A stretch of 52,924 bases of DNA from Sulfolobales archaeon (GTDB lineage Archaea; Thermoproteota; Thermoprotei_A; Sulfolobales; AG1): assembly GCA_038897115.1 (NCBI GenBank), contig JAWAXC010000006.1, forward strand, positions 1 through 52,924, read 5' to 3'. A program made the translations under genes and the position numbers. The notes below the pieces were generated by a model that made no database searches, had not been told where the DNA came from, and worked only from the letters and a program-made list of their open reading frames with translations. How positions within the stretch are numbered: position 1 is the stretch's first letter; the number at the start of each line of letters is the position of its first letter. Of the stretch, positions 1 to 52,924 are shown in pieces.

Positions 1-258
1 AGCTTCGCAATACATATTGCTGAAGATAAAGAAAAGGTGTTTAAAGAGATGAGGAGGATCCTTAAGAACATGGGTAGCTTTAGAATAGCTGTTGCAACAA
101 CTAACAGTATTAGAGGTAAGATCTTCTCATATCTTTTAAGAGTGAAGCCTTTAGATGAAAATACCTATATAAATCTGATTAGATTTTTAGGCCTAGAGAT
201 ACTTAAAGTTGAAAGATACGGTATATTCATATCAATATATGGGATAAAGCCTAGATAA
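1..258 (+). CDS. C-terminal fragment, possibly a SAM-dependent methyltransferase
   Basis: The frame is open to the left edge, so only the last 85 codons of a larger gene are present and the first GTG inside (37) is probably not its start. The visible part has a helix (EMRRILKNMG), a strand (RIAVATT) and a final strand pair ending in LEILKVERYG and FISIYGIKP. This resembles the C-terminal half of class I SAM-dependent methyltransferases. The SAM-binding motifs would lie outside the window, so the call rests on fold pattern alone and could be wrong. Confidence 0.4.
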   Translation, partial: SFAIHIAEDKEKVFKEMRRILKNMGSFRIAVATTNSIRGKIFSYLLRVKPLDENTYINLIRFLGLEILKVERYGIFISIYGIKPR

Positions 259-558
259 CATAGTTGACTCATTTCCGTGATTGGGGTTAGCCCTCGGTGT
301 GGGATCACTAGCTTCACCCATGTTAAATGGATCCCTTAATGGTGAGTGGGCTTCGGACCCCTCAGCAACATGTGTGGGCTTGTGGGTCTCTTGAGAAGCA
401 CTGTGTTTTAGAGCATGGTCTAGCTTCTCCCCAAGCATCTCTTTATAGGCTTCCTCTATCTCTCTAAGTTCTTCTCTACCAAATCTACTAACCTAGCCCT
501 TATGAACAACTGTTCTTCTCAGCGTCTTCGACTCTCTGTCAAGAGCTCTGAATAACTA
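232..558 (-). pseudogene. Decayed ORF, possibly the C-terminus of an IS200/IS605-type TnpB
   Basis: Read on the minus strand there is a continuous protein-like frame from about 555 down to 232, broken by one in-frame TAG at 493-495. Upstream of the stop it reads LFRALDRESKTLRRTVVHKG; downstream it begins VSRFGREELREIEEAYKEML and ends in a Pro/Asn/His-rich tail (DPTPRANPNHGNES). The charged helix followed by a low-complexity tail reminds me of C-termini of archaeal OrfB/TnpB transposases, but no RuvC or zinc-ribbon motif remains. It overlaps the end of the left-edge gene. The identity is inference; the in-frame stop is directly visible. Confidence 0.3.
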
Positions 559-658
559 GAAATAATTAAAGCATTTAAATATGTTATTAGGTCAGAAACA
601 GCCTTTCCACTCTAACCTCCTCTTCCACTCTAGATGGTGAGGCTATTAATTGTAAAAA

Positions 659-667
659 GTTATAAGG
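659..667 (+). promoter_or_regulatory. TATA box for the candidate sRNA
   Basis: GTTATAAGG is preceded by an A-rich BRE-like stretch (TGTAAAAA). A TATA box here would start transcription about 25 bases downstream, near 688, which is where the C-box-like motif begins. Confidence 0.35.
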
Positions 668-685
668 TGTTGAGAAATACTGGTA

Positions 686-742
686 ATAGTGATGAGGCCT
701 GTGCACTCAGAGGGGTGAAGATTGTTCTCTCCATGCTGATCC
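686..742 (+). ncRNA. Candidate archaeal C/D box sRNA
   Basis: A canonical C box (GTGATGA, 689-695) is followed by about ten bases, a poor D-prime box (CTCA, 706-709), a near-canonical C-prime box (GTGAAGA, 715-721), fourteen bases and a canonical D box (CTGA, 736-739). Size and order fit archaeal C/D guide RNAs that direct 2-prime-O-methylation, and the upstream TATA box is correctly spaced. Weak points are the D-prime box and the lack of a clear terminal stem. No rRNA or tRNA target could be checked. Confidence 0.35.
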
Positions 743-864
743 CCCTATCTATCAATGTCTAGATATAGATTATGTGAAAATGTTTTTATTTTTTATCCTT
801 GCATCTATGGGGTGTTTATGGAGACATTTTAAAAGTTTTTCTGCATTATTATTTAGGGGATATA

Positions 865-1863
865 TTGGAGCATAGACCTGGTGAGCAGCTAGATCCTATG
901 ATCTCTCCTCGCTTTGCACAGATAGTAACATTTGCAAGGCTCCCATACAATAGATCCCTTGATGATGTATCTCCTCTCGGACTATTCCTAGGAATCCCAT
1001 TTGATGGTGGAACAACTTTTTATAGTGGTGCTAGGCTTGCTCCTACATGTATAAGGCTTGAGTCCCGCTTACTAAGACCATATAATAGGGTGCTTGATGT
1101 ATATCCATTCAGAGTTCTTAGGGCAATAGATTATGGTGATATCGATGTCATCCCAACTAATATAGAGAGAACCCTAGATGTGATTGAGGATTTGGTGAGG
1201 GAGATAAGCTCTAGGAATATAGTTCCATTTATAGCAGGTGGAGATCATAGTATAACGCTCGGCGTTCTCAGAGGGATTTCGAGACATAAACCTATATTGA
1301 TTCATATGGATAGTCACTTAGATTATTGGCCCGCCTATTGGGGTGGGGAGAGATATACCCATGGAACATGGGTTAGAAGAGCTATTGAGGAGGGTTTGGT
1401 GAGCAGAGTGATACAGATAGGTATAAGGGGTCCACAGTTCAGTAAGGAGGATCTTGAATATCCAAAAGAATCTACTGTTCCTATAGACATAATATTTATG
1501 GAGGATATTGCATCTAATGGAATAGAGTGGTTATTAGGAAAGGTATTAAAGCTAGAGGGTAAAGTATATATATCACTCGATATAGACGTTGTCGACCCCG
1601 CATACGCCCCAGGAACAGGAACAAGGGAGGTTGGGGGCTTTACATCTAGGGAGATAATTGAGATCCTGAGATCTCTCTCGAAAAGCAACATAGATCTAAT
1701 CGGTTTTGATGTAGTTGAGGTATGCCCACCATTAGATCACTCTGGGATCACATGTTTATTGGCGGCAAACCTCATATATGAAGCTATGTCTGTGAAGGCA
1801 TACCATATTATTAGAGATAATATGAGGGTGAAGAGAGTAGCCGGTATGGTTGAGAAGGTATAG
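865..1863 (+). CDS. speB: Agmatinase/arginase-family ureohydrolase
   Basis: A ureohydrolase that would cleave agmatine to putrescine and urea, or a related guanidino compound, in the cytoplasm. The binuclear metal-site motifs are in order: GGDHS, HMDSHLD (usually HFDAHxD; the D, H and D ligands are kept) and SLDIDVVDPAYAPGTGT, followed by a VEVCPPLD segment. The N-terminal MISPRFAQ-TFARLPY segment is typical of the agmatinase/guanidinobutyrase branch. The frame stays open up to TTG 799, but TTG 865 has GGGGA just upstream and gives a usual length of about 332 residues. It is convergent with the CBS gene. Exact substrate is not decided by the sequence. Confidence 0.85.
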   Translation: MEHRPGEQLDPMISPRFAQIVTFARLPYNRSLDDVSPLGLFLGIPFDGGTTFYSGARLAPTCIRLESRLLRPYNRVLDVYPFRVLRAIDYGDIDVIPTNIERTLDVIEDLVREISSRNIVPFIAGGDHSITLGVLRGISRHKPILIHMDSHLDYWPAYWGGERYTHGTWVRRAIEEGLVSRVIQIGIRGPQFSKEDLEYPKESTVPIDIIFMEDIASNGIEWLLGKVLKLEGKVYISLDIDVVDPAYAPGTGTREVGGFTSREIIEILRSLSKSNIDLIGFDVVEVCPPLDHSGITCLLAANLIYEAMSVKAYHIIRDNMRVKRVAGMVEKV

Positions 1864-1905
1864 CTATGTAGTAGTTCAGAGTATGGAAAGTATGGAAGAA
1901 AATGA

Positions 1906-3048
1906 TTATACCACTGGATATTCCTGCTGGGATCTTTTTCTCTTGAGGGTTCTAAGTCTGTCATAGTATTTATATATCTTTTTGGATATTATCTCAAGCG
2001 CTCTTCTCGCAGCTATTAGAGGATCCTTGTCTATCTCCTCCACAGAATATTGATCATCGTTTGTTTTGATATACACATTAACTATATATGCACCCCCCTC
2101 ACCGGCTTTAGACAATCTTTTAACCACTACCTTCATATCAAGGATCTTTGTTAATCTCGAGATCTTAGCTGTATAGCTGCTTATTAGTCTATTAAGTGAC
2201 TCCCTATACCTCTCATCCTCAAGATCAGAGATCCTTGCTTCAATCGGTATAGCCTCCCTTACCCTTACAACAGATTTAATTATATCAAAACTTGTGACGA
2301 TCCCAACCAGGTTTTCGCCATCCATTACCGGGAAGCCAGAGTATCTCTTCTTGATAATAAGCTCTGCAACCTTTCTAATAGGATCCTCCCTATCAACTGT
2401 TATCACAGGTGTTGATGCTATATCCCTCACAGGAGCTGCTAGGATCTCCTCCTCTGTTTTATAGTAGCCTACCCTTCTAGGGCCTATTTGGAAGTGAACA
2501 TAGTAGATCTTCTCAGCAAGATCCCTCATACTTATGATCCCATATAGCTTCCCACCATCTACCACTGGGAGCTTTGTTACACCATTTTTCAACATGATTA
2601 TTCTTGCCCTAGCAACGGATTCATTGGAATCAACGGTTATAACGGGACTACTCATTATACTCTGTACCTTTCCACCAGGCAGCTGGTTATAGCTCATCAT
2701 ATATTTTATTATATCCTCTCTCATAACCAGCCCAGCTAGATATCCACCTCTATCAACTACAGGAACACCTCTGACCCTAAGCATATATATCTTCCCAATC
2801 GCCTCTCCAACATCGTCATCCACATACACGGAATATGGGGGATACATGATGCTAGATACCCTGGCTTTAGGCCCCACTCTTCTCTCAAGAAGCTCCCTAT
2901 AGCTTAAAACCCCTATTAGCTTTCCCTCGCCACTAACAACAGGGAGAATCCATAGGCCCTCTGATGACATAATAGATATAGCCTTCCCAATTAGATCATC
3001 TTTCTTAAGCGTTGGAATATCCCTCCTCATGATCTCAGATATCTTCAA
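1906..3048 (-). CDS. Four-CBS-domain protein with an HPF-like C-terminal domain
   Basis: Four CBS repeats make two Bateman modules (about residues 1-57, 64-118, 128-183 and 208-262); each has the pattern xxIM..P..TV followed by a (G)ILPVV/GVPVVD-like strand. CBS pairs usually bind adenosyl ligands. The last hundred residues (about 280-370) carry a strand-helix-strand pattern (DMKVVVKRL, GGAYIVNVYIKTN, then the helix DPLIAARRALEIISKKIYK) that resembles ribosome hibernation factors of the HPF/RaiA type. CBS proteins have been reported as ribosome-hibernation factors in crenarchaea, so a ribosome-binding role is plausible. The hibernation role is inference; the CBS repeats are clear. Confidence 0.75.
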   Translation of the reverse strand: MKISEIMRRDIPTLKKDDLIGKAISIMSSEGLWILPVVSGEGKLIGVLSYRELLERRVGPKARVSSIMYPPYSVYVDDDVGEAIGKIYMLRVRGVPVVDRGGYLAGLVMREDIIKYMMSYNQLPGGKVQSIMSSPVITVDSNESVARARIIMLKNGVTKLPVVDGGKLYGIISMRDLAEKIYYVHFQIGPRRVGYYKTEEEILAAPVRDIASTPVITVDREDPIRKVAELIIKKRYSGFPVMDGENLVGIVTSFDIIKSVVRVREAIPIEARISDLEDERYRESLNRLISSYTAKISRLTKILDMKVVVKRLSKAGEGGAYIVNVYIKTNDDQYSVEEIDKDPLIAARRALEIISKKIYKYYDRLRTLKRKRSQQEYPVV

Positions 3049-3178
3049 CGATATTCCACTCCATTATATGGAGTTCTTAGAAGCTAAAATGTAGAATATT
3101 TAGTGAGAAGAGCTTATATTGCAAGATCTATGTCGGGTTGAAGCTAGAATTATAGGTGTCTAAGATGAATATGCATTG

Positions 3179-3890
3179 GTGAGCCCTCTTTAAGGTAGCT
3201 CTTTTCATAGATTTAGATAACACACTCGTAACAAATCCTCTAGGAAGATATGTGATGCCTAAGATCTATGGGCTTGTTGCAGATATTATGGGAATAAGAT
3301 TTGAAGAAGTTGCTGAGATCTTTAAGAACAAGCATTTAGAAAGAATCAGAGTAGGGAGCCCTAGAGCTTATGATTGGGATGATATACTATATGAGGTTAT
3401 AGGGAGTCGTAATAGGATTTCTACAAACTTCCTGGAAGAGCTTAGAAGGGTCTGCCATAAAGCTGTGATCCTGGATGAAGCCCCAGAGATCCTTAAGAGG
3501 TTAAGGGAAAAGGGGTTCTATCTAGTGCTATCTACAAATGGGCTATGGAAGTACCAGGAATGTGTTTTAAGGGAAACAGGGCTAATAGATCTTTTTGATG
3601 AAATTATAACGCCAGATAAAAAGGGTTGTATAAAAAGTTCAAGAGAATTCTATGATATAGCTATTGAGCCTTTAGAGAAGATATCTATAGGGGATAACAT
3701 AGTATTCGATGTATATTATCCCAAGCTCTATAAGCTTAAAGCTATATATGTTAAGAGATCTGATTATGTGAACGAGGTCTATGGACAGGCTCTCGGCATA
3801 AGAATTGATCAAATAGTCCCTGACGCCATAATCTCTTCCCTATCACAACTGCCTAAGGCTCTTGAAGCAATCTTATCAAAGGGGAGTTAA
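3179..3890 (+). CDS. HAD-superfamily hydrolase with an apparent frameshift at its start
   Basis: HAD motifs are present: motif I DLDNTLV (about 3210-3230), motif II LSTNG, a lysine in PDKKG and motif IV SIGDNIVFD. The family is mainly phosphatases; the substrate is unknown. The in-frame region opens at 3183 but has no ATG, GTG or TTG before motif I, and the first in-frame starts (GTG 3252, ATG 3255) would delete motif I. Removing one T from TTT at 3189-3191 joins GTG 3179 to the frame and yields the normal start MSPLKVALFIDLDNTLV. It is followed after five bases by the Brix gene. Confidence 0.7.
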
Positions 3891-3895
3891 ACTCG

Positions 3896-4477
3896 GTGGA
3901 TATGAGTTTTGGTAGGGATATAAAAGGTATGGTTAAAGATATTTTAGTTACATCTAGTCATAGGCCTTCTAGAAGGGTTAGATCCTTTATAAATGATCTC
4001 GTGAGAACTATAGCTAGGGCTAAGAAGATTAATAGGGGTAAAAAGAGCCTAGATGATCTTGCAGGGATCATGTTTCTGGAGGGCTATAGAACATTAATAG
4101 TGGTTAACACATGGAAGGCGAATCCAGGTAGAATGGATATTTATAAGAGAATAGATAAAAGCTTAGTTAGAATAGGCTATATCGTAATTAGATCTATAAA
4201 GTTAAGTAGAGAGCAAAGGCTATCCACATGCTCTATCAGATCCCCTAAGATAGTATCTGATAAATGTTCATCCACTATGTGTGAGACCGTTAAAGAGATC
4301 TTAAAGGAGGTGCTGGAGATAGGGGATAAGCTAGAAGGTGGGGAGACAGAGGATGGGATGATCCATATAGAAGGTGGGGATGGTATGATATATATATGGT
4401 TTTCTAAGAATGGAAAGAGGTGTGGGCCAAGAATTGGGATCCGATCAGCGGTTAGAACATATAAAGAGGGTTCATAA
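3896..4477 (+). CDS. Archaeal Brix-domain ribosome-biogenesis protein (Imp4-like)
   Basis: The N-terminus carries the Brix signature VTSSHRPSRRVRSFINDL, as in archaeal Imp4/Brix proteins, which are thought to bind pre-rRNA during ribosome assembly. At 193 residues it is the usual size for a single-domain archaeal Brix protein. The middle (SLDDLAGIMFLEGYRTLIVVNTWKANPGRM) shows the conserved strand and G-NPG pattern, interrupted here only by my reading. GTG 3896 has GGGGAG nine bases upstream; ATG 3902 is the alternative. It lies between the HAD gene and Pcc1, and Brix/Pcc1 neighbourhoods are common in archaea. Confidence 0.8.
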   Translation: MDMSFGRDIKGMVKDILVTSSHRPSRRVRSFINDLVRTIARAKKINRGKKSLDDLAGIMFLEGYRTLIVVNTWKANPGRMDIYKRIDKSLVRIGYIVIRSIKLSREQRLSTCSIRSPKIVSDKCSSTMCETVKEILKEVLEIGDKLEGGETEDGMIHIEGGDGMIYIWFSKNGKRCGPRIGIRSAVRTYKEGS

Positions 4478-4508
4478 GGCTTTGATAGAGATAGCTGGGC
4501 AAGGGAAG

Positions 4509-4718
4509 ATGTTGAGAGCAGTATGCGAGGCTATATCGCTTGAAATAAGATCTCCTCCTAATCCAGATAGAGTATATGCTAGGTCATCCTGTTCGGACAA
4601 CTTACTTGTAATCGAGATATATGCTCAAGATATCTCGAGTCTGAGGGCCGCACTTAACTCTTATCTATATTTATTACACGCGTCAATGAGATCTTTGGAG
4701 TTGCTGTCCAACCGCTAA
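4509..4718 (+). CDS. pcc1: KEOPS complex subunit Pcc1
   Basis: A small protein of the Pcc1/CTAG family, the dimerising subunit of KEOPS, which makes t6A37 on ANN-decoding tRNAs. The signature is visible: an N-terminal strand (ISLEIRSP), NPDRVYARSS, a second strand (LLVIEIYAQD) and a long helix (LRAALNSYLYLLHASMRSLELL). ATG 4509 gives 69 residues and places the first strand correctly; TTG 4482 with GAGGG upstream is an alternative, and the long frame from 4410 overlaps the Brix gene too far to be likely. No other KEOPS subunit is in the window. Confidence 0.8.
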   Translation: MLRAVCEAISLEIRSPPNPDRVYARSSCSDNLLVIEIYAQDISSLRAALNSYLYLLHASMRSLELLSNR

Positions 4719-4772
4719 TATCTCGGGATAAACACTATCCTCTAGGTTGGGACATGCTATAGATGCTGGTTT

Positions 4773-5786
4773 TCAAGATATTCTTGTAGATATATATTCA
4801 ATCAGATCTGTGATCATCACATTAGCGGTTCTCCACGCCGGCCCGGCCGGTCCTATAAGCGTTATCCTATCTCCCTCAAGATCTATGGTTAAACCATTAT
4901 AATTACCGGTAATATGTGCTAAAGGATCATCGGGTCCGAGGATCTCTGGGGAAACCCTCAGCTCCTTTCTATATATATCTGCATATGCCACATATTTCAC
5001 AGCGCCTCCCTCCCTCCGAGCTTTTCTAACATCATCTTCCGAGATCTCGGTGAGAGATCTTCTTCTAACCTCGTTGAGATCTGTGTTTAGACCTGCCTCA
5101 TTGGCTAATATAGCTAGCTTTGCTGCTGCATCTACACCTTCAACATCTATCCTGGGATCGGGTTCAGCAAGTTTCTCCTCTATCGCCCTTCCTATGGCCT
5201 CCCTATATCCCAGACCCTTTTCAACAAGGCTTAATATATAGTTGGTTGTAGCATTTAATACACCCCTTATAACCCTTATCTCCCTCCCCCTAACACCCCT
5301 TATAACATCTATTGCAGGGGTGCCAGCCATAACTGTAGCCCTATAGCCTATATATACGTTTTTCTTCTTTGCATTATTGATTAGCTCAGAGTATTTCAGT
5401 GCAAGACCTGTTTTATCAGCTGTTACAACATTTATCCCCCTTTCTATAAGCCCTTTATATATGGAGATGTTAGGCTCTCCACTATCATATGATGGGGGAA
5501 TAGCTATTAGAACGATATCTGGCATCAACCCATCTATGATCCTCCAGAAATCACCTAGAGGCCTTAGAAAACCTCTATCTCTGGCCTCATATCTCATAGC
5601 ATATTCCAGAACCCTCTCCCTCCAATCCCCTCCAAACTCTATATACCCCTTAGATGTAGCTATAAGAGCTAGGGTTATTTTATACCCAGTATATTTAGCG
5701 ATATATTCAGCCCTTCTAGAGAGAGCCTTGGCAAGCTCTCTACCAACATTCCCGAAACCCAGTAGAGCTGTTCTAACCTCCTTCAT
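4773..5786 (-). CDS. hom: Homoserine dehydrogenase
   Basis: Reduces aspartate semialdehyde to homoserine, the branch to threonine and methionine. The N-terminal Rossmann motif GFGNVG (residues 10-15) binds NAD(P); the catalytic lysine lies in ADKTGLA, followed by the family markers GTPAIDV, LNATTNYIL and EPDPRIDVEGVDAAAKL. At 337 residues it is the short form without an ACT domain or aspartokinase fusion, normal in archaea. It is transcribed alone toward the convergent Pcc1 gene; its promoter must lie in 5787-5960, near a copy of the dispersed hairpin repeat. Confidence 0.93.
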   Translation of the reverse strand: MKEVRTALLGFGNVGRELAKALSRRAEYIAKYTGYKITLALIATSKGYIEFGGDWRERVLEYAMRYEARDRGFLRPLGDFWRIIDGLMPDIVLIAIPPSYDSGEPNISIYKGLIERGINVVTADKTGLALKYSELINNAKKKNVYIGYRATVMAGTPAIDVIRGVRGREIRVIRGVLNATTNYILSLVEKGLGYREAIGRAIEEKLAEPDPRIDVEGVDAAAKLAILANEAGLNTDLNEVRRRSLTEISEDDVRKARREGGAVKYVAYADIYRKELRVSPEILGPDDPLAHITGNYNGLTIDLEGDRITLIGPAGPAWRTANVMITDLIEYISTRIS

Positions 5787-5954
5787 AGCACATCGATTGA
5801 TAATATCGAAAGAGAAAATATATAGAGATAACTGCTAGTGAGAAAGCTAGCCAGCACTATAGCTCTGAGAATCACTCTTTTATCGCTGGTTACCATCGTT
5901 ATCTTGAGGCTTTTTTAAACCTCTAGAAGGAGCGAGCTTCTAGTTCTAAACTCC

Positions 5955-5988
5955 CCTCCGCTTAGAGGACGAGGCTTTCAGCTGTAAA
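5955..5988 (+). repeat. Dispersed hairpin repeat, copy A
   Basis: A small hairpin (CCTC 5955-5958, loop CGCTTA, GAGG 5965-5968) is followed by the core GGCTTTCAGCTGTAAA (5973-5988). The same arrangement recurs at 33161-33190 and, inverted, at 34258-34287, with weaker copies near 13435, 641 and 31419. It lies upstream of hom. Confidence 0.55.
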
Positions 5989-6010
5989 TCTTATAAAAAG
6001 TTAAAATACC

Positions 6011-7561
6011 CTATCTAAGATCTATTGCATCTCTATCATGATCAGGGGGATAGATTTTCACTAGAATAGCTATCGGATATGCTGGGGATGCTAGCACAGC
6101 TTCCCCTATATCTAGTGCTGGTAAGATCTCCTCTAATTCCCGCGGCATTACAGTAGACTCTCTAACGATCTTTCTATCTATATCTGATTTAATGCTATGA
6201 ATAATTTTTGTATTTGTGTTTTTAAGAGAATCTTCTCCTAAACTGCTTGGGGACTGAGATATAATTGCTATCCCTAGGTTCCACTTTCTAGTCTCTGAGA
6301 GCATATTCCTTATCACAGATGCTCCCTCACTTCTCTTAAATATATGGTGGGCCTCATCTACTATTACAAGTTTTTTCTCACTCATGAAATCTCTATTCTC
6401 TTTTGAAAGAATCTCTAGTATCTTTAATACTGATAGGGATGTGAGGGCTTTTATCGTTTCTCTATCTATAGTCGAAAGATCCATTATGGTGAAGCTTGAT
6501 GCAAAGATCTCATTTATATCTATTCTCCCCTCATTCTCAAATGATTCTTCGAGAAACGGCTGTATCTTCCTTAGAAGAGAGAACTTTGTTTCGGAGATCC
6601 ATCTAGCATCTTCTCTATAGACTTCTATATAGCTAGCTATCTTCTCAAATATATTACCCTTAATATTTGTAGCATCCTTTATAGATCTTATTACTGTTGA
6701 GAGTAGATGACTCTGAGCTGGTGATAGTTCTAAAACGCTTTCAAGGATTTCGAGGAGAAGTGAGGATCTGGTAGCTAGTTTCTCGAGCATAGAGGCTACT
6801 AGGGAAGTATTAACAGCTATATATTTATACTCGCTATATCCTCCAATGAGATCTCTATACTCGCCATGCCAGTCAAGTATTATAACTCTAACACCCTTCC
6901 TTCTAGATCTAATGGCTAGGGATGCTGCAGTAGTCGATTTACCAGATCCTGTTGAGCCGAATATCGCTATATGTCTTACAATACTCTCAACCGGTATATA
7001 TATCCTCTGCTTAACCCGAGACCTCGTGGTTTCCCCAATGGGGATGCCATCAGCTATGTGTTGAACCCTCGGTAGAGGGAGATCTTCTGTGTGGAGCGAA
7101 AATTCATCGGTGAAGAAGCTGTTTAGGGAGAGCAGCTCTCCACCATATTTTCTGTGGATCATGAGGGTGTTTATAAGCTCCTTTTGAGATAGCTCTCGGG
7201 TTCTAATGATTCTATTCGAGATAGCCTCCAGCATAGAGGATGCAAGCCTACATATCAATCCTGATTCCGGCTTTCTATCTAAGCATATAACTACTGTGCC
7301 TCCTAAGTACTTAGTAATCCTGGTTATAATATATATTTGTGATGATCTAGAGATCTTTTCCCTTATCATCTGAACCATATTCCTAATAGCCTTTTCAGCA
7401 GACTCCTGGAGATCCTCTTTAGCCTTCTTACCATCAAGCCTTACTAATACTTCGAAACCAGATACATATAGATCTTCCCCCTCTAAAGAGATTCTATAGA
7501 CGCCTCTCTCAACTGCTGTGTCGGAGATCCTATTTTTAAAGATTCTATGAAGCATCTTCAC
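6011..7561 (-). CDS. HerA-like hexameric ATPase/helicase
   Basis: A P-loop ATPase of the HerA/FtsK group (DUF87). Walker A is GSTGSGKST (residues 202-210), followed by the HerA-typical LDWHGEY; Walker B is LVIVDEAHH (398-406), then a sensor-like ISQSPSS. The first 190 residues are a variable N-terminal region. HerA proteins usually act with the nuclease NurA in DNA-end processing, but no NurA is nearby. Its 5-prime end overlaps the TFB-like gene upstream by 17 bases, so the two are probably co-translated. Being outside a herA-nurA-mre11-rad50 cluster, it is more likely a HerA paralogue than the repair HerA. Confidence 0.82.
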   Translation of the reverse strand: MKMLHRIFKNRISDTAVERGVYRISLEGEDLYVSGFEVLVRLDGKKAKEDLQESAEKAIRNMVQMIREKISRSSQIYIITRITKYLGGTVVICLDRKPESGLICRLASSMLEAISNRIIRTRELSQKELINTLMIHRKYGGELLSLNSFFTDEFSLHTEDLPLPRVQHIADGIPIGETTRSRVKQRIYIPVESIVRHIAIFGSTGSGKSTTAASLAIRSRRKGVRVIILDWHGEYRDLIGGYSEYKYIAVNTSLVASMLEKLATRSSLLLEILESVLELSPAQSHLLSTVIRSIKDATNIKGNIFEKIASYIEVYREDARWISETKFSLLRKIQPFLEESFENEGRIDINEIFASSFTIMDLSTIDRETIKALTSLSVLKILEILSKENRDFMSEKKLVIVDEAHHIFKRSEGASVIRNMLSETRKWNLGIAIISQSPSSLGEDSLKNTNTKIIHSIKSDIDRKIVRESTVMPRELEEILPALDIGEAVLASPAYPIAILVKIYPPDHDRDAIDLR

Positions 7562-8219
7562 CAGCTCTCCTTAGATACTCAGAGATCATATGATCTACGT
7601 TCGTAAGCTCCCTCGAGAGATCTTCTATAACAGATATCCTCGCTATCAAACTCCTGGCGCTCTCCACAGCACATTTGATCCTCCTAATATGAACTCTACT
7701 TAATCCAAAGAACTTCGAAACCTGACTATATATGATCGGATCGTTTAGCGCTACTTTTGCAGCGATATATGCAGCGGCAACCTTCCCCCTAGTTGTTCTA
7801 GAATATAGACTTGGATAGTCCCTCAGTATGTCGAGAACCTTTCTAAGGACAGGGCTTCTATCGAGTAGACTTTCTACAAGATTATCCTTAACATGTGTGA
7901 AAAGCCTGTAAAATCCAGATCTATTTGCAATGCCTATTATAACATCATCCCTTACAACCACACCTTTTCTAAGCCTTCTAGCCCCGATAACCCTTTTATA
8001 GGTTTTATATATATGTCCAATATTTATTGATGCCTTGGTTATCCTGGATCTTCTATCCTCTCCCTCAGCTATATCTCTAGCTTTTCTAAGCCTTTTAATA
8101 GCCTCGGTTTCACTCTCATATATAACCTCAAGTACAGATCCGCAGCTACTGCATACCATATAGCCTCGGTGTATATCATATACCACTTCTCTAGATCCGC
8201 AGTATATGCATGATGACAC
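7545..8219 (-). CDS. Divergent TFB-like (TFIIB-family) protein
   Basis: The N-terminus is a complete TFIIB-type zinc ribbon (CIYCGS, then CSSCGSVLEV). The C-terminal half has a cyclin-fold pattern (SRTTRGKVAAAYIAAKVALND, VSKFFGLSRVHIRRIKCAV). At 224 residues it is about a hundred shorter than general TFB, and the WRAF-type B-reader/linker sequence seen in the TFB at 50584-51555 is absent. TFB paralogues modulate promoter choice in archaea. The start of the HerA-like ATPase overlaps this gene, suggesting a shared task. Whether it binds a TBP-DNA complex cannot be told from sequence. Confidence 0.7.
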   Translation of the reverse strand: MSSCIYCGSREVVYDIHRGYMVCSSCGSVLEVIYESETEAIKRLRKARDIAEGEDRRSRITKASINIGHIYKTYKRVIGARRLRKGVVVRDDVIIGIANRSGFYRLFTHVKDNLVESLLDRSPVLRKVLDILRDYPSLYSRTTRGKVAAAYIAAKVALNDPIIYSQVSKFFGLSRVHIRRIKCAVESARSLIARISVIEDLSRELTNVDHMISEYLRRAGEDAS

Positions 8220-8267
8220 ATAGATCCCTATAGATCCTAGTGTAGGTAATACTACATCTCCCTTTTC

Positions 8268-8329
8268 ATCAGATCCTTATCCACCCCGGCTCTCCCAGGG
8301 GGATGGGTGAAAATATATGGACATCTGAT
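8268..8329 (-). other. GC-rich stem-loop between lysS and the TFB-like gene
   Basis: ATCAGATCC (8268-8276) pairs with GGACATCTGAT (8319-8329, two bases bulged), enclosing GC-rich sequence (8281-8309) with CACCC/GGGTG and CCCC/GGGG complementarity. It begins just past the lysS stop and upstream of the TFB-like start, so it could be a 3-prime end structure, a leader or a small RNA. Confidence 0.4.
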
Positions 8330-8344
8330 CTAAAAGATCTTGAT

Positions 8345-9904
8345 TTACTTGAGATAAAGATCTAGTAATCTAGGATTCAGCTCTACAGCGCATTGGAACT
8401 CATCTGGAATTACATATATAAATGGAATCACATCCTTTATCGAGCTAAGCCCAGAAAGCACCATTGAAAGCCTGTAAAGCCCTATACCAACACCCCCAGT
8501 TGGTGGGAGCCCATATTCAAGGCTTCTAACATAGTCTTTATCCATTGGGTGGGCCTCTAAATCTGCTCTACCAGATCTCTTTCTAAGCTCCTCTTCTTCC
8601 TTGAAGAAGTAATATTGAAGAACAGGGTTGTTGAGCTCTGAGTATCCATTGCCTATCTCTAAACCCTTAATAAATAGCTCGAATCTCTCGCTATATCTAG
8701 GATCGCCTCTATATGGTCTAGCTAGTGGGGAGATATCTCTTGGATATAGTGTGACGAAGGTTGGGTTCTCTATCTTAGGCTGTGCAACTTTTTCAAATAT
8801 CTTCTCTAAGATCTTCCCCTTTCTAGGATCTGTTGTCTCGAGACCAAGGGATCTTGCGATCTCCAGTATCTCATCCTCACCCCTACCCTTAATATTTATC
8901 TTCCCATACTGCTCTATAGCGTCTTCAAGCGAGATCCTCCTCCAAGGCCTTCTAAAGTCGAGGATATATGTCTCTTTATCTCCCTTCACCTCAACCACAT
9001 AGTCTCCATAAACACTTCTAACAGACTCCGATATGAGCTCCTCAACAAGTGCCATGATATCATTCCAATCAGCAAAAGCCTGGTAGATCTCTAGCTGTAC
9101 AAACTCAGGATAGTGGGTTGCATCTATATCCTCATTTCTAAAACATACAGAGATCTCATAGACTCTGAAGAGCCCTGCAACAACCAACCTTTTTAGATAT
9201 GTCTCAGGTGCTATGCTTAAATATGCCTCCCTTTTAAGAGCCTCTATTCTAGTTACGAAGGGTTTTGCGAGTGCTCCTCCATATATGGGTTGGAGCTTTG
9301 GTGTATGAACCTCTATAAAGCCCTTATCATTCAAGATCTTCCTCATATTATATTCTAGCCTATATAGATTAATTATACTCTGTCTAACCCTAGAGTTAAG
9401 CATTATATCTAAATACCTCTCCCTATACCTCTGCTCAGGATCTTTGATACCGAATTCGTGAAAGGGTATTGGTCTCCATGAGATAGAGAGTATCTCTATA
9501 CTCTCGGCCAGCACAGAGACCTCTCCTGCCTTAGTTCTTATAACCCTGCCCTTTACACCGATTATATCGCCCTTATCTATGAGCTCTAATAACTCGAGAT
9601 CTTCTTTCCTAATCACATCACTTCGAACAACCACTTGGATCTTGCCTGTATTGTCATAAAGATCTATGAATGTTATTTTACCATGCCTCCTTATATGCCA
9701 GATCCTGCCAGCAACAGAGACTATATCGCTACTCTCCTCACCAGGCTTTAACCAGCTATATTTAACAGCTATCTCAGAAGCAAAAGCAGATACCTCATAT
9801 CTATATGACACGAGGTAGGGGTCTCTCCCCAGCTCCCTGAGCCTCTTTATCTTTTCCTCAACCTCCTCAGCCCACATTCGCAACATCCTAAGATATCCTA
9901 GCAA
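8345..9904 (-). CDS. lysS: Lysyl-tRNA synthetase, class II
   Basis: Charges tRNA-Lys. The N-terminal OB fold (about residues 55-155: VSVAGRIWHIRRHGKITFID, then GDIIGVKGRV) binds the anticodon; the catalytic core has motif 2 (CFRNEDIDATHYPEF) and motif 3 (GGVGIGLYRLSMVLSG). At 519 residues it is a normal length. This is the class II form; many euryarchaea use the unrelated class I enzyme. The start at 9904 (MLGYLRMLRMW) could also be the ATG six codons on (MLRMW). It stands 35 bases from the Hel308 stop and may share its transcript. Confidence 0.95.
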   Translation of the reverse strand: MLGYLRMLRMWAEEVEEKIKRLRELGRDPYLVSYRYEVSAFASEIAVKYSWLKPGEESSDIVSVAGRIWHIRRHGKITFIDLYDNTGKIQVVVRSDVIRKEDLELLELIDKGDIIGVKGRVIRTKAGEVSVLAESIEILSISWRPIPFHEFGIKDPEQRYRERYLDIMLNSRVRQSIINLYRLEYNMRKILNDKGFIEVHTPKLQPIYGGALAKPFVTRIEALKREAYLSIAPETYLKRLVVAGLFRVYEISVCFRNEDIDATHYPEFVQLEIYQAFADWNDIMALVEELISESVRSVYGDYVVEVKGDKETYILDFRRPWRRISLEDAIEQYGKINIKGRGEDEILEIARSLGLETTDPRKGKILEKIFEKVAQPKIENPTFVTLYPRDISPLARPYRGDPRYSERFELFIKGLEIGNGYSELNNPVLQYYFFKEEEELRKRSGRADLEAHPMDKDYVRSLEYGLPPTGGVGIGLYRLSMVLSGLSSIKDVIPFIYVIPDEFQCAVELNPRLLDLYLK

Positions 9905-9939
9905 TAGCGTTAAATAAATGACCTAGCCTTATCACCATA

Positions 9940-12087
9940 TTATAGCTTGTCCAGCTGCTCATAGATCTGTCTTACTATTGCTTCACCAAAGCCTCTTAGG
10001 CTGAGAAGCCTCTTGGGATCTATTCTTCTAAGATCATCTATACTTCTTATACCATGATTATATAGTATCCTCGCCCTAACCCTCCCAATCCCTCTAAGCT
10101 TTATCAAGGGTATTAACTCCTCCTTAACCCCATTCTCTATCCTTATTGAGAGCTTCTCAAGTACCCTTGAGTGGTGCTTTACCTTGGGTATAACTGCTGA
10201 TATTGCGGAGAGCGCATATGAGATCCATGTTGCGGTCTCAACAACCACTCTTAGATCTCCTGGCATTATACCTAGCTTCTCAACTATTTGGTCTTCGCTC
10301 TCCTCATCTATCCACGCCTTTAGAATCTTTGCGTATTTATAGGCTATTAACCACTCATCCTCGAAAAGATCTTCTTTATGGGGTGGAGGTATATAGCCTT
10401 GGTCTAATGCCTTTAATGCTTCCTCCTCATAGTCTCTATACCCTCCTCTTCTGCTTACGCTTCTAAGAAAATCAGGTGTGTATGAGATTATATGGAGATA
10501 CCATAGATCATCTGCTATGTCTTCTCTAGTAGCTAGAAGATCTAGAGCTCTTTTAGCAGAGAGCGGATCTAGATATTGCTTCGCCACCATCAACCCTAGC
10601 TGTGTTGGGATCAAAATCTCCTCCTTGATCCTTATCATGCCCCAGCTATCAAGATCACCAAGGATCCTCTTAACAGTATTGTCTGCTAGCCTCCCCCCTC
10701 TATATCCATAGAATGTGAGGGAGAAGATATCCATCAGCTCTTCTCTATTCCTTGCATAGCCAGATGCTATTAAGGATAGTATATGTATCCTTAGGCTTCT
10801 CTCGCTAGAGAGGGAGGAATAGATCTCCTCTGGAGATCCATATATGTATCTCTCTGCCTCCCTCCTACTTCTATCAGCTATAATCACCTCCCCATATGGA
10901 TCGTATTGCGGTCTCCCAGCCCTTCCAGCCATCTGCTTATACTCCATTATAGATATATCCTCATATTCTCCATCAGAGTATCTCCTCGTATATACAATAA
11001 CTCTTCTCGCAGGGAGATTAACGCCGGCAGCGAGTGTTGGTGTTGCCACTACAACCTTTAGAATCTTCTCTCTAAAACCCCTCTCAACAACAGATCTAGA
11101 TCCTAGCGAAAGCCCTGCATGGTGATAGGCAACTCCCTTCAATATTAAAGGAGCCAGCGATTCATATTCGATCTTAGCAGATGCTCTTTCCCTCAACTCC
11201 TCTACAAGCTTTAAAGCCTTGCTATTATCCTTAGCAATATATTGGCCTAATAAGCCGAGCCTCTCCGCAATACTTCTAGCCATAGCCTCAGCTTCTCTTC
11301 TAGAGTGTCTGAAGATCAGGAGCTGTTGATCCTCGAGATAGGCTTTAGAGACCATATAGCTTATTAGATCTCCCTTTACATTCTCAACCCTTTTATCCTC
11401 ATAATATATGGTTCCAGTAGATCTATCGTAGAAGCCTTGGATCAGGGGTACAGGTCTCCAGCTGCAGTTAATTAGCTCACCTTTTATCCATCCAGAGAGA
11501 TCTTCTGGGTTGCCTATGGTAGCGCTTAACCCTATTATCTGGATACCCAGCCTCATAGCCCTTGCAATGATCATCTCGATCACAGGCCCCCTTTCTGGAT
11601 CCCCAATCTCGTGGATTTCATCTATAACTAAAACCCTAACCCTAGATAGCCATTTAGGCCTATGCCTTAGTATAGAATCGAGCCTCTCATAGGTGGTTAT
11701 AATTATGTCATAGGATCCCAACTCATCACCGGATCTATCATAATCGCCAGTACTAATTCCAACCCTTAGACCTAAAACCTCCTCCCAATCCTTAAACTCT
11801 AGATATTTCTCATTTGCAAGAGCCTTTAGAGGACACGTATATATTCCGATCCCACCTAATAGGTATGAGTTTACAAGGGCTATCTCTGCTATTAGCGTTT
11901 TTCCACTTGCAGTTGGTGCAGAAACAACTAGGTTTTTCCCTTGGAGAAGCCCCCTTCTAATGGCTTCAGCCTGTGGGGGTGTTAAGCTTTTATACCCTCT
12001 TTTAATGAGTCTAGATTTGATCTTCTCTGGAAGATCTACAAGCTCGATCGGTACAGGATTATCTGGACAGCCTCTTATAATACTCAC
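9940..12087 (-). CDS. hel308: Hel308-type DNA helicase
   Basis: A Ski2-like superfamily 2 helicase acting on stalled replication forks. Motifs in order: Walker A SAPTASGKT (56-64), DEIH (156-159), LSATIGN, VVATPTLAAGVNLP and QMAGRAGRPQYD. The C-terminal end has a helix-hairpin-helix pair (LRGIGRVRARILYNHGI, LSLRGFGEAIVRQIYEQL) that serves as the Hel308 ratchet/brake domain. At 715 residues it matches the family. Its start overlaps the stop of the upstream helical protein by four bases (ATGA type), implying translational coupling. Confidence 0.93.
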   Translation of the reverse strand: MSIIRGCPDNPVPIELVDLPEKIKSRLIKRGYKSLTPPQAEAIRRGLLQGKNLVVSAPTASGKTLIAEIALVNSYLLGGIGIYTCPLKALANEKYLEFKDWEEVLGLRVGISTGDYDRSGDELGSYDIIITTYERLDSILRHRPKWLSRVRVLVIDEIHEIGDPERGPVIEMIIARAMRLGIQIIGLSATIGNPEDLSGWIKGELINCSWRPVPLIQGFYDRSTGTIYYEDKRVENVKGDLISYMVSKAYLEDQQLLIFRHSRREAEAMARSIAERLGLLGQYIAKDNSKALKLVEELRERASAKIEYESLAPLILKGVAYHHAGLSLGSRSVVERGFREKILKVVVATPTLAAGVNLPARRVIVYTRRYSDGEYEDISIMEYKQMAGRAGRPQYDPYGEVIIADRSRREAERYIYGSPEEIYSSLSSERSLRIHILSLIASGYARNREELMDIFSLTFYGYRGGRLADNTVKRILGDLDSWGMIRIKEEILIPTQLGLMVAKQYLDPLSAKRALDLLATREDIADDLWYLHIISYTPDFLRSVSRRGGYRDYEEEALKALDQGYIPPPHKEDLFEDEWLIAYKYAKILKAWIDEESEDQIVEKLGIMPGDLRVVVETATWISYALSAISAVIPKVKHHSRVLEKLSIRIENGVKEELIPLIKLRGIGRVRARILYNHGIRSIDDLRRIDPKRLLSLRGFGEAIVRQIYEQLDKL

Positions 12088-12599
12088 CTATCTAGAGATC
12101 TCCTCATAAGCTCCTTTAAAATATCCCTTCTAACCCTACACTCCTCCGATATAATCTTGAATAGCGTAGCTATGGGAAACCGATCTTCTGTATCCTCTAG
12201 CTTTCCAAGTATATCATGTGCTTCAAGTACTATCTTCTCCATCTCCTCTATACTTTCCACAGCTGTAAGTATCTCTCTTAGTTCGCTTGAATCTCTAACC
12301 TTCTTATATATTTCAGCCACATCTCCCAAGATCCTCATACTTTCACTAGTGATTTCCTTGAGCTCAGCTGGGCTTAGCATCTTCTCAATTAAACTTGCTT
12401 CATAATATGTTAGAGATACATACTCCGCATGTTTAGCACATAGATCTGCGATATATCTTAATAGCAACTTCCAATTTGGAGGTGATATATGTGATGCTCT
12501 ATAATATAGATCTGCGAGTATTCTTTCAAGGCTTTGTAGCGCATCGAGCATGATGGCTATATTATGCTCAATCCCACCAAATCTAGCTATTTCCTCCAT
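12084..12599 (-). CDS. Helical protein of unknown function, ferritin-like pattern
   Basis: I do not recognise this 171-residue protein. It is almost wholly helical, with four long segments and Glu/His-rich turns (SLERILADLYYRAS, AKHAEYVSLTYYE, EEMEKIVLEAHDIL, ISEECRVRRDILKEL) spaced as in four-helix ferritin-like bundles; a complete EExxH metal motif is not present. It precedes Hel308 with a four-base overlap and is divergent from superoxide dismutase. A metal/oxidative function, or a partner role for Hel308, are both guesses; the ORF is well supported by the coupled overlap. Confidence 0.6.
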   Translation of the reverse strand: MEEIARFGGIEHNIAIMLDALQSLERILADLYYRASHISPPNWKLLLRYIADLCAKHAEYVSLTYYEASLIEKMLSPAELKEITSESMRILGDVAEIYKKVRDSSELREILTAVESIEEMEKIVLEAHDILGKLEDTEDRFPIATLFKIISEECRVRRDILKELMRRSLDR

Positions 12600-12712
12600 G
12601 CTCTACATCTAAATATGTATTAAGATATACGGGGGTTAAAAACTATCCACCTAAGAGTATAGTTTGAGGTATCTAATTAGCAGGGCTAAGATACTCGGTT
12701 TCTCATTTGGTG

Positions 12713-12722
12713 TTTAAAATAT
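12713..12722 (+). promoter_or_regulatory. TATA box of superoxide dismutase gene
   Basis: TTTAAAATAT centred about 26 bases upstream of ATG 12744, which predicts a leaderless or nearly leaderless transcript starting at 12743-12744. Confidence 0.5.
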
Positions 12723-12743
12723 AAGCTTAGAAATAGAGTTGAT

Positions 12744-13388
12744 ATGGTTGGTGAGAATATGAAGAGGTATGAGCTCCCCCCACTCCCATACTCATATAAT
12801 GCCCTCGAGCCATACATAATTGAAGAGATCATGAGGCTCCACCACACAAGGCATCACCAGTCATATGTTAACGGTGCAAATGCAGCTCTCGAGAAAATTG
12901 AGAAGCATATGAAGGGAGAGATCCAGGTAGATATAAGGGCGGTGCTGAGAGACTTCAGCTTTAACTATGGTGGGCATATAATGCACACAATATTCTGGCC
13001 AAACATGGCTCCCCCAGGGAAGGGTGGTGGGAAGCCTGGGGGTGTTACAGCAGATCTTATAAACAAGACATTTGGGAGCTTTGAGAAGTTCAAAGATCTA
13101 TTCTCAGCAGCTGCTAAAAACGTCGAGGGTGTTGGGTGGGCTGTACTTGCGCTAGATCCTCTAACAGAGGAGCTCAGGATCTACCAGGTGGAGAAGCATA
13201 ACCTACTAATCACATCTGGAGCCATACCAGTTCTAGTGCTAGATGTGTGGGAGCATGCATATTATCTTCAATATAAAAATGACAGGGGTTCCTATGTGGA
13301 TAACTGGTGGAATGTAGTCAACTGGGATGATGTAGAGAGAAGAGTTAGATCAGCTCAGAATCATGGAAAAGCCTCACTGGGTCTATAG
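12744..13388 (+). CDS. sod: Fe/Mn superoxide dismutase
   Basis: Dismutates superoxide in the cytoplasm. The four metal ligands are in place: His33 (RLHHTRHHQSY), His81 (IMHTIFW), and the Asp and His of LDVWEHAYYLQY. At 214 residues it is the usual archaeal size with the N-terminal helical and C-terminal alpha/beta domains. The gene is monocistronic, with a TATA box 26 bases upstream of ATG 12744 and a T-rich stretch just after the stop (13389-13396). Iron, manganese or cambialistic use cannot be fixed from the sequence. A second in-frame ATG at 12759 is a possible start. Confidence 0.96.
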   Translation: MVGENMKRYELPPLPYSYNALEPYIIEEIMRLHHTRHHQSYVNGANAALEKIEKHMKGEIQVDIRAVLRDFSFNYGGHIMHTIFWPNMAPPGKGGGKPGGVTADLINKTFGSFEKFKDLFSAAAKNVEGVGWAVLALDPLTEELRIYQVEKHNLLITSGAIPVLVLDVWEHAYYLQYKNDRGSYVDNWWNVVNWDDVERRVRSAQNHGKASLGL

Positions 13389-13720
13389 ATTTTTTATAGC
13401 CAGCTGCTATCTCTGATCTCACAATCATTTCACCTTACAACTATAAGCCCTTCTCTAGGGTAGGGAGGAGATCAGATATAAGGGAGTATCCCGAGAAACG
13501 TCTTAGCAAGTGAGGATTATGAATATTATTAATCCATCAACCTCTGAAGTTGTTCTTCAGCTAATTCAAGATCTATATATTTTTCTAGTGATTAGTTTCT
13601 ATGTGAGGGAAGGTAGTGGGTTTGGGATTAGATTGTATTAGATTGTATTGTATCGTTGTTAGGGTTAAAGGTAGAGGTTGCTATATTGCTGGAAATGTAG
13701 GTGTTGAATAATGTCTATAG
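13389..13720. other. Gene-free stretch downstream of sod
   Basis: No ORF is supported. It contains a T-rich run right after sod (likely a terminator, GATTTTTTATAG), a weak inverted copy of the dispersed repeat (13435-13460), a perfect 6-bp stem-loop (CTGAAG 13544-13549, CTTCAG 13555-13560) and a ten-base tandem duplication (ATTAGATTGT at 13627-13636 and 13637-13646). Confidence 0.5.
13435..13460 (-). repeat. Dispersed hairpin repeat, weaker copy D
   Basis: On the minus strand the hairpin CCCT/AGGG (13448-13451 with 13457-13460) precedes GGCTTATAGTTGTAA, which matches the core GGCTTTCAGCTGTAAA at most positions. Confidence 0.35.
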
Positions 13721-14683
13721 ATGGGGGGAAGGACATTGGATAGGCAGCATCACTCTATAAATATTTGTGAGGGCTATTATCTAGAACTTATAGATGGTAG
13801 TATATGGGCTGTGAAAGGTTGTTGTCATGATGGCGAGAGGATTGCTGCAGTTCCTAGGCTTGTTGGGGGGAAGAAATATAAAGGATATGGCGAGGCCATG
13901 GACATCGCTGCTAGGATATATAGATCCTATTTCGTAAGGCCTCCTTTTACAGCAAGGGAGATCCCCATGATCCCTCTGAGGGATGTTAAAAGGGTCATAT
14001 CACCTTCTAAAATACCTATGTGTAGTAGTTATACAGATCTACATGGGATTGCTAGGGAGATTATCAGGATCCTCGATTCAGCAACTGGTAAGTCATGGTT
14101 AATAACTGGGAGCCTCCTATATTGTGCTCCAGATGATATGTCTGATATAGATGTTATCACATATGATGCAGATCAAAAAGATCTTCGAGTTATTTTTAAG
14201 CTAATAGAACAGGGGATCTTTAGGAAACCCTCATACTATGAAGCGCTTAAAGAAGCCTTAGAATCAATTGAAGGTGTTGATATCCAGCTAAGGATCTCTA
14301 AGATCCTTAATGGTATAAATACTCTATATTATAATGGTAAAAGGGTGACTATCCAGCTTGTCAGATGTGATCCTATTAAAATGTCTAAAATCTGCTCTGA
14401 GAAGATCTCTAGCACCAGCTATGCCGCTATATTAAGGGTAAAGGATCGTTATGATGGCTATAGCTCACCCTATCTCTATTCCCTAGAGGTTATGAAGGTC
14501 TTCAGAGGACCCCTTTCAATGGGTGAGGAGCTATATGCATACTCACATAGAGTAAGATATGCATCACTAGCTAGAGGTGATGAAATTGCGTGCAGCGGGG
14601 TCGTCGAGATCGGTGTTGATGGGACTAAATATATAAATTTAGATCTTGGCCTATGCTCTAAAGAATATCTAGATCTTATGTAA
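13721..14683 (+). CDS. Nucleotidyltransferase-like (pol-beta superfamily) protein
   Basis: The centre holds a polymerase-beta-type nucleotidyltransferase signature: a GS motif (WLITGSLLY), then SDIDVI giving the two metal-binding aspartates. The N-terminal part (YYLELIDGSIWAVKGCCH) is a small beta-rich domain found with this core in crenarchaeal proteins. Length is 320 residues. A TAG lies directly before ATG 13721, so this is the first usable start. The family has no assigned reaction that I know of; RNA or nucleotide modification is plausible from the fold. It precedes the thermosome gene but has its own 100-base gap, so co-transcription is doubtful. Confidence 0.65.
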   Translation: MGGRTLDRQHHSINICEGYYLELIDGSIWAVKGCCHDGERIAAVPRLVGGKKYKGYGEAMDIAARIYRSYFVRPPFTAREIPMIPLRDVKRVISPSKIPMCSSYTDLHGIAREIIRILDSATGKSWLITGSLLYCAPDDMSDIDVITYDADQKDLRVIFKLIEQGIFRKPSYYEALKEALESIEGVDIQLRISKILNGINTLYYNGKRVTIQLVRCDPIKMSKICSEKISSTSYAAILRVKDRYDGYSSPYLYSLEVMKVFRGPLSMGEELYAYSHRVRYASLARGDEIACSGVVEIGVDGTKYINLDLGLCSKEYLDLM

Positions 14684-14737
14684 GATGTTTGTTATAATAT
14701 GGGATATAATTAAAGAGTTTTGAAGAATTTACCGAGG

Positions 14738-14749
14738 ATTTATATATAT
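14738..14749 (+). promoter_or_regulatory. TATA box of the thermosome gene
   Basis: ATTTATATATAT lies about 47 bases before TTG 14791, predicting a start near 14770 and a short leader. No heat-shock operator is recognisable. Confidence 0.45.
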
Positions 14750-14790
14750 GCTTTATGGATAAGCTTATATAGAAGCCATACAACTATGAT

Positions 14791-16491
14791 TTGGTGGCTA
14801 TAGTGGCAGCCTATGGGATCCCGGTTCTCATATTAAAGGAGGGGACACAGAGAACAGTTGGTAGACAGGCTCTGAGGAGCAATATTCTAGCGGCTAGAGC
14901 ACTTGGAGAGGTTCTGAAGACTAGCTTAGGGCCTAGGGGTCTTGATAAGATGCTTGTTGATAGCTTTGGAGATGTTACAGTAACCAACGATGGTGCGACC
15001 ATTGTAAAGGAGATGGAGATACAGCATCCAGCAGCTAAGCTCCTGGTTGAAACTGCAAAGGCTGTTGATGCAGAGGTTGGAGATGGAACCACCTCTGTAG
15101 TTGTTCTTGCTAGTGCCCTTCTTGAGAAGGCTGAAAGGCTTCTAGATCAGAATATACATCCTACAATAATAATTGAGGGGTATAAGAAGGCTCTAGATCA
15201 TGCGCTTAGGATTTTAGATGAAATAGCTATTAAGGTTCCTATAAGCGATATAGAGACTCCAGAGGGGTTTGCAAAGTCTAAGGAAGAGCTTAAGAAGGTT
15301 CTCAACTCTATTCTGGCTAGTAAATATATAGCTACACCAGATGTTATAGATAAGCTGATTGACATGACTGTAGAGGCAGCATTGATCGCTACTGAGAAGA
15401 GGGGCGAGAGATATGAGGTGGTTTTAGATAATGTTAAAATAGAGAAGAAGAAGGGAGGATCGCTCTTAGATTCAAGGCTCATAAGAGGTGTTGTGCTGGA
15501 CAAAGAGGTTGTTCATCCCGGGATGCCTAAGAGGGTTACCAATGCTAGGATAGCCCTTCTAGATGCTCCTCTAGAGATAGAGAAGCCAGAGATCACAGCT
15601 AAGATCAGCATAACCTCTCCAGAGCAGATAAAGGCATTCCTAGATGAAGAGGCTAAGATGTTGAAGGATATGGTGGATAAGATAGCTGCTGTGGGAGCTA
15701 ATGTTGTGATCTGTCAGAAGGGTATAGATGATGTTGCACAGCACTTCCTAGCTAAGAAGGGTATTCTAGCTGTTAGGAGGGTTAAGAGGAGTGATATGGA
15801 GAAGCTCGAGAGAGCAACTGGTGGGAGGATAGTGACTAGTATAAGGGATCTTACAGAGAAGGATCTAGGATATGCCGAGCTCGTAGAAGAGAGAAAGGTT
15901 GGTAACGACAAGATGGTATTTGTAGAGGGGGCTAAGAACCCGAAGGCTGTAACAATACTGCTTAGAGGAGCAAATGACATGATATTAGATGAGACAGAGA
16001 GAAGCCTGAACGATGGTCTACATGCTGTGAGAAATATCATTAGAGAGCCAAAGATCGTGGCTGGAGGCGGTGCGGTTGAGGTGGAGCTTGCCCTGAGACT
16101 TAGGAAAGTTGCTGAGAGTGTTAGTGGGAAAGAGCAGCTTGCATTCCAGGCATTTGCAGATGCTGTAGAAGAGATCGCGGCAATACTAGCAAGTACTGCG
16201 GGTATGGATGTGCTTGATACAATAATGAACCTCAGAAAAGCCCATGCAGAAGGAAAGATACTAGCAGGAATAGATGTGCTAAATGCAAAGATCCTAGATG
16301 ATATGACAAAAATAAACGTAATAGACCCAGTGCTTGTTAAGAAGCAGGTGTTAAAAGCAGCTGTTGAGGCAGCAACATCCCTCCTAAAGATAGATGATGT
16401 GATAGGAGCTGCTCCAAAGAAGGAGGAGAAGAAGGGAGAGGAGAAGAAAGGTAAAGGAGAAGAAGAGACAAAGACCCCCGAGCTAGACTAA
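14791..16491 (+). CDS. ths: Thermosome (group II chaperonin) subunit
   Basis: An ATP-driven protein-folding ring subunit. The N-terminal [21 protein letters not shown] and [11 protein letters not shown] motifs of the equatorial ATP site are intact, and [11 protein letters not shown] and the second equatorial half follow. The 566-residue length is normal. The tail is lysine/glutamate-rich ([17 protein letters not shown]) and lacks a terminal GGM repeat. Start options are TTG 14791, GTG 14794 and GTG 14803; family N-termini favour any of these. The gene is transcribed alone and ends convergent with rpoK. Confidence 0.96.
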
Positions 16492-16534
16492 AATAGGTAT
16501 TTATATCCCTACCAATGAGATTCGATCATTATTA

Positions 16535-16566
16535 GATCATTGGTTTTATTTTTAGCCTTTTTATAT
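16535..16566 (+). terminator. T-rich terminator after the thermosome gene
   Basis: Several T runs (GGTTTTATTTTTAGCCTTTTTATA) lie 45-75 bases after the stop, as expected for archaeal intrinsic termination, in the convergent gap with rpoK. Confidence 0.45.
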
Positions 16567-16600
16567 CCTAACCTCTCTGTTTTTAAAGCATGCCTTAGAT

Positions 16601-16876
16601 CTATATCTCCGCCTCAGTAAGCGGTATAAGCTCTTCCTCACCATTGGGATATCTTCTTCGAATAACCATAGGTAGCACCTTTCTCCGTATCTCCTCCTTA
16701 GCTATCTCAATAGGATCTCTGATTCCGAGCTCCTCGATATCTATAAGGGGTGGGGCTCCTAATGAGAGTTGGAGAGCTCTAGCAGCTACTGCTCTAGCAT
16801 ATTCATATCTAGTGAGCTTTTTACCTCTAGCCCTATATACTGGGATCATTGTTATAAACTGCTCTGCAGAGCCCAA
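16601..16876 (-). CDS. rpoK: RNA polymerase subunit RpoK (Rpb6/omega homologue)
   Basis: A small assembly subunit of archaeal RNA polymerase. The signature LTRYEYARAVAARALQLS and the following GAPPLI, DPIEIAKEE and VIRRRYPNG are those of RpoK/Rpb6. Length of 91 residues is normal. It is transcribed after the beta-CASP-like nuclease gene (45-base gap) and faces the thermosome gene. Confidence 0.93.
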   Translation of the reverse strand: MGSAEQFITMIPVYRARGKKLTRYEYARAVAARALQLSLGAPPLIDIEELGIRDPIEIAKEEIRRKVLPMVIRRRYPNGEEELIPLTEAEI

Positions 16877-16921
16877 TTAATCCATCCAGAGATTCACTAT
16901 TTCTTAGAAGCCCTATAATTT

Positions 16922-17950
16922 TTAATAGCAGATCGAGATTTCAGGTTTATATGAGGAATTAATATTAAGCTTCTCTTCTAGATACTTTGCGAATTTCCTA
17001 GCATTATCACCACTTCTATATGCATCTACAATCACATATCTAGGTCTAGCTCTATCTATATATGTTATTAGATCCTCGAAATCTGAGTGTCCACTATATG
17101 AGAAGATATATGTATTCCTATCTATCATCCTATATAGCTCCCTCTCCCACCCGCTTAGATATACCACAGTATGTCTATACCCATTATTACTAAATATATT
17201 GTTGGGCTTCTTAGAGGACGTATGTGTGAAATATATATACCAGCCCTGCTTAACGATCTCCTCGGCTTCTTTAGTGCCCTCTAAAAATAGATCACCGATT
17301 TTAACACCATATTTCTCAGCCACCTTCGATATCCTATACACCTTATTCCCAGCTATATATGGAGCAGCGATCCCGTATCTCCTTAGTATCTCCATAACCT
17401 CTTGCTGCTTACCATAGTAAGCTTTTATAATGATCGGACCTCTAGATAGCAGCTCACTCACAAAGTCCGCTAATAGCTCATCAATGATATCCTTATAAGG
17501 CCTAACATACTCTGGAGAGCCATATGTTGCTTCTGTAACCACTATATCGCTCTCACGAATCTCGGTTCCCGATATAGGATCCTTAAAGTCACCGGTATAT
17601 ACAGCGGAGAAGCCTGTCTCGGAAACAAAATACGCCTGGATCGAGCCTATTATATGCTTACTCCTAAGGATTTCAAGTGTACCATCTTCCAAGCGGATCT
17701 CATCTCCATATTCAGCCTTATACATCTTGTTACTTGGTATATCTATACCTAGGATACTCATTATCTCTAAGGTTGCTGGGTGTGCGATGATCTTGGGACT
17801 GCTCTTTATCGACTCCCCAATATCGAGCATATGATCTGAATGAGCATGTGTCACAACCCTTATCCTATGCGCCTCATGCCCATCTATAGATAAGCTCTTA
17901 CCCAGAAGCACAGCCCCCCTGCAGGTTATAGTTGCACCAACTATCTCCAA
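16922..17950 (-). CDS. Metallo-beta-lactamase fold nuclease (beta-CASP-like)
   Basis: A zinc-dependent nuclease-fold protein. The metal motif THAHSDH (about residues 34-40), the aspartate in YTGDFKDP, and a later SGHSDFEDLITY (C-terminal His motif) are visible, as in the predicted mRNA 3-prime-end-processing exonuclease group. At 342 residues it is shorter than the CPSF-like protein at 25835-27106 and has a reduced middle domain. Adjacent to rpoK on the same strand, in keeping with an RNA-related role. Substrate (RNA or DNA ends) is not fixed by the sequence. Confidence 0.78.
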   Translation of the reverse strand: MEIVGATITCRGAVLLGKSLSIDGHEAHRIRVVTHAHSDHMLDIGESIKSSPKIIAHPATLEIMSILGIDIPSNKMYKAEYGDEIRLEDGTLEILRSKHIIGSIQAYFVSETGFSAVYTGDFKDPISGTEIRESDIVVTEATYGSPEYVRPYKDIIDELLADFVSELLSRGPIIIKAYYGKQQEVMEILRRYGIAAPYIAGNKVYRISKVAEKYGVKIGDLFLEGTKEAEEIVKQGWYIYFTHTSSKKPNNIFSNNGYRHTVVYLSGWERELYRMIDRNTYIFSYSGHSDFEDLITYIDRARPRYVIVDAYRSGDNARKFAKYLEEKLNINSSYKPEISICY

Positions 17951-18074
17951 GATCTCTAACCCCAGGTTATATCAGCTCTACACATCCTCCCACATCGAAT
18001 ATGGGCTTGCACCCCCTTGTGAGTAAATATCTTACTTAAACATATCTTTAAAATATAATCATAGTGAGTATTCA

Positions 18075-18150
18075 CCAAGGATCCTGACCCAGATAAGGTT
18101 GGATTTCGGAGGCTTAAAAGTTCAACCTCATCATAAGGGGTTTATGATCG
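18075..18150 (+). ncRNA. Candidate small structured RNA with two tandem hairpins
   Basis: A TATA-like box at 18046-18058 would start transcription near 18075. Hairpin 1 pairs AGGTTG (18096-18101) with CAACCT (18123-18128). Hairpin 2 pairs ATCATAA (18130-18136) with TTATGAT (18142-18148) round the loop GGGGT. It could be a free RNA or the far upstream leader of reverse gyrase. Confidence 0.3.
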
Positions 18151-18285
18151 CTTTAACGTATTACAACACTTACAAGCTTAATCCCATAGGGATAAAAGGA
18201 TTAATGCTTATGATCATCTGAGCTAATGCTCTCCTAAGCCCTAGTTGCGGGTATCTTTCTCTCAATTGCTTTACATCTCTATCAC

Positions 18286-18296
18286 GTATTTAAAGG
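18286..18296 (+). promoter_or_regulatory. TATA box of reverse gyrase
   Basis: GTATTTAAAGG is centred about 26 bases upstream of TTG 18316, predicting a leaderless transcript. Confidence 0.45.
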
Positions 18297-18315
18297 AGGG
18301 TTTTCTCTCTTATTA

Positions 18316-21300
18316 TTGGTTGGTTATGTGAAGCAGATTGGGAGAGAACTACTAAGAGGCGGATCACTACCCGATGTCCCCGAAGCTATATATAGGTGGG
18401 CTTGCCCTAACTGTGGATTATCATCACCCACCAATCGTCTAGCAGCAGGGATTCCATGTGAAAGATGTATTGATGCCTCATACATTAGAAGACTTCCTAT
18501 AACAAGTTCTATTGAGGAGCTCCATAGATGGGTTTATAGTGTTTTAAAGGAGAAGGGTAGGCTCGAGAAAAGATCTGTGATAAGCTATGAATCACTCATT
18601 AAGGTTGAGGATAGCGTTGATAAGTTTTCAGAGCTATTTAGAAAATGCATCGGCAGGGATCCCTGGAGTCTTCAGAAGATGTGGGCTAAGAGAGTTATAA
18701 CTGGTTCTAGCTTCGCCTTAATAGCCCCCACAGGTGTTGGAAAAACAACCTTTGGGATCATAATGGCGATCTTCTTAGCTCTAGAGAGAAACTGGAGATC
18801 AGTAATTATTGTTCCTACAATACCACTAGCAGATCAGCTATATAAGAGAGCCAATGAGTATCTGGATAAGGCTTCTCTAGGAAAGGCTGTTAGGGTTGAG
18901 GTTTACCATAGCAGGATCCCGCAGCAAGAGCGTAAGGAGGTTATTGAGAGACTCTCTAGAGGAGAATTCGATATATTGATCACAACATCGGCATTCTTTA
19001 GAAATGAGGATAACACATCCCTGATAAAGGGGAAGATAAACTTCTTCTTCGTAGATGATGTAGACTCCATACTTAGAGGCGGGAAGATATTGGATCATGT
19101 TCTATATACCATGGGTATAGAGAGGGATGTAGTTGAGAAGGCCCTAACTATAGTGGATCTCAAGGCTAAGGCTGCTTTTAAAGAGGATAGTGGGGAGATT
19201 CTAGCAAAGATCTCAGATCTTAAAAAGGATATAGAGAAATCCAGGAGAAAAGATCTAGTACTGGTTATAAGCAGCGCTACAGGTAGAGCACGGGGAAGGA
19301 GGATAAAGATCCTTAGAGAGATATTTGGCTTTGAGATAGGGGCTAGATATGATGTAATTAGAAACGTAGCAGATCTATACTATGTGGCCGGAGATAAGGA
19401 AGATCTCGTAGATATAGCGTCTAAACTAGTTAAAAAGCTAGGATCTGGTGGGATTATATATGTACCTAAGGATCTAGGTATAGAATATGCTGAGAAAATA
19501 TCAGAGATACTCTCGAAAAGAACGGGTTTACGCGTTGCACCTCTAACGAGTAGGAATGTGAAGACAATAGATGGATTTGCAAATAGAGAGATCGATGTTG
19601 TGGTTGGTGTATCAACATATTACGGTGTTGCAGTAAGAGGAATCGATCTTCCTGACGTGATTAGATATGCTATATTCCTCGAAGCACCTAGACATAGAAT
19701 AGCTCTTGATATAAAAGAGATAGAGATCCAGGATATACCGAGGATCCTAGAGTTAGCAATCGACATTATAGAGGATAGTAATAAGAAGGAAGAGCTCACA
19801 ACAACGCTTAACAAAGTGTTAAAGATTCTGAGGAGAAGCTCTCCAACATATCTCAAGGAAGCATTTGAGAAGGCTAGAAGGGGAGAAACTTCAAGCTGGG
19901 CAGAGAGGGTTCTTAAAGAGGCTATAGATGCTGTGAACTCTGTGATCTCAGAGCCAGGATTTCTTTCTAAGCTAGAGAGAAATCCATATACAAAGGTTGA
20001 GAGGGTAGGAGATAGAATATATGTATATATCCCTGACTGGGCTACATATATACAGGCAAGTGGTAGAACCTCTAGACTATATGTAGGAGGTATTTCAAAG
20101 GGTTTATCGATAATTTTGGAGAAAGATCCTAGAATGCTTAGGGGGCTCGAGAGAAGGCTTAAAATTATCTCTGATGAAATCAGTCTTAAAAGGCTTGATG
20201 AGGTGAATATAGATGAGATCCTTAGGGAGATCGATCTTGACAGGGATAATATTAGAAAGGCTAGGCAGGGAATTCTACATATATCTCTAGGAGATCGCGT
20301 TAAGGAGCTGACAAGAACAGTACTTATCATAGTTGAATCACCTAATAAGGCTAGAACAATAGCTAGCTTCTTTGGCAGGCCAAGCGTTAAGGAGCTAGGA
20401 GAGATCAGGGTTTATGAGGCTTCATTAGGTAATCTAACCCTCCTCATCACTGCTAGCGGTGGGCATTTATATGATTTAGCGGTTGATGATCTAGATAACT
20501 ATCTATATTCAAAACAGAGATCTCTGTATGGGGTTATAGTAGAGAGTGGTAAATATATCCCAATATATACTACGATTAAAAAGTGTAGAAGATGTGGTAA
20601 TCAATTCACCAATGACTCTTTAGAGGGGGAGCTTAGATGCCCAATATGTGGTTCTAATGATATTAGGGATAGTAGAAGCACTATAGAGGCTCTTAGAAAG
20701 GCTGCTCTAGAGGTTGATGAGATCTATATAGCTACTGATCCCGATACTGAGGGTGAGAAGATAGCTTTTGATCTCTATATAGCTTTGAAGCCCTATAACA
20801 ATAGAATAAAGAGGATAGAGTTCCATGAAGTAACTAGGAGAGCTTTTATCAATGCAATTAATAATCCAAGAGATATAGATCTGAATAGGGTTAGGGCTCA
20901 GCTGGTTAGGAGGATAGAGGATCGATGGATAGGATTTATATTATCACAGAAAGTAACAGATCATCTAAAGGAGGAGGAAGAGCTAGATCTCAAATATAGG
21001 CTCAGCGCTGGAAGAGTTCAGACACCTGTTCTCGGCTGGGTTGTAACATCTACTAGGGAGCATAAGAAGGGGAAGTACTTTATAGCGAGGCTACAGATAG
21101 GTGAGAGAGAGCCACAGTATCTATTGGAAATACCTCTCAGCATGTTTACCAGAAAACCAAATATAGGTGATAAGGTTACAATCCACATAGATGTTGTTGA
21201 GAGCCATGTTGAGGAGCTAAGTCCACCGCCTCCCTATACAACTGATACCATGCTTGTAGATATATCGCAGTATCTAAGAATCCCTGCTCCAAGGGTTATG

Positions 21301-22140
21301 GATATCGCTCAAGATCTATTCGAATTGGGTCTCATAACATATCATAGAACGGATTCCACAAGAGTATCTGATTATGGGATTGAAATAGCTAAATCATATA
21401 TGACTGAGCTAGGGAAGCTAGATCTTTTAAGGCCTAGAAGATGGGGAGAAGGGGGTGCGCACGAGGCTATAAGACCTACAAGGCCTCTGGATCTTGATAT
21501 GCTAGGTAGGATGTTGGCTGAGGGGTTGTTAGATATTAGACTTTCAAGGGATCATATGAAGGTATATGATCTAATCTTCAGAAGGTTCATCGCGAGCCAA
21601 TCTATCCCAGCTAAGGTTAAAGTCTGTATTATAGGTTTCGAGGTAAGGGATAGCTCGGGCACGATAGCTCAGGTGACCTCTAAAGAGATATGCGATATAG
21701 TTGAGAAAGGGTTTATGGAGTTCTATAGCCATCAATACAGGCTATTCCCCAAAACCCTTATAGGCCGAGATGTTGAGGTTGTGGTTAGCTCTGAGAACTT
21801 TAGAGGTGAGAGGCTATATACACCTGGAGATCTTATTAGGATGATGAAGCATGAGGGAATTGGAAGGCCTAGCACATATGCTAAGATAGTTGACATAATC
21901 CTTAGAAGATATATCGTGAAGAGCTTCTTCAAGAAGACAGGGTATCTGGTCTCGAATAAATATGGTAGGAGGGTCTATGACTATCTATCTAAGGAATACA
22001 ATGCTCTAGTAAATATAGATAGGACTAGGAAGCTGGAGGAGAAGATGGATCAGATCGAGAGGGGTTTAACAGACTATATAGAGGTGCTTAACGAACTATA
22101 TAATGAGCTCAAAAGCTATAGACTAGTTGAGGGTGGGTAG
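18316..22140 (+). CDS. rgy: Reverse gyrase
   Basis: Introduces positive supercoils; the one protein found in all hyperthermophiles. Domain order is complete: N-terminal zinc finger (CPNC, CERC, residues 30-51), helicase Walker A APTGVGKTT (137-145), a DEAD-box-like VDDVD near 244, SSATGR, then topoisomerase IA with toprim IVESPNKAR (about 671), IATDPDTEGE, a second zinc finger (CRRCG, CPICG, about 757) and catalytic Tyr1009 in YHRTDSTRVS. Length 1274 is slightly above usual. TTG 18316 fits leaderless transcription; GTG 18328 is an alternative. The nitrilase-like gene follows at once. Confidence 0.97.
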   Translation: MVGYVKQIGRELLRGGSLPDVPEAIYRWACPNCGLSSPTNRLAAGIPCERCIDASYIRRLPITSSIEELHRWVYSVLKEKGRLEKRSVISYESLIKVEDSVDKFSELFRKCIGRDPWSLQKMWAKRVITGSSFALIAPTGVGKTTFGIIMAIFLALERNWRSVIIVPTIPLADQLYKRANEYLDKASLGKAVRVEVYHSRIPQQERKEVIERLSRGEFDILITTSAFFRNEDNTSLIKGKINFFFVDDVDSILRGGKILDHVLYTMGIERDVVEKALTIVDLKAKAAFKEDSGEILAKISDLKKDIEKSRRKDLVLVISSATGRARGRRIKILREIFGFEIGARYDVIRNVADLYYVAGDKEDLVDIASKLVKKLGSGGIIYVPKDLGIEYAEKISEILSKRTGLRVAPLTSRNVKTIDGFANREIDVVVGVSTYYGVAVRGIDLPDVIRYAIFLEAPRHRIALDIKEIEIQDIPRILELAIDIIEDSNKKEELTTTLNKVLKILRRSSPTYLKEAFEKARRGETSSWAERVLKEAIDAVNSVISEPGFLSKLERNPYTKVERVGDRIYVYIPDWATYIQASGRTSRLYVGGISKGLSIILEKDPRMLRGLERRLKIISDEISLKRLDEVNIDEILREIDLDRDNIRKARQGILHISLGDRVKELTRTVLIIVESPNKARTIASFFGRPSVKELGEIRVYEASLGNLTLLITASGGHLYDLAVDDLDNYLYSKQRSLYGVIVESGKYIPIYTTIKKCRRCGNQFTNDSLEGELRCPICGSNDIRDSRSTIEALRKAALEVDEIYIATDPDTEGEKIAFDLYIALKPYNNRIKRIEFHEVTRRAFINAINNPRDIDLNRVRAQLVRRIEDRWIGFILSQKVTDHLKEEEELDLKYRLSAGRVQTPVLGWVVTSTREHKKGKYFIARLQIGEREPQYLLEIPLSMFTRKPNIGDKVTIHIDVVESHVEELSPPPPYTTDTMLVDISQYLRIPAPRVMDIAQDLFELGLITYHRTDSTRVSDYGIEIAKSYMTELGKLDLLRPRRWGEGGAHEAIRPTRPLDLDMLGRMLAEGLLDIRLSRDHMKVYDLIFRRFIASQSIPAKVKVCIIGFEVRDSSGTIAQVTSKEICDIVEKGFMEFYSHQYRLFPKTLIGRDVEVVVSSENFRGERLYTPGDLIRMMKHEGIGRPSTYAKIVDIILRRYIVKSFFKKTGYLVSNKYGRRVYDYLSKEYNALVNIDRTRKLEEKMDQIERGLTDYIEVLNELYNELKSYRLVEGG

Positions 22141-22141
22141 A

Positions 22142-22999
22142 ATGAGAGGAGTTGGAGAGGATAAGATGATAATAGCTGTCCCCCATATGAGGATAAGATA
22201 TAAGATGAAGAGGAAAAATCTAGAACGAGTCTATGAGATCCTTACTGCGGCGAAAGAGAGAAGATCACGACTAGTAATACTCCCAACACTATTCCACCTG
22301 GGACCTGTGCTTGATAGCATTGGGGATGTAGATCCTAGGAAGCATTTTAAGAAAACATATGCGGAGAAGATCCCTGGAAGCACTACAGAGATTCTAAAAC
22401 ACTACTCAGAGAGAACAGGTATCCCTATATTAACAGGGCCTATAATAGAGAGGGCAGGTCCTAGACTATATAGCACATCGATCTTTATAACACCTAATAG
22501 AGGTGTTGTTGCAAAATATAGGAAAATAGCTCTTGGCCCGCTAGATCTTGGGTTGATATCGTCTGGAAGCGAGCTAGGGGTCATAGATGTGGGGATCACT
22601 ATAGGTATTATGTGTGAAGAAGATCTCCTAGCACCTGAGATAGCACACGCACTAGCTATAGCGGGATCAGAGATAATAATAACTTTCATGAGGCTCAATG
22701 AGGAATTTAAGAACTATAGAAGCCTATTAATAGCAAGATCGATTGAAAACTCAGTCCCAGTAATCGGGGTTGGGGGTATCGTATCCTCTAATAGCCATGA
22801 CTACTTTGAGGTTCCAACAATCATAGTAGATCCTAAGGAGGGTGTAAAGGAGGAGATGAAGGGATTTGAAGAGACAATGTTCTTCCTAGAGGTTGAGAGG
22901 CGTGGAACTCCCAAGAGAGATATTAGGAGGGATATAGCTACAGTTAAAAAAGTATATCTCTGGCTAAGGAGGAAAAAACTTTTGGGAATGGAGGTATAA
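22142..22999 (+). CDS. Nitrilase-superfamily protein lacking the catalytic Glu
   Basis: The fold of the carbon-nitrogen hydrolase family is clear: the lysine motif KYRKIAL and the cysteine motif GIMCEEDLLAPEIA are present. The first catalytic residue, normally Glu in a (F/L)PE motif, reads LVILPTLFHLG, so Thr stands in place of Glu. The protein may therefore be inactive or have a changed reaction. ATG 22142 follows the reverse gyrase stop directly and has a GGGTGGG site upstream; ATG 22166 (MIIAVPHM, with GGAGAGG upstream) is an alternative. Likely co-transcribed with reverse gyrase; the functional tie is unknown. Confidence 0.75.
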   Translation: MRGVGEDKMIIAVPHMRIRYKMKRKNLERVYEILTAAKERRSRLVILPTLFHLGPVLDSIGDVDPRKHFKKTYAEKIPGSTTEILKHYSERTGIPILTGPIIERAGPRLYSTSIFITPNRGVVAKYRKIALGPLDLGLISSGSELGVIDVGITIGIMCEEDLLAPEIAHALAIAGSEIIITFMRLNEEFKNYRSLLIARSIENSVPVIGVGGIVSSNSHDYFEVPTIIVDPKEGVKEEMKGFEETMFFLEVERRGTPKRDIRRDIATVKKVYLWLRRKKLLGMEV

Positions 23000-23088
23000 C
23001 TCTCTATTTCTATTACTATTTACATAGTGATTTGAGGTTTAAATAGAAAGGGTTGGTGAAGCTAACTATATATGAAGGATCTATATAT

Positions 23089-23328
23089 TTAAAGTGATAA
23101 CTTTATTATCTTCCCCTTCTTATCTCTGTAACCATAATCATCATTTTCGCTATTCTCGGATTTTCTCTCACCATGCATATCCCATAGCTCTCTTCTAAGT
23201 AGCTCTCTAATTGCAGCCCTTATAGCCTCACTTCTAGAGGTATATCTACCTGTATTAACAAGCTCTTCTAGACCTTCTAGATAGCTTTCCGGTATTTTAA
23301 CTGTTATGATCCGCACTTCAACCACCAA
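23089..23328 (-). CDS. Ribbon-helix-helix (CopG-type) transcription regulator
   Basis: The N-terminal 45 residues are a typical RHH DNA-binding unit: strand [10 protein letters not shown], helix [12 protein letters not shown], then [19 protein letters not shown]. The tail is polar and charged. RHH proteins bind DNA as dimers and often repress their own gene. TTG 23328 fits the TATA box at 23352-23361; GTG 23325 or GTG 23316 (giving MRIITVKI) are possible. A dyad (CCCCTAATATTGGGG) lies just upstream, in the gap shared with the divergent ORF at 23450. Confidence 0.8.
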
Positions 23329-23351
23329 TTAATGTTTACAATAATTATTTG

Positions 23352-23380
23352 CTTATAAAAATCTCCCCCTAATATTGGGG
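23352..23380 (-). promoter_or_regulatory. RHH gene TATA box and candidate operator dyad
   Basis: TATA on the minus strand at 23352-23361 (TTTTTATAAG) abuts a 15-base dyad, CCCCTAATATTGGGG (23366-23380). A second perfect palindrome, AATAATTATT, lies at 23340-23349. Both sit between the RHH gene and the divergent ORF, where autoregulation by an RHH dimer would be expected. Confidence 0.4.
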
Positions 23381-23449
23381 TAGCGTTGGATAATAACCTT
23401 GTGAAATTTAAGACCTCTAGTATTACTGTTTGGAAGGGTCTAATCATCT

Positions 23450-23740
23450 ATGGCAAGGAAGGTTCATTATCTAGATCTACTGGGCCTGGCTATAAATGGC
23501 CTCCTAAGATCTGTTAAGATGGAGAGCTGCAGCGATGCGGGATCAAAGATTCAAAAGTCAAAGATCATAGGGGTTACTCGAGATAATGAGCTTATCGAGA
23601 CAGAGTGTATTGAGTATCATAGAATTGTTAGAACATGGATCATAATAAAGCACTATGATAGATGGGGTAAATACATGGTGACTGAAGACAAAGTAATAGC
23701 GCCAGATATCGATACACAAGAAGATCCTAAAGAACATTAG
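23450..23740 (+). CDS. Small protein of unknown function
   Basis: I do not recognise this 96-residue ORF. It starts with ATG 23450 about 40 bases after an AAATTTAAG TATA-like box and has a mixed sequence: an N-terminal helix (LDLLGLAINGLLRSV), then strands (TWIIIKHY, YMVTEDKVIAPD). No motif or membrane segment is seen. It is divergent from the RHH regulator across a 121-base gap containing a dyad, so it may be under that regulator. Short length leaves a chance that it is not a gene. Confidence 0.4.
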   Translation: MARKVHYLDLLGLAINGLLRSVKMESCSDAGSKIQKSKIIGVTRDNELIETECIEYHRIVRTWIIIKHYDRWGKYMVTEDKVIAPDIDTQEDPKEH

Positions 23741-24079
23741 ACTCCCTCTTAGCCTTGACTATGAAGAACTATCAAACACTCACGATCCCTTCTTATAAAA
23801 CTATAGATAATACATCGGCTTAGGAATTTACCTCAAAACATTCTTATCTTCAATCGACCTATTCTCATTCTAGAGAAGACTTAAGCCTTGTTCGAAGAGA
23901 GTTTAATAGCGGTAGAAGTCTTCAAAAGCTTAAAATCCTTTGAGATGATTGAATCCGCTTTTGTAGAATCACCCTAGAGTGATGTTAGGAAGATCGGTGG
24001 AGTGGAAGAAATTATGATAAGCCCTAGCGTGGAAGGCTATCCTTAGGGGTTGGTCTTCATTGCAGTTCATCGTGTTTTA

Positions 24080-24215
24080 TATCTCCGCTCGCCCTCATAC
24101 CTCTTATGCTCTCTCCACACAGCCTACGGGAGTTAACCTCCCATCGGGGACGTGGAGAGCTTCCTCGGGCAGCTTCCTCTCCCCCGCATTGCTCATAGAG
24201 TTCATAGCGCCGCCC
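24080..24215 (-). ncRNA. Candidate structured non-coding RNA, family unknown
   Basis: This block is clearly GC-richer than its flanks, a known mark of stable RNAs in hyperthermophiles. On the minus strand GGGCGGC (24215-24209) pairs with GCTGCCC (24173-24167); GCTCTCCAC (24160-24152) pairs with GTGGAGAGAGC (24118-24108); inside that lies a perfect hairpin GGGAG/CTCCC (24142-24138 with 24132-24128). A TATA box at 24233-24243 predicts a start near 24212, at the first stem. GAGGAAGCT occurs twice, and GGGCTTATC follows downstream; these faintly recall RNase P RNA, but the P4 pairing does not work. The 3-prime end is uncertain and could extend to about 23968. Confidence 0.5.
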
Positions 24216-24232
24216 TCTAGCTAAACAGCCAG

Positions 24233-24243
24233 CTATAAAACTT
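24233..24243 (-). promoter_or_regulatory. TATA box for the structured RNA
   Basis: On the minus strand AAGTTTTATAG precedes the first stem of the structured RNA by about 20-25 bases, the right spacing for archaeal initiation near 24212-24215. Confidence 0.45.
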
Positions 24244-24394
24244 ATGCACTGGGTTATGTGGAGGGTGTTTAATAGGTATAGGTATATGGTATCTCCATAT
24301 CTAATAGACTTAAGAAGACTGTGCAAAATTGATATCAATATTTTTATAAATTAACATGAAACCAAAAACAGCAGTTAAGAGCAAAAGGCGCCTT

Positions 24395-25156
24395 TTATGC
24401 CTCATATTTGTTAAATAAAAATCCCTGTGGATCTAGCTCGCTATATAAATATGTTCTAAGGGAAAGCATATCGCCTGGACTAATCTTTATTACTTTACCT
24501 TTATCTATATAGAGGATATAGAGTTCATCCACCTTGGCCTTCATGAGATCCTTTATATCTATTGGCGGGTTTTTATAATACTGATTAATAGTCTCCATCA
24601 GCTTTATTAATTCATCCACCTGCCTCATAGATGGCGGCTTTAATAGGGAAACCGGTATAGGGGGTATATAGTATATTGGAAATGCTAGGGCAAACACATC
24701 GCCTTTGGAACTATATCTAGCAATTTTACTGGCTATTCTGGCTTTTAGATATTCGATCGGATCTATTGAGTGATCTGCTGGCGTAAATCCTGTTTCAATC
24801 TCAACCACCAGCTTCTTACCCTCTCTAATAGCAACTACATCGGCTACTAAATCACCAACAGGGGCTTCAACATCGATATCCTCATAGCCGTTTTTAGCTA
24901 AATATGAGGCGACGAGGATCTCCATTATGCTATGATTAATAGATATAGATCTCTTACGATTAAGATCATATAACTTCCATGCAAGCCTCAATAGGAGATC
25001 TCTCGCCTCACGTGATATATCTCCTAGCTTATCTAAATATATAAAAAGAGAGAGGAAGAGCTCCTGCGATATTTTACAAACACCCATAAGGATCTTAGAT
25101 GCAAAAATAATAAGAAATAGGTATATGAAGTAATAGAGCACTAACATCTGGATCAT
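24395..25156 (-). CDS. PD-(D/E)XK nuclease-like protein with a hydrophobic N-terminus
   Basis: The N-terminal 25 residues form one hydrophobic segment (LVLYYFIYLFLIIFASKIL), which may anchor the protein in the membrane. The core reads like a restriction-endonuclease fold: a helix with Glu (IMEILVASYLAKNGY), a strand ending in an acid (GDLVADVVAI) and then KKLVVEIETG, that is D...E-x-E where E-x-K is usual. The rest is mixed and unassigned. No partner methylase or toxin is adjacent. If translation began at a later start (MGVCKIS), the hydrophobic segment would be lost. Nuclease activity is inference. Confidence 0.55.
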   Translation of the reverse strand: MIQMLVLYYFIYLFLIIFASKILMGVCKISQELFLSLFIYLDKLGDISREARDLLLRLAWKLYDLNRKRSISINHSIMEILVASYLAKNGYEDIDVEAPVGDLVADVVAIREGKKLVVEIETGFTPADHSIDPIEYLKARIASKIARYSSKGDVFALAFPIYYIPPIPVSLLKPPSMRQVDELIKLMETINQYYKNPPIDIKDLMKAKVDELYILYIDKGKVIKISPGDMLSLRTYLYSELDPQGFLFNKYEA

Positions 25157-25394
25157 AGATCCTAGCTGTAGGAATTCAACAAGGTAATACCAAACAACCC
25201 CAATCGATTTTCAGATCTGGCTGGTATATTTTAAAGATTTTTCTTATAAAAGCTCTCCCACAGCTATAGATATAATCTCTACCTATGGAGAGATAGAGCA
25301 TTGTTTAGGGCTTTATATAATTTTAATGGGTAGTTTAAGGTAGGTGTTGAAGCGCTCTGTTTAAGAGCTTATATAGTTGAGATTATTAGGTATT

Positions 25395-25772
25395 CTATGT
25401 CTTCCCTGTAGAGCTCTCTTCCTGAGCGATCATCAGTGCTTTTGCAATATCTCCACCAGCCCTTTCCAAAATCTCCTTTGCTTTCTCATATGTAATACCT
25501 GCCTGTTCGGCAACAAATCTTATATCGTCTTCAGATATACTGATCCCGGTTTCTTCCTTCCTCGCCTCCGCCTCTCTTATTTCCTTTACCTTGGTTCCAA
25601 TTACTTGGAATATCTTTTGATCCTTTAGAGTCATGATTAGAACCTGGGGATCCTCTATCATTATCTCTCTATCATCGGTTTCTATCAATACAAGCTTCAC
25701 ACCGCGTAACTCCTCAACCTTCAAACCCATTTTTCTAAGCTGTCTCTCCAGATCCCTTGGTAATGGGAACAT
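25395..25772 (-). CDS. nac: Nascent polypeptide-associated complex protein
   Basis: The archaeal homodimeric NAC that binds nascent chains at the ribosome exit. The NAC domain (about residues 10-65: LRKMGLKVEEL, VLIETDDREIMIEDPQV, IFQVIGTKVKE) is followed by a UBA domain (about 83-120: DIRFVAEQAGITYEKAKEIL). At 125 residues it is the normal size. It is divergent from the CPSF-like nuclease gene 62 bases away. A small hairpin (GCTCT/AGAGC near 25364-25377) lies just past its stop. Confidence 0.93.
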   Translation of the reverse strand: MFPLPRDLERQLRKMGLKVEELRGVKLVLIETDDREIMIEDPQVLIMTLKDQKIFQVIGTKVKEIREAEARKEETGISISEDDIRFVAEQAGITYEKAKEILERAGGDIAKALMIAQEESSTGKT

Positions 25773-25834
25773 TCTTTAGAACCCTACCTAATATGGGTTA
25801 AAGAGAATATATTAGCTCCAATATACTTCTAAAT

Positions 25835-27106
25835 ATGAAGAAGATGAATCAGAAGATACATATTCTAGGTGCAGGAAAAGAAGTTGGTAGAGCTGCTATA
25901 GCCATAGAAAAGGCGGGTAGATATATACTTCTAGACTATGGGGTAACTTTTGATGAAAGAGATATACCTATGCTACCACTCACAATACCCCCATCTAGTG
26001 TTGATGGAGTGGTGATAACACATGCCCACCTAGATCATGTTGGAGCAGCTCCCCTACTATATATCTCAGCCAAGCCTAGATCCTATATGACGCCAATTAC
26101 AAGGGATATATCAAGGCTTATGCTATATGACTTCCTGAAACTATCATCATATTACCTACCTTTCGAAGCCAATGAGGTTGAAAAGTTTATGGAGAGCGCT
26201 ATATCGGTAAAATATAAAGATGAGATCGATGTAGGGGGTTTCAAAGCAGTCTTTAGAGATGCAGGCCATATACCGGGGTCAACGTCTGTTCTCCTAGACA
26301 CAGGAAGCAAGAGGATCCTCTATACAGGTGATGTGAACACCATAGAAACAAGGCTAGTAGGCCCTGCAGATCTTGCTGGTCTTGATGCTGAGGTTTTGAT
26401 AATAGAGGCAACATATGGGGATACAGATCATGCTGAGAGGAGTGTTGTAGAAGCTAGATTTATCGAATCCATTAAGGAGGTGGTTGAAGATGGAGGCACG
26501 GTTTTGGTCCCAGCATTTAGCCTCAGCAGATCCCAGGAGATTTTATCATTGCTAGCCGAGAAGCTTGATAGCGTTATGGTTAGCTATGATGGGATGATAA
26601 GGCCTATTACCGATATTATGTTGAGATATATAAACTATATAAGGAAGCCAGAATTGCTCAAAAAAGCCAACGATATATTTGTCCAGGTTGATGGGTGGAG
26701 TATGCGTAGAAAGATATGGAGAGAACCAGGAGTTATAGTAGCTAGTGCTGGCATGCTTAAGGGGGGCCCTGCCCTTTACTATCTAAAGAGGCTTGCAGGG
26801 GATAAGAAGTCAGCTATATTCTTAGTAAGCTATCAGGGTAAGAACACCCCTGGCAGAATGATCCTTGAAAAGGGGGTTTTCATGGAAAACGGCCCTAGGG
26901 TGGTAGCTAGGGTTGAGTGGTTCGACTTCTCAGCACATGCAGGGAGATCTGGCCTCCTATCTATTGTAAAGGGTATAAAAAGTCTTGAAAAGGTCATAGT
27001 GATCCACACGGATCCAGATGTTGGCTCTTCATTCGCTAATAGGGTAAAAGAGGAGCTCGGGGTGGAGGTTATCCTCCCAGGAATAGGAGATGTGATTGAA
27101 ATATAG
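25835..27106 (+). CDS. Beta-CASP ribonuclease, archaeal CPSF-like (no KH domains)
   Basis: A zinc ribonuclease of the CPSF73/RNase J group, likely aCPSF2. Metallo-beta-lactamase motifs: THAHLDHVG, a GHIPGS histidine, YTGDVN and the beta-CASP motifs FSLSRSQEI, HAGRSG and a final IHTDP. At 423 residues it lacks the N-terminal KH domains of aCPSF1. ATG 25835 and ATG 25844 are both possible starts. Transcribed alone, divergent from nac and convergent with the MTA phosphorylase gene. Confidence 0.88.
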   Translation: MKKMNQKIHILGAGKEVGRAAIAIEKAGRYILLDYGVTFDERDIPMLPLTIPPSSVDGVVITHAHLDHVGAAPLLYISAKPRSYMTPITRDISRLMLYDFLKLSSYYLPFEANEVEKFMESAISVKYKDEIDVGGFKAVFRDAGHIPGSTSVLLDTGSKRILYTGDVNTIETRLVGPADLAGLDAEVLIIEATYGDTDHAERSVVEARFIESIKEVVEDGGTVLVPAFSLSRSQEILSLLAEKLDSVMVSYDGMIRPITDIMLRYINYIRKPELLKKANDIFVQVDGWSMRRKIWREPGVIVASAGMLKGGPALYYLKRLAGDKKSAIFLVSYQGKNTPGRMILEKGVFMENGPRVVARVEWFDFSAHAGRSGLLSIVKGIKSLEKVIVIHTDPDVGSSFANRVKEELGVEVILPGIGDVIEI

Positions 27107-27129
27107 CTCTGCTAATATAGATCCCCTAG

Positions 27130-27888
27130 CTATCCCTTAAACTCGACTAGTATATCGGCAATTGCTCTGCCAACCTCTATAAACCTCTCCCTAAGCACAT
27201 CTAGCGAGGAGAGCACAGATACACCTTTAACAAGGTTATCGCTAACCACCAAGACACAGGCAGACCTCATACCCCTTAGCCTGGATATGGTGAAAAGCGT
27301 TGCACATTCCATTTCAACTGAAAGCACGTTTCTAGAAGCCCATTTAGAGACAAACTCAGGATTCTCAGCATAGAATGCATCAGAGCTATATACTGCACCT
27401 ATATATACGCGATAACCTCTACTATTTAATAATCTTTTATATATTAAATATGTTAGCTCTATATCGGGTGAAGCTGGGTAGAAACTATCATTACCTATAT
27501 ACATACCCATCGCACCTCCTATAGGATATGCAGCTCCATCGGCAACAACCACATCCCCTATATCTATATGTGACACCAACGCACCCGTGCTTCCCAATCT
27601 CACAATATATTTTGCTCCAAGCATATGTAGCTCTTCAAAGACTATTGCAGCCGAAGGACCTCCCACACCATGCGTTGCTATAGTGAGGGGCTCCCCCATA
27701 TAGAGCCCTGTATATATTAAGAAACCTCTATACTCATTCACAAGCCTTGGCTTTTCAAGTATTGTTGATGATAATACCCTAGCCCTATTAGGATCACCAA
27801 CAGCTATAACCCTAGGCGATATATCCTCTCTACTAGCTAGAATATGTAGGGGCTTCCTCTCACCCCCCATCGCTTCTCCCAACATCAT
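27130..27888 (-). CDS. 5-prime-methylthioadenosine/purine nucleoside phosphorylase
   Basis: Phosphorolysis of purine nucleosides, including methylthioadenosine from polyamine synthesis. It matches the crenarchaeal hexameric MTA phosphorylase closely: HILASREDISPRVIAVGDPNRA-like start, THGVGGPSAAIVFEEL, RLGSTGALV, SSDAFYAENPEFV, SVEMECATLFT and VVSDNL. The VEMECATL segment carries the ribose-binding Glu. Length 252 is slightly above the roughly 236 of relatives, the excess being at the N-terminus (MMLGEAMGGERK), so a later start such as the second ATG is possible. Confidence 0.92.
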   Translation of the reverse strand: MMLGEAMGGERKPLHILASREDISPRVIAVGDPNRARVLSSTILEKPRLVNEYRGFLIYTGLYMGEPLTIATHGVGGPSAAIVFEELHMLGAKYIVRLGSTGALVSHIDIGDVVVADGAAYPIGGAMGMYIGNDSFYPASPDIELTYLIYKRLLNSRGYRVYIGAVYSSDAFYAENPEFVSKWASRNVLSVEMECATLFTISRLRGMRSACVLVVSDNLVKGVSVLSSLDVLRERFIEVGRAIADILVEFKG

Positions 27889-27950
27889 GTTATATAGGCT
27901 CTAATAAGGTAGTGGTGCTTCACTAGACAATATCTTATGCTAATATATTG

Positions 27951-27985
27951 CCTCTAAGATCTAAAAATATTTAGAGGAAGGAGGG
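27951..27985 (+). promoter_or_regulatory. Leader hairpin next to the nre ribosome-binding site
   Basis: CCTCTAA (27951-27957) is the reverse complement of TTAGAGG (27971-27977), with 13 AT-rich bases between; the strong Shine-Dalgarno GGAAGGAGGG begins inside the second arm, just before GTG 27990. The hairpin could influence translation. Confidence 0.35.
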
Positions 27986-27989
27986 TAGA

Positions 27990-29237
27990 GTGGGATATCT
28001 CCTAGGAGGTTTTGGAAAGGAGATCTCTTCATCTCTATGTGTAAGATGTAAAGGCTATAAGATGCTCTGCGGACTACCAAGATGCCCCTTAATAGTGAGG
28101 TTAAGGGCACAGGCAAAGGTATATGTTAAGATTGTTGGAAGAGATGTTGAAGGTTCTACACCTCCAAGTGGTGTTGTTGGTGAGAAGGACTACCCGGTGG
28201 TACCTGTGTTAATAGGTATACCACCTGGTGTTATCGGTGATGAGGCCTCTATATATGATTCCCCTGAAAAATGGTGGGGTGTCAAGTCTCTGGAAGATAT
28301 AATAGAGCTTAGATCAAGTGTTGTAGCAGCATTAATAAAAGCTGATGTTAGGAATTACCAGAGGTTAATAGATCTTGAGATACCCTTTGCAATGGTATCG
28401 TCAAAACCAGTTGATACAGAGGCTAGCCTTGCTAGAGCTCCCACCCCTGTAAAGACACTAGATCCTATAATAACACCCCACGGCCTCTTAGCAGTAGCTG
28501 ATAGGGTTAGGGTAAACAGTAACCCCAGCATACCTAGAAGTGTTGAGAAGATCTATGGTGATGAGTTGAGAGCATCAGAAGCTATATGGGAGTTATATAT
28601 GGGGGGTGTCTCAATATATACAATACAGAGAGCTCTATCCTTCGGCCTTCTAGGTCTTCCTAGGAATAGAAGGCTTGTCCCCACTAGATGGGCTATAACA
28701 GCTGTTGATAGTGTTATATCATCTAAGCTTCTGAGATCTATTAGGACATATAGCTCTGTAAACGATATAGAGCTATACCGAGGAGAATATCTAGGAAACA
28801 GGTTTTGGGTTATAATACAGCCAGGTCCATATAGCTTTGAGTGGATAGAGATCTGGCATCCTAACACGATATTTACAGAGGGGGGAAGAGAACCGATTGT
28901 TATAAGAAATAGAGAGGGTTTCAGTGGAGAGCCTCTCTTCATGGATGGAGGATACCACGCAGCTAGGTTAGCTGTTCTAGAACATCTTTATAGAAGAGGT
29001 AGGAGGGCATCGATAATTGTTGTAAGGGAGATCACACCAAGATACTATGCCAGCGTGGGTAACTGGCACATAAGGGAGACGGTTAGAAGGATTCTGGAAA
29101 AATCTCCGGAGAAGGTATCCACAATATCAGAGGCTATATCTACTGTAGAGAGTGAACTGCTAGCAAATATGATCAGGCTGGGAGATAAGGCTCGTGGAAG
29201 GCAGCAGACCCTTGATAGATACCTCGGGCCGAAATGA
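27990..29237 (+). CDS. nre: Nre-family DNA repair protein with C-terminal PIP box
   Basis: Archaeal NreA/NreB protein, shown in other archaea to take part in DNA damage response. The N-terminal cysteine cluster (CVRCKGYKMLCGLPRCPL) is the family zinc-binding motif, and the long core has YPVVPVLIGIPPGV, DSPEKWWG and LGLPRNRRLVPTRWAITAVD. The last residues, QQTLDRYLGPK, form a PIP-like motif for binding the PCNA clamp. At 415 residues it is the usual length. GTG 27990 is preceded by GAGGAAGGAGGG. Confidence 0.9.
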   Translation: MGYLLGGFGKEISSSLCVRCKGYKMLCGLPRCPLIVRLRAQAKVYVKIVGRDVEGSTPPSGVVGEKDYPVVPVLIGIPPGVIGDEASIYDSPEKWWGVKSLEDIIELRSSVVAALIKADVRNYQRLIDLEIPFAMVSSKPVDTEASLARAPTPVKTLDPIITPHGLLAVADRVRVNSNPSIPRSVEKIYGDELRASEAIWELYMGGVSIYTIQRALSFGLLGLPRNRRLVPTRWAITAVDSVISSKLLRSIRTYSSVNDIELYRGEYLGNRFWVIIQPGPYSFEWIEIWHPNTIFTEGGREPIVIRNREGFSGEPLFMDGGYHAARLAVLEHLYRRGRRASIIVVREITPRYYASVGNWHIRETVRRILEKSPEKVSTISEAISTVESELLANMIRLGDKARGRQQTLDRYLGPK

Positions 29238-29312
29238 TCCTAGTCCATTCTAACTTACTTGTGACAATAGATGTATTCCTAGTAATTCCTTTCCTTTGCT
29301 CCAGCTATTTCT

Positions 29313-29609
29313 CTACTCCTCAGGCTGCTCTGGCTCTTCCTCCTTCTCCACTAGATCTAGGAAGATCTCATAGTATTCTTCCTTCTCCTGCTCCAGCTCT
29401 TCAATGCTTCTAGATATACCTCTAGCCTCGCTAATCTTAGATGTTGTTTTAACCCTTAAGCTTCTATCTGTCTCCCTAGATATTGTGTATCCCCTTAAAG
29501 CGTCTCCCGACGCCTTTTTCTCATATCCACATTTGCTGCATTTGAGATACACACTCTCCCCTTTCTTAGTTGGCATCATAACTCCTCCGCATTTGGGGCA
29601 AAATTCCAT
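29313..29609 (-). CDS. TFS/RpoM-like protein with only the N-terminal zinc ribbon
   Basis: The start [15 protein letters not shown]...CSKCGYEK is the N-terminal zinc ribbon of archaeal TFS and Rpb9/RpoM. TFS, a transcript-cleavage factor, also needs a C-terminal ribbon with an acidic hairpin; here the remainder is a charged, probably helical tail ([19 protein letters not shown], then EEEPEQPEE) with no further cysteines. It is therefore not a standard cleavage factor. It might be a polymerase-binding paralogue. Downstream of the radical SAM gene on the same strand, 80 bases away; the ATG at 29609 is the only good start. Confidence 0.75.
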
Positions 29610-29689
29610 CTCGAGATATCACCTCCAAGCTAGAAAAATATAGCGCTAAGGGGCAATATATATTTAACTAGCTTTGGCCTTGCCAGGCT

Positions 29690-31288
29690 TTATCTTCCTA
29701 TTAGTTGGCTTATTATAGCCTTCTCAGCTTTTTCTTTCGCTCTATCTATTGATAACACGATCTCGTTATATGTCTCTATCTCCTCCTCTATCTTTGAAGC
29801 CTTCCACCTAGCGTATTCTATAAATGCTTTTAGAAGGAGCCTGACTAAGGTGTATTTAGGCCCTTTTATATAGAACTTGGATATTATATCCTCGCCCCAG
29901 TATATCGAGTGCCAGAGAGCTTTTCTCATCGCCTCTATATGGGCTCTGGTTAGCTTAAGTCCTTTGATCCCTGACTTTTTATCTACTTTAAGAGCCCCCA
30001 TAGGCACAAAGATCATTGGCACAACGATGCTCCTATACTTCCTAATTCTATCTAGAAGCTCGACGGTTTTCCACACATCATCCTCCTCCTCGCCTGGAAG
30101 TCCAAGTATGAATGTTGCTGCTGGTATAATTCTATGTTCATGCATTATGGCGAAGGCCTCCTCAGCGATCTCTGGGTATTCCTCGACTTTGAAGGGCGCT
30201 GCCTTAGCAGGCATTATTATCTTAGCGAGCCTAGGGGATCCTGTTTCAAGGCCCACCTCAACCCCTATATAATCCTGCTCACCTTTGGAAAACACTATAT
30301 CCATTAGCTTGCTTATTAGCTTATATCTCCTCTGAGCAACAACGATAGCTGCTAGGGAGGCGTGGCTCCAAGCTATTGTCTTATAGTGTTTAAGCGCTAG
30401 CTCGTGGAGCTTGATCAAGGGCTCTGGCTCTGGTATCACTCCTTGTGATCCATAGAGGAGAACATCGTCGCTGTGAAGTATTCCATGAACTATTCCATGC
30501 CTCACATTAACGAGGATCTCCCTCTCTATCTTCTCTAATGGGTAATGCCTAAGGGTTTTAAGAGTAACTGAACAGAAACTACAGCCTCTAGGACATCCCC
30601 TCATTATCTCGACGAGCCCGTTAACACTAGGATTCTTTATCTCTGGGATTTCCTCAACATCTGGAGCCATATTAGCTCCAACGAATATATAGTTAGGAAC
30701 CTCCCTACCCTCCAATAGATCTTTTACGAGGGGGACTATAACCTTCTCAGCCTCCCCATCTAGGACAACATCAACCCCAAACCCCTTCCATAGATCGGGC
30801 TCCCAGAACCACTGCCACGCCGCTGGCCCACCAGCAACTATTTTAAGACCCTTCTTCTTAGCCCTCTTTATAGAGGGCCTGCTCATCAGCTTTATAAAGC
30901 TTCTCCTGTTAACAGGTTCCTTACCTGTTATAAGCCACCACTCAGAGCTAGGTGGGCCGAATGCGAAGTAATCGTGATGCCCCACCATTAGGATCTTTGC
31001 GCTCTCTACATAGCGATCTATATAGTCGGGGTCTATCACAGCAGCGTTAAAACCGCTCTCAAGAAGCTTGGCCTCAACCTTTCTAAGGCCATAGGGAGCT
31101 ACGAGGGGCCTCCCATATCTATCAACTCTAGGTTTAGGGCAGCAGAGATACATCCATAGAAACTCGGGAAGCCCTACACTTGGGCTTGTAGCCATGAATC
31201 CTATGAACTCCTTACCATGGTGATCTGTCATCATAGTCCTATCTGTAGTTATTATTATATCAAAACGATTGCTTCCCATACCGCTCAT
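29690..31288 (-). CDS. Radical SAM protein with B12-binding-like N-terminus
   Basis: The radical SAM cluster motif is CPRGCSFCSV (CxxxCxxC, around residue 235). Upstream lies an alpha/beta region resembling the cobalamin-binding domain of the UPF0313/YgiQ type (AKLLESGFNAAVIDPDYID, KIVAGGPAAWQWFW), and downstream the TIM-barrel markers GVEVGLETGSPR and TFILGLPGEEEDD. The C-terminal part is helical and lysine-rich. The product is unknown. It is divergent from the sugar nucleotidyltransferase gene; a perfect palindrome lies in the gap just upstream of its TATA box (minus strand, about 31324-31333). Confidence 0.8.
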   Translation of the reverse strand: MSGMGSNRFDIIITTDRTMMTDHHGKEFIGFMATSPSVGLPEFLWMYLCCPKPRVDRYGRPLVAPYGLRKVEAKLLESGFNAAVIDPDYIDRYVESAKILMVGHHDYFAFGPPSSEWWLITGKEPVNRRSFIKLMSRPSIKRAKKKGLKIVAGGPAAWQWFWEPDLWKGFGVDVVLDGEAEKVIVPLVKDLLEGREVPNYIFVGANMAPDVEEIPEIKNPSVNGLVEIMRGCPRGCSFCSVTLKTLRHYPLEKIEREILVNVRHGIVHGILHSDDVLLYGSQGVIPEPEPLIKLHELALKHYKTIAWSHASLAAIVVAQRRYKLISKLMDIVFSKGEQDYIGVEVGLETGSPRLAKIIMPAKAAPFKVEEYPEIAEEAFAIMHEHRIIPAATFILGLPGEEEDDVWKTVELLDRIRKYRSIVVPMIFVPMGALKVDKKSGIKGLKLTRAHIEAMRKALWHSIYWGEDIISKFYIKGPKYTLVRLLLKAFIEYARWKASKIEEEIETYNEIVLSIDRAKEKAEKAIISQLIGR

Positions 31289-31343
31289 TAAATCACCTTC
31301 TTTCCTAAATATTCCGCAATATCCCTTATAAAGATTTAAATTC

Positions 31344-31362
31344 GTGATAACGGGGTTATCAC
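31344..31362. promoter_or_regulatory. Perfect 19-bp palindrome in a divergent promoter region
   Basis: GTGATAAC (31344-31351) and GTTATCAC (31355-31362) flank GGG. It sits between the divergent radical SAM and sugar nucleotidyltransferase genes, about 12 bases upstream of the former's TATA-like box, as expected for a dimeric regulator's operator. Confidence 0.45.
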
Positions 31363-31472
31363 AGAGGTGTTATTAATTAGGTATTAGAACTTAACGATCT
31401 TCATTAGCATTGAGAGAAGCTTCAGCTATAAAGGAGAAATATTTGTGGTAGGGAACTCATAGGGGGAGATTT

Positions 31473-32180
31473 TTGAAGGCAGCAATACTAGCTGGGGGAT
31501 ATGGTAAGAGGTTAAGACCTCTTACAGATGATAAGCCTAAACCCCTTATCGAGGTGGGTGGAAAGCCCATCATAGTTTGGCAGATCGAGTGGCTTAAAAG
31601 ACATGGTATCAAGGATCTAGTGATTCTAGTTGGGTATAAGAAGAACATGATTATAGATGAGCTGGGATCAGGAAGCAGATATGGGGTTAGAATTTCATAT
31701 GTAGTTGAAGAGGATCCCCTAGGAACCGGTGGGGCTCTAAAGAATGCTGAGCATATATTGAGTAGGGAGGAGATGTTTCTACTGATAAATGGAGATATAA
31801 TAACCACATTGAATCCTCTCGAGTTAGTTGAAATACTGAGGAAAAATCCCGTAGCTGTTGCATCAATAGCGGTGGTTCCCTTAAGAAGCCCCTATGGAGT
31901 TGTTAGGGTCAACGATAGTGGGAATGTGACTAGCTTTATAGAGAAGCCGATAATCCCAGATTATATGATCAATGCTGGTGTATATGCTATGAAGCCCACT
32001 ATATTTGACTACCTACCAGAGAGGGGCGATATAGAGAGAACATGCTTCCCTAGACTAGCATCTGAAGGGAAGCTCCTGGCAAAGATATATGGGGAAGATG
32101 TTTATTGGAGATCGATAGATACTGTAAAGGATATAGAGGAGGTGGGGAACGACATATCGGGAGGTAAGCTAGTCCTCTAG
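31473..32180 (+). CDS. NDP-sugar pyrophosphorylase (nucleotidyltransferase)
   Basis: Transfers a nucleotide to a sugar 1-phosphate. The signature AAILAGGYGKRLRPLTDDKPKPLIEVGGKPI is the classical one (here read in parts: LAGGYGKRLRPLT and KPKPLIEVGGKP), followed by DEPLGTGGAL-like EEDPLGTGGALKNAE and INGDII for metal binding. At 235 residues it consists of the catalytic domain only, without a left-handed helix domain. Mannose- or glucose-1-phosphate are likely substrates. TTG 31473 has GGGGGAG six bases upstream. The PRPP synthetase gene follows directly. Confidence 0.88.
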   Translation: MKAAILAGGYGKRLRPLTDDKPKPLIEVGGKPIIVWQIEWLKRHGIKDLVILVGYKKNMIIDELGSGSRYGVRISYVVEEDPLGTGGALKNAEHILSREEMFLLINGDIITTLNPLELVEILRKNPVAVASIAVVPLRSPYGVVRVNDSGNVTSFIEKPIIPDYMINAGVYAMKPTIFDYLPERGDIERTCFPRLASEGKLLAKIYGEDVYWRSIDTVKDIEEVGNDISGGKLVL

Positions 32181-32192
32181 GTGGCTCTAGCT

Positions 32193-33134
32193 ATGTATAG
32201 TGTAATCCCGCTAAGTGGGGATCCAGGTATTGGGGAGAGGGTAGCATCACTTCTAGGTGGAGAGGTTGTAAAAGCATTTACAAAGGAACATCCTGATGGC
32301 GAGCTATATCTAAGGCTAGAGGGGAGGGTGGGGGGTAAGAGGGTTCTAATAACCCAGTCTATGTACCCCATGCAGGATAGAAAATTCATCGAGCTACTAT
32401 TAGCGATAGATGCTGCAATCAGAGGTGGAGCCTCCGAGGTGGATCTCTTAATAAGCTATCTAGCATATGCTAGACAGGATAAGGTCTTCTTAGAAGGAGA
32501 GCCTGTATCGATAAATGTGATTCTGAGGAGCATAAAAGATCTAGGTGTGAACAGGGTTTTTGTCGTAGAGCCCCACTCAGATATACCAAAGAGAATCTAT
32601 GGGGAAGGATTCATCGAGATAGATGGTATCACACCCCTTGCCTCGCAGTTTAAAGATGAAGAGGAGCTCGTAGTATTTTCACCAGATATAGGTGGTGTTG
32701 AAAGAGCTAAGAGATTAGCATCGAAACTATCAAATGTATATGGTGTATACTATATTGAGAAGCAGAGAGATCGATATACAGGTGAGGTTAGATCCTTTAT
32801 TAAGGAGGAAATAAACCTTAGAGGAAAAAAAGCATTAATAGTAGACGATATAATAAGCACTGGAGGAACCATAGCTAATGCTGCTAAATTAATACTCGAG
32901 AGGGGAGCTTCTAAGGTATATGTTGCATGTGTCCACCCAATATTCGTTAAAGGTTCCGTTGAAAGGATAAGGGATGCTGGTGTTAGCAGAATCGTCTGTG
33001 GAAAAACTGTTAAACACTATGTTGAAGGAGTAGAATATATAGACCTATATATGCATATATATACAAAAATCACAGAGATCCTATCTCTAAACATAGGGTA
33101 TCACACAGACTCTAAGGGTTCCAGTGTCGTTTGA
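32193..33134 (+). CDS. prs: Ribose-phosphate pyrophosphokinase (PRPP synthetase)
   Basis: Makes PRPP from ribose 5-phosphate and ATP, feeding nucleotide, histidine and tryptophan synthesis. Family markers: HPDGELYLRL, the flexible-loop YARQDKVFLEGEPVS, VVEPHSD and the PRPP-binding loop ALIVDDIISTGGTI. Length is about 313 residues. GTG 32181 starts at once after the preceding stop, but ATG 32193 has GGTGG eight bases upstream and gives a more usual N-terminus (MYSVIPLSGD). Co-transcribed with the sugar nucleotidyltransferase. Confidence 0.94.
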   Translation: MYSVIPLSGDPGIGERVASLLGGEVVKAFTKEHPDGELYLRLEGRVGGKRVLITQSMYPMQDRKFIELLLAIDAAIRGGASEVDLLISYLAYARQDKVFLEGEPVSINVILRSIKDLGVNRVFVVEPHSDIPKRIYGEGFIEIDGITPLASQFKDEEELVVFSPDIGGVERAKRLASKLSNVYGVYYIEKQRDRYTGEVRSFIKEEINLRGKKALIVDDIISTGGTIANAAKLILERGASKVYVACVHPIFVKGSVERIRDAGVSRIVCGKTVKHYVEGVEYIDLYMHIYTKITEILSLNIGYHTDSKGSSVV

Positions 33135-33160
33135 TCTTCTGTTAGTATCTCTAACCTCAG

Positions 33161-33190
33161 CCTTAAAAGGGCAAGGCTTTCAGATGTAAA
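33161..33190 (+). repeat. Dispersed hairpin repeat, copy B
   Basis: Hairpin CCTTAAAAGG (33161-33170) followed by the core GGCTTTCAGATGTAAA (33175-33190). It lies upstream of the radical SAM-like gene and forms an inverted pair with copy C on its other side. Confidence 0.5.
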
Positions 33191-33308
33191 ACGCCTCTCT
33201 AAGGATCCCCACAGACTTTTAATAATAGCTAGCTCTATTTTCTTAGAAGCTAATAGCTGGATATTCAAATGAGGCTTAGATAGATCGTATTATGTGGAGG
33301 GCATAGCT

Positions 33309-34244
33309 ATGAGTAAGGAGAGCTGTATTTTGAGGGAAATCATGGGGGCTTCCCTCTCTTCATTAGAGTATATACCGCTAACCCTTTACAGGCCTTATGG
33401 ATTATCACTCATACTATGGATATGGTCCGGCGATCTAGGGGTGGAGGGATGTAGAGGATGTCCCTGGCCGGAGGCATATGAAGCTAAAGAGTCTCTTGAT
33501 TTAATCGAGATCCAAGCTAGTTCTATTATAGAAAGGGGGAGGAGACTTGATATAGATCTGATCTTTCTTCATGGAGGCGAACCTATGTACAAGCCATGGT
33601 TCCTATGCCTATCTGAAACACTTGCTAAAGAAGGCATTAGCCTAGGCGTTAAGGCTAGGTTTGATATTCTATTAAAATATGGATTTAAAGAAATATTAGA
33701 GGCTAGAGGGCTAAACGCTATATTGATTGAGGTTCCTCAGAATATTCCTGGATCTAGAATAGAATCGGTGTTAACAGAGATCATGAAAAAGGCTCTTAAT
33801 AGAAATATATATATAGAGATTTTAGTAACAGATCTGATCTCTCCTCTAGATAGTGATATGAGAGATCGTATAAAGAATATATTAGAGCAGTATAGGATCG
33901 CCATCGATAATCTAACTCCATCAAGGCCAATTCCTATAGGTATTTATGCAGCACACCTAGAAGAACATGATGTACTATCTATAAGAAAAATCATTAGGGA
34001 GATATGTGTTGGAAAAGCCACATGCTATATAATTGAATCTAATAAAAAGATATATCCAGACTATATCAAGTGTCCTACATGTGGAGTAGAGGTGGCTAGG
34101 AGGAGCGATATACTTGTTATACCTTTAATTACAGATGTAAAGTGTATGTCGTGTGGAAGTCGAATCTTCATGCATAGTCCTCATAGAATTAAGAGGAGAT
34201 TTCCTGTAAATACGCCAATATATCTTTTACCCACTCTTCACTGA
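33309..34244 (+). CDS. Radical SAM-like protein with incomplete cluster motif and zinc ribbon
   Basis: The fold looks like radical SAM: IDLIFLHGGEPMYKPW carries the GGEP SAM-binding motif, and repeated strand-helix units follow (LNAILIEVPQN, NIYIEILVTDLI, PIPIGIYAAHL). The cluster motif should be CxxxCxxC but reads GCRGCPWPEA, with only two cysteines. The C-terminus has a four-cysteine zinc ribbon (CPTCG, CMSCG). So it may bind no [4Fe-4S] cluster of the usual kind. ATG 33309 has GGAGGG seven bases upstream. It is bracketed by inverted repeat copies B and C. Confidence 0.6.
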   Translation: MSKESCILREIMGASLSSLEYIPLTLYRPYGLSLILWIWSGDLGVEGCRGCPWPEAYEAKESLDLIEIQASSIIERGRRLDIDLIFLHGGEPMYKPWFLCLSETLAKEGISLGVKARFDILLKYGFKEILEARGLNAILIEVPQNIPGSRIESVLTEIMKKALNRNIYIEILVTDLISPLDSDMRDRIKNILEQYRIAIDNLTPSRPIPIGIYAAHLEEHDVLSIRKIIREICVGKATCYIIESNKKIYPDYIKCPTCGVEVARRSDILVIPLITDVKCMSCGSRIFMHSPHRIKRRFPVNTPIYLLPTLH

Positions 34245-34257
34245 GATGTGAAGAAGG

Positions 34258-34287
34258 TTTATAGCTGAAAGCCCTACTCTTTAGAGG
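34258..34287 (-). repeat. Dispersed hairpin repeat, copy C
   Basis: On the minus strand a hairpin (CCTCTAAAGAG, 34287-34277) precedes GGCTTTCAGCTATAAA (34273-34258), matching copy A at 15 of 16 core positions. It lies in the convergent gap after the radical SAM-like gene. Confidence 0.5.
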
Positions 34288-34289
34288 AA

Positions 34290-34715
34290 TTAGCTAGACA
34301 TCCAGTTAACATTTTTATATGGTATATTAAGATGTCTAGCCACCTGCTCAACTAATTTACCATATTTCGAGGATCCTTTGCTCAGCCTTAGCTTGAGCTT
34401 CTCATATTTAGCTCTTATCAATATATTACCATTAGCATCATATATAGATATATAGCCTTTAACATGTTTTCTTGGGTTCATTGTGAGATCGATTTGAACA
34501 TATAGCTCATCTCCTTTGGAACCCTCTATTAAAATCTCATAGGCCTCTCCAACAGCGTATAAGGGCTTCACAGGGTTTTTAGATCCTGATGCTGGATATA
34601 TACCTCCAGCTCTTACTATCAACGCTATCCTCCTTCTCTTATGAAGACCCCTTCTACTCTCAGACTTCTCCTCGCAGAGAATGAATATATTGCCTTTCCT
34701 CCCTGGTGTACACAT
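34290..34715 (-). CDS. Conserved-looking protein of unknown function
   Basis: I do not recognise this 141-residue protein. After a basic, cysteine-containing N-terminus (MCTPGRKGNIF, then SRRGLHKRRRIALIV) it looks beta-rich with alternating strands (AYEILIEGSKGDELYVQIDL, KGYISIYDANGNILIRA), and ends in a lysine-rich helix (SSKYGKLVEQVARHLNI). No signal peptide or membrane segment. It is convergent with the radical SAM-like gene. The N-terminal 25 residues look unlike the rest, so translation may begin at a later codon. Confidence 0.55.
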   Translation of the reverse strand: MCTPGRKGNIFILCEEKSESRRGLHKRRRIALIVRAGGIYPASGSKNPVKPLYAVGEAYEILIEGSKGDELYVQIDLTMNPRKHVKGYISIYDANGNILIRAKYEKLKLRLSKGSSKYGKLVEQVARHLNIPYKNVNWMSS

Positions 34716-34824
34716 AAGCTCTATCTACCACTAAGCTCACCGCTTCAAGAGTAATATTTAGCTCATCTAGAAAGTGTCTCCCTTTTTGCATTGTTTTCAA
34801 TAGCTTTTTGATGGCTTTGTTTAT

Positions 34825-34840
34825 GGGCTAGGGCTAGCCC
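34825..34840. other. 6-bp stem-loop upstream of taw1
   Basis: GGGCTA (34825-34830) and TAGCCC (34835-34840) flank the loop GGGC, in the divergent gap between the gene ending at 34715 and taw1. It is too far from either start to judge a role. Confidence 0.3.
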
Positions 34841-34953
34841 TTGGTATGTGATTGTTTCAGCGGCTTCGGAAAAGGATCTGTTCTATGTAGCTTCATATTT
34901 GGTTTTAAGCATTGAGACGTATTTATTTTTAGTAAGGTAGAACGTGAGGAGAT

Positions 34954-36021
34954 ATGACGGTAAGGCTCCAAGTGGTTAGGGATCCATATAAGGAGATAAA
35001 TGATAAGCTTAGAGCTCAGAAGTATCATTTAATAGGCTCCCATTCAGCTGTTAAGAAGTGTTTATGGACACATAAGGCTGTTTATGAGGGTAAATTCTGC
35101 TATAAGGGTAAATTTTATGGTATTGAGAGTCATAGATGTATTCAATCCTCTGTATCTACTCAGTGGTGTTGGAACGCATGTATGCACTGCTGGAGATTAA
35201 GGCCAACAGATATTGTTGATGAGTGGGATGAGAAGGGTCTCATAAGTATTGATGATCCTAGGTTTATTGTTGAGATGTCTATAATAGAGCATAGAAGAAC
35301 GATCTCAGGCTATAAGGCTCTCGGCGTTCCTGAGGAGGTCATAAGAGAGGCTATGGATCCAAAGCATGTTGCGATAAGCCTAACAGGTGAGAACACACTC
35401 TATCCAAGGCTCGGCGAGTTAATAAAGGAATATCATAGAAGGGGTATAACAACATTTCTAGTTACAAGAGCTGTAAGGCCAGATATACTTGCTAACCTTG
35501 ATGAGGAGCCTTCCCAGCTCTATATATCCCTTGAGACCTATGATGAAGAGGGCTACGAATTCTTCACAGCCCCCCTTGTGGCGAATGCGTGGAGGCTGAC
35601 AATGGAGACTATAGAGATGCTCCCCAGCTTCACATGTCCCACAGTATATAGGATAACAGCTGTTAGGGGGTGGAATATGGATGAAAAGGCTGTCAAGGGA
35701 TTTGCAAGGCTTGTTGAGATAGGGATGCCAACATTCATAGAGGTGAAAGCATATATGCATATCGGCACATCGGTGACAAGGCTTACAAGGGATAACATGC
35801 CTACACATGAAGAGATACTAAGATTCGCGGAGGAGCTAGCAAAGGAGACTGGGTATAGGCTTGTATCCCATAGCAGGCCATCCAGAGTAGCTCTTCTATC
35901 GAAGCTAGATAAACCCCTTATAAGGCATGGCAATGCTAAGATCTCCTGGTGGGATCCTGACTATGAGGGAGAAGACGAGTATGAATACCAAAGTGTATAT
36001 GGTGTTATAGCAACTAAATAA
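34954..36021 (+). CDS. taw1: tRNA 4-demethylwyosine synthase Taw1
   Basis: A radical SAM enzyme that joins pyruvate carbons to N1-methylguanosine 37 of tRNA-Phe, the tricyclic step of wyosine synthesis. The SAM cluster cysteines are C72, C76 and C79 (CWNACMHC), and a second cluster is indicated by C36, C49 and C62; the 13-13-10-4-3 spacing equals that described for the Methanocaldococcus TYW1. IQSSVSTQWCWNACMHCWR and SLTGENTLYPRL are family markers. At 355 residues it lacks the flavodoxin domain of eukaryotic TYW1, as in other archaea. GAGGAG precedes ATG 34954. Confidence 0.95.
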   Translation: MTVRLQVVRDPYKEINDKLRAQKYHLIGSHSAVKKCLWTHKAVYEGKFCYKGKFYGIESHRCIQSSVSTQWCWNACMHCWRLRPTDIVDEWDEKGLISIDDPRFIVEMSIIEHRRTISGYKALGVPEEVIREAMDPKHVAISLTGENTLYPRLGELIKEYHRRGITTFLVTRAVRPDILANLDEEPSQLYISLETYDEEGYEFFTAPLVANAWRLTMETIEMLPSFTCPTVYRITAVRGWNMDEKAVKGFARLVEIGMPTFIEVKAYMHIGTSVTRLTRDNMPTHEEILRFAEELAKETGYRLVSHSRPSRVALLSKLDKPLIRHGNAKISWWDPDYEGEDEYEYQSVYGVIATK

Positions 36022-36053
36022 CCCAATGTCTTAATATATTGCTATGTGTCAAG

Positions 36054-36611
36054 CTATATTGGTTCAAACCAGTATGTTATATAGCCTTCAGGATCTCTTC
36101 TACCAACTTTTAACCTCATCTTCATACCTGGAGCGAGCTTTTCATGGCTATCTACATTTATCCATGCCAATATATTAAAGCCTTGAGGCATTCTCACTAT
36201 ACCAACAATATAGTCTTTTAAATGTGAGAAGCTGAGAGGCTTAACATTTATTACTGTCCATGTTAACAGTTCTCCCTCACCATCTATATCGATCCACTCC
36301 ATATTCCTTACCCTACACTTAGGGCAGTCGGGCTGGGGTGGGAAGTATATTGTTCCACATTCTTTACATTTAGTTGTTCTAACCACTCCATTCCTCAAAC
36401 CTTTGAAGAACTCCTCGATATTTTTAACAGGTATTACATATCTTAGCCTTAGCTCTCTCACATCAAGCCACATGGGAGCCCCTGTCTTCGGATCTTGATA
36501 TATTGGTAGGCCGGTCTCTCTAACAATATTATCTATTAATGATAGAGCCTCCTCAGAAAGCCTGTCTATATGTTCTGGGAGCTTCTTTATAATAGTCTTA
36601 TCATCGCTCAT
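36054..36611 (-). CDS. DUF35/OB-fold acyl-CoA-associated zinc-ribbon protein
   Basis: The zinc ribbon CKECGTIYFPPQPDCPKC and the following OB fold (GEGELLTWTVINVKP, DYIVGIVRMPQGFNILAWIN) are those of DUF35 proteins, which pair with thiolase-fold enzymes. At 185 residues it has a helical N-terminal extension beyond the usual core. Its start overlaps the thiolase stop by four bases. In archaea such proteins bridge acetoacetyl-CoA thiolase and HMG-CoA synthase; in bacteria a DUF35 protein partners the Ltp2 aldolase. Here it sits with an acyl-CoA dehydrogenase and no HMG-CoA synthase. Confidence 0.85.
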   Translation of the reverse strand: MSDDKTIIKKLPEHIDRLSEEALSLIDNIVRETGLPIYQDPKTGAPMWLDVRELRLRYVIPVKNIEEFFKGLRNGVVRTTKCKECGTIYFPPQPDCPKCRVRNMEWIDIDGEGELLTWTVINVKPLSFSHLKDYIVGIVRMPQGFNILAWINVDSHEKLAPGMKMRLKVGRRDPEGYITYWFEPI

Positions 36612-37789
36612 GGCTTATCCACCGATAGTGCTGCTGTGAATACGTAATGCCCTGTACCACCTACATTATGTGCCAAAGCCCATCCCCTCTTTATAGGAGC
36701 CTGCCTCCCCCTCTCCACCCTCTGTTGAAGCTGTCTAGTAAGCTCTACAAGCATACCAACTCCCGTGGCTCCTATTGGATGGCCCTTAGCCTTTAGCCCT
36801 CCATCTAGGTTAACCGGTATTAATCCCCCTATATATGTTTGCTTCTCTCTCACCACTATATGCTCCTCACCCTTCTTAACAAATCCCATATCGCTTAAGG
36901 CCATTAGCTCTGCTATTGTAAATGCATCGTGGAGATTAGCTACATCGAAGTACTTCGCGGGATTCTTAGGATCTACACCTATTTTCTTGTAGAGCATCTC
37001 AGCAGCTACCCTGGTCGCCTCTAAACCTATATAATCGCTTCTCTTACTTAGATTAGAGGTTCCATTCGCATATCCCCACCCTCTTATCCATATAGGCGAA
37101 TCTGTTATTTTCATAGCTATGTCCTCGCTTGCAAGGATAAGGGCTGCGGCTCCATCTGTTATCGGGGATGAGTCGTAGAGCTTTAGCGGCCATGCAACGT
37201 ATCTAGAGGACATGCATTGCTCAACAGTGATTCTGTTTTGGAAGTGTGCCTTAGGATTCATCGATCCGTAGTAATGGTTCTTCACAGCAACCTCACATAG
37301 ATCTTCCTCTCTCACCCCAAACCTCTTCATATATGAGGTGGCATACATAGCATAGTAGCCTGGAAACGTCATCCCAAAGTTCTGGAATTCCCAGAAATAG
37401 TTTCCAGCCCTTCCAATCAGCTCGACAACCTGTGGGGTTGTAGATTCATTCATCTTCTCAACACCTATAACAAGGACTATGCTAGCCTCACCACTTGCTA
37501 TCATGTTATAAGCAGTTCTAGTCGCAGCTAATCCGGTGGCGCATGCAGCCTCAACCCTAATACCGTTTTTCGGTACCAGACCAGCATATTCCCCGATGAG
37601 GACAGCTGGTAATGGCTCGCTTGACCAGCTACCGACGTTGCCAACTACAAAGCTATCTATATCCTCAGGGCCTATTCTAGCCTCATCCAGGGCTTCTTTT
37701 ATAGCTTCATATGCTATCTCTGCTAGTGTTGCATCTGTTCTATAGCCATATCTAGCTATTCCTGTCCCTACTATTGCGACTCTCTTCAT
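36608..37789 (-). CDS. Thiolase-fold acetyl-CoA acetyltransferase (SCP-x type)
   Basis: A thiolase-superfamily enzyme: the nucleophilic Cys lies in VEAACATGLAAT (around residue 80), followed by NLHDAFTIAE and the histidine motif KGHPIGATG, then HNVGGTGHYVF where classic thiolases carry a second cysteine. That pattern marks the SCP-x/archaeal class. Length 393 is normal. It is coupled by four-base overlaps to the acyl-CoA dehydrogenase upstream and the DUF35 protein downstream, so the two likely form a complex. Whether it makes acetoacetyl-CoA, cleaves 3-ketoacyl-CoA or acts as an aldolase is open. Confidence 0.87.
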   Translation of the reverse strand: MKRVAIVGTGIARYGYRTDATLAEIAYEAIKEALDEARIGPEDIDSFVVGNVGSWSSEPLPAVLIGEYAGLVPKNGIRVEAACATGLAATRTAYNMIASGEASIVLVIGVEKMNESTTPQVVELIGRAGNYFWEFQNFGMTFPGYYAMYATSYMKRFGVREEDLCEVAVKNHYYGSMNPKAHFQNRITVEQCMSSRYVAWPLKLYDSSPITDGAAALILASEDIAMKITDSPIWIRGWGYANGTSNLSKRSDYIGLEATRVAAEMLYKKIGVDPKNPAKYFDVANLHDAFTIAELMALSDMGFVKKGEEHIVVREKQTYIGGLIPVNLDGGLKAKGHPIGATGVGMLVELTRQLQQRVERGRQAPIKRGWALAHNVGGTGHYVFTAALSVDKP

Positions 37790-39018
37790 AGAACCAACCT
37801 CGCAACCTCCTCGGGGATAAGGTTTTTCTCCCTGAGAATCCTTATCAGCTGCCTATATGCTACAAGTCTCTGTATCTCATTTGTCCCCTCATAGATCTGT
37901 ATGATCTTTACGTCTCTGAGAAACCTCTCAATCCCAGTTTCCCTTATAACACCAACGCCCCCATGAAGATTTATTGCTCTACTAGCTATCTCCTCCGCAG
38001 CCTCTGAGGCAAAGAATTTAGCTAGTGAGGCTACAAATGTGAATTCCCTCTTACCCTCATCAGCTAGTTTAGCTGCTAAATAGGCCATATATCTAGATGC
38101 AAGGATCTTTGCCAAGATCTCTACGAGATCGAATTGGACTGCTTGGAAGAAAGCTAGTGGATAGCCAAAGGCATACCTCTGATGCACATATTTAAAGGTT
38201 TTCTCGAAAAGGGCCTGCGCTATTCCAACAGCCTGTGCAGCTATCCCTATCCTTGTTCTATCAAAGGTCTCCATAGCTATGAGGAACCCCAGATCCTCTG
38301 CGCCAACTCTATTATCATCAGGCACAACAACATCCTCCAATGTTAACTCATATATATGGCTTCCCCTAAGCCCCATCTTATCGTACCTCTGATCCAATCT
38401 GAACCCGGGGGTTCCCTTTTCAACTATGAAGAACGTTAACCCCATGTGGCGTGATCTCTTATCGGGTGGGGGCGAGGTCCTCGCGAGCACTAAGATATAA
38501 TCTGCTAGATCTGCATTACTTATAAAGGCTTTCCTCCCATTTATAACCCATTTATCCCCCCTCTTCTCCGCCCTAGTCTGGATCCCCGCTACATCGGAAC
38601 CGCAGCATGGCTCTGTTACTGCGAAGGCGCCAAATTTCTCTCCTCTCGCTATCTCTGGTAAGTATCTCTTCCTCTGCTCCTCAGATCCAAATAGTATTAT
38701 GGGTATTGCGAATAGCTCATTAGTTCCTATTACAACGCTAACTGCCGGTGAAACCCTAGAGATCTCCTCAACCAGTATAACCATGCTTATATGATCCTCT
38801 CCCTGACCTCCATAGGCTTCTGGAATTCCTATGCCGAAAAATCCCTGTTTAGCCATATCTTCTAAAAGATCCCTTGGTATCTCATCTCTCTCATCGATCT
38901 CCATAGCTATAGGCTCGATCTTCTTCTCAACGAACTCACGCACACTTCTTCTGAAGAGCTCATGCTCGCTTGAAAGCTTTATACTAAGATCTTCTAGTGT
39001 TTCAAATGGAAAAACCAT
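37786..39018 (-). CDS. Acyl-CoA dehydrogenase
   Basis: An FAD-dependent alpha,beta-dehydrogenase of acyl-CoA. Markers: PEAYGGQGEDH, AVTEPCCGSDVAGIQT, WVINGRKAFISNADLADY, and the C-terminal IRETGIERFLRDVKI...QIYEGTNEIQ with the usual catalytic Glu in YEGTNE. The frame extends to 39138, but the first 40 residues are AT-coded and unlike the family; ATG 39018 (MVFPFETLEDL) gives 410 residues, a usual length. First gene of a three-gene run with thiolase and DUF35 protein; divergent from an acyl-CoA ligase. Confidence 0.92.
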   Translation of the reverse strand: MVFPFETLEDLSIKLSSEHELFRRSVREFVEKKIEPIAMEIDERDEIPRDLLEDMAKQGFFGIGIPEAYGGQGEDHISMVILVEEISRVSPAVSVVIGTNELFAIPIILFGSEEQRKRYLPEIARGEKFGAFAVTEPCCGSDVAGIQTRAEKRGDKWVINGRKAFISNADLADYILVLARTSPPPDKRSRHMGLTFFIVEKGTPGFRLDQRYDKMGLRGSHIYELTLEDVVVPDDNRVGAEDLGFLIAMETFDRTRIGIAAQAVGIAQALFEKTFKYVHQRYAFGYPLAFFQAVQFDLVEILAKILASRYMAYLAAKLADEGKREFTFVASLAKFFASEAAEEIASRAINLHGGVGVIRETGIERFLRDVKIIQIYEGTNEIQRLVAYRQLIRILREKNLIPEEVARLVL

Positions 39019-39156
39019 TACATCACCAAATATCTCTCTGCTAAGGGCTAAAAATGTATTATGCATATAAGAAAGGCTAAGATTAGTAGGAGTGAAATTA
39101 ACACATAGATTATTATTATTAAACCTAATTATATACAAAGTACATAAACGTTATGC

Positions 39157-39170
39157 CTTTATATATTTAG
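39157..39170 (+). promoter_or_regulatory. TATA box of the acyl-CoA ligase gene
   Basis: CTTTATATATTTAG is centred about 26 bases before TTG 39190, predicting a leaderless or very short-leader transcript. Confidence 0.45.
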
Positions 39171-39195
39171 CTAAGATAATATTTAGGGGTTGGAT

Positions 39196-40944
39196 ATGCA
39201 GCCTCCACTATTGTCTTCGGAGGAGGTTTTCAATAAATATATCAAGCCTAGGATATGGGTCAAGAGCTATGATGAGGGGGTTCCCCCAGATGTTGAGATA
39301 AAATATTTTCCGCTATATGAGATCCTTGATGAAGCTGTTAGGAGATATCCTAATAGAGATGCGCAAATCTTTATGGGTAGGAGGATTAGCTATAAAACAC
39401 TAGGGGATCATAGTGATAGGCTTGCACATGCTTTTAAAGAGATGGGGGTTGGAAAGGGAGATGTAATTGCTCTTCACATGCCAAATAGCCCCTCATATAC
39501 TATAGCGTTTTTCGCAGCCCTCAAGGTAGGGGCTATAGTTTCTCCAATGAATCCTCTCTATACACCTAGAGAGATAGCCTTCCAAATCAAATCCTCAGGA
39601 TCGAGGATCCTGGTGACCACCAACATCCTCTATAAAAATGCTGAGCAAGCCTTGAAGGAGGTAAAGGTTGAGAGGGTTATAGTAGCTGGTATTGAAGACT
39701 ATATGCCACCTCTTCTAAAGCCCCTGGCTAGGCTTAGGCTTAAACCGCCTAAGATAAGCTATAGTGATAAGATAGTAAGGCTATCTGATCTCATTAGGAG
39801 CTATAGCCCTTCTACATATAGGGAAAAGATCGATCCTCTTGAGGATATAGCAGCTCTTATGTATACAGGTGGAACTACAGGTGTGCCAAAGGGTGCTAAG
39901 ATTCTACATGGAAATATAGTGGCTAATCTACAACAGATAAAGCCCTTATATGATGTGATTAGAAAGAAGAGATCTGTTGAAGGTCCTATGAGGTTCATCG
40001 GGATCCTACCCTGGTACCATATATATGGCTTGGTAGTTGTCATGCTATACTCGATATACGATGGTGGAACTGTTATAGTGTTTCCAAGACCCGATATAGA
40101 GGGTCTGATGAAGAGTGTGGAAAAGTATAGAGCCCACGTTCTCCATGGAGTGCCGACCCTCTATAATGCGATAATTAATCATCCAAAGGTAGATAGGTAT
40201 AGGTTGAACACGCTTCTATTCTGTATATCAGGAGCAGCACCTCTACCAATAGAGGTTGCTAAGAGGTTTGAGGCGCGAACAGGTGCTGTTCTGAGAGAGG
40301 GCTATGGCTTAACGGAGACAGCTGTTGTAACCCACGTTAACCCCCTATATGGGAAGAATAAGTTGGGTAGCATAGGTATTCCAATACCCAGTACATATGC
40401 TGCCATAGCAGATCTAGAGAAACCCATCTTGCTCCCTCCGGGAGCTGTTGGTGAGATCGTGATCTCCGGGCCGCAGGTTATGAAGGGCTATACAGCTGAG
40501 GATGAGAATAGAGATGCATTCTTCACAGCACATGGTCTTAGATGGTTCAGAACAGGGGATATAGGTTATATGGATGAAGAGGGCTATTTCTATGTGCTGG
40601 ATAGAAAGAAAGAGATGATCAAGTATAAGGGCTATTCTGTATATCCAAGGGAGATAGAGGAGGTTCTAATGATGCATGAATGTGTTAAAGAAGCAGCTGT
40701 AGTGGGAATCCCAGCACCAGATGTTGGAGAGATCCCTAAGGCTTTTATAGTACTTAAAAGTGAGTGTAAGGATAAAGTTAGAGAGACTGATATATTGAAA
40801 TGGGTAGAGGATAAGTTAGCACCATATAAGAGGCCAAAGGTTGTAGAGTTTAGAGAGGAGCTCCCTAAAAGCCCTGTTGGAAAGATACTCAGAAGAGTTC
40901 TAAGGGATGAGGAGTTGAAGAAGCTCTCCCTAGGAGGAAAGTAA
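39196..40944 (+). CDS. Long/medium-chain acyl-CoA ligase (AMP-forming)
   Basis: Activates a carboxylic acid to its CoA thioester through an acyl-adenylate. Core motifs: the P-loop-like MYTGGTTGVPKGAK, EGYGLTETAVVTHVNP and FRTGDIGYMDEEGYFYVLDRKKEMIKYKGY-type hinge (seen as WFRTGDIGYMDE and LDRKKEMIKYKG), with the C-terminal catalytic lysine in KSPVGKILRR. About 582 residues. ATG 39196 follows AGGGG; TTG 39190 is an alternative. Divergent from the acyl-CoA dehydrogenase run, so the four genes probably serve one fatty-acid or aromatic-acid degradation route. Confidence 0.92.
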   Translation: MQPPLLSSEEVFNKYIKPRIWVKSYDEGVPPDVEIKYFPLYEILDEAVRRYPNRDAQIFMGRRISYKTLGDHSDRLAHAFKEMGVGKGDVIALHMPNSPSYTIAFFAALKVGAIVSPMNPLYTPREIAFQIKSSGSRILVTTNILYKNAEQALKEVKVERVIVAGIEDYMPPLLKPLARLRLKPPKISYSDKIVRLSDLIRSYSPSTYREKIDPLEDIAALMYTGGTTGVPKGAKILHGNIVANLQQIKPLYDVIRKKRSVEGPMRFIGILPWYHIYGLVVVMLYSIYDGGTVIVFPRPDIEGLMKSVEKYRAHVLHGVPTLYNAIINHPKVDRYRLNTLLFCISGAAPLPIEVAKRFEARTGAVLREGYGLTETAVVTHVNPLYGKNKLGSIGIPIPSTYAAIADLEKPILLPPGAVGEIVISGPQVMKGYTAEDENRDAFFTAHGLRWFRTGDIGYMDEEGYFYVLDRKKEMIKYKGYSVYPREIEEVLMMHECVKEAAVVGIPAPDVGEIPKAFIVLKSECKDKVRETDILKWVEDKLAPYKRPKVVEFREELPKSPVGKILRRVLRDEELKKLSLGGK

Positions 40945-40980
40945 TTTCGCTCCTTCAACTGAAAGGTTTCAATAATTATT

Positions 40981-41646
40981 TTATTCTAGATGGTTCTCAC
41001 TTTTGATGGTAAATATGCAGTTAAGGATCCTTATTAAATCCTTATAGTGAAGCTGGCCAGGAGCTGTTGGCTCACTTACATAGCCATATATAAGTTTGGA
41101 TCCGAGAATACCGAATGCCAGCCTCTCCATAGGATCAGCTGCGATTGGCATGAGGGAGAGGTTCTCATATCCTATATCGAGTAGAGATGATAGAAGAGCC
41201 CTGTAACCTTTAAACGCTTTAACAGCTATCTTCACACTATAGGCTTTATCAACATATCTAGTTATAGCTTCCATAACCTCTTCCGTTGTAGGTAATCTAT
41301 TTATATAATGTATAGATACGATTCTACCCTCATATGGAACATCATATCTCTTAAGGTATGATGCCTCAACATCATACATAATCCCTAGCTCATATAGCCT
41401 TTTGAGATATCTAGATTTCCACACCGCATCAACGGCCCTCACACCTCCTTCTGAGGTCTCCCTTATCGTTACTATAATTTTAGATCTATACTTAGCCAGC
41501 CTCTCAGGATCTAGTAGGGTTGGGTTCTCCATATAGTCGAGTCTGAGTTCTATAAAGTCAGCCTCTTCTATACCGTCTATTAGATCTAGATCAGCGGTTG
41601 TCCTTATAGGAAGCGATGCTACTACCAGAGGCTTTTTAACCATCAA
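40981..41646 (-). CDS. aroD: 3-Dehydroquinate dehydratase, type I
   Basis: Third step of the shikimate route, by Schiff base. Catalytic residues are seen: Glu in IELRLDY, His in IVSIHYIN and the Schiff-base Lys in VKIAVKAFKGY. SEPTAPGQL is the substrate loop. Length 221 is typical of archaeal type I enzymes. It is the last gene of the aromatic run and overlaps the end of aroA by 11 bases. Confidence 0.93.
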   Translation of the reverse strand: MMVKKPLVVASLPIRTTADLDLIDGIEEADFIELRLDYMENPTLLDPERLAKYRSKIIVTIRETSEGGVRAVDAVWKSRYLKRLYELGIMYDVEASYLKRYDVPYEGRIVSIHYINRLPTTEEVMEAITRYVDKAYSVKIAVKAFKGYRALLSSLLDIGYENLSLMPIAADPMERLAFGILGSKLIYGYVSEPTAPGQLHYKDLIRILNCIFTIKSENHLE

Positions 41647-42883
41647 TCCTCAGGACACCACCTATCAATCTAAGATCATTCCAGAAGCTAGGATTACTCT
41701 TATTAACACACTCCGCATTCTCTATTACACCACCTATCTTTAGAGCGAGCGCTGAGGCCATCATAGCTATCCTATGGTCACCTCCACAATCTATTATAGC
41801 TTCTCTTAAATCCATACTACGCTGACCCTCAATTTCTAGAAAACCCTCTCTATAAGATGCCCTAATATTAAAGCTCCTTAGAGTATTTATTATAGTTTCG
41901 ATCCTATTGCTCTCCTTAATCCTAAGCCTCTCCACACCCCCGATCCTAGTTGTTCCATTTGCCATAGCTGCCACAGGTGCTATAGATGGCCCGAGATCAG
42001 GGGCGTCCTCTATATCAACACTTATAGCATTATATTCATCACTAGCTTCAGCATGCCAAGAGCCATCTATATATCTGCTATAAGCCCCCATAGACCTGTA
42101 GATCTCCACTATCGAATGATCTCCAAAATAATCCCGCGGCTGTGGTAGATCATAAATCTCTATCGAACCCCCTGTTATGAGTGCCGAGGCCACATAGAAT
42201 GAGGATAAAGCGTAGTCACCTTCTACTTTTCTCTTAACGATGCTGGGCTTTTCAACCCTCTCTACGGATATTTTATCTATATCTATTATTGTGTTACATC
42301 CAAAATCTCTTAGTACATCTCGTGTTAAATATATATAGCTTTTAGACACTATTGGGGGATCAATATAGATATTGCCATACTCCTTGAGGCAAAATGCTAT
42401 CATATACCCAGATATATATTGACTGCTCTCCGAACCCCTTATTCTGATCCAGTTATCATCTAGTCTTCCCTCAACAACTATTGGAAGCCTTGTTGACGAG
42501 ATATTCACACCCCTATCTCTTGTGGCTTCTACTATTGCGTCTAAAGGTCTTCTTCTTAGTGTATAGTCACCATCTATATAGACTCTCCCTCCAATCACGG
42601 TTATTATTGGTATTAGGATCCTAAGAGTGGTTGCGGAGCCCCCTACATAGATCCTCTCATTAACGATCCTCGGCATATCTTTAGTCTCAAACCTAGCTCC
42701 ACTAATTCTAACCCCTAGCGCCTCTACAGCCCTTATAGCTGCTCTCACATCATCCGAAAGTGGAAGATCCTCTATTTCCACAGGGGATAACAATGATGAG
42801 AAAATAAGCCTTATAGCATGGCTCTTAGATCTTGGTGCTTTAAGCCTCCCACTTATCTTGGATCTTTCTAAATACACCTTCAT
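41636..42883 (-). CDS. aroA: EPSP synthase (3-phosphoshikimate 1-carboxyvinyltransferase)
   Basis: Adds enolpyruvate to shikimate 3-phosphate. Markers: the N-terminal KAPRSKSHAIRLI phosphate loop, GGSATTLRILIP (the equivalent of GNAGTxxR), SSQYISGYMIA, DYALSSFYVASALI, and C-terminal LRIKESNRIETI and DCGGDHRIAMM. Length 415 is usual. Two bases separate it from aroK upstream. The GSATT variant of the PEP loop is common in archaeal enzymes. Confidence 0.95.
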   Translation of the reverse strand: MKVYLERSKISGRLKAPRSKSHAIRLIFSSLLSPVEIEDLPLSDDVRAAIRAVEALGVRISGARFETKDMPRIVNERIYVGGSATTLRILIPIITVIGGRVYIDGDYTLRRRPLDAIVEATRDRGVNISSTRLPIVVEGRLDDNWIRIRGSESSQYISGYMIAFCLKEYGNIYIDPPIVSKSYIYLTRDVLRDFGCNTIIDIDKISVERVEKPSIVKRKVEGDYALSSFYVASALITGGSIEIYDLPQPRDYFGDHSIVEIYRSMGAYSRYIDGSWHAEASDEYNAISVDIEDAPDLGPSIAPVAAMANGTTRIGGVERLRIKESNRIETIINTLRSFNIRASYREGFLEIEGQRSMDLREAIIDCGGDHRIAMMASALALKIGGVIENAECVNKSNPSFWNDLRLIGGVLRIDG

Positions 42884-42885
42884 AG

Positions 42886-43665
42886 CTATAACCTCGTAAT
42901 ACTGACAGGCTCTACCACTATAGTTCTACCCTCTCTTAGAAATAGATCTACAAGTGGGCCTTCATCACCTTTTCTAGCTAAAGCAAAGATCGACGGGCCA
43001 TTACCAGAAACACCCGAAGCTAGGGCTCCAAGCTCTAAGGCCTTCTTTATAAGTTTTGTATCATATCCAAGGATCTCTGCCACAGCTATTCCGTTAAGCC
43101 TCATCGCGGTTATTATATCTCCCTTCAAAGCTATTTTAAAGATCTCTGTGAAGAGTGTTTCAAACCTCTTGAGAGACCCTAGATCTACTTTTGGCCTACC
43201 ACCTCTAACAAGGATAACAGCTACAACGTCGTCAGGGGGGTTTCTAAGATCTATGATCCTCATCTCCCTATTATTTGTTAATGATATACCACCGTGATAT
43301 GCTGCTGTTGCATCATCATAAGCCCCGGTTACTGAGACACCAGCTTTTATTGAGAGCTCAGCTGCTAGCTTTGGCGTATCTATATCTTTCAAGCTATATT
43401 TAGCTTTTATAGCCTCTATAAGCGCTACAGCTACAGCACTACTTGTTTTTAACCCGCTTTCAGGAGGTAGCGGGGATCTCACTATAATCCTCAGCTCTGG
43501 CAAACCGATCTTCTCTTTAAAATAGTTTACAATGGTTCTCGTTAAGTTAGTATGTGCTCCACTACCTTCTTCAACATCAACCTCAATTTTAATGTTGATA
43601 GCCATCGTAGATCCCAGCCAGCTGGGGATTGCATTAACTATCGAGATCCCTGCGAAGGCCCACAT
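42886..43665 (-). CDS. aroK: Archaeal shikimate kinase (GHMP family)
   Basis: Phosphorylates shikimate; this is the archaeal GHMP-type enzyme, unrelated to bacterial AroK. The ATP loop is [22 protein letters not shown], seen as [12 protein letters not shown], preceded by an N-terminal [29 protein letters not shown] and [13 protein letters not shown] complete the GHMP motifs. Length 259 is normal. Its start overlaps the aroC end by 28 bases. Confidence 0.92.
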
Positions 43666-44810
43666 GCCTCTCTATACCTCCTCCAACCTTCCTCGATCTT
43701 ATCTGCATCGCCTGGGGATATTCTAACGGGATTTATAACCCCAGATCTTATCGCATGATCCGCGATCACCAGGGCCACCATCGATTCTACCACCGAGACC
43801 CCTCTAATAGCTACAGCAGGGTCGTGTCTACCTGTTACCGATATAAATGTTTCTTGCATTGTTCTAAGATCTATTGTTTTCTGGGGCTTCCTAATAGAGC
43901 TTGTTGGTTTGAAGGCACATCTAATCACTATATCCTCGCCCGTGGTTATGCCTCCCAGAATGCCACCACTATAGTTATACCTCCATCTAGGTCTACCATC
44001 CCTTAGCACGATCTCATCGCTAGCCTCACTCCCCCTCATCTTAGAGGCTTTAAAACCAAGTCCATATTCGAACCCAACAACAGCTGGTATTGACATAACA
44101 GCCTTTGCCAGATCAGCCTTGATCTTGTCGAAAACAGGCTCGCCGAGACCTGCTGGGGGGTTCTTCACAACAATCTCTGCAACACCTCCATAGCTATCAC
44201 CCTCCTTCATAGCCTGCATTATCATCTCCTCATAGATCTTCTCTATATCCTTTCTACAGGCTCTAACAGGGCTATTACGGGAACATAGGATCTCTTCGAA
44301 GCTAGGTGTTATATCGATTTCAAAGGGTCCTAGGCTTCGTAGATGCCCAGCGATCCATGTGTCTGTAAGCATTAACAGCTTCTTCGCTATTGCACCTCCA
44401 ATCACCCTTGCAACGGTCTCTCTCGCGCTAGCCCTCCCACCCCCTCTATAGTCCCAGTTCTCATATCCATATCTCATTATATATGGAAGATCAGCATGTC
44501 CAGGTCTAGGTTTATACCTTATCTCCTCATACGGCTTGGAGATAACATCTACATTCCTAACTATAACCGCTATAGGAGCTCCTGTGGTTCTTCCATTGAA
44601 GACCCCAGAGAGGATCTCTGGCTTATCCTCCTCCCTCCTACTAGATACATAGAGCCTCCCAGGTCTTCTAAAAGATAGCTCAAATGCTATATCATCTTCA
44701 CTTAATGGAAGCCCAGCAGGCACACCATCTATAACCACCCCTACGGCTACTCCATGGCTCTCGCCGAAGGTGGTTATTCTCAGCATTCCACCGAAGGTAT
44801 TTCCCGGCAT
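43638..44810 (-). CDS. aroC: Chorismate synthase
   Basis: Last step to chorismate, needing reduced FMN. Markers: [61 protein letters not shown] and [18 protein letters not shown]. Length 390 is normal. It overlaps aroE upstream by 31 bases and aroK downstream by 28. Confidence 0.96.
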
Positions 44811-45601
44811 AGGTATTTCATAACCTCCTCCTCTAAATATAGAAGATCTCTACCATGCCATATACTCTGTGCTAGGAGAGCCTGCCTCACTAGAATTTCA
44901 AGCCCATTGATAAAGGGTATTCCTCTCTCGATTGCAGCTATTATAAGCTGTGTCTTCACAGGCCTATAAACAAGATCTATTATGAGGGTGCTTCTAAGGC
45001 ATCTAGATGGGATATATGATGGGTCTGGCGTTGCGTTTAGAACCACATCATAGCCTTCGCTACAGTTCTCCATGATATATGCTTCATATCCAGAGTCTCT
45101 AAGTCTAGCCACCAGCTCCTCTGCTCTAGCTCTAGTCCTATTCATTATATATATGCTACACCCTAGATCCCCTAGCGCGTATGAAGAAGCCTTTGCAGCC
45201 CCGCCTGCCCCGGCCACCAGGCATTTCATACCATCTAAGCCTCCAAATCTCTCTTGAACAAGCTGTTTAATCGCTAGATAATCTGTATTATACCCTCTTT
45301 TCATATAAACCGTGTTTACAGCGCCGATCTTTTCCACAATAGGTTCTAACTCTTCTAAATATTTAGTGGCCCTCTCTTTATATGGTATTGTTATGTTTAG
45401 CCCTCTAGATATCTCTAGAAGCCCTCTAAAAGCTATATCGAAGCTCTCCTCTGCTATATCAAATGCTAAATATACAGAGTTATCGCCTATGAGTTCGAAT
45501 ATATGGTTATGTATAGCTGGTGATAATGAATAGCTTATCCCCATACCAACTAAGCAGTAGAGATTTGTTGTTGCATCTATTCTAGGCATGATTTTAAACA
45601 C
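44780..45601 (-). CDS. aroE: Shikimate dehydrogenase
   Basis: Reduces 3-dehydroshikimate with NADPH. Markers: [10 protein letters not shown] for the substrate, NITIPYKE with the catalytic Lys, [15 protein letters not shown], and the Rossmann motif [13 protein letters not shown] followed by NRTRARA for NADP. Length 273 is normal. Overlaps aroB upstream by 25 bases. Confidence 0.95.
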
Positions 45602-46635
45602 ACCTCAAGATCCTCTACCTTTACCTCTACACCCCGCCACATACCTACTCCTGTTAGAAGGGGTAGCCTTATAGATCCTCTTCTCCTCTTTTTATCCCTT
45701 CTAAGCGCTTCAACAGCCCTTTCCATATCTATATCAACACCGAGCTCCCTAGCTGATGTGGGTAATCTATAGATCCTCAGTATATTAATTAGAAACTCTA
45801 TAACCTTTCCCCCAATCATACCCATTTTCTCTGCGAGCAGGGCTTCACATACCATCCCAACCGATATAGCCTTTCCATGGGGTACTCTGAAACCACTACC
45901 GGCTTCAATCGCATGCCCTATTGTGTGTCCATAGTTAAGCACTATTCTAATACCCATGTTATCTCTCTCATCTATCTCAACTATTTTCATCTTATTCACA
46001 GCAGATCTATATATGATCTCCTCGATCATATTTTCATCCAGGCTCAGGATCTCTTTACTCCTGCTCTCTAGTAGGAAGCATAGCTCTCGATCAAGGGTTA
46101 TGCAGTACTTTACAACCTCTGCCAAGCCATTTAATATCTCCTCCAATGGGAGTGTAGCTAAGAAAGATGTTTCCGATATAACCAGGTTAGGCTGGTAGAA
46201 CGTCCCTAGAACATTTTTAACACCATCGAAATTAACACCGTTCTTCCCCCCCATAGCTGCGTCAACCATTCCGAGGAGAGTTGTTGGGATGTTGATCAGC
46301 TTAACCCCTCTCCTATATATAGATGCAGCAAAGCCTGCCACATCTAAAACAGTTCCACCCCCTACTGCCACTATCCACTCCAGATCTGGCGAGGCAGTTC
46401 TATGGATCAGCCTTATGATTTCCAAGACATTCTCTATATCCTTAGCCCTTTCCCCATCTTCAACCCCTATAACTCTTGCTACATTGTCTAGCTTCTCAGC
46501 CACATTTCTGGGATCTATCTTTCTGCTATGTATTATTACAGCTTCACCTTCCACATCCTTCAGAATATCTAGAGAACCTTTACCAATAGCTATTTTTGTC
46601 TCTCTATTACATAGCTTTGAGATATAGATCCTCAT
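45577..46635 (-). CDS. aroB: 3-Dehydroquinate synthase
   Basis: Cyclises DAHP to 3-dehydroquinate, using NAD and zinc. Markers: VGGGTVLDVAGFAASIYRRG, INIPTTLLGMVDAAMGGKNGVN, the zinc-binding Glu in LAEVVKYCI, and LNYGHTIGHAIEAG with the ligand histidines. Length 352 is normal. ATG at 46635 overlaps the stop of the DAHP synthase gene by four bases. Confidence 0.95.
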   Translation of the reverse strand: MRIYISKLCNRETKIAIGKGSLDILKDVEGEAVIIHSRKIDPRNVAEKLDNVARVIGVEDGERAKDIENVLEIIRLIHRTASPDLEWIVAVGGGTVLDVAGFAASIYRRGVKLINIPTTLLGMVDAAMGGKNGVNFDGVKNVLGTFYQPNLVISETSFLATLPLEEILNGLAEVVKYCITLDRELCFLLESRSKEILSLDENMIEEIIYRSAVNKMKIVEIDERDNMGIRIVLNYGHTIGHAIEAGSGFRVPHGKAISVGMVCEALLAEKMGMIGGKVIEFLINILRIYRLPTSARELGVDIDMERAVEALRRDKKRRRGSIRLPLLTGVGMWRGVEVKVEDLEVCLKSCLE

Positions 46636-47627
46636 AGATCCCTACCCACAGCTTTTGCCACAGATCTCAGCTTATCGATTAGCCTGCTAAACTCCTCTAT
46701 AGTAAGCTGTTGCTCAGAATCGCTTAGAGCTTTTTCGGGATTTGGATGAACCTCTATTAAAAGCATGTCAACACCAGCTGCTACTGAGGCTAGGGCTAGA
46801 GGAGCTACCAGATCTCTTTTTCCAGCAGGGTGGCTAGGATCAACGCATATTGGTAGATGTGTGAGTTTCTTTGCAAGAACAGCCCCACCTATATCTAGTG
46901 TAAATCTGGTTCCATGCTCAAAACTCCTTATCCCCCTCTCGCAGAGGACTAAGGATCCGTTTCCCTCGAGTAATATGTATTCCGCGCTTTGAAGCCACTC
47001 ATCAACAGTATTTCCAAAACCTCTCTTAAGCAGCACAGGTTTCCCACTCCTACCAACCTCTCTTAATAAGGGGAAGTTCTGCGAGTTTCTAGCACCTATC
47101 TGGAGCATATGGACATACTCCTTGAAGAGGCTAATATCCCTGGGATCCATTATCTCAGATACTATAGGCATGCCGGTCTCCTCCGAAACCCTTTTAAGGA
47201 TCTTAAGCCCCTCTTCTCCAAGACCTTGGAAGGAGTATGGGCTTGTCCTAGGCTTGAAAGCCCCTCCCCTCAATATTGAGACGCCAAGACGCTTTAGCGC
47301 CTTAGCAACCTCGATCATCTGCTCAACACTCTCCACAGAGCATGGGCCAGCTGCGATCACAACTTTGCTACCCCCTATCTCGATGCCTTCAACATCTACA
47401 ATGGTATCTCTATCCCTCCACTCCCTACTAGCAAGGGGATATGGCTTCTTAACTCTAAAGAGACTCTCTATCGAGGGATCTGCTATGCCTTCGACCAGGC
47501 TATCAGGCCATGCAATTACTATGGATTTGCCATATAGCCTAGTTACTCTATAAGAGGCGGATCTATCTCTTAGCTTCTCTAGAACACTTGATAGATCACC
47601 GTTTTCCTTTATCGTAATAATGATCAT
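46632..47627 (-). CDS. aroG: DAHP synthase (type I beta, with regulatory N-terminal domain)
   Basis: Condenses PEP and erythrose 4-phosphate. Core markers: AAGPCSVESVEQM, LRGGAFKPRTSPYSFQG, IGARNSQNFPLL, LLKRGFG and CVDPSHPAGKRD, then EVHPNPEKALSDSEQQL. The first 65 residues are a ferredoxin-like domain as in the Thermotoga enzyme, where it mediates inhibition by aromatic amino acids, so feedback control is likely. Length 331. It overlaps tyrA by four bases. Confidence 0.94.
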   Translation of the reverse strand: MIIITIKENGDLSSVLEKLRDRSASYRVTRLYGKSIVIAWPDSLVEGIADPSIESLFRVKKPYPLASREWRDRDTIVDVEGIEIGGSKVVIAAGPCSVESVEQMIEVAKALKRLGVSILRGGAFKPRTSPYSFQGLGEEGLKILKRVSEETGMPIVSEIMDPRDISLFKEYVHMLQIGARNSQNFPLLREVGRSGKPVLLKRGFGNTVDEWLQSAEYILLEGNGSLVLCERGIRSFEHGTRFTLDIGGAVLAKKLTHLPICVDPSHPAGKRDLVAPLALASVAAGVDMLLIEVHPNPEKALSDSEQQLTIEEFSRLIDKLRSVAKAVGRDL

Positions 47628-48667
47628 GGATAATCACCTCCGAATATTCTGGCTACCTTTATCAATGCTTCAACACCTACCCTCCTAGCTTCGGAGGCAT
47701 ATTTATTATACCTTTGGATCTCCTTGATCACTTCAGCATTATTTTTAATCCTTTCAACAACCTCATCAATCTTTCTCATATTATATGTTCTAAACATTCT
47801 ATATTCAACACCATATCTCCTAGAAAGATCTTCAATAGCTTCAGATAGTGCTAGCATGTAGAGATGGGGTATAACCTGGACTATCGCCATAGCCCTCTCA
47901 TGCTCATCATATCCTGCGATAACTGGTACAAGTCCTATTGAAGACCAAAAGATCATTGCCTCCTCAAGCACCTCAGCCCCAGTATCGCTTGGGATCAGGA
48001 CTATGGTTTCACCATAGGGGAGAATCGATGGGCCGAAGAGCGGGTGTGTCGATATATAGCTAAAGCCTAGCTCCTTCGAGGCAGAGGCCATCTTCTCGTA
48101 GATCCCTGTTTTAGCTGATAATATATCCATAACGATCTTCCCCTTCATATAGGTGGCAAGGCTATCCACATATCCATTGGTAAAGGCTTCTCTAGAGAGT
48201 GCTATCACAACATAATCGCTTCTCAAGATAATATCCCTGGGATCTCCATATTCACATCCTATCGCCCCAGCGAGATCCCTAGCCTTCTCAGGATCTCTTC
48301 CACCTATCATCACCCTATGTCCTGCGAGCACCATCATCTCGCCTAAGGTTCTAGCCATGCCCCCATATCCTAGCACTGCAACCCTCTTGCTATTAGTGGT
48401 TAGGGTTGTCTGAACAGCTATAGAGTAGCGTATGAGTATCTTAGCTATTTCTCTTGCCAGGCTCTCTGGAATACCTTTCTCCCTGGACAGCCGGATCCAT
48501 CTCTCCTCCACCTCCGCCTCTCTGGTAAGATCTCTTATGGGCGCACCCTTCGCCTTTTTAAGTAGCCCTATCTTCATAGCTATATCTAGCCTCCTTCTTA
48601 TTAGCTCTATAAGCTCTCCATCTATCCTATCTATCTCTCTCCTAAGCATTTCGATCTCTTCTAACAC
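47624..48667 (-). CDS. tyrA: Chorismate mutase-prephenate dehydrogenase fusion
   Basis: Makes 4-hydroxyphenylpyruvate from chorismate in two steps. Residues 1-90 are an AroQ-type chorismate mutase helix pattern ([40 protein letters not shown]). From about 95 the NAD-binding fold follows ([17 protein letters not shown]), and [14 protein letters not shown] is the prephenate dehydrogenase substrate motif. Length 347. It overlaps the transketolase C subunit by 26 bases if ATG 48667 is used, or 8 from ATG 48649. No phenylalanine-branch gene (pheA) is in the window. Confidence 0.93.
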
Positions 48668-49583
48668 CTCTGATCACCTCTAGCACGGCCTTAACAACAC
48701 TGTTTCTGCCGAGGCCAAAGTATTCTATCAGCTCTTCATGTGTTTTAGCTGTTCTACCAAAGGTCTTAGCACCGAGCATCCTCATAGGAACTGGGTATCT
48801 GCTAACAACAACCTCAGCAACGGCTGAGCCTAAGCCTCCATATATGCTGTGCTCCTCAATAGTTACTATAGCCCCAGTTTTTCTAGCATACCTCTCTATG
48901 ATCTCCTCATCTATCGGCTTAATAGTTGACATGTTTATCACCGCAGCACTTATACCCATTCTCTCCAGCTCCTTAGAAGCTTCGAGGGCGCTCCAGAGAA
49001 CAACGCCTGCCCCTATTATCGCTACATCTTCTCCATCTCTAAGTATTGAGGCTCTGCCGATTTTGAACCCCTCTTCAAGATCTTTGGTTATTGGGGGTGA
49101 GTAGTCTCTCCCAACTCTATAGTATATCGGCCCCCTCCCATTTAGCACAACCTCTGGCAGGCTTCTCTCAACCTCATATGCATCTGCAGGTACTATTACA
49201 GTCATATTTGGTATAACCCTCATTAATGCTATATCCTCCAACGCCTGGTGGCTTGATCCATCGATGCTATCGCTATACCCAGCATGTGTGGCTATGAACT
49301 TAACATTTAGATTCATCCTAGCAGTTGTATTCCTTATCTGCTCCCAGGCCCTCATAAGAAACATTGCGAAGCCTACTACAACAGGCTTCATCCCGCTTGC
49401 TGCGAGTCCTGCGGCGAAGTTCACCATATGTTGCTCCGCTATACCAACGTTGAAATATCTCTCGGGAAAACGATCTCTGAAGTATGAGGCTCTAGTGGAA
49501 TCACCTACATCAGCTGTGATCACAACCAAGTCTCTATCAACCTCCCCAAGACGCACTAGGGTTCTCCCAAGCGCTTCACGCAT
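48642..49583 (-). CDS. Transketolase, C-terminal subunit
   Basis: The pyrimidine-binding and C-terminal domains of transketolase, encoded separately as in most archaea. Markers: [48 protein letters not shown] and [14 protein letters not shown]. The frame runs back to 49613, but ATG 49583 gives the usual start MREALGRTL and an eight-base overlap with the N subunit. Together they supply erythrose 4-phosphate, which explains their place at the head of the aromatic genes. Confidence 0.93.
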
Positions 49584-50370
49584 TGAGGATAGCTCTTTTA
49601 ACACTATCGACACCCGGCTTCTGGATCTTTGTGTTCTCTATCTCAACAACACCCTTCCCTCTAACAGTTTTAGCAAATATAGCTGTTGGCATGTTAGAGG
49701 ATAGAGCCTCGCTTATAGCTCTATCCAGGCTAGCAATGCTATGTCCATCACACATTATAACTTTCCACCCAACGATCCTCCATACATATGGTAGATAGTG
49801 CTTTGGCTTTATATCCTCTGTTGAGCCATCCAGCTGAAAGCCATTGTTGTCGACGATCACCACTAGGTTATCCAGCTTTTTAGCAGCAGCATGTGTCATA
49901 GCCTCCCAAACCTCTCCCTCATCCTGCTCACCATCCCCCATAACAACGTATACCCTTCCCCTACCACCTCGGATCTTGATCCCCATTGCAACTCCTACAC
50001 CAAAGCTAAGGCCCTGCCCAAGACTCCCAGTAGACATATCAACTCCTGGTATGCTTATCTCTGGATGTCCTTGGAGAATGCTAGATATATCATGGATCTT
50101 CTCAAGCTCTTTTATAGATATAATCCCACTTTCTGCTAGGGCCGCATAGAGGGTTGGGGCTGCGTGTCCCTTGCTTAGTATAAGCCAATCCCTATTTATA
50201 GGATCACTAGATCTTCTTAAATATTTAAACATTAGTATAGCTAGTATTTCTACAGAGCTTAACGAAGATCCTAGATGTAGGGATTGATCGTGGAGATACA
50301 TATTCAGAACATGACTTCTTATCCTAGAAGCTAGGAGCTCTATATCCCCTAAGCTTCTAGGATTCCCCAT
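49576..50370 (-). CDS. Transketolase, N-terminal subunit
   Basis: The thiamine-diphosphate PP-binding half: [37 protein letters not shown], and the metal/TPP motif [16 protein letters not shown]. Length 264 is usual. First gene of the aromatic run; the leader after the TATA box at about 50428 is around 30 bases. ATG 50370 is the only in-frame start in that leader. Confidence 0.94.
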
Positions 50371-50421
50371 TGGTATTGGAACTCCATCTCCCCACCAACC
50401 TCGGAATGAGTAAAGAGTTAA

Positions 50422-50435
50422 CCGGTATATAAGCT
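50422..50435 (-). promoter_or_regulatory. Promoter of the transketolase-aromatic operon
   Basis: On the minus strand GAAAAGCTTATATACC combines an A-rich BRE with a TATA box; start predicted near 50402, about 30 bases before ATG 50370. No other TATA box or gap of more than two bases occurs downstream until aroD ends, so this may drive all ten genes. Confidence 0.55.
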
Positions 50436-50583
50436 TTTCTCTTCTAAATTATGATAAATAATTCCTCAACTATATGATTGATCTAGGATTTATGCGAGCT
50501 ATATGGAAAAAGGTGAAGAGAGATCCTCGATATAGAGCTTAACAAGGATATATGTGATATTAATGCTATAAAACCGTGAAGCC

Positions 50584-51555
50584 CTATGTTAGGGGTAGGT
50601 TTAGCTTTAGCGCCTTTACAATCTCCTTATATCTATTTCTAACCGTAACCTCGGTCACCCCAGCTACCATAGCTATTTCTTTCTGAGTCTTTTTCTCGTT
50701 ATTTAGGAGGCATGCTATGTATACCGCCGCAGCAGCTATCCCAGCAGGGTCTTTCCCAGCACCTATACCTGTATCCCTTATCTTCTTCAGGATATCCTTT
50801 GCAGTTGCCTCTATACTCCCACTTAGACCTAGTGTGCTTATTATCTTTGGTACATAGTGGAATGGATCTGGTTTCGGCATCTCAAGCCCCAGCTCCTTCC
50901 AGTCTAGCTCTTTATAGAGGAGTCTGAAGCATCTGGCCAGCTCCTTCCTCCCGCTTCTTGTGTATTGTGCTATCTCATCTAGGCTCCTCGGAACATTCAT
51001 GATCCTGCATGCTGCGTAGAGGGCTGCGGCTACAACACTCTCTATAGCCCTCCCCCTCACAAGGCCTGCCTCAACAGCCTTTCTATATATTATCGCGGCC
51101 TGCTCCTGCACCTCCTTCGGCAATCCAAGGGAGTTTGCTAGCCTCTGAAGCTCTGAGCTAGCCTGTGTTAGGTTTCTATCTATAGCGTTCTGAACCTTTG
51201 TTCTGATCTGCCACTTTCTTATCCTAGCATACTCCATTTTCTTCTTAAGATCCAGCTTCTTACCAGTAGCATCTCTATCCTTATAATCTATAATAGTCAC
51301 AAGACCTATATCCTCCATCGCGGGGGCGAGGGGAGAGCCAGACCTAGTTCTCCTCTCCCTCTCCTCCGGCGTGAATGCTCTCCACTCAGGCCCTTGATCC
51401 ACAATCCTCTCCTCTAGAACCTCCCCTGTCTCCTCGCATATATAGGCTCCCCTAGCTATATCTATCACTATTTTATCAGGCGGGCATCTAACCTCTTGGT
51501 TAGAGTCTTCCCTAACCTTTACAGCCACCTCGTTAACTCCGGAAGCCATATTCAA
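50584..51555 (-). CDS. tfb: Transcription initiation factor B (TFB)
   Basis: The general archaeal TFIIB homologue that recruits RNA polymerase to TBP-bound promoters. The N-terminal ribbon reads [21 protein letters not shown], then [12 protein letters not shown] (B-reader region) and two cyclin repeats ([36 protein letters not shown] with [16 protein letters not shown]). Only two of the four ribbon cysteines are present; Sulfolobus TFB has the same change, so this is normal. Length 323. TTG 51555 or ATG 51549 could start it; TATA-like boxes lie at about 51585-51618. Confidence 0.96.
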
Positions 51556-51640
51556 AAAACACCCCCATTACCAACTAGGCACAGCATAATATATATTCGT
51601 TAGAAAGCTTATAAATATAACGCCTCGTGGTTCTATATAC

Positions 51641-52030
51641 TCAAGGCTGATCTATAAAATATCTAGCCACGATCTTTGCCAACTCCTCAGGCTCCCACCT
51701 AGATCCCGATGCTATTTTTCGTCCATTAACAGCTATCACAGGTAGCTTTCCACTCCTATAGAGGAGCATTTTCATCAAACCCCTGAGGGTTAGAGCCTCT
51801 ATTATATATACTCTCGCATATATCCTCTTAGTCACCTCATTAATAAACCTAGTTATCTTTGTAGAGAGCTCTAGAACCTCTTTAGGATACTCCTTAAGCT
51901 GCTCGGGCTTATAATCAGCTCCGAAGCCCATCATCAAGATCTCGCAGTGCTCGCAGTGGCCAAGCATTATGGGGCTGATCGTTATGATCTCTATGGTGAT
52001 ATATCTCCCACCAGTTTTGATCCTAAACAT
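51641..52030 (-). CDS. Thioredoxin-fold protein
   Basis: A small thioredoxin-like protein: a strand (IEIITISPIML) leads to GHCEHCEIL, a CxxC motif where thioredoxins have their redox pair, and KLPVIAVNG supplies the cis-proline loop, followed by a last helix. About 130 residues. The frame extends to 52048, but ATG 52030 gives an eight-base overlap with the upstream gene. It probably belongs to a run with the two unknown genes and the ArsA-like ATPase. The redox partner is unknown. Confidence 0.65.
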   Translation of the reverse strand: MFRIKTGGRYITIEIITISPIMLGHCEHCEILMMGFGADYKPEQLKEYPKEVLELSTKITRFINEVTKRIYARVYIIEALTLRGLMKMLLYRSGKLPVIAVNGRKIASGSRWEPEELAKIVARYFIDQP

Positions 52031-52514
52031 GGCACTGGCTACCCCCAATACTTCTCAATACACCATCTACCCAGTCGCCTCCACCTATGAATTCCACTAA
52101 CATAGTTCTATCTGTAACGCTGCAATATAGATGAATACCCAACACTCTATGGATTTTAAAGCCGTATCTCTTTCTATAAATATATGCCTTAGCACTATGC
52201 CCCGAGATAGTCACCTCATATACCCTCTCAGCATTTCTGAGATCCTTCATAGATCTGTGATCCCTATAGCCAGGCCATATCTTTAGTCTAAGCATGATCT
52301 CCCCTAAAGGCGTTGCTATTCCATGCTCAACCTCACCCTCTCTAACCCACTTCACACTACCCTGCCTCGTGCTAGCGAATACATCTGAGTTCATAGGTAT
52401 AACCACTACCCTCCAGTCAAGGGGTAGTGAGAGAACTATATAGTTATAAACACCAGTTATTATATTGCCAACAGCTATTGTGACAAGCCTGTTCTCAGTG
52501 TATGTCATGCTCAC
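52023..52514 (-). CDS. Protein of unknown function in the ArsA-thioredoxin run
   Basis: I do not recognise this 163-residue protein. It appears beta-rich (YNYIVLSLPLDWRVVVIPM, AYIYRKRYGFKIHRVLGI, LVEFIGGG) with no signal peptide, transmembrane helix or known motif. It overlaps the upstream small gene by about 20 bases and the thioredoxin-like gene by up to 26, so it is likely translated with them. Confidence 0.6.
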   Translation of the reverse strand: MSMTYTENRLVTIAVGNIITGVYNYIVLSLPLDWRVVVIPMNSDVFASTRQGSVKWVREGEVEHGIATPLGEIMLRLKIWPGYRDHRSMKDLRNAERVYEVTISGHSAKAYIYRKRYGFKIHRVLGIHLYCSVTDRTMLVEFIGGGDWVDGVLRSIGGSQCHV

Positions 52515-52791
52515 TGATCACCTCAAGAATATCTTTGTCTCTAAGGCTTCTCTTCTTAAAATCCTCTATCTCGCCTACTAGATATGGTAGGAGCCTTAGT
52601 GTATAGTAGTTTGAGATAAACGGTATTCCTAGGAATTCGCCGAGTAATAAGAGATATAGTGAGTCCTTGTAGCTCCTAGCTATGTGGAGGGTCTCTCTAT
52701 ATAGATCAAATGTGCTCATCCCAAATATAAAATCCATTATTATATCCCTAGCTCTCTTTAGATCTATTTGTATCCTATTCAGGATCCTCAT
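52495..52791 (-). CDS. Small protein of unknown function next to ArsA
   Basis: A 98-residue, mainly helical protein with a central hydrophobic stretch (LYLLLLGEFLGIPFI) that could be buried or membrane-associated. I cannot name its family. ATG 52791 overlaps the stop of the ArsA-like gene (ATGA), a strong sign of coupling to it. Confidence 0.6.
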   Translation of the reverse strand: MRILNRIQIDLKRARDIIMDFIFGMSTFDLYRETLHIARSYKDSLYLLLLGEFLGIPFISNYYTLRLLPYLVGEIEDFKKRSLRDKDILEVISEHDIH

Positions 52792-52924
52792 GAAGACGCC
52801 TCAAGATCTTTGAGAAGTCTTCTAAGCCTTTCTAACCCCACCACATCCTCTGGGTATAACGGTATATAGCCTATCACCTGATCTCCAAAGAGCTTTCTTA
52901 TATACTCTAGATTCCTCTCTTGCT
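52788..52924 (-). CDS. C-terminal fragment of an ArsA/Get3-family ATPase
   Basis: Only the last 44 codons are in the window, open to the right edge. The tail reads QERNLEYIRKLFG, QVIGYIPLYPEDVVGLERL and LLKDLEASS, which resembles the end of ArsA/Get3 ATPases, where a hydrophobic strand and VPL/IPL-x-x-E-x-x-G segment precede the last helix. No P-loop is visible because it lies outside. Identification is moderate. Confidence 0.5.
   Translation of the reverse strand, partial: QERNLEYIRKLFGDQVIGYIPLYPEDVVGLERLRRLLKDLEASS

Follow-up and report, generated by a model that had tools for sequence, protein, structure and literature searches.

Two overlapping genes on the minus strand, one encoding a TFB-like protein and one encoding an ATPase, were predicted in the window, the whole analyzed stretch of 52,924 nucleotides from a hot-spring archaeon. 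The TFB-like gene (7545-8219) has a GTG start and encodes 224 amino acids. It was characterized by ORF calling, Pfam, an alignment of homologues and a predicted model, and is assigned below as TFB3-like. The ATPase gene (6011-7561), also with a GTG start, encodes 516 amino acids, and ORF calling, NCBIfam, a tree and a predicted model point to a CedD-like protein. The ORF calls confirm the report of the earlier note that the ATPase gene begins inside the TFB-like gene, with an overlap of 17 bases at 7545-7561. An alternative in-frame ATG at 7555 lies nine bases after GGAGAG and is better spaced; with this start the overlap is 11 bases, and the true ATPase start, GTG or ATG, is a matter of inference. 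Based on Pfam, a D/K/N-group class II tRNA synthetase (8345-9904) lies upstream of the pair with a Ski2-like helicase beyond it, and a homoserine dehydrogenase and a Pcc1-like protein are encoded downstream. The Pcc1-like ORF (4410-4718) shares 68 bases with the ORF before it, the two together covering 3896-4718 on the plus strand.

The TFB-like protein contains a TFIIB zinc ribbon (PF08271, E-value 4.3e-8; C4, C7, C23, and C26), no B-finger region, an abbreviated core and one cyclin-like C-terminal domain; the Pfam TFIIB cyclin domain has no match in this ORF. Across 19 aligned homologues, C4, C7, C23, R141, T142, R144, and H177 are invariant, and the zinc-ribbon cysteines and an RTxRxK patch are kept, indicating that the gene is under constraint. 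The gene is also intact in all four genomes of its family that carry the pair, so that decay of the TFB-like gene, which the earlier note had named as a refuting condition, was rejected. A profile built from the homologues outside family f11 retrieves the f11 gene separated from cedD by a single gene (E-values 2e-26 to 3e-13). Family f11 is taken here as Sulfolobaceae from the CedD cut-off, the genome layout and the thermosome/tfb3/cedD order, which matches the gene numbers of S. islandicus and S. acidocaldarius. Without the zinc ribbon, the C-terminal part aligns with Sulfolobaceae TFB3 at an hhalign probability of 95 when all non-f11 sequences are used and of 72 with the four sequences of f1, the family of the window, compared to at most 71 with canonical TFB repeats. 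The CR1 and CR2 repeats tie as the source of this domain. A PDB sequence search with the protein gave no match at 0.001, and a Foldseek search with its model gave no row at an E-value of 0.001. In the VIA rows the model reaches Z-scores of 5-6.8 to TFIIB cyclin repeats, level with unrelated folds, which makes the cyclin reading of the C-terminal domain weak.

Judged by these sequence comparisons, the protein is assigned as a TFB3-like truncated paralogue. The known TFB3 proteins (SiRe_1717, SSO0280, and Saci_0665) have in common with it the zinc ribbon, the lack of a B-finger, the abbreviated core and a promoter with a DNA damage-response element (DDRE). SSO0280/Saci_0665 is described as TFB3 with a zinc ribbon, no B-finger and an abbreviated core; it is reported to be UV-induced and to compete with TFB1 for RNA polymerase (PMC2246294). 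SiRe_1717 is named Tfb3 (PMC10470591). In Sulfolobus, TFB3 is reported to activate the ups and ced genes upon DNA damage. Compared to Sulfolobaceae TFB3, the window protein has a longer C-terminal domain that includes an HTH-like block (SRVHIRRIK), a block that is degraded in the Sulfolobaceae proteins, and its gene forms a predicted operon with cedD. The window also encodes a canonical full-length TFB (50584-51555, minus strand), 42 kb from the TFB3-like gene, with a zinc ribbon that does not have the usual cysteine pattern. Another short zinc-ribbon TFB-like ORF of 158 amino acids (L113:8576-9052, contig C27) and more TFB paralogues (contigs C12 and C98) were found in the same genome, G000.

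The ATPase was previously described as HerA-like. It contains the DUF87/HerA central domain (PF01935, E-value 1.8e-24), and its top NCBIfam model is CedD (NF053655, E-value 4.9e-86), far ahead of HerA (3e-23) and CedB (1e-15). The CedD score of 289.5 bits falls short of the curated cut-off, 600, as is true of every genome outside f11: some match to NF053655 exists in 213 of the 214 genomes examined from the GTDB order, and the 26 above the cut-off all belong to f11. The HerA equivalog is not reached either (82 bits, cut-off 800). In a tree of 41 ATPase-domain sequences, the window ATPase and three f1 homologues group together (support 100/99), inside a 22-sequence group with eight f11 CedD proteins (98/96) and a wider 24-sequence group around CedD (82/72). 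The 22-sequence group is separate from eight HerA-group and five CedB sequences; the tree does not include five HerA candidates missed by the Walker pattern (L118, L123, L125, L126, and L128), and one long-branch sequence (G000_C7b) was removed. Separate HerA-group sequences are present in the same genome (G000_C129 and an ORF on contig C90). No NurA was found among the Pfam results for six neighboring genes. HerA-NurA identity was thus rejected from family scores, tree and neighbors, and the missing NurA, which the earlier note had found odd, is no anomaly for an ATPase of the CedD/VirB4-like kind.

The predicted ATPase model (pLDDT 78) has a putative VirB4-like N-terminal domain at about residues 9-150, followed by a HerA/VirB4 RecA core with Walker A at about 202-209. 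The core aligns equally well with Sulfolobus HerA 4d2i (Z 29.3, 333 residues, rmsd 4.5), also the top PDB sequence match, and with VirB4 4ag6 (Z 28.6, 326 residues, rmsd 3.4). Only VirB4/TrwK structures cover the model from about residues 1-10 to 509-516, with Z 17.6-20.9 over 371-427 residues and an rmsd of 8-9 Å, which is large, whereas HerA structures begin only at about residues 133-165. Despite the large rmsd, this span fits the VirB4-like N-terminal domain published for CedD (SiRe_1715), which is reported to be required for DNA import and not for export (PMC11868833). By hydropathy, no N-terminal transmembrane segment was found in the four f1 ATPases; the maximum 19-residue hydropathy of the window ATPase is 1.43, compared to 2.34-3.34 in 8 of 8 Sulfolobaceae CedD proteins. 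Published work places such a segment in about half of CedB/CedD/VirB4 proteins. The window ATPase resembles the known CedD proteins (SiRe_1715 of Saccharolobus islandicus; the SSO0283/Saci_0667 family) in its core, its clade and possibly its kind of N-terminal domain, and tfb3 lies within two genes of cedD in Sulfolobaceae as well. It differs in having about 30% identity to them and no N-terminal transmembrane segment, and its gene overlaps tfb3 directly on the same strand. With HerA-NurA it shares the FtsK-HerA superfamily motor core, whereas no NurA partner lies among the neighboring genes scanned, and the N-terminal domain and the clade are different. The Ted system of Thermoproteales and bacterial VirB4 type IV secretion systems also have a VirB4-like DNA-transfer motor; they use one VirB4 protein, whereas the window system would use CedB, in two ORFs, and CedD instead.

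The pair is not a product of chance: homologues of both ORFs lie side by side on one strand in three other genomes. Within f1, the arrangement occurs in 4 of 4 well-covered genomes, with gaps of -17 (G000), 10 (G001), 77 (G002), and 3 bases (G004). The upstream neighbor is the tRNA synthetase in G000 and G001, whereas G002 and G004 have gcvH/gcvT-like genes there (products assigned by eye), so that the pair outlasts its surroundings. In the two other f1 genomes, G003 and G005 (76 and 63% complete), no close tfb3-like or cedD match and no CedB of f1 type were found. Among 13 stretches read from f11, tfb3 is followed by a thermosome gene and then cedD on the other strand in 11, G204 and G188 being without this order. 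In 25 of 29 f11 genomes, tfb3 and cedD are about 1.7-2.1 kb apart with one gene between them, as counted by hand among the 31 genomes after exclusion of G189 and G208, which have no strong CedD match. The exceptions are G194 (5.5 kb), G188 (17 kb), G204 (73 kb), and G205 (different contigs). No adjacent pair occurs among the other families compared, where the nearest distance is 11 kb (G125). Of nine genomes in other families that consist of a single contig, eight have the two genes 22-112 kb apart and one has them 616 kb apart; tfb3 and cedD are more linked than chance in single-contig genomes, which are not phylogenetically independent. The proposed link between a DNA-pumping ATPase and a TFB paralogue thus holds, as a real, co-oriented and overlapping pair; side-by-side conservation extends to f1, is relaxed to one intervening gene in most Sulfolobaceae, and is replaced in the other families compared by separation, often within about 110 kb, so that one refuting condition of the earlier note, separation in nearly all relatives, applies in part. 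A HerA-like ATPase/thermosome/Urm1 neighborhood in Sulfolobales is already in print (PMC2948915; PMC4569737), and the passages on this neighborhood seen in these reports do not mention TFB3. A literature search, mostly at title level, returned no description of tfb3 and cedD as an operon.

A DDRE of the ANTTTC type (ATTTTC then ACCC; 8309-8314, minus strand) lies 95 bases before the TFB3-like start. In Sulfolobus, ANTTTC is reported at -39 to -44 from the transcription start in promoters inducible by UV and in every tfb3 promoter tested (PMC5817253), and is reported to be bound by Orc1-2 (PMC9738581). All four f1 tfb3-cedD promoters contain ANTTTC at -86 to -95 from the start codon, where the chance is 0.17 each by mononucleotide shuffles. 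This spacing is longer than in Sulfolobus, and by eye no clear TATA box was seen at the Sulfolobus distance after the DDRE in f1 promoters. ANTTTC also occurs in 9 of 11 f11 tfb3 promoters (0.32 by shuffle) and in 10 of 15 tfb3-like promoters of other families (2.8 expected). The longer motif WWWANTTTCR, which was derived from sites inspected earlier (ANTTTC alone had been set beforehand, from the literature), occurs at -110 to -70 in 14 of 19 tfb3-like promoters and in none of 171 other genes, taken from f1 stretches only. The remaining promoters have one mismatch (four promoters) or three (one promoter); L050 was excluded from the promoter set. A second promoter block, TAGTATTAC (8246-8254, minus strand), lies about 30 bases before the TFB3-like start; in several families, tfb3-like promoters carry it too, about 30-45 bases ahead of the start. 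In other families, just 1 of 20 loci has a DDRE before cedD itself. Genome-wide, ANTTTCACCCNNC is not enriched in G000, with 6 sites compared to 5 for its reversed control. For WATAYTTTCRS there are 29 sites in G002 (24 in the control) and 16 in G001 (33 in the control), indicating that most sites are background and that only position marks real ones.

The sole gene downstream of WATAYTTTCRS sites common to G001 and G002 is the pilin gene of a second operon. This operon, present in all four f1 genomes that carry the pair (L109:4697-12245 on contig C7 of G000, L110, L111, and L112), encodes a prepilin, an ATPase of T2SSE type, a membrane protein of T2SSF type, and a protein of about 800 amino acids. 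At its end stands CedB, which in each genome is divided between two ORFs, one for the N-terminal part and one for the ATPase. The ATPase and N-terminal parts of CedB score 255 and 56 bits, below the cut-off of 700. The best models of the pilin and the membrane protein are UpsA (E-value 6.5e-5) and UpsF (E-value 4.8e-4), both far below cut-off. The protein of about 800 amino acids in G001 (Desulfurococcaceae archaeon AG1) has a marginal UpsX match (E-value 0.0028), and a profile of it matched 18 of 214 genomes with no Sulfolobaceae among them, which counts against the name UpsX. From these matches, it is predicted to be a type IV pilus operon, perhaps Ups-like. A DDRE precedes the pilin gene in 4 of 4 genomes. 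With a matrix from the four tfb3 sites, this operon ranked first among all other genes examined in each genome (80, 60, 42, and 34 genes in all); its promoters had been inspected by eye before this test.

Collectively, these results suggest that the pair is probably an operon of the crenarchaeal DNA-damage response, with a regulator and an import motor on one predicted transcript. After DNA damage, an Orc1-2-type regulator would bind the DDRE and the promoter would fire. TFB3, acting in trans with a canonical TFB as in Sulfolobus, may then raise transcription from DDRE promoters, including that of its own operon in a feed-forward manner and that of the separate type IV pilus/CedB operon with the same element. 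Since CedD would be made from the same message as TFB3, the import motor would rise with the activator, and CedD and CedB might together power the import of partner-cell DNA, which would then serve as a template for repair.

The earlier note had proposed a transcription-linked DNA-handling module. The gene link behind this proposal stands, and the coupling is most simply explained as regulatory, through the predicted shared damage-response promoter, not as a physical machine. In a physical version, the overlapping frames would make TFB3 and CedD assemble, TFB3 would dock on the import motor and its zinc ribbon would link RNA polymerase with the DNA coming in or with the activity of the motor. 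The damage response would then be switched by the import state as well as by Orc1-2; we consider this physical version very unlikely. A housekeeping HerA-type ATPase for DNA end resection, preceded by a TFB paralogue by chance, is an equally poor prospect and already largely refuted: the DUF87/HerA domain and the 4d2i match agree with it, whereas the tree, the separate HerA-group proteins of the same genome, the lack of NurA in the Pfam results of neighboring genes and the alignment of the modelled N-terminal domain with VirB4 argue against it.

Somewhat less improbable, though still unlikely, is an operon of convenience, in which a TFB3-like factor with general duties and a CedD-like ATPase have no functional link. 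Adjacency is confined to one family (four genomes of two genera) and the genes are apart in most families, which would agree with this reading. It is opposed by the closeness of the genes in Sulfolobaceae, the changing flanks around the pair in f1, the DDRE common to the pilus/CedB operon and the published control of ced genes by TFB3. The poorest candidate is an integrated conjugative element, a mobile module in which a dedicated TFB-type regulator accompanies a VirB4-like transfer ATPase. TFB-like regulators are found on archaeal elements, and the modelled fold is VirB4-like, but the chromosomal neighbors are housekeeping genes (tRNA synthetase, homoserine dehydrogenase, and Ski2-like helicase), no tRNA was found in the window, and the ATPase tree follows host families.

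Both kinds of protein are known; the operon, the wide spread of the motif and the pilus/CedB co-regulon are new. Gene order ties the regulator TFB3 to the import motor CedD in two distant lineages, and the damage-response element lies upstream of TFB3-like genes in several families well outside Sulfolobaceae. Together these features point to a predicted damage-induced DNA-exchange regulon that predates Sulfolobus, suggesting that the damage-triggered DNA-swapping program described in Sulfolobus has an older origin and a broader distribution than that group. The candidate parts of this predicted regulon are TFB3, CedD, the split CedB and the type IV pilus. Crenarchaea outside Sulfolobaceae are reportedly without Ups, and how they pair cells for DNA exchange is now a directly testable question. 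In G000, ATTAGTTTCGC was also observed 37 bases before a prepilin-like ORF directly after a Rad50-like ORF (L256:2374-2797, contig C51), and this prepilin-like gene may also belong to the damage regulon.

Follow-up and report, generated by a model that had tools for sequence, protein, structure and literature searches.

The window analysed here, a 52,924-nucleotide contig of a Sulfolobales archaeon (JAWAXC010000006.1), carries on its minus strand a structured RNA gene that forms the right end of a small mobile element. The features of the locus are listed below; R1 denotes a covariance model of the RNA that we built from 26 RNA rows of RNA-first searches, about six of them from autonomous elements.

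24,045–24,217 (−), Sso133-type RNA, full-length model match (cmsearch with R1, 169 bits, E 5e-46)
24,233–24,240 (−), TATA box TTTTATAG, about 25 nt before P1, with a predicted start at about 24,213 (sequence)
24,209–24,215 (−), P1 5′ arm GGGCGGC, 7 bp, double changes in 7/7 pairs among 26 sequences
24,167–24,173 (−), P1 3′ arm GCUGCCC (covariation alignment)
24,146–24,159 (−), P2 5′ arm, long central stem of about 10 bp plus two more (covariation alignment)
24,111–24,124 (−), P2 3′ arm (covariation alignment)
24,138–24,142 (−), P2a 5′ arm GGGAG, 5 bp, nearly invariant with few double changes
24,128–24,132 (−), P2a 3′ arm CUCCC (covariation alignment)
24,046–24,103 (−), P3, terminal hairpin, with a predicted kink-turn in Sulfolobales copies (alignment of copies)
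24,046–24,379 (−), whole non-autonomous element copy, right end 24,046, left end 24,379 (alignment with other copies)
24,380–24,382 (−), host trinucleotide left of the element, GCU here and usually RCC, candidate TAM/target motif (copy alignments)

A structured RNA with its own promoter

The initial annotation had proposed a minus-strand structured RNA with three stems and its own promoter in a GC-rich island that no protein explains, and all of these points hold. GC content is 0.51–0.59 across 24,050–24,249 compared to about 0.29–0.46 on either side, there is no plausible protein gene over the RNA region (the two listed ORFs of 93 and 54 aa are mechanical), and the TATA box lies where a start at stem 1 requires it. 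Among the Sulfolobales RNA copies a TATA-like box recurs between about −25 and −32, and one is also found upstream of RNAs adjoining distant TnpB-like genes. Folded as a single sequence, the window RNA reaches −59 kcal/mol (z −1.74), a value that 9 of 200 shuffled sequences equal, and as this is only modestly better than chance the folding alone is no proof of structure. The proof comes from covariation in 26 homologues, in which the named structure collects 97 double-change cells as opposed to 44.6 ± 5.2 after shuffling (none of 500 shuffles reaches the observed value) and 17–26 in slid controls, with a covariation score of 0.279 compared to 0.09–0.10 for the slid controls. The compensatory changes that the initial annotation had asked to see in relatives are present, and the structured RNA gene at the window locus, promoter included, is real.

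P3 shows the pattern of a kink-turn, GGGG-NNU-GA...GA-CCCC (C stem, 3-nt bulge, tandem GA/GA, NC stem), in almost every Sulfolobales row of the subfamily, which suggests the kink-turn protein L7Ae as a putative helper. In the window copy this motif is degenerate (GAGG-UAU-GA...AA-CCCC) and the GA pair is lost.

The RNA belongs to a catalogued family

An Rfam search places the RNA in RF02814 (Sso133), which matches 24,175–24,111 (−) over its complete model (positions 1–73 of 73) with 49 bits and an E value of 1.2e-6. As this is above the gathering cut-off of 44 bits, the suggestion that the family might be undescribed fails by the condition set in the initial annotation itself, a significant Rfam hit. 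The accompanying rejection of RNase P stands, since archaeal RNase P RNA (RF00373) has no match in the window and the genome carries its own copy elsewhere (C43, 180 bits). Matches to SNORD19 and other weak Rfam matches on the RNA strand stay below cut-off, and no nucleotide match points to a phage or plasmid origin. Nine pattern matches in IMG/VR are chance hits, lying in enterobacterial and other unrelated contigs.

Rfam lists Sso133 as a Sulfolobus sRNA (Sulfolobus sRNA133), and our guess is that it came from an L7Ae co-immunoprecipitation set; we found no function assigned to the family in the open literature. Many S. solfataricus sRNAs, found by L7Ae co-immunoprecipitation and RNomics, are tied to transposase genes (PMC3432209, PMC3325985), and the L7Ae pull-down yielded trans and antisense RNAs (PMC3432209).

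The RNA forms the right end of a dispersed short element

In the alignment the copies have sharp ends and about 300 bp in common, made up of a left end beginning TTTGGCTGCTGTTTT, the TATA box, and the RNA ending in GACCCC, its 3′ end coinciding exactly with the right end of the element. The RNA reaches past the interval 24,080–24,215 flagged in the initial annotation: the model match runs from 24,217 to 24,045 and the element spans 24,046–24,379. The window's own genome holds 10 copies at the Rfam level (RF02814 search) and at least 12 strong R1 copies. A BLAST search with one copy gave 25 matches, in which some single copies are split into pieces. Overall, there are about 20–25 diverged copies of the short element. 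Across the class R1 matches at least 42 of 229 genomes, with 12 candidates scored per genome and the R1 counts being lower bounds, and short elements consisting of left end and RNA are numerous in Saccharolobus too. In the sister genome G001 the syntenic locus has no copy, and the two genes flanking it lie much closer together there. The window copy is best explained as a stand-alone right end from a small mobile element of archaea.

Mobility of the element is well supported by such sequence comparisons. An insertion in genome G203, located between host TTGCC on the left and T on the right without target duplication, is absent from G204 and G205; in these genomes the two flanks meet to within 1–2 bases. 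This is the one clean empty site, the motif there reading GCG in G205; a second empty site is disturbed by other insertions. RCC precedes the left end in 17 of 20 copies of the window's own genome and in 17 of 19 short Saccharolobus copies, compared to a background of 2.3%; the former count leans on the alignment, the latter does not. This makes RCC a candidate TAM-like motif. For IS200/IS605 elements, the TAM is likewise the host motif that precedes the left end, and the sequence to the right of the right end serves as guide. No Y1 transposase is encoded in the element, nor was one detected in the window's genome using PF01797.

Several further observations concern the copies themselves. At one locus of this genome (L015:1501–1763, C1:84226–84488) the central hairpin is inverted in place with the rest of the element unflipped, as if the stem had turned. 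The window also contains weak R1 matches (14–15 bits, E 0.02–0.03) at 3,411–3,614 (+) and 40,060–40,161 (+), possibly decayed copies or chance. Weak Sso133 matches in four other genomes (L052 in G026, L054 in G010, L057 in G048 and L058 in G226) make up a further multicopy family, whose flanking hairpin differs (beginning CCGTGATGAACCCAGCCGTG) and which resembles the RNAs adjoining more distant TnpB-like genes (L125, L124).

The full element encodes a TnpB-like protein

Sulfolobaceae carry the RNA as the right end of a 1.5-kb repeat, and full elements of about 1.5 kb occur in other Thermoproteia as well. Their order is left end, TnpB-like RuvC nuclease gene, small AbrB-like ORF, divergent promoter, and the RNA running outward to the right end. 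The small ORF (∼54 aa) precedes the large one and looks AbrB-like on visual inspection, a label that neither Pfam nor NCBIfam models support. The large ORF (∼368 aa in Sulfolobaceae) is read away from the RNA, and its product matches TIGR01765 (4e-20) and, below cut-off, TnpB and Cas12f2 models. An AlphaFold2 model computed with 26 relatives (pLDDT 87.8, pTM 0.83) supersedes a poor one from 5 sequences (pLDDT 58), and its best Foldseek matches in the PDB are Cas12f1 complexes (E 3e-10, TM 0.44–0.54). D216, E280 and D347 are invariant in the 26 sequences and would fit an active RuvC site; the cysteines of a C-terminal zinc ribbon motif are not seen in the large protein. The model thus suggests that the protein, as found in relatives and not in the window's own genome, is a Cas12f/TnpB-like fold nuclease with the D-E-D residues kept. 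No protein relative was found in viral contigs.

The RNA is strictly paired with the nuclease gene

The main result of our analysis is the strict pairing of the RNA with this gene. When loci were fetched by protein, 33 of 38 had an R1 match beside the ORF, and in all 33 the RNA lies upstream of and divergent to it on the opposite strand. The gap is mostly 154–214 bp, typically about 190 bp, and the larger gaps mostly reflect ORFs broken by stops or frameshifts. Pairing holds down to a protein identity of about 33%, many of the paired proteins being 33–50% identical to the starting one. Sequence comparison therefore gives good support to the view that the RNA is a constant, oppositely transcribed partner of the TnpB-like nuclease gene. 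Both the multicopy element and the nuclease partner were missed in the initial annotation because a single window could not show them.

Known TnpB omega-RNAs lie on the 3′ side of tnpB and on the same strand (PMC12558985), whereas here 33 of 33 RNAs occupy the 5′ side on the opposite strand. An R1 search of the 25 canonical tnpB loci of the window's own genome returned nothing comparable (best 21.8 bits). We also rejected the idea that the RNA is the omega-RNA of these genes, as the element does not adjoin them, save for one case in which a copy and a truncated tnpB match share a contig. The same assembly has 26 matches to the TnpB zinc-ribbon family PF07282 (L066–L091) and no Y1 transposase match. 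In a different setting, common to two Saccharolobus genomes (L038 and L039), an RNA copy adjoins the apparent start of an IS607-type serine recombinase (RPKEACQLLSISYSTLLRWIRE), which is downstream of the RNA.

A putative guide scaffold and its alternatives

We consider it probable (roughly 0.6) that the RNA is an omega-RNA-like guide scaffold of the TnpB/Cas12f-like nuclease, with the window holding a stand-alone right-end copy that is likely a passenger. In such a model the folded part of the RNA would bind the nuclease and might also bind L7Ae through the kink-turn; transcripts running on beyond the right end would take up host sequence as the guide, and the RNA–nuclease complex would recognise and cleave the empty site beside the RCC motif left of the element. 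Protein binding, guide use and DNA cleavage are here inferred. Counting against a guide are the divergent position of the RNA, the missing zinc ribbon and the lack of a Y1 transposase in the element and, by Pfam, in this genome.

If the RNA instead regulated transposition or the divergent AbrB-like/TnpB-like operon, in cis or in trans and in an antisense-like or L7Ae-binding manner, the divergent promoter layout with a small AbrB-like ORF in between would be readily accommodated, as would the S. solfataricus sRNAs tied to transposase genes and the trans and antisense RNAs of the L7Ae pull-down (PMC3432209). However, there is no overlap between the RNA and the nuclease mRNA, the RNA keeps its 3′ end at the element boundary, and the partner protein has a Cas12f/TnpB fold, an RNA-binding class. 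A regulator is the best of the alternatives and still an unlikely one. Less probable again is that the structure acts as DNA, providing subterminal right-end hairpins for a transposase with the RNA as a by-product. The structure is indeed the end of a mobile element and is kept in short copies along with the left end, but the TATA box is conserved at a fixed distance, three separate helices covary over 170 nt, far beyond what a transposase site needs, and Rfam lists the family as a Sulfolobus sRNA. A domestication of this genome's solo copies, which would make them fixed guides for host regulation that rely on a nuclease provided in trans, following the proposal for TldR-type systems, is very improbable in spite of the at least 12 strong copies lacking a detectable autonomous element, since no partner protein was found in the assembly, copies show signs of decay, and the sister genome has no counterpart of the window copy at the syntenic locus.

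Returning to the guide scaffold, the copies in the window's own genome seem to be orphans. The only match to the large protein there is weak (9e-8) and probably an ordinary TnpB, and together with the lack of a Y1 transposase this indicates that they are probably passengers mobilised in the past. The window copy itself, its kink-turn decayed, is likely such a passenger with no partner in its genome. For the family as a whole, we lean slightly towards a distinct Thermoproteia branch of RNA-guided transposon nucleases, in which the guide would be an independent opposite-strand gene with its own promoter that spreads alone in short elements and so seeds genomes with stand-alone guide RNAs.

Comparison with known systems

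The window copy shares the core sequence and structure of RF02814 and scores above its gathering threshold. However, the Rfam model covers 73 positions, whereas the unit described here is about 175 nt long, includes P1 and a terminal hairpin with the predicted kink-turn, and belongs to a mobile element. Our analysis offers a partner and a probable function for a catalogued archaeal sRNA family. Like Sulfolobus MITEs and PATE-type solo ends, the short copies retain both ends and no protein gene; unlike these, they carry a complete promoter and a structured RNA.

A precedent for tying an orphan structured RNA to a nuclease by co-occurrence is RAGATH-18, which proved to be the guide RNA (reRNA) of IS607 TnpB (PMC11061315), although in IS607 the TnpB gene precedes the RNA and the RNA fold is unrelated. 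With the TnpB–omegaRNA (OMEGA) systems of IS200/IS605 the present elements have in common a Cas12f-type RuvC nuclease, a structured RNA that is read outward and stops at the right end, a candidate target motif at the left end, and integration on the 3′ side of a short host motif with no duplication of the target (as seen at one empty site, in G204 and G205). They differ in that the RNA is transcribed from a promoter of its own, upstream of the nuclease gene and diverging from it on the other strand, and in having an AbrB-like ORF instead of tnpA and no zinc ribbon motif. We found no report of a divergent TnpB guide in the open-access literature, and an earlier description is possible. Thus, the RNA itself is a member of a known Rfam family, and the system would be a new OMEGA variant if the guide role holds. 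In that case TnpB-type guides need not derive from processing of the nuclease's own message, a compact (∼370 aa) thermophilic nuclease family would be on offer, and a separate divergent guide gene, closer to the tracrRNA/crRNA layout, would bear on the separation of guide and nuclease in Cas12 systems.
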